From positions 1-64,000 of the forward strand of contig CABIZD010000011.1 of the NCBI GenBank assembly GCA_902363125.1: 64,000 nt of DNA, read 5' to 3'. Of the stretch, positions 1 to 64,000 are shown in pieces; position 1 is the first letter of the stretch, and every line of letters begins with the position of its first letter. This DNA comes from Coriobacteriaceae bacterium (lineage in GTDB: Bacteria; Actinomycetota; Coriobacteriia; Coriobacteriales; Coriobacteriaceae). The notes below the pieces were generated by a model. The model was given only the letters and a program-made list of their open reading frames with translations, ran no database searches and was not told where the DNA came from. The translations under genes were made by a program, and so were the position numbers.

Positions 1-38
1 GCGCGGCTGCGCCTATGGCACTTCAACATCATTGTCGC

Positions 39-78
39 AGCCCCGACCCGCGGTCACGAGCGGGGGCTCCTATCTTTT
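39..78 (+). terminator. Probable rho-independent terminator
   Basis: AGCCCC (39-44) can pair with GGGGCT (63-68), with additional GC pairing inside the loop, followed by a T-rich run at 71-78. It would end a gene lying before the window on the plus strand; nothing of that gene is recognisable here. Confidence 0.45.
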
Positions 79-143
79 TAGTGCCCTCGGATTGGGTCAT
101 AGTGTCTGTCGGTGCCAAAGCATCGGCGTTGCCTTGATCAACG

Positions 144-176
144 CCTGCCAAAAAGGGACGGGTTTATTTTGGTCGG
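144..176. repeat. GGGAC-core hairpin repeat, copy 1
   Basis: CCTGCCAAAA (144-153) and TTTTGGTCGG (167-176) form an imperfect stem around a GGGACGGGTTTA core. Nearly the same sequence occurs in reverse complement at 24215-24251, between the second and third gene of the Shango operon, so this is a dispersed repeat and not a chance hairpin. Confidence 0.6.
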
Positions 177-208
177 TTTTATCTGGGCAAACGTGGTCGT
201 CTATCGCA

Positions 209-270
209 ATGTAGTCGTTGGGGACGTTCTTGTTTGACTAGTCGTTTAAGAACGTCCCCAACGACTACAT
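209..270. repeat. Perfect 23 bp inverted repeat (GGGAC-core family)
   Basis: Positions 209-231 and 248-270 are exact reverse complements, separated by 16 nt. The arms contain GGGGAC/GTCCCC. A roughly 29 nt part of the right half (about 238-268) recurs almost unchanged at 55161-55190, where the outer arms are different. No T-run follows, so a simple terminator role is doubtful. Confidence 0.75.
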
Positions 271-275
271 AGCAT

Positions 276-339
276 GAGAGTGGATAATCTCCCGGTTTGA
301 GCCCATATTCATGCTCAAGGTGGGAGATTGTCCACTCTC
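276..339. repeat. 18 bp inverted repeat with nested inner stem
   Basis: GAGAGTGGATAATCTCCC (276-293) pairs with 322-339 with one G-T wobble. An inner stem TTGAGC/GCTCAA (297-302, 313-318) is nested inside. It lies just downstream of the pdxT stop on the minus strand, so it may end or protect the pdxST transcript, but it has no T-run. Confidence 0.6.
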
Positions 340-362
340 GTTTCGTTTGATGATTTCGATGC

Positions 363-950
363 CTACATTTGGAGGAAGAGCTCGTGGAGGCGCGTGTCGT
401 CGTCGAGCTCGGGGTGGAAGGTTACGCCGAGCTGGCTGCCCTGACGGGCGGCGACGATACGGCCGTCGACTTTCGCTAAGGCCTTGGCGTCGCCGTGGAC
501 CTCGACGATGCGGGGCGCGCGGATAAACGTCAGTGGCACTTCACCGTCGATGCCGGCTAGCTGCCCCTTGGTTCGAAAGCTGCCGAGCTGCCTGCCGTAG
601 GCATTGCGCTCGACAAGTACATCCATGGTTGCCAAACGCGGCGTGCCCTTATCGTCATGGGCGGCAAGGTCGTGAGCCAGCAGAATTAGGCCGGCACAGG
701 TGCCCAGGACGGGTATGCCTTCAGAGATGCGGGCACGAAGCTCCTCGAGCATGCCCAACTCATCAAGCAGCTTCCCTTGAACGGTAGACTCGCCGCCGGG
801 AAGTACCAGACGGTCAAAGTCCTGCTTTAAATCAGGCGCCTGCCTCAGCTCAATACAGTGTGCGCCAAGCTCGGCTAGTCTTGTCTCGTGCTCGGCAAAA
901 GCGCCTTGGACCGCCAGCACGGCGACCGTTTGGTCTGCATAATCGCTCAT
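363..950 (-). CDS. pdxT: PLP synthase glutaminase subunit PdxT
   Basis: This 195-residue class I glutamine amidotransferase hydrolyses glutamine and channels ammonia to PdxS for deoxyxylulose-5-phosphate-independent synthesis of pyridoxal 5'-phosphate in the cytosol. The GGEST motif near residue 52, the nucleophile Cys85 in GTCAGL, and the His179/Glu181 pair in FHPEL complete the catalytic triad. Length is normal for the family. An AAAGGA ribosome site precedes the ATG, and the gene follows pdxS by 20 bp, so the two are surely cotranscribed. Confidence 0.97.
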   Translation of the reverse strand: MSDYADQTVAVLAVQGAFAEHETRLAELGAHCIELRQAPDLKQDFDRLVLPGGESTVQGKLLDELGMLEELRARISEGIPVLGTCAGLILLAHDLAAHDDKGTPRLATMDVLVERNAYGRQLGSFRTKGQLAGIDGEVPLTFIRAPRIVEVHGDAKALAKVDGRIVAARQGSQLGVTFHPELDDDTRLHELFLQM

Positions 951-970
951 GTGCGATCCTTTCTGCTGGA

Positions 971-1861
971 CTAGCGCCCGCGCTCTTCCATGATAATCTC
1001 GATCTCGTCGGCGTTGATGCCCACCATGGCCTCGCCCAGGTCCTCCGAAAGCTCGGCAATGAGTTTGGCATCGGTGAAGTTTGCCACGGCCTTGACGATG
1101 GCGGCTGCGCGCTTGGCGGGGTCGCCGCTCTTAAAGATGCCCGAGCCGACAAAGACGCCTTCGGCGCCCAGCTGCATCATCAGCGCGGCGTCGGCGGGGG
1201 TCGCTACGCCGCCGGCGGCAAAGTTCACGACGGGAAGCTTACCCGTGGCATGGACCTCGCGCACCAGCTCGACCGGAACCTGCAGTTGCTTGGCTGCCTC
1301 AAAGAGCTCGTCGTCGCGCAGGGCAACAACGTCGCGGATCTGCTTTTGGATTTTGCGCATGTGACGCACGGCCTGAACGACGTCGCCCGTACCCGGCTCA
1401 CCCTTGGTGCGAATCATCGTGGCGCCCTCGGCAACACGGCGCAGCGCCTCGCCCAGATCGCGGGCGCCGCAGACAAACGGCACGTCAAACTGGGTCTTGT
1501 CGATGTGATAGACGTCATCGGCAGGGGAGAGAACCTCGGACTCATCGATGTAGTCGATCTCGATGGCCTGAAGGACCTGCGCCTCGACGATGTGACCGAT
1601 GCGGCACTTGGCCATAACAGGGATGGAGACGGCCTCTTGGATGCCCTTGATCATCTTGGGGTCGCTCATGCGCGAGACGCCGCCTGCGGCGCGGATGTCG
1701 GCCGGAATGCGCTCGAGTGCCATGACGGCGCAGGCGCCCGCCTCCTCGGCGATGCGCGCCTGCTCGGGTGTGGTGACGTCCATGATGACGCCGCCCTTGA
1801 GCATCTGCGCGAGTTCGCGATTGAGTTTGACGCGATCGGCCTTGCTGGTCTGTTCTGCCAT
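971..1861 (-). CDS. pdxS: PLP synthase subunit PdxS
   Basis: PdxS (about 296 residues) is the (beta/alpha)8-barrel synthase that condenses ribose 5-phosphate, glyceraldehyde 3-phosphate and ammonia into pyridoxal 5'-phosphate. The very conserved segments [26 protein letters not shown] and [18 protein letters not shown] are all visible. The start at 1861 (MAEQTS) is chosen over an upstream in-frame codon because AAGGGAG sits at the right spacing before it. pdxS is first in a two-gene operon with pdxT, and divergent from a MocR-type regulator that probably controls it. Confidence 0.97.
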
Positions 1862-1951
1862 GGTTGCTCCCTTGGTTGGCATGTGCATTGCTTGACGGAA
1901 CATCCTATCGGGGAGCTGGGTATGGCGAAATACTCAGTTTTCGAGATAATA

Positions 1952-1995
1952 ATAAGGTCAGCTTAATACCAGATTGAACAGCTCGATAAGGTCAG
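1952..1995. promoter_or_regulatory. Direct repeat, candidate PdxR operator
   Basis: ATAAGGTCAG occurs twice in the same orientation, at 1952-1961 and 1986-1995, spaced 34 bp (about three helical turns), in the short gap between divergent pdxS and the MocR gene. MocR/PdxR regulators typically bind direct repeats in such divergent intergenic regions. The second copy is close to the ribosome site of the regulator, which fits autorepression. Binding itself is inferred. Confidence 0.5.
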
Positions 1996-2006
1996 GTGGC
2001 AAACTC

Positions 2007-3443
2007 ATGCTTGACTACAATTTGGAAAAACGTGGCGAGGCATCGCTTTATGAGTATGTTTACCAGCAAATCCGAGATGATATTGTTGCTGGACGTATTG
2101 TGGCGGGGGAGCATCTTCCGTCTAAGCGCGCCTTTGCCCGTCATCTGGGAATCAGTGTCATTACCATCGAGAATGCATATAGCCAGTTACTCGCTGAGGG
2201 CTATATTTGCTCAATGCCGCGTCGTGGCTACTACGCTTGCGAGCTTCCGGATGCACCGGTTTTGGCTTCGGCTGCGGAGGGCATCGACCGAGATGTCGTC
2301 TCTGTGGGCCCCAGCGTGCATGATGTCAACGGACAGGTCGAGCGATTCGATGCGCTTTCTCCTTCTGCTTTGGAGGCGGCGCGGCTTTGGCAAAGCGCGC
2401 TACGGGCGACGCTGGCATCCGAAGACGAGCGCGAAATCTTTTCGCCCGCACCGGCGCAGGGCACTGCTCGGCTGCGACGCGCAATTGCTCACCATCTGCA
2501 CGGGACAAGGGGTATGAATGTCGACCCCAACAACATCGTTATCGGTGCGGGCGCCCAGCTGCTCGATACCATGTTGGTTCAGTTGCTTGGCGCGGACAAG
2601 GTGTATGCGGTTGAGGATCCGGGCTATTTGCGTCTGACGCGTATCTATCAGGCTATGGGCTGCCAAGTTCGACATATCCCGTTGGATGATGAGGGCGTGG
2701 ACTTGAGCACTCTGCAGAAAAGCGGGACCGATGTCCTTCACCTGATGCCGTCCCATCAGTATCCGACCGGCCTTGTGACGAGCATTGCGCGTCGCTATGC
2801 GCTTCTGAGCTGGGCCGCCGAGCGACCAGGTCGGTATCTCATCGAAGATGACTTTGATTGTGAGTTTCGCCTTGCTGGCAAGCCGATTCCCGCGCTCGCG
2901 TCGATCGATGCCGCCCAGTCGGTTATCTACACCAACACGTTTTCGAAGAGCCTTTCATCGGCGTTGCGTTTGGCGTACATGGTGTTGCCCGATGAGTTAA
3001 TGGAGCGGTTTAGGCGCAACCTTGGTTTCTACGCCTCGTCGGTGAGCTCTGTTGACCAGGTCGCTTTGGCGCGTTTGCTGGAATCGGGTGATTACGAGCG
3101 ACATGTGAACCGCGTGCGCGTTCGTGCTCGCGAGGCGCGTGATGGCCTGATGGCGCTTGTGCGGAAGGTATTTCCGGCAGGAGAGGTCTCGATCGAGCAT
3201 GCAGACGCGGGCCTTTACTGTATCGTGGTTGCGGAGCGTGGAACGGGCGGAAGCACTTTTGCATGGGCCCTCACGCGCTCGAGCATCCCTTTTATCGATA
3301 TCGGTGACTGTTTTTGGTGTGCCGATGGCGCATCTGTCCCTGAAAACACAACTCAAATTCTTGTTCAGTATGACGATCTGAGTCCAAAAGTACTAACAAC
3401 CTTGGAATTGCAGCTAATGGGGGGCACTCTGCAACCTAAGTGA
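2007..3443 (+). CDS. pdxR: MocR-family regulator, probable PdxR
   Basis: The protein joins an N-terminal GntR winged helix (residues about 8-75, with LPSKRAFARHLGIS and the recognition helix) to a class I aminotransferase-like domain that binds PLP. The PLP lysine is visible in TFSKSL (about Lys314 from this start). The ATG at 2007 is preferred over a TTG upstream because AGGTGG precedes it. Position next to pdxST strongly suggests it senses PLP and controls B6 synthesis. Its last codon (AAG) and TGA stop lie inside the left end of a repeat element at 3438-3556, so the natural C-terminus may have been replaced by that insertion. Confidence 0.9.
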   Translation: MLDYNLEKRGEASLYEYVYQQIRDDIVAGRIVAGEHLPSKRAFARHLGISVITIENAYSQLLAEGYICSMPRRGYYACELPDAPVLASAAEGIDRDVVSVGPSVHDVNGQVERFDALSPSALEAARLWQSALRATLASEDEREIFSPAPAQGTARLRRAIAHHLHGTRGMNVDPNNIVIGAGAQLLDTMLVQLLGADKVYAVEDPGYLRLTRIYQAMGCQVRHIPLDDEGVDLSTLQKSGTDVLHLMPSHQYPTGLVTSIARRYALLSWAAERPGRYLIEDDFDCEFRLAGKPIPALASIDAAQSVIYTNTFSKSLSSALRLAYMVLPDELMERFRRNLGFYASSVSSVDQVALARLLESGDYERHVNRVRVRAREARDGLMALVRKVFPAGEVSIEHADAGLYCIVVAERGTGGSTFAWALTRSSIPFIDIGDCFWCADGASVPENTTQILVQYDDLSPKVLTTLELQLMGGTLQPK

Positions 3444-3556
3444 GTAGACTTTTAGCACTTTGGCGACCAGGCAGTTTTGTAGCAAGCTATTTACCTGCGG
3501 TTTTGAAAAGCAGGATGACCGGCCTGCTCGGGATGTTCAAAAAAGTCTACTCACTT
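3438..3556. repeat. TIR element, copy A (119 bp)
   Basis: The 16 bp ends AAGTGAGTAGACTTTT (3438-3453) and AAAAGTCTACTCACTT (3541-3556) are perfect inverted repeats. The interior shares GCACTTTGGCGAC and TTTACCTGCGG with copy B at 4855-4977 and, less strongly, copy C at 14875-14997. It carries no coding capacity. It supplies the stop codon of the preceding MocR gene. MITE-like in build, but no cognate transposase is in the window. Confidence 0.85.
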
Positions 3557-3589
3557 GCCGCGCAAAGCTCCTGCATGAGAAAAAATGGG

Positions 3590-3655
3590 GTTTTCAACAG
3601 GGCTTCGTCCAGCTCTCGGCAAGCTTTTGGCCAGTTGGGGAGTGCTGTTGAAAAC
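3590..3655. repeat. 11 bp inverted repeat with 44 nt loop
   Basis: GTTTTCAACAG (3590-3600) is exactly complementary to CTGTTGAAAAC (3645-3655). It sits between TIR copy A and the nuclease-like gene and could be part of that gene's leader or control region. Function is unknown. Confidence 0.5.
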
Positions 3656-3738
3656 TTGGCAGTCCGTTCGGCGCCATTTTTGGTGCGTTCGCGCCAATGC
3701 GTGACTGACTGGGTTGAAATTCGTGTTTTCCTGTGCCT

Positions 3739-4866
3739 ATGAAGGATTTACTTTGTGACATATCGGCTTTTAGGTACTGGCGTTTGCCTCCTCAAGTCCG
3801 CGCTTTGTGTCCGCCGCTTCCACGACCGGAAGAAGACCGGCAGCGATATGATCTCGCCCGCAACCCGACGGCTGCGGTCGCGCTCGGTTTTCCGTTGTAT
3901 ACATTGGTTCGGACGAGAAACAAACGGACTTGTCCAGCCAGCATTAGGCAGCGGCTGTTTCTTGGTGAGCTTCCCAGGGAATCCGTGCTGGAAACGGAGC
4001 ATGGGTTTTTGATTACGTCTCCTCTACTGACGGCATTCATCATGTCGCGGCACCTGACGGATCTCCAGCTTCTTTTGGTATTGGCGGAGATGTGTGGCTT
4101 GTTTGCGGTGTGCGCTCTGCCGGCGGCACTTGAGGCGGAGCTTTCGCGTGCAATTGATTCGGGCGCGATTTCGACAACGTTCGGTTGGGTGCGCTGCCCG
4201 TCCGAGGACGGCACCGCCTCAAATTTATGGCGTCGAGACGCTTTGGTTTTGGGCGGAGACCTTGACCGTTTTTGTTCAGATGTTTGCGGGATGCGTTACG
4301 GCAATAGATTTATGGCGGTATCGCAACTCGTTCCATTGGGTGCCGCGTCGCCTTTTGAGGTCGAGGCGTATTTGCTACTTGCACTGCCGCGATCCCTGGG
4401 AGGCGAAGGTTTTTGCGATATAGAGCTTAATGTTGAAGTGATGCTAGGCACAAGTGCTCGAGCGATTGTGGGAAAGTCCCGTATATATATCGACCTACTT
4501 CTTTCTTCACCGGACGGTAGGCGACAGGTGGCCATTGAATGTCAGGGAAAGGCCTCGCACGGACGCGCAGGGGATGGCTTGCGTGACGCTGACCGCATGA
4601 CGGCCCTTCAGGCCATGGGCTACGATGTGCTTCTCCTGACACACAGACAGATATCGGATGAGGATAGATTCCGCGCGATCGTTAAGGCCGTATGCAGGAT
4701 GCTCGATGCTGAATATCGTGATAAAAGCTCAGATGAGCAAAGGGCTGAGACATTACTCAGGTCTGAACTATTCGTTGACTGGACAAAATTGGGAGTAATC
4801 GACGGAAAGATGCCCGTTAGACACAAAATGGCTCGATCGTGGACGGCTGCGAATCTAAGTGAGTAG
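3739..4866 (+). CDS. DUF559/Vsr-type nuclease-fold protein, AbiEi-like
   Basis: About 375 residues. The C-terminal part (roughly residues 245-325) has the pattern of DUF559/Vsr-like PD-(D/E)XK domains: an Asp in RIYIDLL, Glu in VAIECQGK, then RDADRMTALQAMGYDVLLLT. The middle part (ITSPLLTAFIMS, then LLVLAEMCGLF) resembles AbiEi-type antitoxin/regulator proteins that end in this nuclease fold. A DNA-binding or cleaving role is inferred only. The catalytic Lys is replaced by Gln, so activity is uncertain. The gene looks AT-richer than its neighbours, has a weak ribosome site (ATG 3739 or GTG 3733), lies between two copies of a TIR element, and its last codons and stop are supplied by copy B. 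It may be a carried cargo gene. Confidence 0.6.
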   Translation: MKDLLCDISAFRYWRLPPQVRALCPPLPRPEEDRQRYDLARNPTAAVALGFPLYTLVRTRNKRTCPASIRQRLFLGELPRESVLETEHGFLITSPLLTAFIMSRHLTDLQLLLVLAEMCGLFAVCALPAALEAELSRAIDSGAISTTFGWVRCPSEDGTASNLWRRDALVLGGDLDRFCSDVCGMRYGNRFMAVSQLVPLGAASPFEVEAYLLLALPRSLGGEGFCDIELNVEVMLGTSARAIVGKSRIYIDLLLSSPDGRRQVAIECQGKASHGRAGDGLRDADRMTALQAMGYDVLLLTHRQISDEDRFRAIVKAVCRMLDAEYRDKSSDEQRAETLLRSELFVDWTKLGVIDGKMPVRHKMARSWTAANLSE

Positions 4867-4977
4867 ACTTTTGGCACTTTGGCGACTAGGTCGTTTTGCA
4901 ACAAGGCATTTACCTGCGGCTTTATAAAGTGATATGGATGGTCTGCTCGGCAAGTTCCAAAAAGTCTACTCACTTAG
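4855..4977. repeat. TIR element, copy B (123 bp)
   Basis: Perfect 18 bp ends: CTAAGTGAGTAGACTTTT (4855-4872) and its complement at 4960-4977. The interior matches copy A at many positions, including the TTTACCTGCGG block. The upstream nuclease-like gene reads into the left end and terminates there (NLSE then TAG). Confidence 0.85.
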
Positions 4978-5043
4978 TTTTTGACGAGAAGCCGATGCCG
5001 AAGGCGGTCCTATTTCAGGTAGTTAACAAGTTTGTGAGGCACG

Positions 5044-5072
5044 AAAAAGGCCCGAACCATGCGGTCCGGGCC
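5044..5072 (-). terminator. Terminator of the rubrerythrin gene
   Basis: Read on the minus strand, a GC-rich stem (5049-5072) built on GGCCCG/CGGGCC is followed by five T residues. It lies 36 bp past the rubrerythrin stop. Confidence 0.8.
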
Positions 5073-5107
5073 TCATCGAGCTAGAGGTTATGTCTCAGGT
5101 TGCTGGC

Positions 5108-5668
5108 TTAGCCGAAGTAGCGCTTGAGCAGGCCGGCGAAAGCCTTGCCGTGGCGAGCCTCGTCGCGAGCCATCTCGTGCACGGTGTCGTGGATGGCATC
5201 GAGGCCAGCGGCCTTGGCGCGCTTAGCAAGATCGGTCTTGCCGGCGGTGGCGCCGTTCTCGGCCTCAACGCGCATCTCGAGGTTCTTCTTGGTGGAGTCG
5301 GTTACGACCTCGCCCAGGAGCTCAGCGAACTTGGCAGCGTGCTCGGCCTCCTCGTGGGCAGCCTTCTCCCAGTACAGGCCGATCTCGGGATAGCCCTCGC
5401 GATGAGCGACGCGCGCCATGGCCAGGTACATACCGACCTCGGAGCACTCGCCCTCAAAGTTGGCGCGCAGGTCGGCAACGATGTCCTCGGAGACGCCCTC
5501 CATCTTGGCGACGCCCACGACGTGCTCGGCAGCCCACTCGAGCTGACCCTCCTCCTGCTTCAGGAAGCGAGAACCGGGAACGCCGCACTGGGGGCACTTG
5601 AAGTCCTCGGGCAGCTGGTCGCCGTCGAACTCTTCCACATAACCGCAAACGGGGCAAACAAACTTCAT
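5108..5668 (-). CDS. rbr: Rubrerythrin with N-terminal rubredoxin domain
   Basis: A 186-residue cytosolic non-haem diiron peroxidase that removes hydrogen peroxide in anaerobes, with reduced rubredoxin or NADH systems as electron source. The rubredoxin-like Fe site (Cys5, Cys8, Cys25, Cys28) is at the N-terminus, the 'reverse' order seen in clostridial oxygen-detoxifying rubrerythrins, followed by a ferritin-like four-helix domain with EEAEH and DEARH iron ligands. The start at 5668 is favoured over an upstream extension because AAAGGA precedes MKFVCPVC. Single-gene unit with its own terminator. Confidence 0.93.
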
Positions 5669-5750
5669 GATTCGATCCTTTCGATCGATGGCGATTGTGC
5701 GCTCGTCCGGTCCCGTAAGGGCCCTCTCCGGACGTGCGTCTTGACGAGTT

Positions 5751-5780
5751 CTATTATCCATAAATGCAACCAAATGTGAA
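5751..5780 (-). promoter_or_regulatory. Candidate rubrerythrin promoter
   Basis: On the minus strand TTCACA (5780-5775) and TAATAG (5756-5751) are spaced 18 nt. The leader that follows contains a GTCCGG...CCGGAC inverted repeat (about 5705-5735) that could fold in the 5' UTR. Confidence 0.4.
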
Positions 5781-5890
5781 GCCTATTAGGAATGATTTTT
5801 AATAAAACAATTTTGAGATATGAAGATGTTGATTGATTAACGATTGGCAGGCCGTCTTTGACCGCCGCTGAGTACAATCGGGCGAGCAAA

Positions 5891-5906
5891 TGTTGACCTA
5901 TCAACA
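5891..5906. promoter_or_regulatory. Candidate operator before the alcohol dehydrogenase
   Basis: TGTTGA-CCTA-TCAACA is a perfect 6+6 dyad, located 13 bp after a TACAAT -10-like box (5873-5878) and just before the ribosome site. The position suits a repressor of the ADH/ALDH operon. No regulator gene is adjacent. Confidence 0.45.
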
Positions 5907-5924
5907 AATGAAGGAGTTTCCTTT

Positions 5925-7145
5925 ATGCATCTAGCCCGTCGTGCCTGGTGCCGAACATATCAGACGGTTTTTCGCATTGCATTGCCGATCCTGCCCTATA
6001 CCGAGCCGCGCATTTTAGAGCATGCCGAGGATGTGCCCGCGGTGCTTCAAAAGCGCTCGATCCAGAAGGTCCTTATCGTGACGGATCCCGGCATTGCCCG
6101 TCTGGGGCTCACGGCACCGCTCGAGACGGCGCTCGCATGCAGGGGGATTGGCGTTACGGTCTATGCCGAAACGCGTGCAAACCCCACGGTTTCAAACGTG
6201 GAAGAAGCGGCGTCCCTGTATCGAGAGAGCGCCTGCCAGGCCATTATCGGCTTTGGCGGTGGCTCGGCCATGGACTGTGCCAAGGGCGTGGGCGCACGCA
6301 TTGCGCAGCCAAACAAGCCCATCAACAAGATGCGCGGCCTGCTGCGGATTCATCGTCGCCTGCCGCTGCTCATCGCCGTTCCCACTACCGCCGGTACGGG
6401 AAGCGAAGTCACGCTTGCGGCGGTAATTACCGATGACGGGACGCACTACAAATACCCCATTAACGACTTTGTGCTCATCCCGCGTTTTGCAGTCCACGAC
6501 CCCGAGTTTACGTGCGGCTTGCCCGCTTCCATTACGGGGCAGACGGGCATGGACGCCCTGACGCATGCCGTTGAGGCCTTTATCGGGCGAAGCACCACGC
6601 CCTATACGCGCAAGATGGCGCGACAGGCGGTGCAGCTTATCCACGACAATTTGCTCGAGGCCTATGAGCATGGTGACGACATGCGCGCTCGTCGCAATAT
6701 GCTTTCGGCGGCGTATAAGGCGGGCGTTGCGTTTACCCGCTCCTATGTCGGATATGTGCATGCCATCGCGCACAGTCTGGGCGGCCGATACGGAATTCCG
6801 CACGGTTTGGCCAACGCGATCATCCTGCCGCACATGCTTCGCGCTTATGGTGACGCCGCCGCCCCCAAGCTTGCCGATCTTGCTCGCATGGCGGGCATTG
6901 CGCCGGCTACCGCGCAGGATAGTCTTGCGGCCGAGGCCTTTATCGATTGGGTCGACCGCATGAACGAGATCCTGGGAATCCCCAAATATGTCTCGGGCAT
7001 TCGCCGCTCCGACATTCCCGAGATGGCGGCGCATGCCGATGCCGAGGCCAATCCGCTGTACCCCGTTCCGCTTTTGATGGACCGCTTGGAGCTCGAGCGT
7101 ATGTACGAGGTCGTCGCGGGTGGTATGTTTGAGGACGAGAACTAG
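5925..7145 (+). CDS. Iron-containing alcohol dehydrogenase
   Basis: This 406-residue group III alcohol dehydrogenase is expected to interconvert alcohols and aldehydes with NAD(P)H in the cytosol. Visible are the nucleotide-binding GGGSAMDCAK, the PTTAGTGSE segment, and the Fe ligand region MDALTHAVEAFIG and AHSLGGRYGIPHG. AAGGAG precedes the ATG. It is followed after 9 bp by an aldehyde dehydrogenase, so the pair can take an alcohol to the acid, or run in reverse as an electron sink. The exact substrate cannot be read from sequence. Confidence 0.93.
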   Translation: MHLARRAWCRTYQTVFRIALPILPYTEPRILEHAEDVPAVLQKRSIQKVLIVTDPGIARLGLTAPLETALACRGIGVTVYAETRANPTVSNVEEAASLYRESACQAIIGFGGGSAMDCAKGVGARIAQPNKPINKMRGLLRIHRRLPLLIAVPTTAGTGSEVTLAAVITDDGTHYKYPINDFVLIPRFAVHDPEFTCGLPASITGQTGMDALTHAVEAFIGRSTTPYTRKMARQAVQLIHDNLLEAYEHGDDMRARRNMLSAAYKAGVAFTRSYVGYVHAIAHSLGGRYGIPHGLANAIILPHMLRAYGDAAAPKLADLARMAGIAPATAQDSLAAEAFIDWVDRMNEILGIPKYVSGIRRSDIPEMAAHADAEANPLYPVPLLMDRLELERMYEVVAGGMFEDEN

Positions 7146-7154
7146 GAGGGTGCC

Positions 7155-8534
7155 ATGAACACCGAGGAAATTGCGCGCATCGTCGGCGATCAGCGCACTT
7201 ACTTTAAAACGCACGCTACGTTTGATGTTGATGCCCGACGTCGCGCGCTCGTGAGTTTACGCGATGCGGTACGGGCGCACGAGGCCGATATTGCCCATGC
7301 ACTCAAGACCGATTTGGGAAAGTCGCATGACGAGGCATATATGTGCGAGATCGGCACGTCGCTTTCCGAGATTCGTCATCAGATCGCTCACGTGGCTCGA
7401 TGGAGTCGTCCGCGCCTGCGTCCGTGTGACCTTGCCAACGCCGTGAGCGCGTGCAAAACGCGAGCCGTGCCCTATGGCGTCACGCTCATCATGGCTCCGT
7501 GGAACTACCCGTTTTTGCTAACACTCGAGCCGCTCGCCGGCGCCCTTGCCGCGGGCAATACCGTGGTCATCAAGCCGAGTGCCTATGCTCCGGCATCGAG
7601 CGCGGTGCTCAAGCAAATCTGTGAAGAGGCATTTGATCCGCGCCTGGTGACGGTTGTCGAGGGCGGGCGCGCCGAGAACGAAGCGTTGCTCGATGAGTGC
7701 TGGGACAAGATCTTCTTTACCGGTAGCGTTCCGGTCGGCAAGCTCGTCATGGAGCGCGCGAGTAAAAACCTCACGCCCGTGACGCTTGAGCTGGGCGGCA
7801 AGAGCCCCTGCATCGTGGATGCGACGGCAAACTTGAAGGTCGCGGCACGGCGTATCGCCTTTGGCAAATGGCTCAACGTAGGGCAGACCTGCGTGGCGCC
7901 CGACTACCTGCTGGTCGATACGCGCGTGCACGACGAGCTGCTGGACCTCATCAGGGAAGAGGCCCGCCGTATGTTTGGCGAGCATCCGCTCGATAACGAG
8001 GATTATGGGCATATCGTCAACGCCAAGCATTTTGCGCGCGTGCGTGGGCTGATCGATCCCGATAAGGTTGTGCTTGGAGGCACGGCGCGCGAGTCATCGC
8101 TCAAGATTGAGCCGACGATTTTGGACGGCGTGACCCCCGATGACGCCGTGATGCAGGAGGAGATTTTCGGCCCCATCTTGCCGGTGCTGACGTTTGAGAG
8201 CCTAGACGAGGCCGAGACGTTTATTACGGATCGTCCGACGCCGCTGGCTCTGTATATCTTTAGCCAGGATCGCGCAGTTCAGCAGCGCTTTGTGCGTTAC
8301 GTGCCCTTTGGCGGCGGCTGCGTCAACGACACGATTATGCACTTGGCTACGAGCCATATGGGCTTTGGTGGCATGGGTGCGAGCGGTATGGGGCGGTACC
8401 ATGGACGCGAGAGCTTCGATACGTTTAGCCACAAGAAGAGCATCGTGAACAAGGCAACGTGGCTGGACGTGCCATTCCGCTATGCTCCTTACGCAAGCTG
8501 GAAGCACAAGTTCGTGCGCATGTTTGTGCATTAG
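7155..8534 (+). CDS. Aldehyde dehydrogenase family protein
   Basis: A 459-residue NAD(P)-dependent aldehyde dehydrogenase. The APWNYPF segment, the cofactor-site FTGSVPVGK, the general base in TLELGGKSP and the catalytic Cys in NVGQTCVAPDY are present. The short length and sequence pattern fit the fatty-aldehyde/YwdH-like subgroup, which is not CoA-acylating. AGGAGGG ribosome site; operonic with the upstream alcohol dehydrogenase. The two likely work on the same small or medium-chain aldehyde. Confidence 0.93.
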   Translation: MNTEEIARIVGDQRTYFKTHATFDVDARRRALVSLRDAVRAHEADIAHALKTDLGKSHDEAYMCEIGTSLSEIRHQIAHVARWSRPRLRPCDLANAVSACKTRAVPYGVTLIMAPWNYPFLLTLEPLAGALAAGNTVVIKPSAYAPASSAVLKQICEEAFDPRLVTVVEGGRAENEALLDECWDKIFFTGSVPVGKLVMERASKNLTPVTLELGGKSPCIVDATANLKVAARRIAFGKWLNVGQTCVAPDYLLVDTRVHDELLDLIREEARRMFGEHPLDNEDYGHIVNAKHFARVRGLIDPDKVVLGGTARESSLKIEPTILDGVTPDDAVMQEEIFGPILPVLTFESLDEAETFITDRPTPLALYIFSQDRAVQQRFVRYVPFGGGCVNDTIMHLATSHMGFGGMGASGMGRYHGRESFDTFSHKKSIVNKATWLDVPFRYAPYASWKHKFVRMFVH

Positions 8535-8542
8535 AAAAGGGC

Positions 8543-8576
8543 GCAGGTAATACGAACAAGTGTTCCTATTACCTGC
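8543..8576 (+). promoter_or_regulatory. SOS (LexA/DinR-type) box inside a larger dyad
   Basis: CGAACAAGTGTTCC (8553-8566) is an exact fit to the Gram-positive DinR/LexA consensus CGAACRNRYGTTYC. It lies inside a longer near-perfect palindrome, GCAGGTAATA (8543-8552) with TATTACCTGC (8567-8576). A weak promoter TTCCTA-17-TAGACT (8563-8591) overlaps its right half, so LexA bound here would block it. It precedes the small membrane peptide gene at 8640. Confidence 0.7.
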
Positions 8577-8613
8577 ATTTTGCGTTAGACTACTGTTATG
8601 GAGCACGGATGGG

Positions 8614-8638
8614 CCAACTCCCTTTAGAAGGGATTTGG
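8614..8638 (+). promoter_or_regulatory. Hairpin masking the ribosome site of the small peptide
   Basis: TCCCTT (8619-8624) pairs with AAGGGA (8628-8633), extended by CCAA/TTGG (8614-8617, 8635-8638), with a three-base loop. AAGGGA is the Shine-Dalgarno sequence of the 8640 start codon, so the mRNA would be translated poorly unless the stem opens. This is typical of type I toxin messages. Confidence 0.65.
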
Positions 8639-8639
8639 T

Positions 8640-8723
8640 ATGAACGTAAGCGATGTTATTTCGTTATTGGCGTTGTTGATTGCGGCTATCGAACTCGGTC
8701 TGTTTATCGGCCGAATGAAATAG
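8640..8723 (+). CDS. 27-residue hydrophobic membrane peptide, candidate type I toxin
   Basis: The peptide starts MNVSDVISLLALL, has one continuous transmembrane stretch of about 20 residues, and ends in the charged tail GRMK. It resembles in build the TxpA/holin-like and TisB toxins of type I toxin-antitoxin systems that depolarise the membrane. An SOS box lies upstream, its ribosome site is masked in a hairpin, and a promoter faces it from the other strand at 8818-8846. A short stem follows the stop codon. Toxicity is inferred; a small non-toxic membrane protein is the alternative. Confidence 0.6.
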   Translation: MNVSDVISLLALLIAAIELGLFIGRMK

Positions 8724-8779
8724 CCGCCCCCGCGTAAGCGAAGACGGCCACTTCTCACGATGAAAACGTGTATCGGAGT

Positions 8780-8804
8780 TGGCAAGACCCGCGGCAACGG
8801 GTGC
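8780..8804. terminator. Candidate 3' hairpin of the peptide mRNA
   Basis: GGCA-AG-ACCCG (8781-8791) pairs with CGGGT-GCC (8798-8805) with a short loop. It would fold in both the peptide mRNA and an antisense RNA from 8811, and is the likely zone of first contact between the two. It is weak as a terminator because T residues are sparse. Confidence 0.35.
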
Positions 8805-8817
8805 CATCCGTGTTCCT

Positions 8818-8846
8818 ATCTTATCTGCAAGCGTTCTGTCGCGCAA
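8818..8846 (-). promoter_or_regulatory. Promoter for an antisense RNA against the small peptide mRNA
   Basis: On the minus strand TTGCGC (8846-8841) and TAAGAT (8823-8818) are spaced exactly 17 nt, a good sigma-70-type promoter. Transcription would start near 8811 and run through the 3' part of the peptide mRNA. No minus-strand gene lies there, so an antisense RNA of the RatA type is the simplest product. Confidence 0.5.
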
Positions 8847-8959
8847 GCGTTGAGGCAAACGATTGAAGGACGCAGACAGGATGTATTTGTGTCCGCACGG
8901 GACCGTAGACTTCTCAATAAGGTTACACACCGGTTTATCCGGCCGTTAGAGGAGCTGCT

Positions 8960-9286
8960 ATGTACGAGCCTTCGCGTGTTCTTCTGTCATTTCACATTGC
9001 AGGATTTCAGTATGCCGATGGCGCTTTGGTCCTAGGCGATCTTAAAGCGGGCGATAAACTGACGCTGTGTGCCGAGCGCGATAATCCCCATGACCCCGAG
9101 GCAGTTGCGATCTACTATGGCAAGACCAAACTTGGCTACGTTCCGGGAAACGAGGTCGGCCCACTGTCCTTGATGATGTATTACGGCCACGAGGACGTAT
9201 TTGAGGCCCGTGTGCAACAGGTTGCCCCCGAGCGCAGCCCGTGGCATCAGGTGCGCGTTGGGCTCTACGTGGTGGATGCTCGCTAG
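8960..9286 (+). CDS. HIRAN domain protein
   Basis: 108 residues made almost wholly of a HIRAN domain: FHIAGFQYADG, then LKAGDKLTLCAERDNPHDPEAVAIYY and LGYVPGNEVGPLS. HIRAN domains bind single-stranded 3' DNA ends in helicases such as HLTF, or occur alone in bacteria with repair genes. The role here is unknown; DNA-end or damage sensing is an inference strengthened only mildly by the SOS box 400 bp upstream. GAGGAG ribosome site at correct spacing. It is followed closely by a small acidic protein gene. Confidence 0.8.
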   Translation: MYEPSRVLLSFHIAGFQYADGALVLGDLKAGDKLTLCAERDNPHDPEAVAIYYGKTKLGYVPGNEVGPLSLMMYYGHEDVFEARVQQVAPERSPWHQVRVGLYVVDAR

Positions 9287-9304
9287 TCGGCAATGGAGGC
9301 TGCC

Positions 9305-9484
9305 ATGTTTGATGACGATGACCTGTTTGATCTGGCAGATGATCCGTTTGAGTGGGATGTGCTACTCGATGACGATGAGCTGGAACAGGACCGTAAGATG
9401 CGGCAGGACAAGAAAACTCAGGGTGACGCTTCGAAAAAGCAAGACAAGCGCCGCCGCGGACTGTTCGGCGGGCTCTTTGGATAA
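9305..9484 (+). CDS. Small acidic/basic protein, unknown function
   Basis: 59 residues. The first half is strongly acidic (MFDDDDLFDLADD...) and the second half basic (KKQDKRRRG) ending in LFGGLFG. GGAGG precedes the ATG at 9305 with 7 nt spacing, better than the in-frame ATG at 9293. It lies 18 bp after the HIRAN gene and so is likely cotranscribed. No known domain is recognised. The polar charge segregation suggests a disordered adaptor. Confidence 0.55.
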   Translation: MFDDDDLFDLADDPFEWDVLLDDDELEQDRKMRQDKKTQGDASKKQDKRRRGLFGGLFG

Positions 9485-9504
9485 CCGCCGCATCGCTACG
9501 TCTG

Positions 9505-9510
9505 TATACT
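9505..9510 (+). promoter_or_regulatory. -10-like box before the phosphoesterase
   Basis: TATACT preceded by TG lies 41 bp before the metallophosphoesterase start. The -35 region is poor, so this is only a possible promoter within the 8960-10096 gene run. Confidence 0.3.
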
Positions 9511-9550
9511 TAGCACGAGTTGGATGCATTGCGAAATGAGGGCATAGACG

Positions 9551-10096
9551 ATGATGTGGTTTACCGCCGACCTGCACCTGGGCGATACGAATATCTTGCA
9601 CGACATGGATCGACCGTTTGATTCGGTCGAGGAGATGAACCGCAAGGTCATCGATGCCATCAATGAGTGCGTGGCTGCGGACGACCGCCTCTATATCCTG
9701 GGAGACTTTACGTATCGCTTGCCCATGGCGGAGGCGGTGCGCCTGCGCGAGCGTATCGAATGCAAGAATGCGACGCTCATCCGCGGTAACCATGACGGCG
9801 ACTGGGAAGATTCCGACGCCCCGCAAATTTGGGAAGACGTGCGCGATTACCTGGAGATTGCTCCCGGCTATGCCAAGGGCCATCGTCTGGTTATGAGCCA
9901 CTACCCCATGCTCAGCTGGAACGGCAAGGCACGTGGCGCCATTATGCTGCATGGGCATATCCACAGCAGGGGTGACCGCACCAACGCACGCAACCGCGAT
10001 CGCGAGCGCCCGATCCTGCGCTATGACGTTGGCCTTGATGCCAACGACTACAGACCCGTAAGCCGCGATCAAATCCTGGGCTTCTTTGGACTGTAA
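9551..10096 (+). CDS. Metallophosphoesterase
   Basis: 181-residue calcineurin-like phosphoesterase. The metal-binding motifs are complete and in order: TADLHLGD (D-x-H), LGDFT (GD), RGNHDGD (GNHD), SHYPM and GHIHSRGD (GHxH). The single-domain size and FTADLHLGDTNI start resemble small phage and bacterial phosphodiesterases of unknown substrate. Two in-frame ATGs overlap at 9551/9554. A strong terminator follows, ending the run that began with the HIRAN gene. Confidence 0.88.
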   Translation: MMWFTADLHLGDTNILHDMDRPFDSVEEMNRKVIDAINECVAADDRLYILGDFTYRLPMAEAVRLRERIECKNATLIRGNHDGDWEDSDAPQIWEDVRDYLEIAPGYAKGHRLVMSHYPMLSWNGKARGAIMLHGHIHSRGDRTNARNRDRERPILRYDVGLDANDYRPVSRDQILGFFGL

Positions 10097-10101
10097 TGCT
10101 C

Positions 10102-10140
10102 GAACCACCACAAAGGGGACAGGCACCTTTGTGGTGGTTC
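10102..10140. repeat. 15 bp inverted repeat hairpin, GGGAC-core family
   Basis: GAACCACCACAAAGG (10102-10116) and its exact complement (10126-10140) enclose GGACAGGCA. The centre matches the GGGACAGG core of the repeats at 144 and 24215, but the arms are unrelated to theirs and still self-complementary. Confidence 0.7.
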
Positions 10141-10141
10141 T

Positions 10142-10176
10142 GGCGCCGTTGCCATTATGGCGGCGGCGCCTTTTTT
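10142..10176 (+). terminator. Rho-independent terminator
   Basis: GGCGCCG/CGGCGCC stem followed by six T residues, ending the metallophosphoesterase transcript and separating it from the DUF2130 gene. Confidence 0.85.
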
Positions 10177-10234
10177 GTCCGCGTGGCGCGGTAGAGTGTA
10201 GGCGGTTGAAATTTGCGTCCATCGAGGAGCTGCT

Positions 10235-11992
10235 ATGAACGAGATCAAGTGCCCGCATTGCGGCGAAGTTTTTAAGGTCGATGCGTCCGGCTATGCGGAT
10301 ATCGTCAAGCAAGTGCGCGATGCCGAGTTCTCGCGCGATCTTGATGAGCGCGTAGCGGCGGCTCGACGCGAGGGCGAGCAGGCGCTGGAGCTTGAGCGTT
10401 CGCGTTCGGCGTCTGCCCTGCAGGAGGCGGAGTCTCAACGCGACGCTCAGCTTGTCGAGCAGAAGAACACTGCGGATCAGAAACTGGCGCAAGAGGTTGC
10501 CAAGCGCGATGCTGAGCTTGCCGAGCTGCGCGCTAAGCTCGAGGGCGCTGCCGCAGAGCGCGAGAGTGCAAGCCAGCGCGCGGCGGTTGAGGCACGAGCC
10601 AATGCTCAAAAAGAGAATGCCGAACTCCAGCGTGAGATTGATAGCCTGCGTGCGCAGCTTGGGCGCAAAGATGACGAAGCAAAGCTTGCCGAGTCGGCGG
10701 CGCGCAACGCTGCTCAAAACGATTTAGCTGCACGTGATGCTCAGATTGCCGAGCTGCAGGCCAAGCTTGCCGCGGCGGACAAGGCCCAGGAGATGGCGCT
10801 TGCCGCCGCTGCGGCTGAGTCGCAGCGCGAGCTCGATGCCGCTCGCAGCGAGGCCGAGCGCGCGCTTACTGACTATCGCGCGACGGTACAAGAGAAGTTT
10901 TCCGCCGCTAAGGCACAGTCCGAGCAAGAGGCCGAGGGTCTGCGTGCCCAGCTGCGCGAGCAGGAACTGATGGCAAAAATGAACCTGTCGGAGGCGGTTG
11001 CCGCGGCGGAGCGAGAGCGCGATGAGGCGCGTGCCAAACTGACGAGCGAGCTGGCGGTGCGCGATTCTCGCGAGGAACAGGCCAAGGCGGCACACGAGCT
11101 CGAGCTTGCGCAGGCCAAGCGTGCGAGCGATGACCTGATTCGCTATAAGGATGAAGAGATCGAGCGCCTTAAGGACATGAAGGTCCGCCTGTCCACCAAG
11201 ATGGTGGGTGAGTCGCTCGAGCAGCACTGCGAGACCGAGTTTAACCGTCTGCGCATGACGGCGTTTCCTAACGCGTACTTCGAGAAGGATAACGATGCGT
11301 CCGAGGGCACCAAGGGCGACTTTATCTTCCGCGAGTGCGACGCAAGCGGTAACGAGGTCATTTCGATTATGTTCGAGATGAAAAACGAGAACGACGAGAC
11401 CGCGACCAAGCATAAAAACGAGGACTTCTTTAAGAAACTCGATCACGATCGTCGCCAGAAAGGCTGTGAGTACGCGGTGCTCTGCACGCTGCTCGAGCCC
11501 GAGAGCGAGCTTTACAACGCGGGAATCGTGGACGTGAGCTATCGCTACGAGAAGATGTACGTGATTCGCCCGCAGTTCTTTATTCCCATGATCACGCTTC
11601 TTCGCAACGCCGCCATGGGTTCGCTTCGCTATAAGCAGGAGCTGGCGGAGTACAAACAGCAGAATATCGACGTTACGAACTTCGAAGCCAAGATGGAGAA
11701 GTTCAAGAATGATTTCGGCCGCAACTACGAGATCGCGAGCCGCAAGTTCCAAACGGCGATCGATGAGATCGACAAGACGATTAGCCACCTGCAGAAAACC
11801 AAGGAGGCGTTGCTGTCCTCCGAGAACAATCTGCGCCTAGCCAACAAGAAGGCGGACGATCTTACCATTCGCAAGCTCACGTGGGGCAACAAGACCATGA
11901 AGGCCGCGTTTGACGAGGCGCGCGGGGCTGCGACAGAGACAAACGATGAGCCAGCCGAGGCGGATTCGTATGAGGTCGAGGGTGCCGAGTAA
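10235..11992 (+). CDS. DUF2130 coiled-coil protein
   Basis: 585 residues. It begins with a zinc-ribbon-like CPHC (residues 6-9), followed by about 300 residues of Ala/Glu/Arg-rich coiled coil, then the DUF2130 domain. In that domain GDFIF and FEMKNE (about residues 360-390) give an Asp...Glu-x-Lys arrangement like a PD-(D/E)XK nuclease core, and a second coiled coil follows near the C-terminus. The overall plan recalls RmuC-type DNA-associated proteins, but the function is not established. Stand-alone gene between two strong terminators. GAGGAG ribosome site. Confidence 0.85.
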
Positions 11993-12011
11993 GGCATAGC
12001 GTATAGCGCAA

Positions 12012-12049
12012 AAGCGGGGCCGCTGGCTATATTGCCAGCGGCCCCGCTT
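12012..12049. terminator. Bidirectional terminator
   Basis: A perfect 16 bp GC-rich stem (12012-12027 with 12034-12049) and a six-base loop, between the convergent DUF2130 and helicase genes. TTCGTTT follows on the plus strand. Confidence 0.75.
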
Positions 12050-12071
12050 CGTTTCGTTCCATTGTGCCCGG

Positions 12072-14753
12072 CTAGTCCTCGAGCAGGTCCTCGATAAAGC
12101 CGACGCGGTAGTTTTTGAAGATGACCTCGCCGCCGTCTTGCGTGGCGTCCAGATCGACATCGCCCATGATGCCAAAATCGTGGTCGCCATCCTCGTCGGC
12201 AAAGATCTGGTGCACGTGCCATACGTGCGCGGTCTTCTCGTCGGACTCGTCAATGGAAAACATCGCGGCGCTGCGGGCATCTCCGTCGGTGAGGATTTCC
12301 TCGTGCTGCTCGTGGTAAGCGTCGAGTGCTTTTTGCCAGCGGATCTCGCTCATGCCCCAGTCGTCGTCGAGCTCGCCCAGCTCGCGAACGTGCTCGCGGG
12401 CGGCAAGGGTCACGCGGCGGAAGAGCGCGTTGCGCACCAATAGCGTGCAGCCGCGACGGTCCGCCACGACCTCGTCGATGCCCTGCGGCGGCGCAGCATC
12501 GAGGGCTGCCGGGTTGCCGGCGTTTTCCCACTCGTCCACCAGGCTCGAGTCCACCGAGCGCACCACAAAGCCCAGCCACGAGATAATGTCGCGCAGGCGC
12601 TCGTCGCGCTTCTCGATGGGCACGGTACGGTCGAGTGAACGGTAGGCCTCTGCCAGGTAGCGCAGTAAAATGCCCTCGGAGCGGGCGATGCCGAGCTTTT
12701 GAATGTAACCCTTAAAATCGCTCGCGCTTTCCAGCATATCGCGCAGGACACTCTTGGGAGAGAGCTGGTAGTCGTTTGCCCAAGGCACTTCCTGGCAGTA
12801 CTTGTCAAAGGCGGCATCGAGCAAATCCTCGAGCGGCTTTTCGTAGGTGACGTCCTGAATGCGCTCCAGACGCTCCTCATAGTCGACGCCGTCAGCCTTC
12901 ATTTCGGCCATCGCGCGGTCGCGCGCGGCGCGCTCCTGTGCGCGCAATACCTGCTTGGGGTCCTCGAGCGTTGCCTCGACCATCGAGATCAGATCCATGG
13001 TATAGGTCTCACTCTCGGGGTCGAGCAGCTCCAGCGCGGCAAGCAAAAACGGCGAGAGCGGCTGATCGAGCGCGAAGTCCTCGGGCAGATCGACCGTCAG
13101 CGCATAGTCGATGTCCGGCGCGGCGTCAGTCGGGGCGTCGGGCGCGGGCGGCACCTCGGTGCGAACGACGACGCCGGAATCGATGAGCGTGGCGAAGATT
13201 TCGTCGGCGCGAACCTCGAGCTTAGCCTTTTCCTCGGGAGTCTGCAGGCTCGTCTCGATGAGGTCGTGTACGCGGGTTCGGGCATCGCCGCCCTGCTCGA
13301 CCACGCTAATCACCATGGAGTGCGTGATGCGCAGGCGCGGCTTGAGCGTCTCGGGCTGCGTCTCGATCAGGCGCTCAAAGGTCTGCTTGTTCCAGGTGAC
13401 AAAGCCCTCGGGGGCCTTTTTCTTTTTAATCTTACGGAGTTTTTTGGGGTCGTCGCCCGCTTTGGCCATAAGCTTGGCGTTTTCGATCTCGTGCTCCGGC
13501 GCCTCGGCAATTACCATACCCTCGGTGTCAAAGCCCGAGCGGCCGGCGCGACCGGCAATCTGGTGGAACTCGCGGGCGCGCAGACGACGCATCTTGTAAC
13601 CGTCGAACTTGGTGAGCGCGGTGAGCACCACGGTGTGGATGGGCACGTTGATGCCGACGCCGAGCGTGTCGGTGCCGCAGATGACGGGCAGCAGGCCCTG
13701 CTGCGCCAGGCGCTCAACCAGTAGGCGATAGCGCGGCAGCATACCGGCGTGGTGCACGCCGACGCCGCAGCCGAGCAGGCGCTTGAGAATCTTGCCGAAG
13801 GCGGTGGAGAAACTCGTGCCTTTGGCAGCTTCCTTAATGGCCTCGCGCTGCTCCTTGCTAGCGATGCCAAAGTTGGCAAGCGACTGTGCCGTGGCAAGCG
13901 CGGCGTCCTGACTAAAGTGCACGATGTAGAGTGGGGCCTCTCCGCGGCGCATGGCGAGCTCGACGGTGCCCTCGAGGGAGGTCGTCACATAGTCGTAGCT
14001 CAGCGGAACAGGGCGCGGGGCGTCGACAACCAGGTCGCAAGCAGCGCCGGTGTGCTCCTCGAGCGAGGCGGCGATGGCGGTGACATCGCCGAGCGTGGCA
14101 CTCATGAGCATAAACTGCGTGTGGGGCAGGGTGAGCAGCGGCACCTGCCATGCCCAGCCGCGGTCGGGGTCGGCAAAGTAGTGGAACTCATCCATGGCTA
14201 CGCAGCCCACATCGGCGTCCTCGCCCTCGCGTAGCGCATCGTTGGCAAGGATTTCGGCCGTGCAGCAGATGACGGGTGCCTTGGTATTGATATGCGTGTC
14301 GCCGGTGATCATGCCGACGTTATCGCGGCCGAGCACCTGCACCAGGTCGAAGAACTTTTCGCTGACCAGAGCCTTGATAGGAGCCGTGTAGTAGCAGCGC
14401 TTGCCCTGTGCCATGCCCATAAAGAGCATGCCCAGCGCGACGAGCGACTTGCCCGATCCGGTCGGCGTGCCCAAAATGACGTGATCGCCGGCGGCCAGGT
14501 CCATGAGGGCCTCTTCTTGGTGATCCCACAGCTCAATGCCACGGTCGCTCGTCCATTCAAAGAAGCGTTCGAAGGCCTGATCGGGCGTGAGCCATGGTTC
14601 GGGCTCACTGCCATCCTCGGGCTCCCACCAGGTGGGGGAGAGCGCGCCGAGCGAGCCGAACTCGGCTTCGGTTCCCGTGCCGCCCGAGAATGAACTGGCG
14701 GCGCCGGCGCCGGAGACGGTGCCGGCGACGGTATCTGTCGTGGTCTGTGCCAT
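12072..14753 (-). CDS. Ski2-like DEAD/DEAH helicase with DUF3516
   Basis: 893-residue superfamily 2 helicase. The N-terminal 45 residues are low-complexity and Gly/Ser/Thr rich. Walker A is GTPTGSGKS (95-103), then DEFH, the SAT motif in LMSATLGD, and motif VI in QIAGRAGRSG. The C-terminal half, with RAQERAARDRAMAEMKADG, fits DUF3516 found in actinobacterial helicases of this type. RNA or DNA unwinding is expected; the substrate is not known. AGAAAG is a weak ribosome site. Monocistronic, convergent with DUF2130. Confidence 0.88.
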   Translation of the reverse strand: MAQTTTDTVAGTVSGAGAASSFSGGTGTEAEFGSLGALSPTWWEPEDGSEPEPWLTPDQAFERFFEWTSDRGIELWDHQEEALMDLAAGDHVILGTPTGSGKSLVALGMLFMGMAQGKRCYYTAPIKALVSEKFFDLVQVLGRDNVGMITGDTHINTKAPVICCTAEILANDALREGEDADVGCVAMDEFHYFADPDRGWAWQVPLLTLPHTQFMLMSATLGDVTAIAASLEEHTGAACDLVVDAPRPVPLSYDYVTTSLEGTVELAMRRGEAPLYIVHFSQDAALATAQSLANFGIASKEQREAIKEAAKGTSFSTAFGKILKRLLGCGVGVHHAGMLPRYRLLVERLAQQGLLPVICGTDTLGVGINVPIHTVVLTALTKFDGYKMRRLRAREFHQIAGRAGRSGFDTEGMVIAEAPEHEIENAKLMAKAGDDPKKLRKIKKKKAPEGFVTWNKQTFERLIETQPETLKPRLRITHSMVISVVEQGGDARTRVHDLIETSLQTPEEKAKLEVRADEIFATLIDSGVVVRTEVPPAPDAPTDAAPDIDYALTVDLPEDFALDQPLSPFLLAALELLDPESETYTMDLISMVEATLEDPKQVLRAQERAARDRAMAEMKADGVDYEERLERIQDVTYEKPLEDLLDAAFDKYCQEVPWANDYQLSPKSVLRDMLESASDFKGYIQKLGIARSEGILLRYLAEAYRSLDRTVPIEKRDERLRDIISWLGFVVRSVDSSLVDEWENAGNPAALDAAPPQGIDEVVADRRGCTLLVRNALFRRVTLAAREHVRELGELDDDWGMSEIRWQKALDAYHEQHEEILTDGDARSAAMFSIDESDEKTAHVWHVHQIFADEDGDHDFGIMGDVDLDATQDGGEVIFKNYRVGFIEDLLED

Positions 14754-14874
14754 GTGGTTGCTTTCTCTCGCGATTGTCCGCCAACTATTATGGCGTAGCG
14801 GCGGCGTGGGGTGCCAGCGCGCGAGAAAATGCAGGAAATGGGCGTTCTGCCCAGCCGTTTAGTGTAGTCGCTAG

Positions 14875-14997
14875 CTAAGTGAGTAGACTTTTTGCGATAT
14901 TGCGAGCACATGGCTTTTGCGCAAGGGTTCTACCTGCGGTTTTATGTTTCGCTATGCGGGCTGTGCTTGGCTATTGCAAAATAGTCTACTCACTTAG
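14875..14997. repeat. TIR element, copy C (123 bp)
   Basis: Ends CTAAGTGAGTAGAC (from 14875) and GTCTACTCACTTAG (to 14997) are inverted repeats, with one extra T near the inner edge of the right arm. The interior is more diverged than A and B but keeps the TACCTGCGG block and the TTTTGCGCAAGG region. It lies in a gap between two minus-strand genes and touches no coding sequence. Confidence 0.8.
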
Positions 14998-15062
14998 GTT
15001 TGAGGGCCGTTCGCTGGCGCCTATTTGCGCTTGTTTGCCAACGCCGCGACCATCAGAAGCCC

Positions 15063-15902
15063 CTAGGACTCTTGCGGTAGACGCTTCTTGCCCTTGCGGG
15101 CACGGTTTCTAAAGTTCTCGACGGCCTCTTCCATGCCCAGAGGCACATAGGCGAGCTCATCGAGGTTATCGGGCAGGTAGCAGGCTAGGCTTTGCTTCTG
15201 CGCGCGGCCCGCCGCGAGCTGTTCATCGCTGGGCTGCGCTCCAGGTGTGGCGCAAATGCCATAGACGGCGGCACCCATCTCGCGCGTGCGGCGCTCGTAC
15301 TCGGTCTCGGGATGCTCGGGATGGTCGCGGCGGACGTCGTCGCTTACCCAAAGCGTATCGTAGCCGGCCGCGGCAAACTGTCCCAGGGCGTAATCGCGCA
15401 ACGGCTTGCTATCGGTGCGCAGCGTGACGGTAGCGCCGGCTGAAAAGAGCGGGCGGTAGAGCATCAGATGGTCGACATGGACGAGTCGTTTTTTAGCGTA
15501 CTTGGCCTTGGGCTGCGGCGTGGGAAAGTTAATGGTGATGGCATCGAGCTCGCCTGCGGCAAACAGCTGTGGCAGCGATGCGGCGCCTCGGGGCAGGACG
15601 AGTGCGTTGGATAGCCCCTGTTCGCAGATTTTCTGCGCGGCATAGGCGATGCAGATGGGCTCCTGGTCCATGCCGATAAAGAGGGTGTCGGGCTCGCGGT
15701 GGGCGCGCTCGACCAGATAGGTTCCCTTGCCACAGCCAAGATCCAGGTGAAGGTGTTCGAAGGGCTTGCTGCCAGCTGGCGCGCAAGCCTCGCGCCAATC
15801 TCCGGCATAAGCCTCGGGGTTCGTCTCGATCGCATCGGCGTAGCGCTCCAGGCGCTTCTCGAGCACAAAGTTCTTAGGCGTGCGAACGTGGACGGCTCCC
15901 AT
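15063..15902 (-). CDS. trmB: tRNA (guanine-N7-)-methyltransferase TrmB
   Basis: 279-residue SAM-dependent methyltransferase expected to make m7G46 in tRNA. The SAM site HLDLGCGKGTYL, the MDQEP acidic loop and the C-terminal TEYERR element match TrmB. The signature usually reading DPWPKKRHxKRR is here FPTPQPKAKYAKKR, so the usual Asp and Trp are missing; catalysis may be altered, or the lineage uses a variant. AAGGAG ribosome site before the ATG. Likely the last gene of a unit with the methyltransferase at 16020. Confidence 0.78.
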   Translation of the reverse strand: MGAVHVRTPKNFVLEKRLERYADAIETNPEAYAGDWREACAPAGSKPFEHLHLDLGCGKGTYLVERAHREPDTLFIGMDQEPICIAYAAQKICEQGLSNALVLPRGAASLPQLFAAGELDAITINFPTPQPKAKYAKKRLVHVDHLMLYRPLFSAGATVTLRTDSKPLRDYALGQFAAAGYDTLWVSDDVRRDHPEHPETEYERRTREMGAAVYGICATPGAQPSDEQLAAGRAQKQSLACYLPDNLDELAYVPLGMEEAVENFRNRARKGKKRLPQES

Positions 15903-16019
15903 GAGGCTCCTTGGTCATAAATGCGAAACGCATGGCCGCGCGTTCCGTCAATGGGTTGAAAAGGGCGGGCATAGATTGCCCGAAAGATGTGGTGCGGCTC
16001 GGCGGCGAGTCGTCGGTGC

Positions 16020-16892
16020 CTACAGGCGCTTGAGAATCACATAGCGGTTGAGCTCGCCGCTACGACCGTCGGCATGGAAGCGCTCAAGCTCGCGCACGGG
16101 GACCTCGCCGCTCTTGTAGAACGTACGGACGCCGCGCACCAGGTCGGTGATCTGCTGATCGTCAAAGTGATGGCAATAGCGGTAGGCGTGGCGGTCGTTT
16201 TGCCAGCCGATGAGGTGGTCGCCGGCTTCAAACTGTGCGGAATCGTAACCCTCAAACGGCGGGGTGAGCTCGGCGCGGGCTTCGGCTCGAACGGCCTTGC
16301 GCGCCATGCGCTCGTCGTTCATAAACTCCCAAAAGCTGATGGCGATGATGCCGCCCGGGCGCGTCTGCCGCACCAGGGCGTCGAGTACGCGTACGCGGTA
16401 CTCGCACGACGGCACGTGGTGCATAAAGCCAAAGCAGACCGAGATGTCGGCGAGCGGGGCGTCGAAAAGCACGTCGGGCGTCTCGGCGGGGTTGAGCTTC
16501 ATGAGGGCGTCGAGCACGTCGAGCTCCTGGAAGTGCAGGTTGGGAATGCGCAGGGCATGGCCATGTGCATCGATAGCCAAATCTTGACACGAGTCGACAC
16601 CATAGAACTCAAACGGGCAGCTGGCATCTGCCGAGGGGTTTGCGCCGTCGACGCCCTTGGCGGCAAGTGCGCCGCCGGCGGCAAAATTCTCGAATCGCAT
16701 ATTGCCGCAGGCAAGATCGAAGACGCGGACGGGATGCTCGATCGTGGCGACGTCGAGCTGCCCGAGCGCGATGTCCATGGTGCGCACCCAGCCGGGCCAC
16801 GGGGCCTGGCGCGTATCGGAGAAGGAGGCGGAGTGCTCGCGATAGAACGTGTTGTTGAGCTGGATGAGCGATGAGGCGAAATCGCGGTTCAC
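16020..16892 (-). CDS. Class I SAM-dependent methyltransferase
   Basis: About 290 residues. The SAM-binding motif VFDLACGNMRFENF and the later DVSFCFGFMHHVPS-like region mark a Rossmann-fold methyltransferase (methyltransf_25/11 type); the substrate is unknown. A GTG start at 16892 is chosen since GGAGGGAG lies 9 nt upstream, while an ATG further up has no ribosome site. It sits upstream of trmB on the same strand with a 117 bp gap. Confidence 0.75.
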   Translation of the reverse strand: MNRDFASSLIQLNNTFYREHSASFSDTRQAPWPGWVRTMDIALGQLDVATIEHPVRVFDLACGNMRFENFAAGGALAAKGVDGANPSADASCPFEFYGVDSCQDLAIDAHGHALRIPNLHFQELDVLDALMKLNPAETPDVLFDAPLADISVCFGFMHHVPSCEYRVRVLDALVRQTRPGGIIAISFWEFMNDERMARKAVRAEARAELTPPFEGYDSAQFEAGDHLIGWQNDRHAYRYCHHFDDQQITDLVRGVRTFYKSGEVPVRELERFHADGRSGELNRYVILKRL

Positions 16893-17159
16893 GGCGCGGA
16901 ACTCCCTCCGTTGGCGGTGCGGAATTAACAGTACGACCATACTACCGTTAACGCCGCAACGGGGACAACCAAGCTACGGGTCATTGCTTTGTTTGGACAC
17001 ATTTCCGCAGCTCATATGCACCCGCAACCGCCGGTTGTCAAAAATCTCACTAGAATAGGTGGCATGTTTTTGGCGGTGGCGGATAGATTTTTAACTGTGC
17101 AAGGCGCCTTAAGAACAAAAACGGTCCGGCGGCACGGCTGGCATCACATAGGAGGAACC

Positions 17160-17882
17160 ATGAATGTAGAAACTGCGCAGCGGCTCGCCGACCTTCGCCG
17201 CAGCAAAGGCTTTAGCCAAGAAGGGCTGGCGCGAAAGCTGGGGCTGTCGCGCCAGGCGGTCAGTAAATGGGAGCGCGCGGAGAGCTCACCCGATACCGAG
17301 AACCTGATCTCGCTCGCCAAACTCTATGGCGTGAGCTTGGACGAGTTGCTCAATCCGAGCGACGAGATTGAGGACGATATCGAGTTTGAGAACGAGGACC
17401 GCGCTCGCCAACGCGAGGCCGAGGCGGCAGAGCGCGCACGCACCCATGAGGCGGCGGCACGTGCCACCGAGGCGGCAACGCAGGCGAGTGATGCCGCCGC
17501 CAAGGCGGCGCAAGCGGCAAGCTGGAGTGCACAGGCCGCCAATGCCGCTACGGCGCAGGCGACGAGTGGCGGTGCGGTTGGCTCGACTCCGGTGAAGGGC
17601 CCGTTCCAGTCGTTCCCATATTGGGCCGTGTGCTGGCTGCTGTTCTTTTTGCTGATGTTCCTGTTTGGTGCCGGCCCCTTTGCCGCACTGATCTTCTTTA
17701 CGATTCCCATCTATCACTGGGTGGCGCGTGCGCTCGATGGCGATTGGGCGCGCGGGGATATTCAGGTTGGTTCGGCGTCGGTGGCGGTCAAGGCCCAGGG
17801 GAAGGATACTTCTGCGGAATCTGATGCTGACGTGGCTACCGCGACTACCGCTGAGCCGATTGCCAAAGAGAGTGATGAATGA
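17160..17882 (+). CDS. XRE-family regulator with C-terminal membrane segments
   Basis: 240 residues: an N-terminal Cro/XRE helix-turn-helix (residues about 6-60, RRSKGFSQEGLARKLGLSRQ), an acidic linker, a long Ala-rich helix, and two hydrophobic segments near the C-terminus (AVCWLLFFLLMFLFG and FAALIFFTIPIYHW). It may be a membrane-tethered regulator. AGGAGG ribosome site. It overlaps the following DUF4097 gene by four bases (ATGA), so the two are translationally coupled, as in envelope-stress modules. Confidence 0.85.
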   Translation: MNVETAQRLADLRRSKGFSQEGLARKLGLSRQAVSKWERAESSPDTENLISLAKLYGVSLDELLNPSDEIEDDIEFENEDRARQREAEAAERARTHEAAARATEAATQASDAAAKAAQAASWSAQAANAATAQATSGGAVGSTPVKGPFQSFPYWAVCWLLFFLLMFLFGAGPFAALIFFTIPIYHWVARALDGDWARGDIQVGSASVAVKAQGKDTSAESDADVATATTAEPIAKESDE

Positions 17883-18778
17883 TGAAGCTTTCGCATGAAT
17901 CCAAGGTACGCTTGGGCGTTGGCATCGGAGCGTTTGTGCTCATCATCGGGCTTGTCTTTGGCATTTCGCGGACTTTGATTCATTTTGATGGCCCGTGGGA
18001 TCTCGACGATGTTGTATCCGGCTTCTCTGGTATGGACGATGCGGTTGACGAGGACGATCTTTTGGATGGCGGTAACTATTCCGCTCAGCCTCAGCAGCTT
18101 TCGAGCGAAACCTTTGATGCCGACGCGTTCACATCGCTTGACTTGGACGTGACGTCGGGCACGGTCGAGGTCAAACACGTCTCCAGCGGGCCAGTGCGCG
18201 TAATTGAAAGCGGTCGCGTGGCAACGGGGACCGTTGCCTTCGATGCGGCAACCCAGAACCTGGCCGAAATCAAGGGCTCTACGCTCAAGATTCGCCAGTT
18301 CGATTGCGATGACGAGCGCGCCATTGACCGCACGGTTACCGTCGAACTGCCGCGCGAAGTTGCCGATAACATGGTGGGCATTACAGCGAATGTAGGATCG
18401 GGTGACCTGACGGTCGCGGGCATTGCGTGTCATGACCTCAACCTGACTTTGGACTCTGGAGACGTTGAGTTTACGGGCACCGTGACCGATACCCTGAATG
18501 CCGAGGTCGGTTCGGGCGATGTGACGTTCGAGCTCTACCAGGCCCCCGCGAAGTCGATGGACGTGAGTGTGGGCTCGGGCGATGTGGAGATGACGGTTCC
18601 GAACTCGACGGGCTTTAAGGCGAGCCTCACCTTGGGCAGCGGCGACTTTGAGAGCGATTTCCTTCCGCTTGGCTACGACGGCGAGACCATTTTGAATCTT
18701 GAATTCGATAACGGCGATAAGTCTGCTACGTATCGTTTTGAGGTCGGTTCGGGCGACATGTCGTTTGATCCGGAGTGA
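17879..18778 (+). CDS. DUF4097 beta-strand repeat membrane protein
   Basis: 299 residues. One N-terminal transmembrane helix (about residues 12-30, GVGIGAFVLIIGLVFGIS) is followed by a repeated GSGD-type motif (VGSGDL, LDSGDV, VGSGDV, VGSGDV, LGSGDF, VGSGDM) that marks the beta-helical DUF4097/DUF4098 adhesin-like fold outside the membrane. Coupled to the XRE regulator upstream. In Firmicutes such proteins occur with LiaF/PspC-like stress genes, so a cell-envelope sensing role is an inference. Confidence 0.82.
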   Translation: MMKLSHESKVRLGVGIGAFVLIIGLVFGISRTLIHFDGPWDLDDVVSGFSGMDDAVDEDDLLDGGNYSAQPQQLSSETFDADAFTSLDLDVTSGTVEVKHVSSGPVRVIESGRVATGTVAFDAATQNLAEIKGSTLKIRQFDCDDERAIDRTVTVELPREVADNMVGITANVGSGDLTVAGIACHDLNLTLDSGDVEFTGTVTDTLNAEVGSGDVTFELYQAPAKSMDVSVGSGDVEMTVPNSTGFKASLTLGSGDFESDFLPLGYDGETILNLEFDNGDKSATYRFEVGSGDMSFDPE

Positions 18779-18824
18779 CATGCGGTTTTCGGAGATCGGT
18801 ACATATAGGCATGCTCTTTGATGG

Positions 18825-18862
18825 AGGCGCCGGAGCCGTGACGGGCTTCGGCGCCTTTGCCT
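18825..18862 (+). terminator. Rho-independent terminator
   Basis: A GGCGCCGGAGCC/GGGCTTCGGCGCC stem followed by TTTGCCTTT, between the DUF4097 gene and the Elp3 gene. Confidence 0.65.
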
Positions 18863-18875
18863 TTACAATGGGGAC

Positions 18876-20783
18876 ATGGAACAGATTATCTTGAACATAC
18901 TCGAGGCTCTGCGTCGCGGCGAGACCGTGGACGACAAAGCGCTCGTCAAACTGATACATGCCGAGGCGCGCCGTGAGGGTGCCGACAAACGCGATTTGGC
19001 CAAGCGCCGTCTGCTGCCGTTCTACCAGCGGGTTAAACGTGAGGAGCCGGTTCGGTGGGCTGCGTGGAATGTCGATTCCGATCTGGAGCGTCAACTGCTG
19101 CAGGTCCTGCGTATGAAGCCGCGCCGAACGGCCTCGGGCGTGGCGACCATTACCGTCATTACCAAGCCCTGGCCATGCTCGGGCGATTGCCTGTTTTGCC
19201 CCAACGATCTGCGCATGCCCAAAAGCTATCTGCACGCCGAGCCGGCGTGCGCCCGTGCGGAGCAAAACTGCTTCGACCCGTATCTGCAGGTGAGCGCTCG
19301 TCTGACCGCGCTTTCGCAGATGGGACATGCGACCGACAAGATAGAGCTCATTGTGCTCGGCGGTACCTGGAGCGACTATCCGCAAGGGTATCAGACGTGG
19401 TTTATGTCGGAGCTTTTCCGTGCGCTCAATGACGATGCCGTCGCCGGTGTGGCGGCAAACCCCATGTTGGCGCGTCCGGGCATCAGCCGTGCCGAGGCAG
19501 GGCGCCTGCTCGATGACGCTCCCGCCGATGCCCTGCCGCCGGTGGTAACAGAGCGCCGCGAGCGCTATCGGGCTGCCGGCATTGCGACCGACGAGGCCGA
19601 GCTTGCGAGCGGCGTTGCCGACGAGCAGGGGCGTGTGGATGCTGTCGTTGGTGGCTATAACCGCGCAGTGCGTCGTCTGTACGGCCCCGGTACGCCATGG
19701 GGCGAGGCTGCCGAGTGGCAGACGGCAACGATGGAGGAGCTTGAGCGTCAGCAGCGCATCAACGAGACGGCGAAGCATCGCGTGGTGGGGCTCGTTATCG
19801 AGACCCGCCCCGATGCCGTGACGCCACAGGCGCTCACGCTCATTCGTCGTCTGGGCTGCACCAAGATTCAGATGGGCATCCAGAGCCTCGACCAGCATTT
19901 GCTCGATATCAACGAGCGTCGCATTTCGGTGGCTCAGATCGAGCAGGCGTTTTCGCTTGCGCGCCTCTTTGGCTTTAAGATCCATGCGCATTTTATGCTC
20001 AACTTATTGGGCGCCACACCCGAGGGGGACAAGCGCGACTACGAGCGCTTTATGACCGAAGGGGCCTTTATGCCCGACGAGGTCAAGGTCTACCCGTGCG
20101 CGCTCATCGAGGGCTCGCGTCTGGTGGGCTGCTATGAGCGCGGCGAGTGGCGTCCCTATACCGAGGAAGAGCTGCTCGATGTGTTGGCCGACGACATCGT
20201 GGTGACGCCGGCGTTCTGCCGCATCAGTCGCATGATCCGCGACTTTAGCTCCGACGACATCATGGTGGGCAACAAGAAGCCCAACCTGCGTCAGCTCGTT
20301 GAAAACCGCTTGTCGGCTCGTGGGGAAGGCGCGACAGTGCGTGAGATTCGCTATCGCGAGATTAGCACGGCGGGCGCCGACTTGCATGAGCTGACCCTTG
20401 ACGAGGAAGTGGCGTACGAGACGCCGGTGACGCACGAGCGCTTTTTGCAGTGGGTGACGCCGCAGGGCAAGATCGCGGGCTTTTTGCGTCTGTCTCTGCC
20501 CGATCGTGCTTTTGTTGCCGCGCATGCGGATGAGTTGCCGACGACACCGGACGAGGCGATGATTCGCGAGGTGCACGTGTATGGCATGGCGGCGCGCGTG
20601 GGAGATCAAGGCCAGGCAGCCCAGCACCATGGATTGGGGCGTTTGCTCGTAGAGCGTGCGTGCGAGATTGCCCGGGATGCGGGTTATACGCGTATCAACG
20701 TGATTAGCGCAATCGGTACGCGCGAGTACTATCGCCATTTGGGTTTTTGCGATCATGGACTCTATCTGCAAAAGGAGCTCTAG
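18876..20783 (+). CDS. Elp3-family radical SAM/acetyltransferase (tRNA U34 modification)
   Basis: 635 residues. The radical SAM cluster is in PWPCSGDCLFCPND with further Cys nearby, and the C-terminal quarter is a GNAT acetyltransferase (VYGMAARVGDQGQAAQHHGLGRLLVERA). This is the stand-alone bacterial Elp3 that is predicted to carboxymethylate uridine 34 of tRNA using acetyl-CoA and SAM. The length is somewhat longer than archaeal forms. It lies directly before a spermidine-synthase-like gene with no gap. Confidence 0.9.
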   Translation: MEQIILNILEALRRGETVDDKALVKLIHAEARREGADKRDLAKRRLLPFYQRVKREEPVRWAAWNVDSDLERQLLQVLRMKPRRTASGVATITVITKPWPCSGDCLFCPNDLRMPKSYLHAEPACARAEQNCFDPYLQVSARLTALSQMGHATDKIELIVLGGTWSDYPQGYQTWFMSELFRALNDDAVAGVAANPMLARPGISRAEAGRLLDDAPADALPPVVTERRERYRAAGIATDEAELASGVADEQGRVDAVVGGYNRAVRRLYGPGTPWGEAAEWQTATMEELERQQRINETAKHRVVGLVIETRPDAVTPQALTLIRRLGCTKIQMGIQSLDQHLLDINERRISVAQIEQAFSLARLFGFKIHAHFMLNLLGATPEGDKRDYERFMTEGAFMPDEVKVYPCALIEGSRLVGCYERGEWRPYTEEELLDVLADDIVVTPAFCRISRMIRDFSSDDIMVGNKKPNLRQLVENRLSARGEGATVREIRYREISTAGADLHELTLDEEVAYETPVTHERFLQWVTPQGKIAGFLRLSLPDRAFVAAHADELPTTPDEAMIREVHVYGMAARVGDQGQAAQHHGLGRLLVERACEIARDAGYTRINVISAIGTREYYRHLGFCDHGLYLQKEL

Positions 20784-21662
20784 ATGAACAAGCCGAGTGT
20801 TTCTGCTGGCGTCGTTGCCGGTGTTGCTCTGGGAGCCGCGGCGCTTGGTGCGGCCGCTGTCGCTGTTCGTGCTGCCTGTCTGCAGGTTGCGCGAACCCGC
20901 AATGGGTTGGCGCGTGTGAAACGCGTGCACGATGAGGGCGGCGACGAGATTCGCGTGTTGGTGCAAGGCAGCGTCTACCAAAGCGCAAGTTACGTTGGTG
21001 AGCGTTGGGCGGAGCCCGTCTTTGCGTACTATCGTGCGTTTGACGACGTGTTTGAGTCCGAGGATGCGATGCGTGATGCTTATGGTCACGGTATCAACCG
21101 CATGCTTATGCTGGGTGGCGGCGGGTTTGCCTATCCCAAGTTCGCGCTGATGTCGCACGAGGGCTTGCGCATGGACGTCATCGAGTATGACGGAGAGATT
21201 ACGCGCCTGGCGCGCCGCTGGTTCTATCTGGACGAGCTGGAGTGCACGGCGGGCGATCGCCTGCGGGTGATAACCGCTGAGGCTCGCTCTTATCTGGGCG
21301 TGACGAGTGTTGGTCATCGTCGCTACGACGTGGTCGTGAGCGATTGCTTTGGCGGTGCCGAGCCCGTACGCGAGCTGGCGACGGTTGAGGCGTTGCGTTT
21401 GGTGCGGGGCAGCCTAAATGTCGGTGGCGTCTACGTTGCCAATATCGTAAGCACAAACGAGGGGAGCGATGTGACGTTCCTGCGCGACTGCGCTGCCACG
21501 GCACTCGAGGTATTCGCCCATGTCTGGGTGGTCCCCTGTGGCGATGCGGAGTTCGGCGGCGAGGAGAACTACCTGCTCATCGCCAGCGACGGCGACTATG
21601 TCTTTGCCGAAGCCGTGCCCTTCGACGCCGACTTCCTCGGCACCGCCCTTCACGACAAGTAA
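20784..21662 (+). CDS. Spermidine-synthase-like protein with N-terminal membrane segment
   Basis: 292 residues. The first ~35 residues form a hydrophobic Ala/Val helix (signal anchor). The remainder has the SpeE-like Rossmann fold: MLMLGGGGFAYPKF, VIEYDGEITRLAR and the active-site type Asp in VVVSDCFGG. No N-terminal SpeE tetramerisation barrel is obvious. Aminopropyl transfer or methyl transfer is possible, but the substrate is unknown. The start follows the Elp3 stop immediately, so it is cotranscribed with it. Confidence 0.75.
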   Translation: MNKPSVSAGVVAGVALGAAALGAAAVAVRAACLQVARTRNGLARVKRVHDEGGDEIRVLVQGSVYQSASYVGERWAEPVFAYYRAFDDVFESEDAMRDAYGHGINRMLMLGGGGFAYPKFALMSHEGLRMDVIEYDGEITRLARRWFYLDELECTAGDRLRVITAEARSYLGVTSVGHRRYDVVVSDCFGGAEPVRELATVEALRLVRGSLNVGGVYVANIVSTNEGSDVTFLRDCAATALEVFAHVWVVPCGDAEFGGEENYLLIASDGDYVFAEAVPFDADFLGTALHDK

Positions 21663-21688
21663 GTCTCTCCGTCCCAAAAAGACTGGTC

Positions 21689-24133
21689 TTAGGCGTGGTC
21701 GCGCCAGCTGAGGACGCGCTGCTTCATGCCCTCTATGTCGAGCACGCCTTCGGCAAAGCCCTTGCGCACGAGCTCTTCGGGAACAAACTCGTCGTAGCGG
21801 TCAAAGTAAGGCACCTCGCCAGGATAGACGAGCTCGATGGGATCGAAGTCTTTCTCGGCCTCGGCGGCGAGTACCTCAAAGAACGTCTCCTCGTCGGCCT
21901 TCATCTTAAACTGCATAAAGTACGGGCGTGACGGGTCGAGTCCGCGAAGGCCCAGCTCAGCTGCGCATTTGATTTTAAGCATACGCTCGAGCGCCAGAAA
22001 GGCGTAGCTTCCCAACCAGGGGAAGAGCGCCCAGGTGTCGCCGCCCAGGTTAATGAGCGGCCTAGTTCCCGCACCCGAAATCTCAGCCGTATGGCGAGCC
22101 TGCGCCAAGCGGGCCCGCGCGTTACCCATAAGATACGGATACGTGGCATGTTCGTTGAGCGCCTTGCGCATGCGCTCGAGTACGTGTGTATTGATGTCTC
22201 CGGGGCAATCGCCAAAGTATGCCGGCACACGGCCCTTGACCTGCGTGGCAAAGACGGTGTGGCGCTTCCAGTCCACTTCCTCGACAATCCAGCAGTGTCC
22301 GGCGATGGCGATGCGCTCACCGGGCGGAGGGGGGTTGACGATCGTGCCCAACTCGGCCGACTCGCTGCGAACGGTGAACTCCTCGTTTTCCTGGAACACG
22401 GCGTAGAACTTAAAGTTGTTGATGATGCGCTCGCCCGCGAGGCCCACGATGAGCCCATCGCCCTCGGTGACCTGGATGTGGTCGATCTTGATGAGGTGAC
22501 GCAGCAGCACGCGATAGTCATCGGCCGAGACGCGATGGAAATAGCTGAGCGTGAGCACGCGCTGGGCAAGTTCCGCCGGCGTGAGCTCTCCGGTGCTGGC
22601 GAGGGTCGACATGGTCTGGTGATAGAGCAGACTGTAGGGGAGTCGATCGAGCTCAGGCGGCTCGACCCACTTTTCCTCGCGATAGAGTTGTACGAGCGCG
22701 ATGCCCTGGAGGAGTTTCCAAGGTATCGTTTCAGGCATCATCGTGCGCGGCTCGGGCTCTTCCTCGCGCATGACAAACCACATCTCGGGCGGAAGATCGC
22801 GGCGCCCCGTGCGGCCCATTCGCTGCAAAAAGGAGCTGACGGTAAACGGCGCATCGATCTGAAACGCACGCTCCAGACGGCCGATATCGATGCCGAGTTC
22901 CAGCGTAGAGGTGGTAACGGTCGTCTGTGCCTGTTCCTCGTCGCGCATAAGCTCTTCTGCCGTCTCACGCAACGATGCCGAAAGATTGCCGTGATGGATG
23001 AGGAAACGGTCGGGCTCGTGTCGACTTTCGCAGTAGCTGCGCAGCATGGAGCATACGGCCTCCGCCTCTTCGCGCGAGTTGGCAAAGACCAGGCACTTGC
23101 GGCCGCGGGTGTGTTCGAAGATATAGCCCATGCCGGGGTCGGCGTTGTCTGGTGCTGTGTCGGTGGGGTTGAGTAATGCCTGTTCGGGTGCTCGGGGAAT
23201 GTCGACTTCGCCCTCGGGGGCCGAGGAAGCGCGACTGTCCTTGGGGGCAGCCTTGCCCCGTGCCTGCTCGCGACGTTGGCGGCGTTCCTCCTGTGTGAGT
23301 TGTCCGCTATGGCGCATGTCTTGGGTGCTGACGGGCAGTGCCGCGGGTGCCGCTGCCTCAATGCGCTCGCATGCAAGCACTTCGGCCTCTTGAGGACCCA
23401 TGCTCTTGAATCCCCGCTGCTGCGCCTGGGGACCCGAGTTGTAGAAGTGCTCCATGGAGATACGCCACACGCGGCGCGGTTCCTCAAAACGAGGGATAAC
23501 GCAGTCGCGTCCCGTTCCCTGCGAGAGAAAGGCACCCGTGCGCTCGGGGTCGCCGATGGTAGCCGAAAGGCCAATGCGGCGGGGTTGTACGCCGGCCATG
23601 CGCGACAGGCGCTCAATAAGGCAGAGCGTCTGCCCGCCTCGATCGCCGCGCATAAGCGAATGGACCTCGTCGATGACGACGTAGCGCAGATCGCAGAACA
23701 TGCGCGGAATCGCCATGTGCTTATGGATCAAGAGCGCCTCGAGCGACTCGGGCGTAATCTGCAAGATACCGCTCGGCTTTTTGATGAGCTTTGCCTTGTG
23801 CGACTGCGAAACGTCGCCATGCCAGTGCCAGACGGGGATGTCGGCTTCTTCGCAGAGGTCGTTGAGGCGGACGAACTGATCGTTGATGAGCGCCTTGAGG
23901 GGGCCAATGTAGAGGGCGCCCACGCTTGCGGGCGGGTTCTCCCAAAACTCGGTCAGGATGGGAAAGAAGGCCGCTTCGGTTTTGCCGGAAGCTGTGGATG
24001 CCGTTAGGAGCACATTGTCTTGTGTGTTAAAGATGGCATCTGCTGCCGCAACCTGGATAGAGCGCAGACTCTCCCAATCGTGGGAGTAGATGAAGTCTTG
24101 GATAAACGGGGCGTAGCGGTCAAAGGCGTTCAC
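21689..24133 (-). CDS. sngC: Lhr-like DEAD/DEAH helicase, Shango SngC
   Basis: About 814 residues. Superfamily 2 helicase with Walker A TASTASGKT (44-52), DEVH in VIDEVHSLM, SATIGD, and motif VI QRMGRTGRRD; the C-terminal half is a large Lhr/BrxHI-like extension. The GTG at 24133 is chosen because GAGGAGG lies just upstream. It is the third gene after a TerB protein and a BrxD-like ATPase, the composition of the Shango anti-phage system. It probably unwinds or translocates on invading nucleic acid; mechanism not read from sequence. It follows the ATPase gene after a 116 bp gap that contains a hairpin. Confidence 0.83.
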   Translation of the reverse strand: MNAFDRYAPFIQDFIYSHDWESLRSIQVAAADAIFNTQDNVLLTASTASGKTEAAFFPILTEFWENPPASVGALYIGPLKALINDQFVRLNDLCEEADIPVWHWHGDVSQSHKAKLIKKPSGILQITPESLEALLIHKHMAIPRMFCDLRYVVIDEVHSLMRGDRGGQTLCLIERLSRMAGVQPRRIGLSATIGDPERTGAFLSQGTGRDCVIPRFEEPRRVWRISMEHFYNSGPQAQQRGFKSMGPQEAEVLACERIEAAAPAALPVSTQDMRHSGQLTQEERRQRREQARGKAAPKDSRASSAPEGEVDIPRAPEQALLNPTDTAPDNADPGMGYIFEHTRGRKCLVFANSREEAEAVCSMLRSYCESRHEPDRFLIHHGNLSASLRETAEELMRDEEQAQTTVTTSTLELGIDIGRLERAFQIDAPFTVSSFLQRMGRTGRRDLPPEMWFVMREEEPEPRTMMPETIPWKLLQGIALVQLYREEKWVEPPELDRLPYSLLYHQTMSTLASTGELTPAELAQRVLTLSYFHRVSADDYRVLLRHLIKIDHIQVTEGDGLIVGLAGERIINNFKFYAVFQENEEFTVRSESAELGTIVNPPPPGERIAIAGHCWIVEEVDWKRHTVFATQVKGRVPAYFGDCPGDINTHVLERMRKALNEHATYPYLMGNARARLAQARHTAEISGAGTRPLINLGGDTWALFPWLGSYAFLALERMLKIKCAAELGLRGLDPSRPYFMQFKMKADEETFFEVLAAEAEKDFDPIELVYPGEVPYFDRYDEFVPEELVRKGFAEGVLDIEGMKQRVLSWRDHA

Positions 24134-24214
24134 GGGGCCTCCTCTCAAAAACGAATCTCTCAGCGCGGTTGGCAACGGCTTGCTGCATGACTGCCTCAAC
24201 GTTTTCCCAGATAA

Positions 24215-24251
24215 AACCTGCCAAAATAAACCTGTCCCTTTTTGGCAGGTT
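24215..24251. repeat. GGGAC-core hairpin between sngB and sngC
   Basis: AACCTGCCAAAA (24215-24226) pairs exactly with 24240-24251 around a loop containing CCTGTCCC. It touches the stop codon of sngB and is the reverse-complement relative of the repeat at 144-176. It could attenuate transcription from sngB into sngC. Confidence 0.65.
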
Positions 24252-25554
24252 AGATGGTGAATTCGGCGAAGTTACGGTCGCCGCCTGCGGTATCGGTGTC
24301 ACCTGTTGCGGCTGCCGTCGCCAGCGCGTCGCCGCCGACGCTTTGCAGCAGCTCGGCCACGTTGGCGTCGGGGTTTTGGCATAGGATGTCGAGCAGCTCG
24401 ATAAAGTCACGAATGACTTCACGCGGCGTCAGATGCGTGTCGGCTCCCACGCGACCGAACTCGATCTTGAGGAAGTCCACCAAGTCGTTCTCGGTAAGCG
24501 TGGGCGTCCAGCCAAAGTAGCCGGCGTGAATTTGCATGAGTTTTTCGATCAGCACCAGCAGCTCCTCGTAGGTGAGTGGCTGCAGACGGATGATGGGCGC
24601 GAGCATGTCCTTAAGGTCCTCGCGCGCAAAGCGACCCTGAGCGAGTCGGCTGCGCAGAGCCTCGTAGGAGAACACGCCGCGGCGGCGGTCTTCGATGGAG
24701 GTTGGCGTGCCGCCCATAATCATGCCCAGGTACTGCGCCTTGCCCTGAAGTGTGTCGTTGTACATGGTCAGGATCTTCTCGTAGTTGTACTGGCGCGTGA
24801 TGGCGTTGGGAATCTTATACAGATTCACGAGTTCGTCGATGAGCACCAGCATGCCCTTGTAGCCGCTGCAAACCAAAAAACGCGCGATGAGTTTGACGTA
24901 GTCGTACCAGTCGTCATCGCTGATGATGGTTGAGGACCCCAGTTCGGCGCGGGCCTCGCTCTTGGTGCGGTATTCGCCGCGGATCCATTTGGTCACGCGG
25001 CTCATGGCTTCTTCGTCGCCCTCGGATACGGCCGTGCGATAGCGGCGGAGCATGCGGGTGAAGTCGAAGCCGTGGACCATCTCCTCGAGCGGGGCCAGTT
25101 GGGCATTGACGACCGACTCGTCGACGTCGGCGCACGAGGCGACCCAGCGATCCAGAATAAGGTTGAGCGCACCGCCCTCAGGGCGCGTCTTGGTCGATAT
25201 GTTGCGGATGAGCTCGCGGTAGGTGGCAAGGCCCTGTCCCTGACCGCCCTGCAGGCGGCGCTCAGGGGAAAGGTCGGCATCAGCGACGACGAATCCCTCG
25301 CCCATGGCATGCGTTCGGATGGTCTGAAGCAAGAAGCTCTTGCCGGCGCCGTAGCGACCGACTAAGAAGCGGAAGCTCGCGCCGCCATCGGCGATGAGAC
25401 TCAAATCGGTGAGCAGGGCGCGAATCTCGACCTCGCGACCCACGGTGATATAGGGAAGGCCGATGCGCGGGACCACGCCGCCCTTGAGCGAGTTAAGGAT
25501 AACGGCGGCGACGCGTTTGGGTACACGGGGCGCTGCGGATGCGGTATCACTCAT
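24250..25554 (-). CDS. sngB: BrxD-like ATPase (DUF2791), Shango SngB
   Basis: 434 residues. P-loop ATPase with Walker A GRYGAGKS (66-73) and Walker B VLIDELVNLY, and the tail pattern of the DUF2791/BrxD family (BREX ATP-binding protein). In Shango it partners a TerB-domain protein and a helicase. Its start overlaps the end of sngA by eight bases, so the two are translationally coupled. No PglZ or PglX gene is nearby, which argues against a BREX locus. Confidence 0.85.
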   Translation of the reverse strand: MSDTASAAPRVPKRVAAVILNSLKGGVVPRIGLPYITVGREVEIRALLTDLSLIADGGASFRFLVGRYGAGKSFLLQTIRTHAMGEGFVVADADLSPERRLQGGQGQGLATYRELIRNISTKTRPEGGALNLILDRWVASCADVDESVVNAQLAPLEEMVHGFDFTRMLRRYRTAVSEGDEEAMSRVTKWIRGEYRTKSEARAELGSSTIISDDDWYDYVKLIARFLVCSGYKGMLVLIDELVNLYKIPNAITRQYNYEKILTMYNDTLQGKAQYLGMIMGGTPTSIEDRRRGVFSYEALRSRLAQGRFAREDLKDMLAPIIRLQPLTYEELLVLIEKLMQIHAGYFGWTPTLTENDLVDFLKIEFGRVGADTHLTPREVIRDFIELLDILCQNPDANVAELLQSVGGDALATAAATGDTDTAGGDRNFAEFTI

Positions 25555-27307
25555 GGTCTAGGTATCCTCTCACGTCTGCTTCGTAGTCCTCGATAATCTG
25601 CGGCCCTGCCGCGCTAAATTCAATTACGGTGTCGCCCACCAGGTCAAAGAGCGCCTCGTTGATGCTGTCGACGAGCATGTCCTCGCTCTGCCCCGATTGC
25701 ACTACCGCCGATTCCGCCTGTACTGCGTTGTGCTCGAGCAGCGCGCGGAGATAGGCGTCTGCGGCAGGCGTGAGTTCGTTCGTGGCGTCAGCGGGCGCAA
25801 CAGCTGCGAACGCGGGCGTCGGCGCGAGAAGCGGTGCCACGACACCAAACTGTTCGGTGGATATGGTTGGCTCGTCGGTCTCGTCCTGCCGAATGGGTGC
25901 CGCGACCGCCTCGACAATCGCGTCGGCTACGGGCTCGGCTTCCGGTTGCCCTGAGTCCGCTGCCTCGGCTTCCACAGGTGCGCCGTCCTCGCGCTCTTCG
26001 TCGATCAAAAGCGCTTCGCGCGTTTGCGCAGCGGCGCTCCGAATGTGCCCCAGCTGACTCAGATCGATATCGATCTTGACGGGCTGGTGTACGGCGTCCC
26101 ACGAAAGCCATGCCACAATCTCGTCATCGATAATTTTGGCCAGATATTTGGGGACCTTTTCTTCCTTAAGGGGATGGGCGGGGTCCAGCGCCAGGCGCAG
26201 GCGTTGGTCGCAGGCGCGCATCATTTCACCGAGCTTGCTGCTCTTTTGCCTACTACCGTGGATGCGCATGCATTCCCAAAAGCCGTTTTGGCAACGGTAG
26301 ATATGGATAGGATCCAGGCGATATTCGCAGTCCTCGTGGCGCTCGGGCGCAAAGAATACGGCCGAGGCAAACATGGTGTAGGGCATGGCCGTCTCCTCCC
26401 CAAATAAACTCGCCACGATGCCGGTCTTTCGGTGCGTGTCATAGTAGCGCGCCATGCGGACATACACGGCGCATGCCGCGTGGCGCAGATCGCGGTGGTG
26501 GCTGCGGTCGAGCCGCGAGTTACTTAGGTTGTACGTGGAGAGGGCGTTGATGGCGGCCATGAGTCGCTCCTCGCGCACCTCATCGGGCGGAAGGGGGAGC
26601 GTGGGCTCGGAGGTTTTGCGACGTTTGGGGGTCTGGTCGGACGGTGCCGGTGCCGGTACAAGGTCTCGTGCCGCGCGCCGCAGCTCGATAAGGGCGTTAT
26701 CGAACATGACGGTTTTAGAGTCGCGGAGCAGCTTGGGGTTGAGCCCATGGAATACGGCGTAATCCTGCAACCACACGCGTGCAAACCGATCAATGCCGGG
26801 CTCGAAGGCGCGATAGACATCCCAAAAGGCCTTGATCTTGTTAAAACCGTCGAGCGGGTCATCTACGCCAATGCCGCAAATCAGCTCATAGAGATACAGA
26901 AAGGCAAAGGACGCAGACGTTTCCTCGACGGTTCCGCGGCGCACTTGGGCACGCCAGGTAAAGTAGCCGCGCAGCTGCCGGTCGCTCATGGCGTTGTAGG
27001 TGGGAAAGTACGACTTAAAGGTGCCGTTGTAGGGACAGTCGTCCTCAAAGTCGGCCATCAGCAGGCCCTGGCGGTAAAAAAGCTCGGCTTCCGAAAGCCA
27101 GCGGCCCGCACCGCCCTTGGGGTCATCCTGCCAGCGCGATATCTCGCGCATTTTACGGTACTGGTCGGGGAGGAAATTCTGCATCTGTCGGCCGGTTTTG
27201 AGAATCGGCTCGTCTGCGTAGACTTCATGTGAGAAGCGGGCAGACTGATGGGTCCGGGCCTCGGCCATAATGCGCTCGATGAGCATCTTGATGTCCTGGT
27301 CGGCCAC
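25547..27307 (-). CDS. sngA: TerB-domain protein, Shango SngA
   Basis: 586 residues with a GTG start preceded by GAGGAGG. The N-terminal half carries the TerB-N-type region (about 40-260: FLPDQYRKMREIS, YFTWRAQVRRG, YLYELICGIG) and the C-terminus a TerB-C-like segment after a variable acidic linker (about 430-510). TerB-family domains are linked to tellurite-resistance and phage-defence complexes. It is first in the three-gene operon with the BrxD-like ATPase and Lhr-like helicase, and I take it as the Shango signature component. Confidence 0.8.
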   Translation of the reverse strand: MADQDIKMLIERIMAEARTHQSARFSHEVYADEPILKTGRQMQNFLPDQYRKMREISRWQDDPKGGAGRWLSEAELFYRQGLLMADFEDDCPYNGTFKSYFPTYNAMSDRQLRGYFTWRAQVRRGTVEETSASFAFLYLYELICGIGVDDPLDGFNKIKAFWDVYRAFEPGIDRFARVWLQDYAVFHGLNPKLLRDSKTVMFDNALIELRRAARDLVPAPAPSDQTPKRRKTSEPTLPLPPDEVREERLMAAINALSTYNLSNSRLDRSHHRDLRHAACAVYVRMARYYDTHRKTGIVASLFGEETAMPYTMFASAVFFAPERHEDCEYRLDPIHIYRCQNGFWECMRIHGSRQKSSKLGEMMRACDQRLRLALDPAHPLKEEKVPKYLAKIIDDEIVAWLSWDAVHQPVKIDIDLSQLGHIRSAAAQTREALLIDEEREDGAPVEAEAADSGQPEAEPVADAIVEAVAAPIRQDETDEPTISTEQFGVVAPLLAPTPAFAAVAPADATNELTPAADAYLRALLEHNAVQAESAVVQSGQSEDMLVDSINEALFDLVGDTVIEFSAAGPQIIEDYEADVRGYLDHE

Positions 27308-27394
27308 CGCTCCTCCTCTCGAACGCAGCTACGGTGACCTCATATCATAGCACAGCATCAAACAGGTGTTCGAGATACCGCTGCGTTGATAGAT

Positions 27395-28111
27395 TTAGAA
27401 CAGGAGGGCGTAGATGACGGCGATGACGACGGAGGGGAGCATATTGGCCGTGCGGAAGGTCTGAGGACGGATGAGGTTGACGCCGACGCAGAAGATGAGC
27501 ATGGAGCCTACGAGCGAAAGGCTGTCGAGGGCTGCTGTGGTCATGATGGGGGAGAGCGCGCCGGCAAACAACGTGATCGTCCCCTGGAACACGGCTACGG
27601 GCAGGGCCGAGAAGATGCAGCCGCGTCCGAGCGACGCCGTCATGGTGCAGACGATGATGCAGTCCAGTGCGCCCTTGAGGGCAAGCGTTGACCAGTCGCC
27701 GAGCAGGCCGTCCTGGATCGATCCCACAATTGCCATGGCGCCGATACACACGGTGAGTGAAGTCGAGACAAAAGCGTTGGTGAACTCGTTATCGCCCTCA
27801 CTGCCGGTCTTGCGCTTGAGCCATTCGCCAAGGTTCTCGATGGCGGCTTCCAAGTTGACGGCCTCGCCGATGAGCGAACCGAGCGCAAATGAGACGATGA
27901 GCATGGTGGTGCCGGTGGTCGCTAGCGCCTTCCCATCGATAAGGAGCATCTTTTGCATGGTGCCGCCAAGGCCGATAAACAGGACGCACAGCCCCGATGC
28001 TTTCATGAGCGTGTCTTGGATGCGCGGTGTGATGAAGCGGCCGCCCGCTAATCCCAAAAGACCGCCCGCAACTAAAAGCACAACGTTGATGATTGTTCCC
28101 AAGCCCGGCAT
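27395..28111 (-). CDS. DUF554 family membrane protein
   Basis: About 238 residues with six to seven predicted membrane helices and the DUF554 opening PGLGTIINVVLLVAGGLLG, plus FIGLGGTMQ. The family is of unknown function (YdfK-like); a transport role is suspected only from topology. AGGAGGG before the ATG at 28111 settles the start over an upstream in-frame codon. It stands alone between the Shango operon and the surface-protein cluster. Confidence 0.88.
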   Translation of the reverse strand: MPGLGTIINVVLLVAGGLLGLAGGRFITPRIQDTLMKASGLCVLFIGLGGTMQKMLLIDGKALATTGTTMLIVSFALGSLIGEAVNLEAAIENLGEWLKRKTGSEGDNEFTNAFVSTSLTVCIGAMAIVGSIQDGLLGDWSTLALKGALDCIIVCTMTASLGRGCIFSALPVAVFQGTITLFAGALSPIMTTAALDSLSLVGSMLIFCVGVNLIRPQTFRTANMLPSVVIAVIYALLF

Positions 28112-28229
28112 GAGCCCTCCTGTATTGATGCCAACGTGGCAATCGTAGCAGAACGAAATGCGAGGCACATCGCGACTCATCTAATACGTTATATAAGTGG
28201 TGTTAGGAATGATGTGCAGCATTTAAGCC

Positions 28230-29660
28230 TCAGGTGGTTGTCGGGACATAGGGATAGTATTCAAAGCGCAGTGTCATAAGCCGCTGTGGGGATTCAATAG
28301 CCGCGGCGATGATATTGGCATCGCGGGCACGATCAAACCCTTCGAGTTCGATCTGATACGAGACGTCTTGCATAATGTCCAGACGTCGCCAGGCTAGGAG
28401 TGTGTCACCATCGAATTCCAAGGTCTTGCCTCCGTCTGGAGCAACGGCGTATAGACGCAGCTTGGCGGTGGTTGCAGGGTCGACAACCGTGACCTTTTTA
28501 ATTTCGTTTCGAGTATTCTTGGCGCCCAACAAGGTGAGCAGTGTTGGGGCCACGACCTCGCCCGATGGCAAAAAGACGACTTCGATGGATTCGGGAAATG
28601 CGATGATAGCCGACTTGCGGACGGGCTGATTGGCGGCGGCAACTTCGATGTTCGCAGCGTCGATGACCTCTGTGTGGTCGAGCGCGGCAAGCACGCAGCA
28701 GTTACCTTCATCGATCTCTTGAGGATCAGCAAGCCCCAGACTGTCTGCGAGCTCGGGATCGTTTGAATCGGTAGCGGGCCCATTCGGTGCTTCGAAAGAA
28801 GCTGGGACGCTGTTTGTCGGCGACGGCGTGTCGCCCGCACCTGCTTCTTTGTCCGCGCTCTCTTCTTGTATGGTTGCGTTGATGGGTTCGTCGTTTGAGG
28901 GGAGCGTCTTGGCGTCAAGCGCGGAAGGAAGAATTCCGATGGCTCCGGATCCGTTCCACTCCATTTCGAGAAGCGCCGGGTCGGCAAGAATGCGTTGCCT
29001 GCTTTGCGCGTGGGCATCGATTTCAATAGGGCCTGCCTCTATCCCTCGTGTAAGGCTGAGTGATCCGGCTGGCTTCTCGAAATGAGCGTCTGTGTCTTTG
29101 GTGCTGACGGCGTAGAACAGCAGGGACGCTTCTCCCGCCGCGATGGCATCGGTACCGGCTTTGGTCAGCCGCAACGATGCCGTGAATGAGAGGGTGGGCT
29201 GCGCATCATCTGCATTCGCGGCGGCGCAGCCCAGACATATACCGCCTCCTTTCTCAAAAAACGTACCGTCGAAGGCGACCTTCGCTCCGTTCGCCGAGTC
29301 ATCGACCGAAGCGATGTCGATGCGCAGCTCTAAATTGCATGGATCGCCATCCGCATCGAGCACAACCGAGCGCCACGTGCAGACGGCGCACCCCGCCTGG
29401 GAGCCGTTTGCCTTGTTCGAACGCTTGATATCCACGACTATCGAGCCGTCCGTATTACGACGAAGGCATCCCGAGGTTGAGATTGCGGCTTGTGCGATCG
29501 AAAAACGCTTACACGCAATGGCACTCGACGGATTTGGTGCGGAGCTTAGAGCTGCTGGTAAGGAGTCTGCCATGACGGGAGTCGCCCAAGCGGCGACGGG
29601 CGTTCCGGTTGCGAGCGCGCCGCAGAGTGCGACGACGGGCAAAAGGTTCTTTGATGCCAT
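28230..29660 (-). CDS. Secreted protein of unknown function
   Basis: 476 residues. A signal peptide (LLPVVALCGALATGTPVAAWA) is followed by a region with paired cysteines (ACKRF, GCLRR, CAVCTW, CLGCAA), an acidic Pro/Ser/Asp-rich linker near 270-330, and a C-terminal beta-rich part. No known domain or anchor motif is recognised. It is the last gene of a minus-strand cluster of exported proteins and presumably acts outside the cell with its neighbours. Confidence 0.7.
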   Translation of the reverse strand: MASKNLLPVVALCGALATGTPVAAWATPVMADSLPAALSSAPNPSSAIACKRFSIAQAAISTSGCLRRNTDGSIVVDIKRSNKANGSQAGCAVCTWRSVVLDADGDPCNLELRIDIASVDDSANGAKVAFDGTFFEKGGGICLGCAAANADDAQPTLSFTASLRLTKAGTDAIAAGEASLLFYAVSTKDTDAHFEKPAGSLSLTRGIEAGPIEIDAHAQSRQRILADPALLEMEWNGSGAIGILPSALDAKTLPSNDEPINATIQEESADKEAGAGDTPSPTNSVPASFEAPNGPATDSNDPELADSLGLADPQEIDEGNCCVLAALDHTEVIDAANIEVAAANQPVRKSAIIAFPESIEVVFLPSGEVVAPTLLTLLGAKNTRNEIKKVTVVDPATTAKLRLYAVAPDGGKTLEFDGDTLLAWRRLDIMQDVSYQIELEGFDRARDANIIAAAIESPQRLMTLRFEYYPYVPTTT

Positions 29661-29678
29661 GGGGTCTCCTTAGCTAAT

Positions 29679-29960
29679 TTAGTGCGGCCTGTCCGTGTTT
29701 TGTTTCTGGCTGCGTTTGATGTGCAGACCGAGGCCGGCGGTCCCCGCGCCTGCTGCTGTGGCGCCTGCTGCCAAGAGCCATCGTCTGTCGCCTGTCTGCG
29801 CCAACGGTTCCTCGCGGTCGCCGCGGTCGAGCTCCGAGAGGTCGACCGTCACTTGCGTGGCGGCCTGCGCCTGTTCTTGCTGGGCAAAGGCCATGGCTGG
29901 CCCAAACGCTAGGATGCTGACGGCGGCGGCCAGGGCGACAGCCTTATGCCGTGTGCGCAC
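29679..29960 (-). CDS. Small sortase-type surface protein (LAQTGD)
   Basis: About 93 residues: signal peptide (HKAVALAAAVSILAFGPAMAFA), a short linker, then LAQTGD followed by a hydrophobic helix and a basic tail (KRSQK), the layout of a cell-wall sorting signal with LAxTG in place of LPxTG. The start is uncertain: a GTG at 29960 gives a clean signal peptide, a TTG at 29990 gives a longer n-region. It overlaps the end of the upstream gene. No sortase gene is in the window. Confidence 0.65.
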   Translation of the reverse strand: MRTRHKAVALAAAVSILAFGPAMAFAQQEQAQAATQVTVDLSELDRGDREEPLAQTGDRRWLLAAGATAAGAGTAGLGLHIKRSQKQNTDRPH

Positions 29961-30543
29961 CGGGCTCGACCGTCCAGGTGATCGTTGCAACCTGATCGCC
30001 TTCGCCGGTTACGCGGAAGATGTCGCGCGTGACGCGGGCGACGTTTCCGCTTGTCTTGAGCTTAATTTTGTCCTTGCCGCCGGCAATGCCCTGGTAGCCC
30101 ATGTCGAAGGCTGCATTCTTGGAAAGATCGAGGCCCGTCCCCTGCATTGCGGCGCTGGCGTTCTGGAGCGCGCCGTCGGGGCCAACCTTAAAGTCGATGG
30201 AGTTCTGTGCGGTTCCGGCTTTGGCGTCGGCAGCAATGGTCCAGGTGTTCATGGCGTCGATCTTCATGTTGGTGACATGGATGCCGTAGGCCGAATGATT
30301 GTCGATGGTGGTCGCGTCTTCTGAGGGGCCCTGAAGCGTGCCGTCGGCCTTGGCGACGAAGGGAATAACCGTCGGAACTTTGAACTCAACGTTGTCGATC
30401 TCGGTCCTGACCATTACTTTCGTGGTTCCAACGCGCCCGGCTGCCATAGCTGGCGTCGGGGCGGCGCCCATTGCGAGCGCGAGCGCGAGCCCTGCGCCCA
30501 CGACGAGCGCTCTGGCTCCGTTCATGTTCCTGGTGATGTCCAT
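29944..30543 (-). CDS. Secreted protein, possibly WxL-like
   Basis: 199 residues with signal peptide ending AMA|AG. The remainder is beta-rich, with NTWTIAAD in the middle and ATITWTVEPG at the C-terminus; two W-T-aliphatic motifs in these places resemble the paired motifs of WxL cell-wall binding domains, but the match is weak. AAAGGA before the ATG. It overlaps the small LAQTGD protein gene, so their products are likely made together. Confidence 0.6.
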   Translation of the reverse strand: MDITRNMNGARALVVGAGLALALAMGAAPTPAMAAGRVGTTKVMVRTEIDNVEFKVPTVIPFVAKADGTLQGPSEDATTIDNHSAYGIHVTNMKIDAMNTWTIAADAKAGTAQNSIDFKVGPDGALQNASAAMQGTGLDLSKNAAFDMGYQGIAGGKDKIKLKTSGNVARVTRDIFRVTGEGDQVATITWTVEPGAHTA

Positions 30544-30633
30544 GGTCGTTCCTTTCTATTCGCCGCGGGCCGTCCCCGCGATGATTGGACGAATGCTGGT
30601 GAATTGCGTGCGGTGCCGCGTCGGCCGGAAAAG

Positions 30634-31143
30634 CTAGTTCTCGGCTTGCTCAACCCGCACCTTGACACGTGTCGGATTGCCGTGGCTGTCGAGGGTCTTG
30701 GCATCGAGTGCCTGGATCTCGATGTACGCCTCGCCTTCTTTGATGTCGCCGGCGGGGCACGTTTCGATTGTCTTGCCGGTCTCGACCACACCGGATTCGT
30801 ACATGGTCTCGTCGTTTTGGATGACGCGGAATCGCTGGGGAAATTTATTGTCTTGGACGTTTTGCACGTTGACGCGCAGCTTGCCGTCCTCCTGCAGCTG
30901 AGCGACCGGTGCGACCGAAATCGTCATCATGTTGTCGCGGACGATGGCGTCGAGCTCATCTTGGATTTCCTGACGCGTTTTGCCCTCGGCCGTCGTAACC
31001 GAAGCGCCCGCCTCGGGTACGGGCTGCGACTGCCAAGCGTATAGTCCTACGGCGACAAGGGCACAGACGATGGCCAAACAGGCAAGGATGAGCTTCTTGT
31101 GACGACCCAGGCCTGCAAAGTGGGGTGGCTTCTTCGCGCTCAT
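30634..31143 (-). CDS. Membrane-anchored extracellular protein
   Basis: 169 residues: a basic N-terminus, one transmembrane helix (about 18-38, LILACLAIVCALVAVGLYAW), then an extracellular domain of alternating strands that contains a TCPAGD segment and ends in RVKVRVEQ. No named domain is recognised; an Ig-like or beta-sandwich fold is a guess. The ATG at 31143 overlaps the TGA of the upstream 98-residue gene (ATGA), so the two are translationally coupled. Confidence 0.7.
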   Translation of the reverse strand: MSAKKPPHFAGLGRHKKLILACLAIVCALVAVGLYAWQSQPVPEAGASVTTAEGKTRQEIQDELDAIVRDNMMTISVAPVAQLQEDGKLRVNVQNVQDNKFPQRFRVIQNDETMYESGVVETGKTIETCPAGDIKEGEAYIEIQALDAKTLDSHGNPTRVKVRVEQAEN

Positions 31144-31436
31144 GCGGCATCCTTGGCGGTATAGATGCGCGCAAAGGTGGACGGGTTCGCTCCAAAGAGC
31201 ATGTGAAGCATCAGGCGGCGTGAGTAGACAAGCTCGTCGAAGTCGGGAGGGAGCTCGATGTCGTGGATATGCGCGATGCGGTGGGCGAGCGCCGAGAACG
31301 ACTCGGGGTCGCAGATCACATCGGTGGTAACGTGGTAGACCGTCGTATCGGGGAATGCCTCTTCGTCGAAAGGCAGGAGATGGGGATCGTCGTCGACTTC
31401 GATGACGATGCCGTACTGGGGCCAGTAATATGCCAT
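31140..31436 (-). CDS. Small cytosolic protein, possible degenerate nuclease fold
   Basis: 98 residues with no signal peptide. A strong AGGGAGG site precedes the ATG. YYWPQYGIVIEVDDDPH followed by YHVTTDVICDPESFSALAHRIA is reminiscent of the second half of DUF559/Vsr-type domains, but the first half is absent, so it may be a remnant adopted for another use. It is the first gene of the exported-protein cluster and may regulate or couple to it. Confidence 0.55.
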   Translation of the reverse strand: MAYYWPQYGIVIEVDDDPHLLPFDEEAFPDTTVYHVTTDVICDPESFSALAHRIAHIHDIELPPDFDELVYSRRLMLHMLFGANPSTFARIYTAKDAA

Positions 31437-31782
31437 GGGAACCTCCCTGCTTCTGGGGCCAAAACTTCTGTCGGTTTTGGCTGTCGATGCCGACGGTATC
31501 AGCCACTACTTGACCAATTGCTGACCAAATGCTTGACGGATTGGTGTCTCCGCAGGTAAAAGGCGGCAAAAAATACTCCAACTTTTTTCAAGCGACAATC
31601 GCGCGGTCGGCGACGGCGGGGCCATATGTGTCAAAAGCATCGTCTGCCGAGGAAATCAAGCCGCTCGCCGAATTGCACGAACGTAAAAATCGCCAATTAT
31701 GGAGACGGTCTCGAACACGTCGACGAAACGATGCGGTAACATCTCCCTGCAAACACTGTAGTTAGCTAAAGGGGGAGTTCGC
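31437..31782. promoter_or_regulatory. Divergent intergenic control region
   Basis: 346 bp between the surface cluster (minus) and the dehydrogenase-Etf operon (plus). It holds phased TGACCAA repeats at 31511-31517 and 31522-31528 with a related TTGACGG at 31533-31539 (11-12 bp step), and a possible plus-strand promoter TTGCAC-16-AATTAT (31673-31700). No credible gene is seen. Confidence 0.4.
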
Positions 31783-33384
31783 GTGTCTGCAACCATCAAA
31801 CCCTTCACCGACGAGTTCGAAGAGTATGGTCGCGATGAGTCTCGCGCATCGGGCGAGGCCTCGAGCATCTCGTTTCCGACAACGGAAGACGAGGTCCGTG
31901 CCATTTTGGAAAAGCTCCATGCCGAGCGTGTCCCGGTAACGGTTCAGGGCGCCCGAACCGGCCTTGCCGCCGGTGCCGTGCCCCACGGCGGGCATATCCT
32001 CAATACTTCCCGTATGAATCGCTACTTGGGCCTTCGCCGCGATGAACAAGGCCAATTTCTGCTGCGCGTGGAGCCGGGCGTTGTGCTCTCGGAGCTGCGC
32101 AAGCAGCTGAGCAAGAAGGTGCTGCCGACTGCTGGTTGGGACCAGGCATCGCTTGAGGCCTACGAGGAGTTCCAAGAGGCCCCCGAGCAGTTCTTTCCCA
32201 CCGATCCCACCGAGGCATCTGCCTGTCTGGGCGGCATGGCGCCATGTAACGCCTCTGGTGCCCGCAGCTACGCCTACGGTCCCATGCGCCCACATATCAC
32301 GGGACTCCACGTCGCGCTGGCTGATGGCGATTTGCTTGAGCTTCAGCGCGGCGAGGCTTTTGCCCAGGGCCGCCACCTGTCGCTCGTGACGGCAGTGGGC
32401 CGTACGCTCGAGCTCGATCTTCCCGGCTATACCATGCCCAAGACAAAAAATGCCTCAGGCTATTTCGTTGCGGACGAAATGGACGCCATCGACCTCTTTA
32501 TCGGTGCTTGCGGCACGCTCGGCGTTATCACCGAGCTCGAGATTGCCCTGCAGGCGGCGCCTGCGGTCGTTTGGGGTGTGAGCTGCTTTTTCAATAGCGA
32601 AGACAAGGCCGTGTCCTTTACCGATTCCATGCGTCCCGTCCTGTCCCATGCGGCTGCCATCGAGTACTTCGACGCTGGCGCCCTGGATATTCTACGTCGC
32701 CAGCGCGAGCAGTCGACGGCGTTTGCCTCGCTGCCGGCGCTCGACAAAGAGGCCAAGGTCTGTGTCTACGTGGAGCTCGACTGCGATGACGAGGCCCAGG
32801 CGACCGAGGAACTGTACCACCTGGGATGGGTGCTCGAGTTTGCGGGTGGCCGCGACGATGCGACATGGGTCGCGCGCACCGAGGTTGATCGCGAGTGCCA
32901 GCGGTTCTTCCGCCATGCGGTCCCCGAGAGCGTCAACATGCTTATCGACGAGCGTCGCCGCACGGATCCCACCATCACCAAACTGGGTTCGGACATGTCG
33001 GTGCCCAATGCACGCCTTGCCGATGTCGTGGCCCTCTATCGCCGCACACTGGCCGAAAGCGGGCTTGAATCTGCTGCCTGGGGGCACATCGGTAACAACC
33101 ATCTGCATGTGAACATCCTGCCGCGCGATGCGCAGGACTACCGTCGCGGTGGCGAGCTGTTTGCCCAGTGGGCTGCGGAGGTAACGGCTATGGGCGGTGC
33201 CGTTTCTGCCGAGCACGGCGTCGGCAAGATCAAGGCGGGCTTCTTAGAGACGATGTACGGTCACGAGGCCATGGTCGAGTCGGCGCGGCTCAAGCTCCAG
33301 CTCGATCCCGACGGGCAGCTGGGTCGCGGCAACCTGTTTTCGGAGAAGCTCTTGGATGAGCTCGTCCAGAAAGGGGGCGCGTGA
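31783..33384 (+). CDS. lctD: FAD-linked 2-hydroxyacid (lactate/glycolate) dehydrogenase
   Basis: 533 residues, GTG start with AGGGGGAG. An N-terminal FAD_binding_4 (PCMH) domain (FPTTEDEVRAIL, VPVTVQGARTGLAAG, CLGGMAPCNASG) is followed by a GlcD-type C-terminal domain with GHIGNNHLHVNILP and HGVGKIKAGFL. It is followed by EtfB and ferredoxin-EtfA genes, the composition of the Acetobacterium electron-confurcating lactate dehydrogenase (LctBCD). It most likely oxidises D-lactate or a related hydroxyacid. The substrate is inferred from context. Confidence 0.85.
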   Translation: MSATIKPFTDEFEEYGRDESRASGEASSISFPTTEDEVRAILEKLHAERVPVTVQGARTGLAAGAVPHGGHILNTSRMNRYLGLRRDEQGQFLLRVEPGVVLSELRKQLSKKVLPTAGWDQASLEAYEEFQEAPEQFFPTDPTEASACLGGMAPCNASGARSYAYGPMRPHITGLHVALADGDLLELQRGEAFAQGRHLSLVTAVGRTLELDLPGYTMPKTKNASGYFVADEMDAIDLFIGACGTLGVITELEIALQAAPAVVWGVSCFFNSEDKAVSFTDSMRPVLSHAAAIEYFDAGALDILRRQREQSTAFASLPALDKEAKVCVYVELDCDDEAQATEELYHLGWVLEFAGGRDDATWVARTEVDRECQRFFRHAVPESVNMLIDERRRTDPTITKLGSDMSVPNARLADVVALYRRTLAESGLESAAWGHIGNNHLHVNILPRDAQDYRRGGELFAQWAAEVTAMGGAVSAEHGVGKIKAGFLETMYGHEAMVESARLKLQLDPDGQLGRGNLFSEKLLDELVQKGGA

Positions 33385-33386
33385 AG

Positions 33387-34202
33387 ATGAGCGATTTCCA
33401 TATGGTGGTGTGCGTCAAGGCCGTGCCGGGCAGCACCGAGGTCAAGATGGACCCCAAGACCAATACCATCGTGCGCGATGGCAAGCAGGCGGTCATTAAT
33501 CCCTTTGATGCGAGCGCTTTGGAATGCGCGCTGGCGCTGAAGGACGACTTTATCGGCTTTGGCATGGATGTGCGCGTGACGGTGGTGTCGATGGGCATCC
33601 CCGCGACCGAGTCGCTGCTGCGCGACTGCATCGCCCGAGGCGCCGACGACGCGCTGCTGCTGACCGATCGCGCCTTTGCAGGTGCCGATACCCTGGCGAC
33701 CACCTATGCTCTCAAATGCGGCATCGAGGCGCTCGACGAGGACTTCGACCTGCTCATCTGCGGCAAGATGGCGGTGGATGGCGATACGGCCCAGATTGGT
33801 CCCGAGCTTGCCGGTGCCTTTGAGATTCCCTGCGTGACCGACGTGAGTTGCGTGCAGAGCGCGGGCTTTACGACCTGTGGCTCGCTGGCGCTCATTCACG
33901 GATGCGATGCCGGCGAGGAGACGGTGTATCTTGAGATGCCGTGCGCGATGACGACTGCCAAGGAGATTGGCCAGTTGCGTATGCCGAGTATTGCCGGTAT
34001 TCGCGCGGCGGAGGAGGCGGACGTGCGCGTGGTCAGTGCCGCCGACGTGAACGCCGACCCCGCGCGTTGCGGTCTTGCCGGGTCGCCGACACAGGTCGTG
34101 CGCTCGTTTGTGCCCGACCGTGACCAAACGTGCGAGGCCGTTGAGGGAACGGCGTCCGAGCAGGCGGTAAAACTTGCCAAGATTATCGAGGGGATGGCAT
34201 AG
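33387..34202 (+). CDS. etfB: Electron transfer flavoprotein beta subunit
   Basis: About 271 residues, EtfB/FixA family. The CVKAVPGSTEVKMDP opening, the NPFDASALECAL segment and DGDTAQIGPELA (nucleotide-binding loop of bifurcating EtfB types) are visible. The start ATG 33387 lies just past the dehydrogenase stop with AGGGGG at 9 nt. With EtfA it should hold two FADs and pass electrons between the dehydrogenase, ferredoxin and NAD. Confidence 0.9.
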   Translation: MSDFHMVVCVKAVPGSTEVKMDPKTNTIVRDGKQAVINPFDASALECALALKDDFIGFGMDVRVTVVSMGIPATESLLRDCIARGADDALLLTDRAFAGADTLATTYALKCGIEALDEDFDLLICGKMAVDGDTAQIGPELAGAFEIPCVTDVSCVQSAGFTTCGSLALIHGCDAGEETVYLEMPCAMTTAKEIGQLRMPSIAGIRAAEEADVRVVSAADVNADPARCGLAGSPTQVVRSFVPDRDQTCEAVEGTASEQAVKLAKIIEGMA

Positions 34203-35408
34203 ATGAGCGGACTGATTATCGATAGCGAAGCCTGTGTCGGCTGCGGTCGCTGCGTTCGCGCCTGTGCCTCGGGCGGCATCGTAGTGGAAGGCGAACGACC
34301 CAGCCGATGCGCCCGCGTAACCGACGGCTGCATCCTATGCGGTGGGTGCGTCGACGCCTGCCCTGTCAACGCTATCTCGATCGAGCGTGACGAGACCGCC
34401 GGCGCGGTTGACCTCGATGCGTATCGAGACATTTGGGTATTCGTGCAGACCGACGAGCACGATACGGTGACTCCCGTTGCCTACGAGCTTATGGGCAAGG
34501 GCCGCGAGCTTGCCGATGCTCGTGGCTGCCGTCTGGTGGCACTGGCCGGCATGGGCCCCGAGGGTTCTCTCGGTGACCTGGAGCATCTGGTTTGCGCGGG
34601 CGCCGACGAAGTCCTGGCCTGTCGCGACGAGCGCCTGCGCCAAAACGATGCGGAGGTCTACGCCAGCTTGATCTGCGATTTGGTAGCCGAACGCAAACCC
34701 GAGGCCATCCTATACGGTGCGACCGCTTTTGGCCGCGAACTGGCACCCGGCGTTGCCGTGCGTTTGCAGACGGGCCTTACGGCTGACTGCACCGTACTTT
34801 CGATGGATACGGAGACGGGACTGCTGCAACAGACGCGTCCGGCGTTTGGCGGCAACCTGATGGCCACCATTGTCTGCCCCAATCATCGTCCCCAGATGGC
34901 AACGGTGCGCCCCGGTATCTTTAAGGCTCCCGACTTCGACTACGGCCGTTCCGGCACGATCACCCAGGTGATGCTTGCGGAAGACGCCAGGGCTCGTGTC
35001 GAGATTTCGATTCCCGCCGAGGAGTGGGGGCAGCAGGCTTCGATCGCCGATGCCGAGCGCCTGGTCGTGGTGGGTCGCGGCATTGGTTCCAAGAAAAACC
35101 TGCCACTGATGCGAAGGCTTGCCGAGGCCCTGGGAGCCGAGCTTGGTTGCACGCGACCTGTCGTGGAGGCCGGCTGGTTGGAGTATCGCCATCAGATTGG
35201 CCAGACCGGCGTATCGGTTTCGCCCAAGCTTCTCGTGAGTATCGGTGTTTCGGGCGCCATCCAGCATCTTGCCGGCATCGGTGGGGCGGAGTGCATTATC
35301 GCCATCAACGAGGACCCGGATGCCCCCATTTTTGGTGCTGCCCAGTACGAGGTTGTTGGGGATGCCGTCGAGGTCGTCGAGGAGCTGCTGGCCCAGCTTG
35401 AGCGCTAG
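34203..35408 (+). CDS. etfA: Electron transfer flavoprotein alpha subunit with ferredoxin domain
   Basis: 401 residues. An N-terminal 2[4Fe-4S] ferredoxin domain (CVGCGRCVRACASGG and CILCGGCVDACPVN, residues about 12-57) precedes a complete EtfA with the C-terminal FAD site (VVGRGIGSKKNLPLM, QIGQTGVSVSPKLLV, GVSGAIQH). This fused form is the one used in confurcating lactate dehydrogenase and caffeyl-CoA reductase complexes. It overlaps the convergent HD-domain gene by four bases. Confidence 0.9.
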   Translation: MSGLIIDSEACVGCGRCVRACASGGIVVEGERPSRCARVTDGCILCGGCVDACPVNAISIERDETAGAVDLDAYRDIWVFVQTDEHDTVTPVAYELMGKGRELADARGCRLVALAGMGPEGSLGDLEHLVCAGADEVLACRDERLRQNDAEVYASLICDLVAERKPEAILYGATAFGRELAPGVAVRLQTGLTADCTVLSMDTETGLLQQTRPAFGGNLMATIVCPNHRPQMATVRPGIFKAPDFDYGRSGTITQVMLAEDARARVEISIPAEEWGQQASIADAERLVVVGRGIGSKKNLPLMRRLAEALGAELGCTRPVVEAGWLEYRHQIGQTGVSVSPKLLVSIGVSGAIQHLAGIGGAECIIAINEDPDAPIFGAAQYEVVGDAVEVVEELLAQLER

Positions 35409-36217
35409 GCGCGCGCCAGCCAGTCGCGCATCTCGTCCTTTAGGCGGCTCCAGGTTGCCTGCGTGGCGGGGTCGGTAAAGGGCCGCGTGATGCCAAAGGG
35501 CGCGTCGAGCAGGCGGTGGATATCGCCCTGTTCGCGCGCCAGCGCGCGGCTTGCTGGATAGACGAGCTCAAACATAAAGCAGATGAGTCCCACCAAGAAG
35601 TCGGCGGGCTCGTTGCGTTCATCGCGTGCGACGCAGCGGTGCTCGTCAAAGGCGGCAAGTGTCGGCGACGAGAAACGGCTGCCGAGAAACGTCTTCTCGT
35701 CCACCTTGAGGATGGTGTCGACGGTGCTGTCGGCGATGGTGCGCATAATGTCGATCTTGTCACCATCGCGCACGATATCGCAGAAGCTTCGCGTGCGCAC
35801 GTCGAGCTGCGCGGGTAGACGGAAATCGCTGTGATAGGCAATGCTCGCTCGGATGAGCTCATCTTCTGCCGGGTCATCGATAAAGTCGCGGATGCTCGTT
35901 ACGGCGGGTGCATCGGCGGGATTCTCGCCAAAGAGGACCTCGATGCCCAGCGCCGCATGGCTCATGCTCTCGGCGTCCTTAAAGGTGTCCCAGCGTCTCA
36001 GCTGCTCAAAGCGGCCCATATCGTGTAGCAGGCCGCAAAGCCATGCCAGGTCAATATCTTCTGACGACCAGCCCTGCTCGCGCGCTACGGCATCGCATGC
36101 CTCGGCCACGTGGTACGTATGCTCGATTTTGAGCGCGATGCGTGGGTTGGTGGCGTCGTAGGCATCGGTGTAGCTTTTGAAGGCCGCGCGCGCCCGGTCT
36201 CGATCGATAGCTGTCAT
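35405..36217 (-). CDS. HD-domain phosphohydrolase
   Basis: 270 residues. HD superfamily metal ligands are present: His in IEHTYHV, the HD pair in CGLLHDMGRFEQ, and further His in AYHSDF. The DKIDIMRT segment fits small bacterial HD proteins whose substrates (nucleotides or other phosphoesters) are mostly unknown. Single gene, convergent with etfA by a four-base overlap. Confidence 0.82.
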   Translation of the reverse strand: MTAIDRDRARAAFKSYTDAYDATNPRIALKIEHTYHVAEACDAVAREQGWSSEDIDLAWLCGLLHDMGRFEQLRRWDTFKDAESMSHAALGIEVLFGENPADAPAVTSIRDFIDDPAEDELIRASIAYHSDFRLPAQLDVRTRSFCDIVRDGDKIDIMRTIADSTVDTILKVDEKTFLGSRFSSPTLAAFDEHRCVARDERNEPADFLVGLICFMFELVYPASRALAREQGDIHRLLDAPFGITRPFTDPATQATWSRLKDEMRDWLARA

Positions 36218-36343
36218 AATGACTTCCTAAAAAGTTGTGTCTTTCGATCCGGTGGCAATTGTAGGTGAACTCGGTTGCTGCCGGATGATGATTCTGCCGT
36301 GTCGCTACATGCGGCTCGGAGACCTTGTCAGGATGAGAAACGT

Positions 36344-37036
36344 ATGGTGCTCAAAATCGTTAGAACCGTCTGGCCGGTGATGCTTACCTATGTTGCAATA
36401 GGCGCGCCGTGCGGAATGATCATGGGGCAGACGGGAATGGAGCCCTGGATGGTCTTTGCTCTAAGCAGTACGTTTGTGACGGGCAGCGGCCAGTTTATGA
36501 TCTGCAACCTGTGGCTGGCGGGTGTGCCTGCAGCATCGATCGTCGCGAGCGTTGCCGCCATCTCCTCGCGTTTTGCGCTTTACTCGGCATCGATCGCACC
36601 GCATCTGAGGGGTGCCTCGAAGCGTCAGACGCTGGCTGTTGCCGCGACACTTACCGAGGAGGCATATGGCATCTCGCTTGCCAAGTTGGTTGAAGGGGAG
36701 GATTGGGGCCCGCGCGAGTCCTTTGTGCTCAACGTGATCCTCATCGCAACATGGGGCGTTTCGTGTACGATGGGCGCCATCGTCGGCGCCGTTGTCGATG
36801 TTCCCACCGCCATTGCAGCCTTTGTCTGCACCTCGCTCTTTATCTGCCTGCTCTTTTCGCAGCGGCTGTCGCGCGGTAACGTTGTCGCGGCGGTTTCGGG
36901 CGCGGTGTCCGTCGCCGTATGCAAGTTCTTGGGCCTCGCGAATATTGCCGTGCCGGCAAGCGTCGTGGTCGGCATTGCCATTGCGCTGGCGTGCGATGCT
37001 GTATTTGACGGAAGAGGTGCCCGCGATGCCCGCTAA
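36344..37036 (+). CDS. azlC: AzlC-family amino acid exporter subunit
   Basis: About 230 residues with multiple membrane helices. The QFMICNLWLAGV, ISSRFALYSASIAPHL and DEAYGIS-like (TEEAYGIS) segments are family hallmarks. AzlCD pairs export branched-chain amino acids and analogues. The ATG at 36344 has AGGATGAG upstream. It overlaps azlD by 11 bases. Confidence 0.88.
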   Translation: MVLKIVRTVWPVMLTYVAIGAPCGMIMGQTGMEPWMVFALSSTFVTGSGQFMICNLWLAGVPAASIVASVAAISSRFALYSASIAPHLRGASKRQTLAVAATLTEEAYGISLAKLVEGEDWGPRESFVLNVILIATWGVSCTMGAIVGAVVDVPTAIAAFVCTSLFICLLFSQRLSRGNVVAAVSGAVSVAVCKFLGLANIAVPASVVVGIAIALACDAVFDGRGARDAR

Positions 37037-37349
37037 CGAGTTCTTGGTTCTGTGGCTGTCGTCGTGGGCTGCTATCGCGTTCTTTCGCATCGCGCCGGCG
37101 TTCGCCTTGCGCGGGCGGACCCTGTCGCCCCGCATTACCGAGGCCCTGGGCTATATCCCGCCCGCTGCCTTTGCCGCGCTGGTCGCCAACGACTTGGTGA
37201 ACCCCGGCGCGTTCGACGCGGGACTCTGGCCTGCCTTGGTTCCCTGGATTGCGGCCGCCGGCGTCGTGGTCGTGGCGGTCAAGACAAAATCGATGCTGTG
37301 GTGCTGCGTCTCGGGCATCGTACTCTATTTCGTCTTGAGCCTTATATAG
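37026..37349 (+). CDS. azlD: AzlD-family transporter subunit
   Basis: 107 residues with three or four membrane helices (LVLWLSSWAAIAFFRI, PPAAFAALVANDL, WIAAAGVVVVAVKTKS). Small partner of AzlC for export of branched-chain amino acids. The start ATG 37026 lies inside the end of azlC, with AAGAGGTG before it. Export here may balance the high-affinity livJHMGF importer encoded 13 kb away. Confidence 0.85.
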   Translation: MPANEFLVLWLSSWAAIAFFRIAPAFALRGRTLSPRITEALGYIPPAAFAALVANDLVNPGAFDAGLWPALVPWIAAAGVVVVAVKTKSMLWCCVSGIVLYFVLSLI

Positions 37350-37499
37350 GGGTGGCGTCGCGGGCGCCGAATCTCGTTCCATCCCAACTTGTCGAATTTT
37401 TCACCGAGCTGGTCTATTTCTTCTGGTACCATGGTCAAACTTTACTGTAGCAAAGCATGACGTGGGCTTTTGTTCCGCGTCAGCGGAAATGGGGGTTTC

Positions 37500-38522
37500 A
37501 TGGCACAGGAAGCGACTGCCAACGAGCAAAAGAAATTCAAGGTTCCGCGCATCCCGGGCGACATCATGATCTATCCGATGATCGTCGGTCTTTTGCTCAA
37601 CACCTTCTGCCCGCAGGTTTTTGAGATCGGCGGCTTCTTTACGGCTGCCTGCCGCGGTGGCTCCAATACCATCGTCGCCGCGATCCTGCTGTTTGTGGGC
37701 GCCGGCATCAGCTTCAAGTCCACGCCGGGCGCCATCAAGACCGGCATCGTCGTGCTGATTCCCAAGCTGGTCGTCGCAGCGGCTCTCGGCCTGGGCGTGG
37801 CATATTTCTTTAACGATAACTTCCTGGGTCTGAGCTCCGTGTCTATCATCGGCGGCATTACGTTTTGCAACATGGCGCTCTATACGGGCATCATGGGCGA
37901 GTTCGGCGATGAGTCCGAGCAGGGCGCCGTCGGTATCCTGTTCTTTACGGCCGGCCCCGCCGTCACGATGATCATCCTTGGTGTTTCGGGCCTTGCCAAC
38001 ATCCCTGTCGGTACTATCATCGGCTCCATTTTGCCGCTCGTTATCGGCATGGTTCTGGGCAACCTGTTCCCGTTTATCAAGAACCTGCTAGTTCCCGGTG
38101 CCAACCCTGCGATTGCCGTCATCGGATTTCAGCTTGGCGCGTCCATGAGCCTGTCGAGCTTTATCACCGGTGGTATTTCCGGCATCTTGCTGGGCCTTGT
38201 CACGCTGTTTGTCGTCGGTCCCATCACCTTTGCGTTCGAGCGCCTGTGCGGTGGTAACGGCAAGGCTGCCGTGGCTTGCTCCACCATCGCCGGCACGGCT
38301 ATGACCACGCCGGTTGCTCTCGCCGAGGTCGCGCCGCGCTACGCCGAGCTTGCGCCCACCGCGTACGCCCAGATCGCCACTGCCGTTATCATCACGGCAA
38401 TCATGGCTCCGATTCTGACCGGCTGGGTCGACAAGAAGTTCTGTCAGGGCAAGGAGGACCTGTCGCCTGCCGGTGTCGAGGCCATCGAGGAGGCCGTCGC
38501 GACCGACATCGATGGCGAGTAG
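37500..38522 (+). CDS. kdgT: 2-keto-3-deoxygluconate permease KdgT
   Basis: 340 residues, about ten membrane helices. The PRIPGDIMIYPMIVGLLLNTFCP opening and FEIGGFFTAACRGGSNT segment are typical of the KdgT family, which imports 2-keto-3-deoxygluconate from pectin or uronate breakdown by proton symport. GGGGG before the ATG at 37500. No KDG kinase or aldolase gene is adjacent, so the pathway must be completed elsewhere. Confidence 0.9.
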   Translation: MAQEATANEQKKFKVPRIPGDIMIYPMIVGLLLNTFCPQVFEIGGFFTAACRGGSNTIVAAILLFVGAGISFKSTPGAIKTGIVVLIPKLVVAAALGLGVAYFFNDNFLGLSSVSIIGGITFCNMALYTGIMGEFGDESEQGAVGILFFTAGPAVTMIILGVSGLANIPVGTIIGSILPLVIGMVLGNLFPFIKNLLVPGANPAIAVIGFQLGASMSLSSFITGGISGILLGLVTLFVVGPITFAFERLCGGNGKAAVACSTIAGTAMTTPVALAEVAPRYAELAPTAYAQIATAVIITAIMAPILTGWVDKKFCQGKEDLSPAGVEAIEEAVATDIDGE

Positions 38523-38567
38523 CAATCGCTATCAATCAATGATGCCGGCGTGCAATTCGCGCCGTCC

Positions 38568-38611
38568 GAGCGCCCGAACAGAAACTGTTTTGCAGTGATG
38601 TTCGGGCGCTC
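38568..38611 (+). terminator. Hairpin terminator after kdgT
   Basis: Perfect 13 bp stem GAGCGCCCGAACA (38568-38580) with its complement (38599-38611). Only a weak T-run follows, so it may be a processing or partial termination site. Confidence 0.5.
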
Positions 38612-38710
38612 TGCTATGATTCCCTTTATCCCTGCGGAGTAAAGGGGTTTTACTGCCCTGATTCGAATTGGGCGATTCTGACCATTCGGATATTGAAGGG
38701 ATGGCGTCTA

Positions 38711-39853
38711 GTGGTTAAGGCACTCAAGATTGAGATATTCCTGCTATGCATGATTGTTCTTATCGGGCTTGCCGCGCGAAGTCGTCGCTCCTTGTTCTCG
38801 AGCACCCTGCAGCTATTGTTTAGCATGCTTGGCTACACCTCTGCCGCGTACATATTATTCGATATGATCTGGACGCTTTCGGATGGTGCGGACGGCACGT
38901 TGGGTATTGCTGCCAACTGGATTTCCAACGCGGTTTCGTTTTCGCTCTTTGCCATCGCGTGTCTCATTTGGTTTATCTATTCCGAGACGATGCAGGGCTC
39001 TCGCCTTGTGACCTCGCGCTATAGGGTGGTGCTTGTAACGTTGCCTACGGCTCTGGTGGTCGTGCTGGCTTTTACCAGTTACTGGACGCACGCCTTGTTC
39101 TATATCGATTCGCAGGGCGTGTATCGTCGCGGCTTTGCCTATATGATCCAGCCCATTGTCAGCTACTGTTACGTTATACATACGTCCCTGCATGCGTTTG
39201 TGCAATCTCGCAGGGTCGAGAGCCTGCAGACGAAGGCTATCTATCGAACCTTGGCATTTTTCGCCATTCCGGCCCTGGTGGGCGGTACCTTTCAGATCGT
39301 ATACTCGGTGCCTGGCCTTTGTGTCGGCATAATGATTAGCATGTTGCTGCTCTATATCATCTGCCAGGAGCAACTGATCTCGACCGACCCGTTGACTGGC
39401 CTCAACAATCGCAACCGTTTTGAGACCTATATGCTGTCGCTCTTTTCAAATGTGGATCAGGCCGAAGATGTGTATCTGCTTATGATGGACGCTGACGGCT
39501 TTAAGCAGATTAACGATCGTTATGGACATGTGGAGGGCGACCATGCTCTTCAGGTCATATCCGCTGCGCTCAAAGAAGTCTGCTCGGCGTCTGGTGGCTT
39601 TATCGCGCGTTATGGTGGCGATGAGTTCGTGGTGCTCCAAAAGGCAGCGGCGGAACAGGATATCATGCATCTGTGCGCGACAATCAACGACGAGCTCGCG
39701 CATGCCGAGGTGCCGTATCTGTTGCGGATGTCCATCGGCTATGCACGGGTCGGTGATAGTGTCGATACCTGGCAAGACTTGCTTCGCGCTGCCGATGCGG
39801 AGCTCTACCGCGTCAAGGCCGATAAAAAGAAAGCCGGCGTCCAGATACGCTAG
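38711..39853 (+). CDS. Membrane diguanylate cyclase (GGDEF)
   Basis: About 380 residues: six to seven N-terminal membrane helices (a 7TM-like sensor), then a GGDEF domain starting at LISTDPLTGLNNRNRF with intact RYGGDEFVVL (about residues 302-306). It should make cyclic di-GMP. The usual RxxD inhibitory site upstream of GGDEF is replaced by SASG, so product inhibition is probably lost. A GTG start at 38711 is chosen for the AAGGGATGG before it; an in-frame TTG at 38693 is possible. Confidence 0.85.
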   Translation: MVKALKIEIFLLCMIVLIGLAARSRRSLFSSTLQLLFSMLGYTSAAYILFDMIWTLSDGADGTLGIAANWISNAVSFSLFAIACLIWFIYSETMQGSRLVTSRYRVVLVTLPTALVVVLAFTSYWTHALFYIDSQGVYRRGFAYMIQPIVSYCYVIHTSLHAFVQSRRVESLQTKAIYRTLAFFAIPALVGGTFQIVYSVPGLCVGIMISMLLLYIICQEQLISTDPLTGLNNRNRFETYMLSLFSNVDQAEDVYLLMMDADGFKQINDRYGHVEGDHALQVISAALKEVCSASGGFIARYGGDEFVVLQKAAAEQDIMHLCATINDELAHAEVPYLLRMSIGYARVGDSVDTWQDLLRAADAELYRVKADKKKAGVQIR

Positions 39854-39896
39854 AAAAAAGGCGCACGACCGTTGCGATGGTCGTGCGCCCTTTTTG
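39854..39896. terminator. Strong bidirectional terminator
   Basis: GGCGCACGACC/GGTCGTGCGCC stem with AAAAAA before and CTTTTT after. It serves the diguanylate cyclase and the convergent EamA transporter gene. Confidence 0.85.
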
Positions 39897-40042
39897 CGTT
39901 TGCGGGGGCCACCGGCCATAACGCCCAGGCGCGGTGCGGCAAGACGAGCGTCTGCCGCCGCGGCTCGGTACGAAATCAACGAGAGCCAGTGCATTCCATT
40001 AAGCTAAAGTGTGTGAAGGCTCTCTCTAAAAAGGTGAGCTCG

Positions 40043-40978
40043 CTAGGCTTTTTTGGGTTTGTTGACGATGATTATGCCGCCGCAGACCAACAGCAGGGCA
40101 ACGATGACGGTAATGGGGCTCGTGCCAGCGCCCTCGCCGAGCAGCAGCGCGCTCAGCAGTACGCCAAAGACCGGGTTCATAAACCCAAAGACCGAGACGC
40201 GGCTGACGGGGTTGACGGCAAGCAGGCGCGACCACAGCGAGTAGGCGACCGCGGAGATAAGCGCCATGTAGATGATGAGCGCGATGGCGGGGGCAATTGT
40301 CGTGGGGGAGAGCGTGCCACCCATCAAAAAGCCGATGGCGGTGAGGACCAGGCCGCCGACCAAGAACTGCCACCCGGCAAGCAAGACGCCGTCGTGCTTG
40401 CGCGAGAAGATGCCGATCAGGCAGGTCGAAAGAGCACCCGCGACAGTGGAGGCTAGGATAAAGCCCTCGCCATCGAGCCTGAAGCCAAAGGTGCCATCTG
40501 CGCCCGAGAGGTTGACGAGCGCGACGCCGGCAAAGCCCAGCGCACAGCCAAGCACCTTGGCCGTATTGAGCTTCTCGGTGTGAAATGCCAGGGCGGCAAA
40601 GAGGATTGCGAGGAAGTTGGCGCTGGCCTCGATGATGGAGCTCGACATGGCGCTGGCGCGCGAGAGGCCCAGATAGAAAAAGAAGTACTGCCCGATAGTC
40701 TGGAAGAGCGACAAGACAAAGATGGGCTTGATGTCGCGAGCCTGCGGAATGAGGGGGCGGCGTTGGGCCGCACTCATCCCAACGATAACCAGGGCGCCGG
40801 CAAGCGTGAAGCGCAAGCCCGCAAAGAGCAGCTGTGAGGCGCTATCGTGCGCCGGGATACCAAAGAGTGCGTAGCCGATCTTGATGCAGGGAAAGGCCGA
40901 TCCCCAGAGTGCACAGCAAACAAGACAGCCCAGGATAAGTCCGGGCAGGGTGGCGAGATACGGCTTGCGGCTTTCCAT
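40043..40978 (-). CDS. EamA/DMT-family transporter
   Basis: 311 residues, ten membrane helices in two EamA repeats (each with the WGSAFP/GVALVNL type pattern). Drug/metabolite transporters of this class export amino acids, nucleosides or other small metabolites; the substrate is not predictable. AGGAAGG before the ATG at 40978. Confidence 0.87.
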   Translation of the reverse strand: MESRKPYLATLPGLILGCLVCCALWGSAFPCIKIGYALFGIPAHDSASQLLFAGLRFTLAGALVIVGMSAAQRRPLIPQARDIKPIFVLSLFQTIGQYFFFYLGLSRASAMSSSIIEASANFLAILFAALAFHTEKLNTAKVLGCALGFAGVALVNLSGADGTFGFRLDGEGFILASTVAGALSTCLIGIFSRKHDGVLLAGWQFLVGGLVLTAIGFLMGGTLSPTTIAPAIALIIYMALISAVAYSLWSRLLAVNPVSRVSVFGFMNPVFGVLLSALLLGEGAGTSPITVIVALLLVCGGIIIVNKPKKA

Positions 40979-41003
40979 GATGTCCTTCCTGCATGCGCGA
41001 AGC

Positions 41004-41042
41004 AAAAAAGAACCCGCCACCGGATGTGTCGGTGGCGGGTGT
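41004..41042 (-). terminator. Terminator of purL
   Basis: ACCCGCCACCG/CGGTGGCGGGT stem followed on the minus strand by six T residues, 36 bp past the purL stop. Confidence 0.85.
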
Positions 41043-41077
41043 TGTTACCCGAAGGGATTGTACCCGATGGGAAAGGT

Positions 41078-44000
41078 TTAAGCGAAGTAGGCCACGCCGC
41101 TTTCAAAGATCGGCATGAACTTATCGCCGGGGACATGCTCGGGCACGTTGCGGTACAGGTTGTCGCCGCGACGCTCGGCATGGCCCATCTTGCCCAGGAC
41201 GCGACCGTCGGGGCTCGTGATGCCCTCGATGGCGAGTGCGGAGCCGTTGGGGTTGACGGAGAGATCCATGCTGGGCTTACCGTCCTCGCCCACGTACTGC
41301 GTGGCGACCTGGCCGTTGGCGATCAGCTGGGCGAGCACTTCATCGTTAGCGACAAAGCGGCCCTCGCCGTGGCTGATGGCGACGGTGTAGGGGTCGTCCA
41401 GGCTGCACTGCGACAGCCACGGGGACAAGTTGGACGAGATGCGGGTGCGCACCAGACGGCTCTGGTGGCGACCGATGGTGTTGAACGTCAACGTGGGCGC
41501 ATCGGGCGTGGCGTCGACGATGTCGCCGTAGGGCACCAGACCGAGCTTGATCAGGGCCTGGAAGCCGTTGCAGATGCCCAGCATCAGGCCATCGCGGGCC
41601 TTGAGCAGGTCGCGGACTGCCTCGGTGACCTCGGGAGCGCGGAAGAACGCCGTGATGAACTTGGCGGAGCCGTCGGGCTCGTCGCCGCCCGAGAAGCCGC
41701 CGGGGATCATGACGATCTGGCTTGCGCGGATGCGGCGGGCAAGCTCGTGGGTGCTCTCGGCGACGGCCTCGGGCGTGAGGTTGTTGATCACGAAGGTGTC
41801 GGCCTCGGCGCCGGCGGCGCGGAAGGCACGGGCACTATCGTACTCGCAGTTGTTGCCGGGGAACACGGGGATAACCACGCGCGGGCGGGCGATCTTGGCG
41901 CCGCCGTACACGTGGATGTCCTTGGCGCGGAAGTCGATGGTCTCGACCTCGGGGGTCTCGTCGGCGCTGCGGTAGGCAAAGACGCCCTCGATGCCGCTCT
42001 CCCAGGCCTCCTGGAGCTCGGAGAGCTCGATGACTTCGGAGCCGGTGTCGATGACATAGCCCTCGACGGTGGTGCCCAGGGGCTCGACGACAACGCCGTC
42101 GGCGACCTCGGGCAGCTCGGCATCCTCGGCGAGCTCGACGATAAAGCTGCCGTAGAGCGGGGTGAAGAGGCTCTCCACGTCTACATCCTCGGCAAGCTCG
42201 ATACCGATCTGGTTACCGACGCACATCTTAAAGAGGCTCTCGGCGCCGCAGCCGTAGCCGGGCGTGGAGATGGCCAGGGCGTTGCCGGTAGCAGTGAGCG
42301 CCTCGACGGCGTCAAACGCGGCGAGCAGCTGCTGAGCGTCGGGGCGGTAGTCCTCGCCATAGGTGGCGGGGGCGATGCGGACGACGCGGTGCGTGAGGCC
42401 CTTGAACTCGGGCGAGACGGCGCGGGCGGCCTTGCCCACGGCGACGGCGAAGCTGATCAGGGTCGGCGGAACGTTGAGCTCGCCGGCCTCGTCCTCAAAC
42501 GAACCGCTCATGGAGTCCTTGCCGCCGATGGCGCCGGCACCCAGGTCGACTTGGGCCATGAGGGCGCCCAGGACGGCTGCCGTGGGCTTGCCCCAGCGCT
42601 CGGCCTCGGTGCGCAGACGCTCGAAGTACTCCTGGAAGGAGAGGTAGGCGCGCTTGTGCTCAAAGCCGGCAGCCACGAGCTTGGCGATGGACTCGACCAC
42701 GGACAGGTAGGCGCCCGCAAACTGGTCGGCTTCCATCAGATAGGGGTTAAAGCCCCATGCCATGGCGCTCGCCGTGGTGGTCTCGCCGTCCACGGGGAAC
42801 TTGGCGACCATGGCCGAGCTGGGGGTGAGCTGCGTCTTGCCGCCAAAGGGCATGAGCACGGTTGCGGCACCGATGGTGGAGTCGAAGCGCTCGGAAAGGC
42901 CCTTGTTGGAAGCGACGTTGAGGTCGGTGACGAGCGAGGTCATGCGCTCGGCAAGCGTGGTGCCGGCCCAGCTGGGCTGCCACACGCTACGGGCGCACAC
43001 GTGGGCGACCTGGTGCTTGGGTGCGCCGTTGGAGTTGAGGAACTCGCGGGACAGGTCGACGATAGCGACGCCGTTCCAGGCCATGCGCATGCGCGGCTCG
43101 GCGGTAACCTCGGCGATAACGGTCGCCTCCAGGTTCTCCTCGGCGGCGTAGCCCATGAACTCCTCGACGTCACCGTCGGCGACGGCGCAGGCCATGCGCT
43201 CCTGGGACTCAGAGATAGCGAGCTCGGTGCCGTCCAGGCCGTCGTACTTCTTGGTCACGGTGTCCAGGTCGACATACAGGCCGTCGGCAAGCTCGCCCAC
43301 GGCGACCGAGACGCCGCCGGCGCCAAAGTCGTTGCAGCGCTTGATCAGACGGCAGGCGTCGCCGCGGCGGAACAGACGCTGCAGCTTGCGCTCGACAGGG
43401 GCGTTGCCCTTCTGGACCTCGGCACCCGAGGTCTCGATGGACTCGGTGTTCTGGGTCTTGGAGGAGCCGGTGGCGCCACCGATGCCATCGCGGCCGGTGC
43501 GGCCGCCCAGCAGGATGATCTTGTCGGTGGGGGCGGGGCACTCGCGACGAACGTGGTTTGCCGGGGTAGCGCCCACGACGGCGCCGACCTCCATGCGCTT
43601 GGCCACGTAGCCGGGGTGATAGAGCTCGTTGACCTGACCGGTGGCAAGGCCGATCTGGTTGCCGTAGCTGGAGTAGCCGGCGGCGGCAGTAGTCACGAGC
43701 TTGCGCTGCGGCAGCTTGCCCTCGAGCGTCTCGGAAACCGGGACGGTGGGGTCGCCGGCGCCGGTGACGCGCATGGCCTGGTACACATAGCTGCGGCCCG
43801 AGAGCGGGTCACGGATAGCGCCGCCCACGCAGGTGGCGGCACCGCCGAAGGGCTCGATCTCGGTCGGGTGGTTGTGGGTCTCGTTCTTAAAGAGGAACAG
43901 CCAGTCCTGGTCCTCGCCATCGACATCGACCTTCACCTTGACGGTGCAGGCGTTGATCTCCTCGGATTCGTCGACATCGGTCATGACGCCGGTCTTCTTA

Positions 44001-44824
44001 AGGTACTTGGCGCCGATGGTGCCCATGTCCATGAGGCAGACGGGCTTGGCGTCGCGACCGAGCTCGTGGCGCATCTCCATGTAGCGGTCGAAGGCTTGCT
44101 GCACCACGGCGTCGTCGATCGTCACGTCGTCCAGGACGGTGCCGAAAGTGGTGTGGCGGCAGTGGTCGGACCAATAGGTGTCGATTACGCGGATCTCGGT
44201 GATGGTGGGGTCGCGGTCCTCATCGCGGAAGTACTGCTGGCAGAAGGCGATGTCTGCTTCGTCCATGGCAAGGCCGCGATCGGCGATAAAGGCGGCAAGG
44301 CCGGCCTCGTCGAGCTTGCGGAAGCCGTCGAGCACCTCGACGGGCTGGGGCTCGGGAGTCTCCATGTACAGCGTCTCGGGCAGGTCGAGCGAGGCGATGC
44401 GGGCCTCGACGGGATTCACCACGTAGTGCTTGATGGCCTCGATGGCGGCCTCGTCCAGAGCGCCCGAGATCATATAGACCTTGGCGGAGCGCACGGCGGG
44501 GCGCTCACCCTGGCTGATGAGCTGCACGCACTCGCTGGCGGAGTCGGCGCGCTGGTCAAACTGGCCAGGCAGGAACTCGACGGCAAAGACGGCGCCATCG
44601 CTTGCGGGGAGTTCGTCGTAGGTCACATCGACCTGGGGCTCGCTAAAGACGGTCGGCACGCAGGAGCGGAAAAGCTCCTCGTCGATGCCCTCGACGTCGT
44701 AGCGGTTGATGATCCTCAGGGCCTCGATGCCCTTGATGCCGAGAATTTCGGTCAGCTCGCCCTTGAGCTGCTGAGCCTCGACGTCGAACCCGGGTTTCTT
44801 CTCCACGTAGATACGAGAGACCAT
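41078..44824 (-). CDS. purL: Phosphoribosylformylglycinamidine synthase (large, fused PurL)
   Basis: About 1248 residues, the single-chain form that joins the FGAM synthase halves to a C-terminal glutaminase. It turns FGAR, glutamine and ATP into FGAM in purine synthesis. Visible are FLFKNETHNHPTEIEPFGGAATC, RDPLSGRSYVY, GGRTGRDGIGGATGSSK, and the glutaminase with PGGFSGGDE and nucleophile Cys in GICNGFQALIKLGL. The start at 44824 follows AGGAAGG. No other pur gene is next to it. It is divergent from the antiporter gene. Confidence 0.96.
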   Translation of the reverse strand: MVSRIYVEKKPGFDVEAQQLKGELTEILGIKGIEALRIINRYDVEGIDEELFRSCVPTVFSEPQVDVTYDELPASDGAVFAVEFLPGQFDQRADSASECVQLISQGERPAVRSAKVYMISGALDEAAIEAIKHYVVNPVEARIASLDLPETLYMETPEPQPVEVLDGFRKLDEAGLAAFIADRGLAMDEADIAFCQQYFRDEDRDPTITEIRVIDTYWSDHCRHTTFGTVLDDVTIDDAVVQQAFDRYMEMRHELGRDAKPVCLMDMGTIGAKYLKKTGVMTDVDESEEINACTVKVKVDVDGEDQDWLFLFKNETHNHPTEIEPFGGAATCVGGAIRDPLSGRSYVYQAMRVTGAGDPTVPVSETLEGKLPQRKLVTTAAAGYSSYGNQIGLATGQVNELYHPGYVAKRMEVGAVVGATPANHVRRECPAPTDKIILLGGRTGRDGIGGATGSSKTQNTESIETSGAEVQKGNAPVERKLQRLFRRGDACRLIKRCNDFGAGGVSVAVGELADGLYVDLDTVTKKYDGLDGTELAISESQERMACAVADGDVEEFMGYAAEENLEATVIAEVTAEPRMRMAWNGVAIVDLSREFLNSNGAPKHQVAHVCARSVWQPSWAGTTLAERMTSLVTDLNVASNKGLSERFDSTIGAATVLMPFGGKTQLTPSSAMVAKFPVDGETTTASAMAWGFNPYLMEADQFAGAYLSVVESIAKLVAAGFEHKRAYLSFQEYFERLRTEAERWGKPTAAVLGALMAQVDLGAGAIGGKDSMSGSFEDEAGELNVPPTLISFAVAVGKAARAVSPEFKGLTHRVVRIAPATYGEDYRPDAQQLLAAFDAVEALTATGNALAISTPGYGCGAESLFKMCVGNQIGIELAEDVDVESLFTPLYGSFIVELAEDAELPEVADGVVVEPLGTTVEGYVIDTGSEVIELSELQEAWESGIEGVFAYRSADETPEVETIDFRAKDIHVYGGAKIARPRVVIPVFPGNNCEYDSARAFRAAGAEADTFVINNLTPEAVAESTHELARRIRASQIVMIPGGFSGGDEPDGSAKFITAFFRAPEVTEAVRDLLKARDGLMLGICNGFQALIKLGLVPYGDIVDATPDAPTLTFNTIGRHQSRLVRTRISSNLSPWLSQCSLDDPYTVAISHGEGRFVANDEVLAQLIANGQVATQYVGEDGKPSMDLSVNPNGSALAIEGITSPDGRVLGKMGHAERRGDNLYRNVPEHVPGDKFMPIFESGVAYFA

Positions 44825-45008
44825 TGGTTCCTGCCTTCCTGATCGGTTGGGCGTACGGTACGGTATGCGGCAGCGGTCGGTTTGCGGGGTCTGCCCTGCG
44901 GTCGCCTTGAGCCACATGTTTGTAAACCTCACTATGATACGACAGCTCGCGGCGCGTTGAGGACGGCGAGGGTGCTACAGTGAAGCGCAAACAAGAGAAA
45001 GGCATTAC

Positions 45009-46571
45009 ATGGCATTCGTTTCGCTCGCCATCATCGCACTCGTGGCCTTTGCGAGTCCTTTTATCGCCTCGGCGATTCCCGGAAAACCCGTTCCCGAGAC
45101 GGTCTTTTTGCTCGTGCTCGGCGCGGTGCTGGGACCCCATATGCTCGGCGTCATCCATGTAGATGCTGAGGTCTCGCTTGTGTCCGAGCTGGGCCTGGCC
45201 TTTTTGTTCCTGCTTGCCGGCTTTGAGATCGACCCCAAGAGCATCACGGGCGTCGAGGGGCGCTACGGCTTGGCGACGTGGGTCGTCACGTTTGGTATCG
45301 CCTGGCTTGCCGTGCGCTTTACCCCGTGGTTCTCAGTCAGTCATTTCGACGGTATCGCCGTGACGCTTGCCCTCACTTCGACGGCGCTCGGTACGCTCGT
45401 GCCCATTATGCGTGAGCGCTCGCTCACCGGCACGCGCGTGGGCGACTCGATTCTCGCGTATGGCACTTGGGGCGAGCTCGGTCCCGTGCTCGCCATGTCG
45501 GTGCTGTTGTCTGCCCGCACTGGCATCCAAACGCTCGTTATCCTTGGCTTGTTTGCGGTGGTCTGCGTGTTGCTGGCCGTGGTCCCGAGCCGCTCCAAGC
45601 GCGTCGGCAGCCGCTTCTTTGCGTTTGTCGAGGAACGCGCCGATACCACGTCGCAGACCTTCGTGCGCCTGACGGTGCTCATCCTGGTCACACTCGTGGC
45701 TTTCTCGGCCGTCTTTGATCTCGACATTGTGTTGGGTTCTTTTGCCGCCGGCTTTGTCTTGCGCTACATCATCCCCGAGGGCAACCATACGCTCGAGACC
45801 AAGCTCGACGGTCTGGCCTACGGTTTTTTGATTCCGGTGTTCTTTACCGTATCGGGCGCAAAGATCGATCTGACGGCCGTGGCGTCGCGCCCGGGTCTGC
45901 TCGTGGGCTTTATCGTGGCGTTGTTGATTATTCGTGCCGTGCCCATTCTTATTTCCATGAGCATTTGTCCTGCGACGCGCGATGTGTCGGCGTATGGTCG
46001 CATTACCGTGGCCCTGTACTGCACCACGGCGCTGCCGATCATCGTTGCCGTTACGAGCGTTGCCGTCAACGCGGGCGCGCTGTCGCAAGATATTGCGTCG
46101 GTCATGGTTGCCGCCGGTGCCATCACGGTGTTCTTGATGCCATTGCTCGCGCAGCTCTTTTACCGCGTGGTGGATGCCGCGCCGGTCGCCGCCGTGGCAG
46201 AGGTTGCCGAGCATCCATCCGATGCGCTCGACATCTTGCGCGCCCACCACGACCTAGCGAGCTTGCTCGCGCGCGAGCATGAGCTGCTGACTTCGCATGG
46301 TCATGGTCGCGTATTCGAGGGCCTGCCTACGCTCGATACGATTGCCGAGCGTCTTTCCGCCGAGGCGGCGAGCGGCCACATCGATGCCCGCATCGTGGAC
46401 GCTGCGCACCTGCTTGCCGATAAGACCTATGGAGACGAGGTCGACCCGTCCGAGCTGACTCCGCGCGAGCGTCGCCGCCTGGAGCGCGCCAAGCTCGCCG
46501 TGCGCGAATACCGCCGCCGCATGTTGGAGCTCTATGCAAGAGAAGAAGCCGAGGACGACGACGGCAAGTAG
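45009..46571 (+). CDS. CPA2-type cation:proton antiporter
   Basis: 520 residues. About twelve membrane helices form a Na+/H+ exchanger domain (LLVLGAVLGPHMLGVI, FLFLLAGFEIDPKS, IVLGSFAAGFVLR), followed by a ~130-residue cytosolic tail rich in Glu and Arg without a recognisable TrkA-N domain. It likely exchanges K+ or Na+ for protons. The tail may be regulatory. A run of inverted repeats begins right after the stop. Confidence 0.88.
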   Translation: MAFVSLAIIALVAFASPFIASAIPGKPVPETVFLLVLGAVLGPHMLGVIHVDAEVSLVSELGLAFLFLLAGFEIDPKSITGVEGRYGLATWVVTFGIAWLAVRFTPWFSVSHFDGIAVTLALTSTALGTLVPIMRERSLTGTRVGDSILAYGTWGELGPVLAMSVLLSARTGIQTLVILGLFAVVCVLLAVVPSRSKRVGSRFFAFVEERADTTSQTFVRLTVLILVTLVAFSAVFDLDIVLGSFAAGFVLRYIIPEGNHTLETKLDGLAYGFLIPVFFTVSGAKIDLTAVASRPGLLVGFIVALLIIRAVPILISMSICPATRDVSAYGRITVALYCTTALPIIVAVTSVAVNAGALSQDIASVMVAAGAITVFLMPLLAQLFYRVVDAAPVAAVAEVAEHPSDALDILRAHHDLASLLAREHELLTSHGHGRVFEGLPTLDTIAERLSAEAASGHIDARIVDAAHLLADKTYGDEVDPSELTPRERRRLERAKLAVREYRRRMLELYAREEAEDDDGK

Positions 46572-46584
46572 TCGATACTCTCTC

Positions 46585-46818
46585 GGGGAAGCCGCGTCCC
46601 GCTTTGAAGGCTCGGAACGGGATATGGTTTCCGAAACAGGGGCAGTTGGGAAACTGTGTCCTGGAATGGGCGCTCAGAGTGGGATGCAGTTTCCGCGAGA
46701 GACCCGTTGCGGAAAGCGTGTCCCAGAATGCGCGCCCAGAATGGGACATAGTTTCCGAAAGAAGGCCCTGAGGGAAACTGCGCCCCGTTCTGAGCTGAAA
46801 TACCGGGACGCAGCTTCC
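46585..46818. repeat. Array of alternating inverted repeats, ~62 bp period
   Basis: The motif GGGAAACTGYGTCCC-like recurs at 46585, 46648, 46710 and 46772, and its reverse complement GGGAYRYAGTTTCC-like at 46619, 46681, 46743 and 46804. The two orientations alternate every ~31 bp, giving about four imperfect hairpins in tandem. Spacers between the arms vary. No coding frame runs through it. Unlike CRISPR, the repeats alternate in strand and are degenerate. Confidence 0.8.
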
Positions 46819-46832
46819 CCTGCAAGCAGAAC

Positions 46833-46876
46833 AAGGCGCGCTGCCTGCGGTTGATGCAGACAGCGCGCCTTTTGCG
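46833..46876. terminator. Bidirectional terminator
   Basis: AAGGCGCGCTG (46833-46843) pairs with CAGCGCGCCTT (46861-46871), with an inner CTGC/GCAG pairing, then TTTTGCG. It serves the antiporter (plus) and the SDR gene (minus). Confidence 0.8.
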
Positions 46877-46915
46877 TTGGGCCTCGTTGAGGTTCGAAGT
46901 CGTGGTTTGCGACCT

Positions 46916-47665
<750 letters not shown>

Positions 47666-47825
47666 GGTGCCTCCATTCTTCGGGGGTGGACGTACGCAGC
47701 ACAGGATAGCGGCGGACAAAAACAAACATGCCTGCTTATCGGTGAGCGGTATCCCTGGTTGACACCGAACGGTCAAGTTGTTCAAACGCTGGCCGCGGCA
47801 ATGCGCTCCGAGCGCGCAAGCAAAG

Positions 47826-47857
47826 GGGGCTCCCGTCCAAGACCGGACGGGAGCCCC
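47826..47857 (-). terminator. Terminator of hom
   Basis: Perfect 13 bp GGGGCTCCCGTCC stem (47826-47838, 47845-47857) 31 bp after the homoserine dehydrogenase stop, followed on the minus strand by a short T-rich run. Confidence 0.65.
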
Positions 47858-47887
47858 TCAAATATATGTCGTATGGCGAGAACCGAA

Positions 47888-49231
47888 CTAGTTGGCCATG
47901 ACGCCTTCGGTCCAAGCCTCAACGTCCTCGATGCGCAGGACGTTGGCGACTTCGGCCACGCAGTCGACGCCGGCAAGCTCGGCGGCGGCAGCCTGGACGT
48001 CCTTCTCGAGCGCGCGGTGCGTCAGGAAGATGACCGAGCAGGCATCGCTGACGCCCGACTTGCCGTCCTCGACCTGGTTGATGAGCGAGATCGAGATGTT
48101 GTGCTTGGCAAAGATGTCGACCGTCTCGGACAGGGCGCCCACGCGGTCGGCGACCTTCAGGCGCACATAGTACTTGGTCTGGAGCTCGTCCATAGGCTTA
48201 AAGGCGAGATTGTGACCATAGGGCTCAATCTCGGGCAGCGGAGCCACGCCGCGGCTGATCTGCTCGGAGAGCGACAGGATATCGCCCACGACGGCGCTCG
48301 CGGTGGGGAAGGAGCCTGCGCCGGCACCGTAGAACATGGTTTCGCCCACGGCGTCACCCACCACGTAGACGGCGTTCATGGCGCCGTTGACCTTGGCGAG
48401 CATATGGTCTGCCGGGATGAGCGTGGGATGCACGCGGACGTCGACGCCGGCGTCGGTGTTGCGTGCGATGCCCAGCAGCTTGATGGTGTAGCCGAGCTCG
48501 CGGGCCTGGGCGATGTCCTCGGCGCCGATGGTACGGATACCCTGTTGGTAGACATCGTCGGTGGTCACGCGGGTGCCAAAGCCGATGGAAGCGAGGATTG
48601 CCGTCTTGCTGGCGGCGTCGAAGCCGTCGACGTCGGCGGACGGGTCGGCCTCGGCATAGCCCTTGGCCTGCGCGTCGGCAAGCACATCGGCGTAATCGGC
48701 GCCCTCGGCGTCCATGCGCGACAGGATATAGTTGGTGGTACCGTTGAGAATGCCGGCGATGGTCAGGATCTTGTTGCCCACCAGGTCGTGCTCGAGCGTG
48801 CTCACGATGGGGATGCCACCGCCACAGCTGGCCTCGCACTTAATCTGCACGCCGCACGCGCGCGCCTTCTCGGCGAGCGTCTCGACATGACGGCCCAGCA
48901 GGGCCTTGTTGGCAGAGACGACGTGCTTGCCGTGCTCAAAGGCAGTGGTGAAGATCTCGGTTGCGGGATGCTCGCCGCCGATCAGCTCGACGACGATATC
49001 GACGGCGGGGTCGGTGACGACATCGTGCCAGTCACTCGTAAAGGCCTCGCGCTCAATACCGGCTGCCTCGGCCTGCTCCCAAGCAAGCGCGCAGGCGCGG
49101 GTCAGCTTAAGGTCGATGCCGTAGGCTGCCAGGTACTCATCGTGGTGGCTCTTGATCAGGCGGGCCACGCCGCCGCCGACGGTTCCCAGACCGATGAGGC
49201 CGACGTTCACGGTGCGCAGGGGTTCGCTCAT
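47888..49231 (-). CDS. hom: Homoserine dehydrogenase
   Basis: 447 residues. The N-terminal Rossmann domain (VGLIGLGTVGGGVARL), the catalytic region (KCEASCGGGIPIVSTL, AGILNGTTNYIL, GYAEADPSADVDGFDAASK) and a C-terminal ACT domain (from about residue 370) show the Thr-regulated monofunctional enzyme. It reduces aspartate semialdehyde to homoserine on the way to threonine and methionine. AAGGAG ribosome site. Stand-alone gene with terminator. Confidence 0.96.
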   Translation of the reverse strand: MSEPLRTVNVGLIGLGTVGGGVARLIKSHHDEYLAAYGIDLKLTRACALAWEQAEAAGIEREAFTSDWHDVVTDPAVDIVVELIGGEHPATEIFTTAFEHGKHVVSANKALLGRHVETLAEKARACGVQIKCEASCGGGIPIVSTLEHDLVGNKILTIAGILNGTTNYILSRMDAEGADYADVLADAQAKGYAEADPSADVDGFDAASKTAILASIGFGTRVTTDDVYQQGIRTIGAEDIAQARELGYTIKLLGIARNTDAGVDVRVHPTLIPADHMLAKVNGAMNAVYVVGDAVGETMFYGAGAGSFPTASAVVGDILSLSEQISRGVAPLPEIEPYGHNLAFKPMDELQTKYYVRLKVADRVGALSETVDIFAKHNISISLINQVEDGKSGVSDACSVIFLTHRALEKDVQAAAAELAGVDCVAEVANVLRIEDVEAWTEGVMAN

Positions 49232-49358
49232 AGATAGCTCCTTCGTGCATCTTATGGATGGATTAACCGCTTAAAGGTTGAGTGCATTCTAGCGTGAACC
49301 GAGGGCGCGTGCTCGCCAGGCAACAGGAGTCGCACAAAACGGCACCCCCGAAACGCTG

Positions 49359-49368
49359 CGGAAACATT
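49359..49368. repeat. Upstream motif shared by livJ remnant and livJ
   Basis: CGGAAACATT occurs at 49359-49368, before the livJ remnant, and again at 49896-49905, before intact livJ. This hints that the whole promoter region was duplicated with the gene, though only 10 bp match exactly. Confidence 0.35.
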
Positions 49369-49434
49369 GGAAACATGCTCGCTACAAACGAACTTCCGTA
49401 ACAAACTGTCAACGTTTGCACCATAAGGTTTGCC

Positions 49435-49836
49435 CTGTGCGACTGGGGCATGCAGGCGCTCGTCGGCCCCGTCACGACCGGTGCTGCCGTCGCCGTCTCG
49501 GGTGAGATCGCCGACGATATGCTCATGACCCCGTTTTCCGCCGACGATGAGAAGAATGCCGACTTCGTCAAGGCCTATAAGGATGCCTACGACGAGACGC
49601 CTAACCAGTTTGCCGCCGACGCCTACGATTGCGTCCACGCCATCGCCGAGGCTATCGATAAGGTGGGCATCGACATTACGGCTGACGGTGCCGACATCGC
49701 CGGCGACCTTGCCAAGGCCATGCGCAAGATCAAGATCGAGGGCCTGACGGGCGAGCTGACGTGGAACGACGAGGGCCAAGTCGAAAAGCCCGCTACGGCC
49801 TATGTGATTCAGGACGGCAAGTACATCGCCGCCTAA
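49435..49836 (+). pseudogene. Remnant of a livJ-type binding protein gene
   Basis: The readable frame from DWGMQALVGP to the final DGKYIAA aligns with the intact livJ next door, but the signal peptide and the first ~100 residues are absent, and about 170 residues between TGAAVAVSGE and LMTPFSADDEKNADF are deleted in frame. No ribosome site or signal peptide remains. The C-terminal part is highly similar to livJ (shared QFAADAYD, GLTG, LTWND, GQV). It is the decayed half of a tandem duplication that left livJ at 50106. Confidence 0.85.
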
Positions 49837-50063
49837 GTGCATATAACGAGACCGGTGGGGCCGTTTTATGCAAGGCAAGGACGCCTGTAACAGAACGGAA
49901 ACATTACTTTCACACAATAAAGTGGCTAAACTGCATAAACCGACAGGAATACGCAGAATTATGGATAAATGGGCAAAACAAAAGAAAAGTTGAAATAATC
50001 GCCACTTTCCTTAACTAAAGCGTCTAGTATTTTGCGAACGCCGAACACGGCGAAGGATGGCCT

Positions 50064-50084
50064 GTCGGGTAACCGAAACCCGAC
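50064..50084 (+). promoter_or_regulatory. Leader hairpin before livJ
   Basis: GTCGGGT (50064-50070) pairs with ACCCGAC (50078-50084), 21 bp before the ATG and just ahead of the GAGAGGAGAG ribosome site. It could tune the strong livJ translation or stabilise the mRNA. The region further upstream (49907-50040) is AT-rich and probably holds the operon promoter. Confidence 0.4.
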
Positions 50085-50105
50085 GAGATTTGAGAGGAGA
50101 GCCGC

Positions 50106-51293
50106 ATGTCGAGCCTCACCGGTAAGTCATTGAACCCTGTTATGAATCGCAGGAGCGTTATCGCGAGCGCAGCAGGTCTGGGGGCGATGTCCATTCTAGC
50201 TGGCTGCTCCTCCAACGGCGGCGACAGCGGTTCCGCTTCGAGCGACGCTTCGTTTAAGATCGGTACCATCGGCCCGCTGACCGGCGCCAACGCGTCCTAC
50301 GGCAAGTCCGTTACCCAGGGTGTCGAGCTTGGCTGCAAGGATTTCTCGACCAAGGAGCTGCCGCTTGCCAGCAAGGCCGAGGATGACCAGGCCGACGGCG
50401 AGAAGGCCGTCAACGCCTTCAACACCCTGCTCGACTGGGGCATGCAGGCCCTCGTCGGCCCGACCACCACGGGTGCGTCGGTTGCCGTTGCCGCCGAGTG
50501 CGGTAACGACCCCAAGACGTTCATGATCACCCCGTCCGCGTCCTCCGAGGACGTCACCGACGGCAAGGATTGCGTCTTCCAGGTTTGCTTCACCGACCCC
50601 AACCAGGGTGTCAACGCTGCCAAGTTCCTGGCGCAGAAGTATGCGGACGAGAAGTTCGTGCTGTTCTATAACTCCGGCGACGCCTATTCTTCGGGCATCG
50701 CAGATTCCTTTAAGGCCCAGGCCGCTGAGTCCAAGCTCGAGATTGTTGACGAGGAGACCTTTAAGGACGACTCCGCCACGAGCTTTACCAACCAGCTGAC
50801 CAAGGCCAAGCAGGCCGGCGCCACCATGATCTTTGCGCCGATCTACTACACGCCGGCGTCCGTCCTGCTCAAGAACGCCAAGGACATGGGCTACGACGTC
50901 AAGATGATGGGCTGCGACGGCATGGACGGCATCCTGGGCGTTGAGGGCTTCGATACCTCTCTTGCCGAGGGCCTGCTGCTCATGACCCCGTTCTCCGCCG
51001 ACGACGAGAAGAACGCCGACTTCGTTAACGCTTACAAGGATAAGTACGGCGATACCCCCGACCAGTTTGCCGCCGACGCCTACGACGGCGTGCACGCGGT
51101 GGCCGAGGCCGTCAAGGAGGCCGGTCTTGGTGTCGACGCCGATCCGACCGAGGCCGCCGAGAAGCTGTCCAAGGCTATGCTCAAGATTACCGTTGACGGT
51201 CTGACCGGCAAGCTCACCTGGAACGATAAGGGCCAGGTCCAGAAGGAGCCCACGGCGTACGTCATCACCGACGGCAAGTACGTACAGGCCTAA
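50106..51293 (+). CDS. livJ: Branched-chain amino acid ABC transporter binding protein LivJ
   Basis: 395 residues, periplasmic-binding-protein fold (Peripla_BP_6), FKIGTIGPLTGANASYG at the start of the mature part. It is a lipoprotein with lipobox LAGC (Cys34); the NRRSVIAS segment before the hydrophobic stretch looks like a twin-arginine signal, so it may be Tat-exported. It captures Leu/Ile/Val or related amino acids at the membrane surface and hands them to LivHMGF. Good ribosome site. A decayed copy lies directly upstream. Confidence 0.93.
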   Translation: MSSLTGKSLNPVMNRRSVIASAAGLGAMSILAGCSSNGGDSGSASSDASFKIGTIGPLTGANASYGKSVTQGVELGCKDFSTKELPLASKAEDDQADGEKAVNAFNTLLDWGMQALVGPTTTGASVAVAAECGNDPKTFMITPSASSEDVTDGKDCVFQVCFTDPNQGVNAAKFLAQKYADEKFVLFYNSGDAYSSGIADSFKAQAAESKLEIVDEETFKDDSATSFTNQLTKAKQAGATMIFAPIYYTPASVLLKNAKDMGYDVKMMGCDGMDGILGVEGFDTSLAEGLLLMTPFSADDEKNADFVNAYKDKYGDTPDQFAADAYDGVHAVAEAVKEAGLGVDADPTEAAEKLSKAMLKITVDGLTGKLTWNDKGQVQKEPTAYVITDGKYVQA

Positions 51294-51366
51294 TTGGCCG
51301 CCTTACATAGAGCGGTTTTGATCCCAAGCAGGGGAGGTTTTGGCCTTCCCTGCTTGCTTGGTATCT

Positions 51367-51386
51367 AGGGACAGTGTAACGTCCCT
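51367..51386. repeat. Short GGGAC/GTCCC hairpin between livJ and livH
   Basis: AGGGAC (51367-51372) pairs with GTCCCT (51381-51386), loop AGTGTAAC. It is a plausible attenuator that would make livJ more abundant than the membrane genes, as usual for ABC importers. It shares the core of the GGGAC hairpin family. Confidence 0.5.
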
Positions 51387-51432
51387 GTTTCATACATTAA
51401 CTGGAAACCTATTCGAAAGGGGGATGTGGAAC

Positions 51433-52314
51433 ATGACGGTCTTTATCCAATACCTGGTCAACGGCCTGTCCATGGGCAGCGTCTACGCCATCATCGCGTT
51501 GGGCTACACCATGGTTTACGGTATCGCCAAGATGCTCAACTTCGCTCACGGCGACGTCATCATGGTCGGTGCCTATGTCTCGTTCTGCGCCACGTCGTAT
51601 CTCGGCCTCCCGGGCTGGGCATCTGTAGTTCTCTCTTGTGTGGTCTGCACGGTTCTCGGTGTTCTCATTGAGGGTCTGGCCTATAAGCCGCTGCGCCAAG
51701 CGGGCCCGTTGGCCGTTCTGATCACGGCCATCGGCGTGTCTTACTTCCTGCAGAACGCCGCGCAGCTTCTGTGGGGCGCCACGCCCAAGAACTTCACTTC
51801 GCTCGTCACCTTCCCGGTGCCGGAGTTCTTGGCCAAGTTTAACGTAAGCGCCGTCTCGCTCGTCACCATCGTCGCCTGCCTGGTTATCATGGCCGGCCTG
51901 ATGTTCTTTACAGGTAAGACCAAGATGGGCAAGGCCATGCGCGCCGTGTCCGAGGATAAGGCCGCCGCTCAGCTCATGGGCATCAACGTCAACCGCACCA
52001 TCTCGATGACGTTCGCCATCGGCTCCGCCCTCGCTGCCATCGCCGGCGTGCTCCTGTGCTCCTACTCGCCGGTCCTGCAGCCCACCACGGGCGCCATGCC
52101 TGGCATCAAGGCCTTCGACGCTGCCGTTTTCGGCGGCATCGGCTCCATCCCCGGCGCCTTTGTCGGCGGCATTCTCATCGGCATCATCGAGGCGATGGCG
52201 CAGGCTTACATTTCCACGAGCCTTGCCAACTCCATCGTCTTTGGTGTTTTGATCATCGTCCTGCTCGTCAAGCCTGCCGGCCTCTTGGGCAAGTACGTCC
52301 CCGAGAAGGTGTAG
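51433..52314 (+). CDS. livH: Branched-chain amino acid ABC permease LivH
   Basis: 293 residues with about eight membrane helices. LNFAHGDVIMVGAYVSF and GKAMRAVSEDKAAAQLMGIN (the coupling-helix region) are typical of LivH permeases. The ATG at 51433 is chosen because AAAGGGGG lies 10 nt upstream. It forms the channel with LivM. Confidence 0.93.
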   Translation: MTVFIQYLVNGLSMGSVYAIIALGYTMVYGIAKMLNFAHGDVIMVGAYVSFCATSYLGLPGWASVVLSCVVCTVLGVLIEGLAYKPLRQAGPLAVLITAIGVSYFLQNAAQLLWGATPKNFTSLVTFPVPEFLAKFNVSAVSLVTIVACLVIMAGLMFFTGKTKMGKAMRAVSEDKAAAQLMGINVNRTISMTFAIGSALAAIAGVLLCSYSPVLQPTTGAMPGIKAFDAAVFGGIGSIPGAFVGGILIGIIEAMAQAYISTSLANSIVFGVLIIVLLVKPAGLLGKYVPEKV

Positions 52315-52323
52315 GTGAGCGTT

Positions 52324-53403
52324 ATGAAGTTTCTTAAAGACAAACAGACGCGTCACGACTTTGTCACGTACGCCATGTGCGTTGTGGCGTTCGCCATCGT
52401 GTTCTTTATGCAGTCCAACCACATGATCCCGCGCATGATCGCCGGTCAGCTGGTTCCCATCACAGCCTATATCGTCATGGCCATCTCCCTTAACCTCGTC
52501 GTCGGCATCGCGGGCGACTTGTCGCTGGGCCACGCGGGCTTTATGAGCGTCGGCGCCTATACGGGCATCGTCACTGCCGTCGCGCTGGAGAGCACCGTTC
52601 CGTCTGATCCGATGCGTCTGATCATCAGCATTGTGGTCGGCGCTATCGCCGCTGCCATCTTGGGCTTCTTGATCGGCATCCCGGTCCTGCGCCTGAGCGG
52701 CGACTATCTGGCCATCGTGACCCTGGCTTTTGGCGAGATTATCAAAGAGGTCGTCACCTGCCTCATTGTGGGCGTCGATTCCCGCGGCCTGCATGTGATC
52801 TTTAACATCACGGGTAACTCCACGATCGACGACCTGCACCTGCTCGAGGACGGCACCGCCATCATCAAGGGCGCGCAGGGTGCATCGGGCGTGTCGACCT
52901 ATTCGACCTTCCTTGCCGGCGCAATCCTGGTTATGGTCGCGCTCGTGATTGTGCTCAACCTGGTTCGCAGCCGTACCGGTCGTGCCATTATTGCCGTGCG
53001 CGACAACAAGATCGCTGCCGAGTCTGTGGGCATCTCCGTCACCCAGTACCGCATGATCGCCTTCGTGGTTTCCGCTGCCCTCGCCGGTGCTGCCGGAGCT
53101 CTGTTCGGCGGTAACTTCTCGCAGCTTTCCGCCACTAAGTTCGACTTCAATACGTCCATTCTCATTCTGGTGTTCGTGGTCCTGGGCGGCCTGGGCAACA
53201 TGCGCGGCTCCGTTATCGCCGCGGCGCTGCTCACGGTGCTCCCCGAGCTGCTCCGTCAGTTTTCGGACTACCGCATGCTCATCTACGCCATCGTGTTGAT
53301 TCTGGTCATGGTCTTTACCAACAACCCACAGCTCAAGGCGTTCTTCGCACGCATTAAGGATCGCTTTGCTTCCAAGAAGGAGGTGGCAGCCGATGCCCAG
53401 TAA
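52324..53403 (+). CDS. livM: Branched-chain amino acid ABC permease LivM
   Basis: About 359 residues, nine or ten membrane helices. LVVGIAGDLSLGHAGFMSVGAYTG and VRSRTGRAIIAVRDNKIAAESVGI are characteristic. It starts about 10 bp after livH (ATG 52324; a GTG at 52315 abuts the livH stop) and overlaps the livG start by 11 bases. Partner of LivH. Confidence 0.93.
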   Translation: MKFLKDKQTRHDFVTYAMCVVAFAIVFFMQSNHMIPRMIAGQLVPITAYIVMAISLNLVVGIAGDLSLGHAGFMSVGAYTGIVTAVALESTVPSDPMRLIISIVVGAIAAAILGFLIGIPVLRLSGDYLAIVTLAFGEIIKEVVTCLIVGVDSRGLHVIFNITGNSTIDDLHLLEDGTAIIKGAQGASGVSTYSTFLAGAILVMVALVIVLNLVRSRTGRAIIAVRDNKIAAESVGISVTQYRMIAFVVSAALAGAAGALFGGNFSQLSATKFDFNTSILILVFVVLGGLGNMRGSVIAAALLTVLPELLRQFSDYRMLIYAIVLILVMVFTNNPQLKAFFARIKDRFASKKEVAADAQ

Positions 53404-54253
53404 GTTTGAGTTCAACAAGGGCAAGATGGTCCCGTATCCTTCTGGCGCCATCGTTCCCGACCGCGACCTGGGCCAGCGCCCGGCGCTCGAGTGCATTCAC
53501 CTGGGCATTGAATTCGGCGGCCTTAAGGCGGTCGACGACTTTAGCCTAACCATCGGCAAGACCGAGATTGCCGGTCTCATCGGCCCCAACGGTGCCGGCA
53601 AGACCACGGTCTTCAACCTGCTCACCAAGGTGTACCAGCCTACGCACGGCACCATCCTGCTCGACGGTGAGGACACTTCGGGCAAGTCGGTCTACCAGGT
53701 CAACCGCATGGGTATTGCCCGTACGTTCCAGAACATTCGCCTGTTCAACACCATGACGGTGGAGGACAACGTTAAGGTCGGCCTGCACAACCAGGAGCGC
53801 TACTCCGGCTTTGAGGGCGTGCTGCGCCTGCCGACGTATTGGAAGCACGAGAAGGCCGCCCACGAGCGCGCCATGGAGCTGCTGTCCATCTTTGATATGG
53901 AACATCTGGCAAACGAGCAGGCCGGATCGTTGCCTTACGGCGCTCAGCGTCGTTTGGAGATCGTCCGCGCGCTTGCCACCAACCCCAAGCTACTGCTGCT
54001 CGACGAGCCTGCCGCCGGCATGAACCCGTCCGAGACCGCGGAGCTCATGGAGAACATCGTCAAGATTCGCGACACCTTTGGCATTGCCATCATGCTTATC
54101 GAGCATGATATGTCGCTCGTTATGAACATCTGCGAGGGCATCTGCGTGCTTAACTTTGGCAAGGTTATCGCCAAGGGCACGGCAGAGGAAATCCAGAACA
54201 ACGACGCCGTTATCGAGGCGTATCTGGGTAAGCAGGATAAGGGGGAGAACTAA
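53393..54253 (+). CDS. livG: Branched-chain amino acid ABC ATPase LivG
   Basis: 286 residues. Walker A GPNGAGKT, Walker B LLLLDEPAAGMNP and the H-loop IEHDM are intact; the ABC signature region is LPYGAQRRLEI, deviating from LSGGQ as LivG proteins commonly do. A ~30-residue N-terminal extension precedes the fold. GGAGGTGG precedes the ATG at 53393, which lies within the end of livM. Confidence 0.93.
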   Translation: MPSKFEFNKGKMVPYPSGAIVPDRDLGQRPALECIHLGIEFGGLKAVDDFSLTIGKTEIAGLIGPNGAGKTTVFNLLTKVYQPTHGTILLDGEDTSGKSVYQVNRMGIARTFQNIRLFNTMTVEDNVKVGLHNQERYSGFEGVLRLPTYWKHEKAAHERAMELLSIFDMEHLANEQAGSLPYGAQRRLEIVRALATNPKLLLLDEPAAGMNPSETAELMENIVKIRDTFGIAIMLIEHDMSLVMNICEGICVLNFGKVIAKGTAEEIQNNDAVIEAYLGKQDKGEN

Positions 54254-54967
54254 ATGGCAGAGCCGATGCTTTCCGTCTACAACATCAACGTCTGGTACGG
54301 CGCCATCCACGCCATCAAGGACATCTCCTTTAACGTTAACGAGGGCGAGATCGTGGCCTTGATTGGTGCCAACGGTGCCGGCAAGTCCACAACGCTCAAG
54401 ACCATCTCGGGCCTGCTGCGCTCCAAGACCGGCTCCATCAAGTTTATGGGCGAGGACATTACCCATACGCCCGCCGACAAGCTGGTTGGTAAGGGCCTGG
54501 CTCAGGTTCCCGAGGGTCGTCGCGCCTTTTTGCAGATGACGGTTGAGGAGAACCTGGAGATGGGCGCCTACACGCAGCCCAAGTCCACGGTGGCTCCGGG
54601 CCTCGAGCGCGTCTACGAGCAGTTCCCGCGCCTGAAAGAACGCCGTCGCCAGGTCGCCGGCACCCTTTCGGGCGGTGAGCAGCAGATGCTTGTTATGGGG
54701 CGCGCTCTTATGAGTAACCCCAAACTGCTTATGCTCGACGAGCCTTCCATGGGTCTGGCGCCGATTCTGATTGAGCAGATCTTCCAGATTGTCGAGGACC
54801 TGCACAAGGCCGGCACCACGGTGCTTCTGGTCGAGCAAAACGCACAGATGGCTCTTTCCATCGCCACACGCGGCTACGTGCTCGAGACCGGCAAGATCAC
54901 CATGACCGGCACGGGCCAAGAACTCCTGCACGACGATAACGTCCGCAAGGCCTATCTGGGTGGCTAG
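54254..54967 (+). CDS. livF: Branched-chain amino acid ABC ATPase LivF
   Basis: 237 residues. Walker A GANGAGKST, signature LSGGEQQML, Walker B LLMLDEPSMGLAP and H-loop VEQNA are complete. It begins directly after the livG stop and ends the livJHMGF operon. Together the five proteins import branched-chain amino acids. Confidence 0.94.
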   Translation: MAEPMLSVYNINVWYGAIHAIKDISFNVNEGEIVALIGANGAGKSTTLKTISGLLRSKTGSIKFMGEDITHTPADKLVGKGLAQVPEGRRAFLQMTVEENLEMGAYTQPKSTVAPGLERVYEQFPRLKERRRQVAGTLSGGEQQMLVMGRALMSNPKLLMLDEPSMGLAPILIEQIFQIVEDLHKAGTTVLLVEQNAQMALSIATRGYVLETGKITMTGTGQELLHDDNVRKAYLGG

Positions 54968-55010
54968 GAGGTTCCGCCGTTCTACCGAACGGCGGACCAG
55001 TCGACGCTGC

Positions 55011-55110
55011 GCGGGCACCAGAGCGACAACTTGTCATTCAAAGAGGGCGGCATGACCAGAAGGTCTATGCCGTCCTCTTTTCATGCCAATTTGTTCGCTC
55101 TGGTGCCCGC
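55011..55110. repeat. Large nested inverted repeat (cruciform) after livF
   Basis: Outer arms: GCGGGCACCAGAGCGACAA (55011-55029) with 55091-55110, one inserted base. Inner arms: 55040-55056 with 55062-55080, built on GAGGGCGGCAT. The two together can fold a roughly 100-base hairpin with a four to six base tip. Confidence 0.75.
55040..55084 (+). terminator. Terminator of the liv operon
   Basis: The inner stem of the cruciform (AAAGAGGGCGGCAT... with ...ATGCCGTCCTCTTT) ends in CTCTTTTC, as a rho-independent terminator. Confidence 0.65.
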
Positions 55111-55155
55111 TCGCTGTCCGTCGTCTGCCTGCGGCGTTACTTTGGTCTGATACTT

Positions 55156-55194
55156 GGGGGTAGTCGTTTAAGAACGTCCCCAATGACTACCCCC
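55156..55194. repeat. GGGAC-core hairpin, relative of 209-270
   Basis: GGGGGTAGTCGTT (55156-55168) pairs with AATGACTACCCCC (55182-55194), one mismatch. The stretch TAGTCGTTTAAGAACGTCCC (55161-55180) is identical to part of the repeat near position 240, though the outer arms differ. Confidence 0.65.
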
Positions 55195-55197
55195 TTT

Positions 55198-55266
55198 AAG
55201 TTGCGGTGGAATAGGGACTAAATGGGAGTCTCAGAGGCCAAAACAGTCCCTATTCCACCGCAACTT
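55198..55266. repeat. Perfect 22 bp inverted repeat, GGGAC-core family
   Basis: Positions 55198-55219 and 55245-55266 are exact reverse complements, enclosing a 25 nt loop; the arms include GGGACT/AGTCCC. It lies 58 bp before cutC. Confidence 0.75.
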
Positions 55267-55324
55267 CATGGGGATGTGTGACAATGCCCGTCGGAAAACA
55301 TCTGCTGTCTTTGGGGGTCTATCT

Positions 55325-56002
55325 ATGGTGTACGAGTTTTGTGCCGAGAACTTTGAGCGGGTGCCGGCGGCTATCGATGCCGGTGCAAGGCGTATCGAGC
55401 TGTGCGACAACCTTGCCGTTGGTGGCACCACGCCCTCGGCCGGCGTTATCAGCGCTACGACCAACTATGTCCACGAGCACGATGCACGGGTGATGTGCAT
55501 GATTCGTCCGCGTGGCGGCGACTTTCACTACAACCAGGATGAGCTGCGCATGATGGAGATGGACTTGGGCCTTGCCGTGAGTGCGGGCGTTGACGGCTTG
55601 GTCTTTGGCTGCTGCAAACCCTGCGCTGGCGGATGGGCGCTCGACGAACTTACGCTTGGCGCCCTCGTGATGGCTGCGGGCTGCGCGACCGAGGAATGTA
55701 AGCGTGATCCCATCGACATCACCTTCCACATGTCATTTGACCAGCTCTCGCCCGAGGCTCAGCTCGATGCGATTGATACACTTGCCGACTGCGGCGTTAC
55801 GCGCATCCTCACGCATGGCGGCGCTGCCGGTACGTCGATCGAGGATAATTTCGATTACCTGGCTCGTTTAATCGAGTATGCGGGCGATCGTTTGACCATC
55901 CTTCCCGGCGGCGGCATCACTACGGCAAATCGCGACGCGGTCGCGGCGGCGCTAGGCGTCTCCGAGCTCCATGGCACCAAGATCGTGCCGCTGGAGGTAT
56001 AA
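55325..56002 (+). CDS. cutC: CutC family protein
   Basis: About 225 residues, TIM-barrel. YEFCAENFERVPAAIDAGARRIELCDNLAVGGTTPS, then MIRPRGGDFHY and ILTHGGA are classic CutC signatures. Named for copper homeostasis in E. coli, but its true activity is disputed. GGGGGTC before the ATG at 55325. It is followed after 3 bp by a GalT-like gene. Confidence 0.93.
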   Translation: MVYEFCAENFERVPAAIDAGARRIELCDNLAVGGTTPSAGVISATTNYVHEHDARVMCMIRPRGGDFHYNQDELRMMEMDLGLAVSAGVDGLVFGCCKPCAGGWALDELTLGALVMAAGCATEECKRDPIDITFHMSFDQLSPEAQLDAIDTLADCGVTRILTHGGAAGTSIEDNFDYLARLIEYAGDRLTILPGGGITTANRDAVAAALGVSELHGTKIVPLEV

Positions 56003-56005
56003 CCC

Positions 56006-56806
56006 GTGGCGCTGGTATTTGACGTTCAGCAGGCGAGCGGTAAGCCCGACGATAATCATCGCCCTGGCACCGCGTGCCCCTTTTGCGACACGGAGGGACT
56101 TGCCAACATCATCCAGCGCGATGGTGACTGTATCTGGCTCGAGAATAAGTTCAAGACCTTGCGGGCCACACGTCAGACCGTATTGATCGAGTCTGCCAAT
56201 CACGACGCCGACCTGGTGACCTATGAACCGGATGAGCTGCATCATGTGATGCGGTTTGCCCTGGGCTGTTGGCAGCAGATGATCGATTCCCAACAGTACC
56301 GCAGTGTGCTCATGTACAAGAACAAGGGCCCACTTTCGGGCGGCAGTCTGGTCCATCCGCACATGCAGATTGTGGGTTTGGAGCAGGAAGACGGCTATGC
56401 TTCGCTGACTTCTGCCAATTTCGAAGGCATCAATGTCTGGCGACAGGGGAGAATCGCGGTCAACATCTCAACCGAACCGATCATGGGGTTCTTTGAGATC
56501 AACGTTTCAGCCCCGCAGGGAATCGCCGCCAGCGATGACACGAGAGACCAAGCCGAGGCGGATCTCTTCGCCGATGCAATCCAGGTAGCTCTGCGCTATA
56601 TCTTGCACGAGCACCATGGCGGTCGTGCAGAGTCGTACAACCTGTTCTTCTATCACATGAGCGGCCGGACCATTGCCAAGGCGCTTCCACGTTGGGTGGT
56701 TTCACCCTACTTTGTCGGGTATCGGCTGGCTCAGGTCAATGCTGAGACCACGCTCGATGTCGATGCGGAGCGACTCCGCGCACATCTGGAGGCGCTCACA
56801 TCGTAA
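56006..56806 (+). CDS. GalT/HIT-like protein (DUF4931)
   Basis: 266 residues. A zinc-ribbon-type CPFC near residue 25 and GGSLVHPHMQIVGL (HxHxQ-type active site of the galactose-1-phosphate uridylyltransferase branch of the HIT superfamily) place it in the DUF4931 group. Nucleotidyl transfer or hydrolysis is expected; the substrate is unknown. GTG start with GAGGT upstream. In an operon with cutC. Confidence 0.78.
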   Translation: MALVFDVQQASGKPDDNHRPGTACPFCDTEGLANIIQRDGDCIWLENKFKTLRATRQTVLIESANHDADLVTYEPDELHHVMRFALGCWQQMIDSQQYRSVLMYKNKGPLSGGSLVHPHMQIVGLEQEDGYASLTSANFEGINVWRQGRIAVNISTEPIMGFFEINVSAPQGIAASDDTRDQAEADLFADAIQVALRYILHEHHGGRAESYNLFFYHMSGRTIAKALPRWVVSPYFVGYRLAQVNAETTLDVDAERLRAHLEALTS

Positions 56807-56833
56807 AGTGAGCGCCCGCACACTGCGGACGGT

Positions 56834-57832
56834 TTAGCGCGCCATTGCATCGCGGCCGGCCTCGACGCGCTTGCGCTGGGCGGCGCGCTCCTCGCCGGTC
56901 AGACGCTCAAAGAAGTGCCCGATAAGCGAGGCGAGCACCTGCTGAAACAACGTTCCACACATGACGGGAAACACAACTTCGCCCGGAAAGTATTGCGTGG
57001 CGATGACGGCGCCCGAAGAGATATTGCGCATGCCGCAGGTAAAGCACATGGTGGTCGTTTCGCTATATGGCAGATGCAGCGCGCGGGCGACCAGAATGCC
57101 GACGACAAAGCCGCTGATGGCGAAGACCAAAATAAAGAGGGCGACTTCCAAGCGCACCGCGTTCATGTGCAGCACGTACTCGCTCATGGCGGTGGAGTTG
57201 GAGGCGATAACGCCCATCATCATGAACTTGCAGGCGGGCGAGAGCGCGGGGGAGAGTTTTTCGTGCCCCCATCCGCGCGTGAGCTCGTTGATCACGATGC
57301 CGAGCACGGCGGGGATGGCGATCATAAAGGCCATGTTCTGCATCATGCTCGGCATGTCGATCGAGACGGTGGCGCCCAGCAGGAGCTTGAGCGTAAGCGG
57401 AATCGTCACAGGGGAGATGACCGAGGACGTCAGGATGATGGTGAGCGCGAGCGGGCCGTTGCCGCCGAACATGCTGATCCACATAAAAGCGGTGACTGCC
57501 ACGGGCACACTGTATTCGAGCACGATGCCGCAGACAAGGTTGGGGTTGGAACCAAAGAACAACGATCCCATGGCGTAGGCCGCGATGGGAATAAGCGCCG
57601 CCGAGACCAACAACGCCAGAATCAGGTGCAGCGGACGGTGGAACACCTCGGCTACCTGGTGAAAGGTGTTGCTGAGCGCACCTTGGAACGTCATAAAGGC
57701 AAACAAGGTGGGAACGATGGGCTTGAGAACGCCGACCTGTTGAGGAAAGAGCACGCCGAGCGCCACGCAAATCGGAACGATGATCTGCATGTGCCCCGCG
57801 AGAAATTTGCCCAGTCCAACCCATTGCTTCAT
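56834..57832 (-). CDS. Bile acid:sodium symporter (SBF) family transporter
   Basis: 332 residues, nine to ten membrane helices. VPTLFAFMTFQGALSNTF, EYSVPVAVTAFMWIS and CGMRNISSGAVIA are SBF/BASS family marks. Members import bile acids, pantothenate or other organic anions with sodium. Bile-acid use is attractive for a gut Collinsella but not shown by sequence. AGGGAG lies about 12 nt before the ATG. Confidence 0.87.
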   Translation of the reverse strand: MKQWVGLGKFLAGHMQIIVPICVALGVLFPQQVGVLKPIVPTLFAFMTFQGALSNTFHQVAEVFHRPLHLILALLVSAALIPIAAYAMGSLFFGSNPNLVCGIVLEYSVPVAVTAFMWISMFGGNGPLALTIILTSSVISPVTIPLTLKLLLGATVSIDMPSMMQNMAFMIAIPAVLGIVINELTRGWGHEKLSPALSPACKFMMMGVIASNSTAMSEYVLHMNAVRLEVALFILVFAISGFVVGILVARALHLPYSETTTMCFTCGMRNISSGAVIATQYFPGEVVFPVMCGTLFQQVLASLIGHFFERLTGEERAAQRKRVEAGRDAMAR

Positions 57833-57993
57833 AGGCTCTTGTGACTCCCTTTGCTCGTGAATCCGTTTTGAATGGATATGCTAGACGCTCGCATGCGTCC
57901 GTGTGGCTGAAACGCTCGAATATTTCGAGGCTATTACCGCCCTCGTTTATCGAAACCACGGCGTGCTGGACGTTGTGCGTCCGCACTGCACGG

Positions 57994-57999
57994 TATAAT
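57994..57999 (+). promoter_or_regulatory. -10 box for the recJ-helicase gene
   Basis: A perfect TATAAT lies 57 bp before the small leader frame at 58056. The -35 region (TTGTGC, 57973-57978, 15 bp away) is imperfect. Confidence 0.55.
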
Positions 58000-58055
58000 A
58001 AATCCGTTCAACAGATCTGCCTGCCGAAGCGGGCATACACAGAGGACTCATCGCT

Positions 58056-58121
58056 ATGAACCGTGAGAGGTATCGCGGCGACCTGCCCCTATCGGGGGTG
58101 GGCGCCTATGTCATCGCTTAA
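58056..58121 (+). CDS. Short leader peptide overlapping the recJ start
   Basis: 21 codons (begins MNRERYRGDLPL, ends GAYVIA then TAA) with AGAGGA nine nt before its ATG, better placed than any site for a longer recJ frame. Its stop lies 11 bases inside recJ, whose ATG (58108) is in another frame with its own GGGGGTGG. Translation of the leader could open or couple the recJ start. A peptide role is unproven. Confidence 0.4.
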   Translation: MNRERYRGDLPLSGVGAYVIA

Positions 58122-61100
58122 GACGACGCATCGCTGGGCGGTCGCTCAGCAAAACCCCGAGCTCGAAAAGGAGCTTTCGGCTGGCCTGGGCATACCCGGG
58201 CTGGTGGCGCGCATTATGGTTGCGCACGGCATTACATCCATCGAGGAAGGCCAGCTGTTTTTGACGCCTTCGCTCGATCGCGACTGGGCGGACCCACTCG
58301 TTATTCCGGGCATGGTGATCGTCGCCGACCGCGTTGAGCGTGCTATTCGCAGCCACGAGCGTATCGCCGTCTTTGGCGATTTTGACGTCGACGGCATTAC
58401 GTCGACCTGCCTGTTGACCGAGGCGCTGCGCGCGTTTGGTGCCGATGTCACGCCGTTTATTCCACATCGCTTTGACGAGGGCTACGGTCTTTCGCGCGCG
58501 GCGCTCGACCGCGTTAACGAGCTCGCTCGCCCCCAGCTGATCGTGACCGTCGATAACGGCATTGCCGCCAAGGAAGAGGTCTCCTATCTGGAGAGCCTGG
58601 GGATCGATTTGGTGGTCACGGACCATCACGAGCCCTCCGACCAGGTGCCGCAGGGCGTGCCCCTGACCGACCCCAAGCTCGAGGACGAGGGTCCCTCGCG
58701 CGAGCTTGCCGGTGCCGGCGTGGCACTCAAGCTGGTGCAGGTCCTGGGCGAGCGTCTGGGCAAGCCGTCGTATTGGCGTTCGCTGATCGAGGTCGCGGCG
58801 CTGGGCACCGTGTCCGACATGATGCCGCTCACGCCCGAGAATCGCGCACTGGTCGCCGAGGGCATCCAGCAGATGCGCGTGACGGCCCGTCCCGGCTATA
58901 TCGCGCTTGCCGCACTTGCCAAGGCCGATCTTTCTACCATTACGGCCGACGGCCTGTCATTCTCGCTCATCCCCCGCTTAAACGCTGCCGGTCGCATGGC
59001 CGATCCCAAGCTGGCGCTCGATCTGCTGCTTGCCCGCAATCCCATCGAAGCAAGCGCACTGGCGGCTGAGCTCGAGGAAATCAACCGCCAGCGCCGTGAG
59101 ATCGAGGCGGAGCTCACGCGCGATGCCATGGCAAAGGTCGAGGAGACCTATGACGGCGGACGCGCGATCGTCGTGGGCGGCGAAGGCTGGCACGAGGGCG
59201 TCAAGGGCATCGTGGCAAGCCGTCTGACCAATCGCTACCACGTGCCGGCGCTGCTGTTCTCGATCGAGGACGGTATCGCGCGCGGCTCTGGTCGCTCGGT
59301 GGGCAAAGTTAACCTGTTTGACGCCGTCGAGCGCTGTTCCGACCTGCTGATTCGTCGCGGCGGACATGCCGGTGCGGTGGGTGTGACCATCGAGGCATCC
59401 AAGCTCGATGAATTCCGTCGTCGCCTTTCCGCCGTGCTATCGGAGATTCCCGCCGAGGACTTTGAAGACATCGACGAGGTTGCCGCCACGGTCGACCTTT
59501 CCGAGCTGAATATCGAGACTATAGAGCAGATTTCCCGTCTTGAGCCGTTTGGCCAGGGCAACAAGGTGCCGCTGCTGGCTGCCGAGGGCGTGACGATGTG
59601 TGATCGCGCCGTGGTGGGCAAAACCGGTGAGCACATGCGCTTTGTGGCGACCGATGGCGCCGCGAGTGTGCCGGCCATTATGTTCCGCGTGCCGCAAATC
59701 GATAAGCTCATCAACTGCGATAGCGCTGTCGACTTGGTGTTCGAGGCCGTTGCCGAGCATTGGCAGGGTCGTGTGAAGCCCAAGCTCATGGTCAAGGATG
59801 TTCTGGTCCGCGATACCACGCTGCCCAGCGTCGACGATCCGGCATGCGAGCTTCGTCGTGGCGTGCAGCCGACGGATTCCGGCCTGCGCCTGGAGTCGCG
59901 CAAGCGCGAGACGCTCGCCCAGCTTTCCTATACCGAGCTCACGCGCTCGCTTATCCATAGCTTTATCGGATCGAACCAGCCGCACCGCGCGCAGGCTGAG
60001 GCGCTCGACGCCTTGGCCGATCACCAGAGTGTCTTGGCGGTTATGGGAACGGGCCGCGGCAAGTCGCTCATCTTCCATGTGCATGCCGCGCGTGAGGCGG
60101 TGCTTCGCGGACGTGCGAGCATCTTTGTCTATCCGCTGCGTGCGCTTGTTGCCGACCAGGCCTATCACCTCTCGTCGACGATGGCATCGCTTGGCATTGG
60201 CGTTGGCGTGCTGACCGGCGAGACCGTGGAGGCCGCACGCGATGACGTGTTCGCCGGCCTAGCTTCGGGCCGCACCGGTATCGTGCTCACGACGCCCGAG
60301 TTCCTATCTATCCACCGTGACCGCTTCGCGCGTTCGGGCCGCATCGGCTTTGTCGTTATCGATGAGGCGCATCATGCCGGTCTTGCCAAGGGCGGCGACC
60401 GCAGCGCCTATCTTGACATGCCCGATATCCTCAAAGCTCTGGGCGACCCGGTCGTTATGGCTGCGACGGCCACCGCGACGGCTCCGGTCGTGGCCGAGCT
60501 TGCCCGCATGCTTCCGATCACTCACACGGTGGTCGACGAGACGGTGCGCGAGAACCTGCAGCTCGAGGACGACCGAGATCTTGCGAGCCGCGAGAACCGT
60601 TTGGTGTCGATCGTGGCGACGGGGGAGAAGACCGTCATTTACGTCAATTCGCGCGACCAGTCCGTGGCGCTCGCCAAGACGTTGCGCAAGCGTGTGCCCG
60701 ATTGCGCAACCCATATCGCGTTCTATAACGCGGGGCTTGCGCGTTCCGATCGCCGTCGCGTGGAGGAAGCATTCCGAGACGGCAGCCTCAGCTGCATCGT
60801 CTCGACATCTGCCTTTGGCGAGGGCGTCAACCTGCCCGATATCCGCCATGTCGTGCTCTATCACATGCCGTTTGGCGGCATTGAGTTTAACCAGATGAGC
60901 GGCCGTGCCGGTCGCGATGGCCAGCCCGCCGTGATCCACCTGCTCTATTCGTCGCGCGATGCCCGCATTAACGAGCGCCTGCTCGACTGCTACGCACCCG
61001 AGCGCGACGAGCTCGTTACACTCTATCGCGCGCTGCAGACCATGTGGCGCTCCAACCGCGGCAAGACCGGGGATGATTCATTCTGCGCAAGCGATATCGA

Positions 61101-61395
61101 CATCGCGCAGATGTGCCTTGCCATCGATGCCCGCACGCCGGTCGACGAGCGCTCGGTGGAAAGCGGCCTAGGAATCTTCGAAGAGCTTGGTTTCTGTCGC
61201 GTTTCGGGGTTTGACGATACGCGTCGCATCGCGATGGCCGAAAACCCCGGCCGCGTGCAATTGAGCAGGTCAATTCGCTATTTGGAGGGCTTGCGCTCGC
61301 GCATGGAGTTTTCGGCTTTCCGGAGCTGGGCGCTCGATTCGTGCGCTTCTGATATGCTAGCCAAAGTTAACCGCCCGATCGTACCGCGGGCCTAG
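58108..61395 (+). CDS. recJ: RecJ exonuclease fused to a RecQ-like DEAH helicase
   Basis: About 1095 residues. The N-terminal ~590 form a RecJ: DHH domain with GDFDVDG (90-96) and TDHHEP (DHH 172-174), DHHA1 with RRGGHAGAVG, and an OB fold. The C-terminal ~480 are a superfamily 2 helicase with Walker A MGTGRGKS (646-653), DEAH (752-755) and motif VI QMSGRAGRDG. One chain could thus unwind and digest 5' single strands in recombination and mismatch repair, work normally shared by RecQ and RecJ. Start at 58108 by its GGGGGTGG. Confidence 0.9.
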   Translation: MSSLKTTHRWAVAQQNPELEKELSAGLGIPGLVARIMVAHGITSIEEGQLFLTPSLDRDWADPLVIPGMVIVADRVERAIRSHERIAVFGDFDVDGITSTCLLTEALRAFGADVTPFIPHRFDEGYGLSRAALDRVNELARPQLIVTVDNGIAAKEEVSYLESLGIDLVVTDHHEPSDQVPQGVPLTDPKLEDEGPSRELAGAGVALKLVQVLGERLGKPSYWRSLIEVAALGTVSDMMPLTPENRALVAEGIQQMRVTARPGYIALAALAKADLSTITADGLSFSLIPRLNAAGRMADPKLALDLLLARNPIEASALAAELEEINRQRREIEAELTRDAMAKVEETYDGGRAIVVGGEGWHEGVKGIVASRLTNRYHVPALLFSIEDGIARGSGRSVGKVNLFDAVERCSDLLIRRGGHAGAVGVTIEASKLDEFRRRLSAVLSEIPAEDFEDIDEVAATVDLSELNIETIEQISRLEPFGQGNKVPLLAAEGVTMCDRAVVGKTGEHMRFVATDGAASVPAIMFRVPQIDKLINCDSAVDLVFEAVAEHWQGRVKPKLMVKDVLVRDTTLPSVDDPACELRRGVQPTDSGLRLESRKRETLAQLSYTELTRSLIHSFIGSNQPHRAQAEALDALADHQSVLAVMGTGRGKSLIFHVHAAREAVLRGRASIFVYPLRALVADQAYHLSSTMASLGIGVGVLTGETVEAARDDVFAGLASGRTGIVLTTPEFLSIHRDRFARSGRIGFVVIDEAHHAGLAKGGDRSAYLDMPDILKALGDPVVMAATATATAPVVAELARMLPITHTVVDETVRENLQLEDDRDLASRENRLVSIVATGEKTVIYVNSRDQSVALAKTLRKRVPDCATHIAFYNAGLARSDRRRVEEAFRDGSLSCIVSTSAFGEGVNLPDIRHVVLYHMPFGGIEFNQMSGRAGRDGQPAVIHLLYSSRDARINERLLDCYAPERDELVTLYRALQTMWRSNRGKTGDDSFCASDIDIAQMCLAIDARTPVDERSVESGLGIFEELGFCRVSGFDDTRRIAMAENPGRVQLSRSIRYLEGLRSRMEFSAFRSWALDSCASDMLAKVNRPIVPRA

Positions 61396-61410
61396 GGGAA
61401 GGGGACCTCG

Positions 61411-63771
61411 ATGGATGCCGCAGCCCGTACCGCCCATGATTCCACCCTCCAGCCGTTTTCGGAGATGGAGCACTATAAGCATGCCGATGAGCTGCCGCCC
61501 GAGATTATGGCGGACAGCTACGACAAGCTGGAGCGTCTGTGCCTCAAATATATGAATGAGGACGACTTTTCTAAGGTTGAGCAGGCCTACTGCTTTGCTG
61601 CCGAGAAGCATTGCAACCAAAAGCGGCGCTCGGGTGAGATGTACATCAACCATCCCGTCGAGGTGGCCATCATTCTGGCCGATCTCAAGATGGACTGCGA
61701 TGTGGTGTGCGCCGCGCTGCTGCACGATACCGTCGAGGATACTGAGACCTCGCTCGCCGATGTTTCCGGCCTGTTTGGCGATACGGTGGCCGAGCTCGTC
61801 GATGGCGTGACCAAGCTCACCAACATCGAAGTCGACAGCATGGACGAGAAGCAGGCGCTCACGCTGCGCAAGATGTTCCTTGCCATGTCCAAGGACATTC
61901 GCGTCATCATCGTTAAACTTGCCGACCGTCTGCACAACATGCGAACGCTGGCAGCCCTGCGCGAGGATCGTCGCCTATTTAAGGCTCGCGAGACCATGGA
62001 CGTGTACGCGCCCTTGGCCGACCGCCTGGGCATGAGCTCTATTAAGTGGGAGCTCGAGGACCTGTCCTTCTTCTACCTGGAGCCCGATGCCTACCAGCGC
62101 ATCGCGCGCATGGTGGCGGAGTCGCGCGAGGTCCGTGAGCGCTATCTGGCTGAGACCATCAAGACACTCACCGACGAGCTCAACCGCATTGGCCTGGAAG
62201 GCTTCCAGATCAACGGCCGTTCCAAGCACTATTGGTCCATCTACCAAAAGATGAAGCGCAAGGGCAAGGAGTTCTCCGAGATCTACGACCTGGTGGCACT
62301 GCGCGTCATCACGCATTCGGTGCGCGATTGCTACTCCACGCTCGGCGCGGTGCATACGCTGTGGCACCCCATGCCCGGTCGCTTTAAAGACTATATCGCC
62401 ATGCCCAAGGTCAATAACTACCAGTCGCTCCATACGACGGTTATCGGCCCCACGGCCCGCCCGCTCGAGATTCAGATTCGAACCTATGAGATGCATGAGC
62501 AGGCCGAGTACGGCATTGCCGCCCACTGGCTATATAAGAAGTCGGGCGGATCGTCTGCTTCCAAGACCAATGACGCTCAACGTTTGGACGACCAGATCAA
62601 CTGGCTCAAGCATTCGCTCGATTGGGCGGCTTCCGACGAGATCACCGATGCCAAGGAATACCTGCACTCGCTGAAGGTCGATCTGTTCGATCAGGAGATC
62701 TTCGTCTTTACGCCCAAGGGCGAGGTCATGGCGCTTCGTGCCGGCTCTACACCGCTCGACTTTGCCTACGCCGTTCACACCGAGGTGGGAAACCATTGCG
62801 TCGGCGCCAAAATCAACGGTGCGGTGGCTCCGCTCACGCACGAGATTAAGACGGGTGACCGTGTCGAGATCCTGACTAACAAGAGTTCCAAGCCGTCGCG
62901 TGATTGGCTCAAGATCGTCAAGACGCCTTCCGCCAAGTCAAAGATCCGTCGCTACTTTGCCGCCGCGACTAAGGACGACGACGCTGCCGCCGGCCGCGAT
63001 ATGCTGGCCAAGGACCTGCGCAAGCGCGGGTATGGCATCTCCACGCCGCGCTCCACGCGTGCGCTCAATGCCGTGGCGGAGCAGTTTAACTTCAAGCAGC
63101 TCGAGGACCTGTTTGCCGCCGTCGGTGCCGGCAAGGTTGCCCCGCGCGCTGTGGGCAATAAGGTCGAGCAAATCTTGGACCCCAAGCCCGAGGAACAGCT
63201 CACCAAGGCCGAGGCTATCGCCGAGGTCGTGAAACAGCCGGCCCGCGGCTCCAACCGCAAGCCGCAAAAGCGTGGCAAGAGCGCAAGTAACGGCATTATC
63301 GTTAAGGGCGAGAGCAACAGTGGCCTGCTGGTCCGTCTGGCTCATTGCTGCAATCCCGTGACGGGCGACGATATCGTCGGCTTCATCACGCGTGGCCGAG
63401 GTGTCTCAGTGCATCGCGCCAACTGCCCCAACGTCAAGGGCCTCATGGAGCACCCCGAGCGTATGATTGACGTAGAGTGGGATGGTGCTGCCGACACCCT
63501 CTTCCAGGTCGAGATCGTGGTCGAGTGCCTGGACCGCATGGGCCTGCTCAAGGACGTCACCATTGCCATTGGCGATGCAGGCGGCAATATCCTTTCCGCC
63601 GCCACCTCGACCAACCGCGAGGGTATTGCGACCCTGCGCTTTATGGTCGAGATTTCGGATGCGAGCGGCCTGGATCCGCTGCTGGCTTCCATCAGCAGTG
63701 TCGATTCGGTCTACGACGCTCGCCGTCTTATGCCCGGCGAGGGCGGAGCGCAACTCAAGCGCCGTGTGTAG
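61411..63771 (+). CDS. rel: Bifunctional (p)ppGpp synthetase/hydrolase Rel
   Basis: 786 residues. HD hydrolase domain (His81, HD 105-106 in ALLHDTVEDT, RLHNMRTL), synthetase domain (GRSKHYWSIYQKM, EIYDLVALRVI, YQSLHTTVIGP), TGS (VFTPKGEVMALRAGSTPLDFAYAVH), zinc-finger region (HCCNPVTGDDIVGFITRGRGVSVHR) and ACT. It makes and degrades the stringent alarmone. All signature residues look intact. It follows recJ by 15 bp with AAGGGG, so they are cotranscribed. Confidence 0.96.
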   Translation: MDAAARTAHDSTLQPFSEMEHYKHADELPPEIMADSYDKLERLCLKYMNEDDFSKVEQAYCFAAEKHCNQKRRSGEMYINHPVEVAIILADLKMDCDVVCAALLHDTVEDTETSLADVSGLFGDTVAELVDGVTKLTNIEVDSMDEKQALTLRKMFLAMSKDIRVIIVKLADRLHNMRTLAALREDRRLFKARETMDVYAPLADRLGMSSIKWELEDLSFFYLEPDAYQRIARMVAESREVRERYLAETIKTLTDELNRIGLEGFQINGRSKHYWSIYQKMKRKGKEFSEIYDLVALRVITHSVRDCYSTLGAVHTLWHPMPGRFKDYIAMPKVNNYQSLHTTVIGPTARPLEIQIRTYEMHEQAEYGIAAHWLYKKSGGSSASKTNDAQRLDDQINWLKHSLDWAASDEITDAKEYLHSLKVDLFDQEIFVFTPKGEVMALRAGSTPLDFAYAVHTEVGNHCVGAKINGAVAPLTHEIKTGDRVEILTNKSSKPSRDWLKIVKTPSAKSKIRRYFAAATKDDDAAAGRDMLAKDLRKRGYGISTPRSTRALNAVAEQFNFKQLEDLFAAVGAGKVAPRAVGNKVEQILDPKPEEQLTKAEAIAEVVKQPARGSNRKPQKRGKSASNGIIVKGESNSGLLVRLAHCCNPVTGDDIVGFITRGRGVSVHRANCPNVKGLMEHPERMIDVEWDGAADTLFQVEIVVECLDRMGLLKDVTIAIGDAGGNILSAATSTNREGIATLRFMVEISDASGLDPLLASISSVDSVYDARRLMPGEGGAQLKRRV

Positions 63772-63805
63772 GTGCGAGAGCCTCTCAGCATCATAGATAT
63801 TGGTT

Positions 63806-63842
63806 ACGCTCGAGGCATCGTTTGGTGCCTCGAGCGTATTTT
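63806..63842 (+). terminator. Terminator after rel
   Basis: ACGCTCGAGGCA (63806-63817) pairs perfectly with 63826-63837, loop of 8, then ATTTTAG. Confidence 0.7.
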
Positions 63843-63859
63843 AGAAGGAGGGTATGCGC

Positions 63860-64000
63860 ATGGACGATATGACTTTGGACCTGACACCCCGAGGCACGGC
63901 TTCGATTGAGGCGCTCGTCAACGGCCCGATTCAGACCAACAGCTACGCCGTGATTTCGAATGACGAGTGCTTAATCGTCGATCCGGCGTGGGAGGGCGAG
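63860..64000 (+). CDS. MBL-fold metallo-hydrolase (5' end only)
   Basis: The window ends after about 47 codons. NGPIQTNSYAVISNDECLIVDPAWEGE is the start of a glyoxalase-II-like metallo-beta-lactamase fold, before the HxHxDH motif. The ATG at 63860 is taken (AAGGAGGG 7 nt upstream), since a second ATG at 63854 is too close to that site. Confidence 0.7.
   Translation, partial: MDDMTLDLTPRGTASIEALVNGPIQTNSYAVISNDECLIVDPAWEGE

Follow-up and report, generated by a model that had tools for sequence, protein, structure and literature searches.

A candidate SOS-controlled type I toxin-antitoxin cassette in Collinsella and its relatives

The window, a stretch of 64,000 nucleotides from a Coriobacteriaceae bacterium, contains a compact cassette that we interpret, with a probability of roughly three in four, as a chromosomal, SOS-controlled type I toxin-antitoxin system with a TxpA/RatA-like layout. 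This interpretation draws on sequence comparison, which supports five aspects of the cassette: its LexA box, a conserved open reading frame (ORF), an antisense RNA gene, gain and loss as a unit, and a one-sided dependence of the toxin on the antisense RNA. The original prediction, a LexA-controlled type I candidate, is supported by these results and was right in substance.

Cassette layout and proposed mode of action

The cassette consists of the following elements, with positions referring to the window.

8537..8851, strand not assigned: whole cassette, ends approximate; present or absent as a single unit across Collinsella
8543..8576, plus strand: box dyad of 34 nt, with perfect 9-nt arms around the LexA box (RNA fold, co-variation of the arms)
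8553..8566, strand not assigned: LexA/DinR box CGAACAAGTGTTCC (exact sequence and comparison)
about 8569-8574, plus strand: probable -35 of the peptide mRNA, immediately 3' of the LexA box
8591..8596, plus strand: probable -10 of the peptide mRNA, TACTGT (from sequence; TACAAT at the same spot in arsR-linked paralogs)
8604..8621, plus strand: 5' arm that could base-pair with the 3' region of the same mRNA, at 8775-8783 and 8803-8812 (duplex energies)
8614..8638, plus strand: hairpin covering the Shine-Dalgarno (SD) sequence at 8628-8635 (folding)
8640..8723, plus strand: putative toxin ORF of 27 codons, MNVSDVISLLALLIAAIELGLFIGRMK, with one transmembrane helix and a basic C-terminus
8712..8811, minus strand: predicted antisense RNA of ~100 nt with three hairpins (RNA model R1; start inferred from the -10)
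8717..8754, minus strand: predicted antisense terminator hairpin of 17 pairs, including the toxin stop codon (strand-specific pairing; inner part also in the generic scan)
8818..8846, minus strand: facing promoter TTGCGC-17-TAAGAT (TTGAAA-17-TAAGAT in arsR-linked paralogs)

The box, the dyad, the SD hairpin, the 27-residue ORF and the facing promoter were all found in the sequence where the original prediction had placed them. Upstream, the cassette is flanked by a gene at 7155-8534, which we take, from reading it by eye, to be aldehyde dehydrogenase-like, and downstream by a 108-aa ORF at 8960-9286, presumably encoding a HIRAN-type protein. With its predicted terminator at 8754-8717, the antisense RNA should overlap the message beginning with the last three toxin codons and the stop codon.

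Regarding transcription of both strands, LexA binding, toxicity, the mode of inhibition and the physiological role, we infer the following scheme. LexA bound to the box at 8554-8565 would keep the peptide promoter off, and DNA damage, acting through RecA and LexA cleavage, would release it. A local hairpin of the mRNA would hide the SD, and the 5' end could pair with the 3' end of the same molecule, so that little peptide would be made from leaky transcripts. A steadily made antisense RNA of ~100 nt, starting at ~8811, would pair with the 3' region of the mRNA including the stop codon, probably leading to mRNA decay (by RNase III, as for RatA) and/or keeping the SD closed (as for SR4). Upon SOS induction the mRNA would be in excess, and the 27-aa peptide would be made, insert into the membrane and slow growth.

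Taken singly, the signals in the window are faint. The weak promoter proposed to overlap the box is in place, and a generic promoter scan found no sigma-70 site at threshold in 8300-9100 (0 found, 0.6 expected), so both cassette promoters are weak by consensus. The generic scan of the window region gave no sense terminator 3' of the peptide ORF, and Rfam returned 0 matches over the gathering score in the 64-kb window. Shuffles of the 64-kb window contain a mean of 0.98 GAACNNNNGTTC sites, which gives the box little weight by itself. With about one such box expected by chance and an empty promoter scan, the case therefore rests on comparison.

Conservation of the peptide and its antisense RNA

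A peptide search of 43 Collinsella genomes at E<=0.1 yielded 24 loci, distributed over 19 of the genomes (L011, at E 0.25, was excluded). Ten of these loci lie at the window position; nine encode an identical 27-residue peptide, one of them (L015) having lost its stop codon, and the tenth is 93% identical. Conservation of the peptide in related genomes, on which the original prediction depended, thus holds, with identical copies in 9/43 Collinsella genomes. Seven further loci are 63% paralogs next to what we read as an ArsR-like gene, and the remaining seven lie next to a gene that we read as endonuclease III-like, or elsewhere; the copies that are not of the window type are 50-64% identical. 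Paralogous loci with different neighbours retain the box, the peptide and the facing promoter. Compared to the window, L003 differs in 4 codons, all silently, and L016 in 3 silent and 2 non-silent codons. As expected of a type I toxin, the peptide is short and hydrophobic with a single membrane helix, hydropathy over 19 residues reaching 2.53 among the toxin modules.

A probe derived from the downstream ORF matched in 24 of the 43 Collinsella genomes, 17 of them closely, and ten of these 17 carry the cassette and seven do not. At the seven empty sites, the upstream stop codon is followed by ~16 bp and then by the common downstream flank. The unit that is gained or lost measures ~315 bp and comprises the box, the ORF and the facing promoter, the three elements that the original prediction had proposed to look for together in Collinsella.

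The window peptide has no match in Pfam at E<=10 (the search filters discard most weak ones), no NCBIfam or PHROG family, and no solved structure in the PDB better than E 9.9. A relation to the TisB family, of which Pfam presumably includes a model, likewise finds no Pfam match. Membership in Hol_Tox (PF16935) was considered and rejected, as no profile match over the cut-off was obtained with the peptide (no match), its relatives (best of 10, E 0.073, under the cut-off) or 246 genomes (0/246; best G079, E 4.7e-4, under the cut-off). Carriage as cargo of a mobile element was also rejected, the cassette being unmatched in plasmids and phages by blastn and its 22-base core absent from viral contigs by exact match; a tblastn search for a distant toxin gave no match in plasmids or phages, which is a weak test with 26 residues.

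On the antisense strand, most, not all, distinct Collinsella sequences fold into three similar hairpins. RNA model R1 was built from 14 Collinsella antisense sequences, the window copy among them. At E<=0.1 it matched in 30/43 Collinsella genomes. Across the class, 56 of the 396 genomes sampled gave a match at E<=0.01, representing 16 of 153 genera; E-values reached 6e-11 in families outside the training set, and the weak tail includes chance matches. A sample of 396 genomes from the phylum gave only three marginal R1 hits outside the class. Weak RNA matches (e.g. L292, L293, L297, L301-L304, L306 and L307) were inspected and not counted as modules. A loose pattern scan of genome contigs gave at least 80 loci, and among the matches listed only L106, from Collinsella aerofaciens MCC370, fits R1 well.

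The predicted fold is accompanied by compensatory change. Alignment A4 (48 distinct rows) has 89.8% of cells paired, two-sided changes at 24/35 pairs (14.3 in shuffled alignments) and a covariation of 0.333, compared with 0.199 for shuffled alignments and 0.07-0.12 for slid structures, although its having been fitted to the structure inflates pair counts and one row (L024, plus strand) is doubtful. The unfitted MAFFT alignment A2 (14 rows) scores 0.248, compared with 0.160 for shuffled alignments and 0.07-0.13 for slid structures; its support is weaker, with 10 two-sided pairs against 6.2 in shuffles and 30 further pair types against 27.6, the latter matched by 86/500 shuffles.

The 3' stem contains many G-U pairs, which correspond to A-C on the opposite strand. 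Accordingly paired cells of the terminator stem amount to 96.3% on the antisense and 70.0% on the sense strand, with energies of -28.4 and -15.2 kcal/mol, and the antisense form is the more stable in 52 of 53 cases. This asymmetry argues that function resides in the antisense strand. Furthermore, the regions upstream of the antisense RNA (60 distinct copies of 68 rows) have a mean promoter score of 8.7, compared with 5.2 (sd 1.7) for base shuffles, and 72% of them are at or above the 95th percentile of shuffles. Comparison thus points to the arrangement typical of type I systems, namely an overlapping antisense RNA with its own promoter and terminator. The proposed antisense RNA gene is supported by covariation, the conserved promoter, the strand-specific terminator and survival without the toxin. 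A fortuitous combination of a terminator with a short ORF and promoter-like sequences would agree with the weakness of the single elements and with the one box expected per window, but it is refuted by conservation across families of the order, by covariation and by gain and loss as a unit, leaving it a probability next to nil.

The two partners of the module are unequal in their retention. The 39 Collinsella RNA loci at E<1e-8 were examined for a toxin by means of ORF lists and three-frame translations. Of these loci, 24 lie opposite a toxin ORF (including L022, whose toxin stop lies elsewhere), 2 face a broken one (L015 in G050, with its stop lost, and L026 in G045, a tandem copy with an internal TGA) and 13 face none and also lack the box (L248, L249, L250, L252, L254, L255, L257, L259, L260 and L268-L271). 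These 13 loci occupy three sites with, on our reading, at least four distinct junctions, and are not 13 independent events; L260 retains a mere remnant of the toxin C-terminus. Most of the toxin-less antisense copies examined keep their promoter; those of L259 and L260 seem decayed. At a further locus, L267 in G225, a LexA box GAACGTTTGTTC, an SD and a start codon are followed by an apparent deletion of nearly the whole toxin, and the antisense gene is kept.

Such toxin-less loci (13/39), with promoters mostly intact where examined, could suggest that the antisense RNA is itself the functional element, a trans-acting small RNA to which the opposite ORF is secondary. We regard this as very improbable, as the ORF recurs in 42 divergent modules with mostly silent changes among close copies, and the seemingly decayed promoters of the toxin-less L259 and L260 are what would be expected of a relic.

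A toxin-antitoxin module is favoured by the converse search. Searched over 396 genomes of the class, the toxin profile (alignment A3) identified 60 loci at E<=1e-3, of which Collinsella accounts for 25 and other members of the class for 35. All 60 have an antisense RNA on the opposite strand at the 3' end of the ORF, found in the Collinsella search (25), the class search (17) or a small local search (18; L323-L338, with E-values up to 0.0098), and no toxin without its RNA was observed among them. The toxin is therefore not kept without its antitoxin (60/60 loci), the converse being seen at 13/39. Antisense RNA without toxin, and never toxin without antisense RNA, is predicted by an addiction module and not by a plain SOS effector. 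The peptide could nevertheless be a non-lethal SOS effector whose dose is merely tuned by the antisense RNA, for instance a small membrane inhibitor of division like SidA of Caulobacter, which is reportedly similar in size, and a LexA box adjoining a single-helix peptide is in line with this. However, a LexA box is missing from 31/42 modules, which makes the peptide and antisense RNA, rather than SOS and peptide, the core unit; the peptide has not been found without the RNA, the RNA occurs without the peptide, and the cassette is dispensable, all of which is toxin-antitoxin behaviour and makes the effector alternative unlikely.

LexA boxes and the SOS regulon

The sequence CGAACAAGTGTTCC at 8553-8566 fits CGAACRNRYGTTYC, the DinR/LexA consensus form, and lies within the dyad GCAGGTAAT-N16-ATTACCTGC at 8543-8576. 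The box is exact in 10/10 orthologous copies and in 7/7 arsR-linked paralogs. LexA itself scored over the cut-off in 43/43 Collinsella genomes, and lexA is preceded by two exact GAAC-N4-GTTC boxes in 29/29 readable Collinsella loci (30 were fetched, and one contig was too short); the proximal box is often CGAACAGTTGTTCCT, close to the window's CGAACAAGTGTTCCT. In the nearest genome, which shares 50% of the window's sampled words, GAACNNNNGTTC is not over-represented, with 26 sites compared with 101 for a reversed control pattern, and it is therefore the placement of the sites that matters. Several of the 26 fall within genes, and others lie at promoters of genes that we read as recA, ruvC, rarA, a gyrB-like and a GyrI-like gene. 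The assumption that LexA of this genus uses the consensus of the box is thus supported by the sites before lexA and the genes read as recA, ruvC and rarA, and the peptide promoter, by its sequence, carries a box of the host's own consensus, as a member of the LexA (SOS) regulon would.

The box was further assessed in 42 toxin modules drawn from the class, some of which are orthologs of one another and not all independent. An exact box occurs in 11 of the 42, in every case 77-89 nt before the start codon, where ~0.1 exact boxes would be expected in all 42 modules (42 x 189 positions / 65,536; our own arithmetic). We accordingly reject the box as a chance occurrence. Six of the boxed modules are in Collinsella (aldH- and arsR-linked types) and five in two other families of the order. 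The other 31 modules, including the nth-linked Collinsella copies, have no exact box within 200 nt of the start. The box counts as evidence because it is exact in orthologs and paralogs, recurs at lexA and the genes read as recA, ruvC and rarA, and keeps to one narrow range of positions in the 11 boxed modules. Outside Collinsella, lexA was inspected in eight genomes from these two families: two exact boxes are present in 4/5 genomes of f2, with one-mismatch sites only in the fifth (G285), and all 3/3 genomes of f5 have one-mismatch sites only. SOS control appears likely for some lineages, absent in most, and would not be a trait of the whole toxin family.

It is conceivable that the module is a toxin-antitoxin system in which the box is a non-working LexA operator and the toxin is controlled otherwise, since box-free relatives are the majority and the box ends ~25 nt upstream of the likely -10. 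Set against this are the narrow range of positions to which the exact boxes keep across several lineages and the identical form of the lexA, recA and ruvC boxes, and we give a non-working operator a slender chance.

Within an SOS-controlled cassette, our preferred reading, the sequence around the box may have a second role. As RNA, positions 8535-8600 have a folding energy of -20.3 kcal/mol (z -3.1), and the arms of the dyad co-vary in L004 and L016. The dyad is missing from empty sites, and its arms were observed in no other type than the aldH-linked one, whose upstream gene is directed towards the cassette. The outer arms are a probable terminator of the upstream gene, with the LexA box at the tip. 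Such a terminator would keep transcription of the upstream gene from running on into the toxin.

Two further sites were noted in genome G001. At L204 (G001:C1:1193461), a GAACACCTGTTC site lies ~180 nt upstream of an rpoB-like gene, an odd LexA target. L202 (G001:C1:783269) is a second exact copy of the window 12-mer GAACAAGTGTTC, with perfect 10-nt arms around AAGT, and the sole toxin copy found in this genome is elsewhere.

mRNA structure and relation to known type I systems

In 40 of the 42 modules (L022 and L333 were omitted because their stop codons lie elsewhere), the SD is unpaired at 0.21, compared with 0.41 for shuffled leaders, and the value is lower in 33/40 (Wilcoxon p 6e-8, the modules not being independent). 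Complementarity between the 5' end and the 3' region of the mRNA is specific to the lineage: over 42 modules, cognate duplexes average -55.7 kcal/mol and non-cognate ones -45.1 kcal/mol. The cognate pairing ranks among the top three of 42 in 26/42 modules and 12th or lower in eight (L019, L021, L022, L280, L294, L305, L326 and L330); these energies are noisy, as part of the sequence compared is untranscribed and L333, despite a misplaced 3' region, comes out first. Because the antisense RNA is the complement of the mRNA 3' region, mRNA and antitoxin begin alike. An effect of antisense binding at the 3' end on SD access in silico was too weak to claim: the computed accessibility of the window SD stayed at 0.30 in all three states, and of 40 modules, 7 had the SD closed and 1 had it opened upon binding.

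The proposed likeness to TisB/IstR-1 of E. coli holds for the logic, which is shared with DinQ/AgrB as well: a tiny membrane peptide under SOS control and an RNA antitoxin. According to the available text of two sources, the TisB and DinQ peptides have 29 and 27 aa and the tisB ribosome site is sequestered (PMC8309996, PMC4147584), and IstR-1 acts at a 5' standby site (PMC4147584). The likeness does not extend to this 5' layout or to the peptide: unlike IstR-1, the window antisense RNA is complementary to the mRNA 3' end, though its own 5' end resembles that of the mRNA, and the window peptide has neither a detectable sequence relation to TisB nor a Pfam match.

The TxpA/RatA overlap layout, the other part of the comparison, stands, as the antisense RNA is convergent and complementary to the mRNA 3' end, like those of TxpA/RatA and BsrG/SR4 of B. 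subtilis. The TxpA and BsrG toxins have 59 and 38 aa, compared with 27 in the window. Unlike these two systems, which reside in prophage-like elements, the window cassette lies between ordinary genes. The overlap of bsrG and SR4 is ~120 nt, the bsrG SD is inside a stem, and the RatA and SR4 antitoxins act via mRNA decay and closing of the SD stem; LexA control is not mentioned for either system in the available text of the same source (PMC4147584). Convergent, overlapping toxin and antisense genes also characterize the CD2517.1-RCd8 group of C. difficile (PMC6563280), which, unlike the window cassette, belongs to Firmicutes; LexA has 0 occurrences in the main text of that Clostridia review, which in its available parts mentions SOS-inducible type I systems from E. 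coli only (PMC6563280). MsoT1/MsoA1 of Microcystis similarly places a type I locus beyond the classical phyla, but its host is a cyanobacterium and the available text mentions no SOS link (PMC12390103).

As far as their available text goes, a 2021 review places membrane type I toxins in Proteobacteria and Firmicutes alone (PMC8309996), and a 2025 paper lists Proteobacteria, Firmicutes, Tenericutes and its own cyanobacterial case as the sole type I phyla (PMC12390103). Titles and the beginnings of abstracts, with subscription papers, T1TAdb and preprints outside the scope, revealed no type I system in Collinsella, Actinobacteria or Actinomycetota, and the cassette is apparently the first type I toxin-antitoxin of Actinomycetota. 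We tentatively postulate, holding the whole somewhat likelier to be wrong than right, an old type I family of Collinsella's order, the first in Actinomycetota, in which toxin mRNA and antitoxin would share a nearly identical start, so that the mRNA 5' end would mimic the antitoxin and compete with it for the mRNA 3' tail, LexA boxes would be gained or lost from lineage to lineage at a fixed place, and the antitoxin alone would often be kept against incoming toxin cassettes. A covariation-supported family in Actinomycetota would widen the phylum range of type I systems, and R1 provides an RNA model to search with. An SOS-linked dormancy switch in human gut bacteria would be testable for tolerance to DNA-damaging drugs, and the intact, toxin-less, broken and empty loci of a single genus form a natural series on which the evolution of addiction modules can be tested directly.

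Beyond what the original prediction had envisaged, we observed paralogous cassettes, empty sites, toxin-less antisense genes and relatives across the order, mostly box-free. Genomes of another family (L328 in G285; L323-L327 in G089 and G234) hold three to five toxin copies each, without LexA boxes, and in these multi-copy genomes three of the copies are arranged in tandem within about 1.1 kb.
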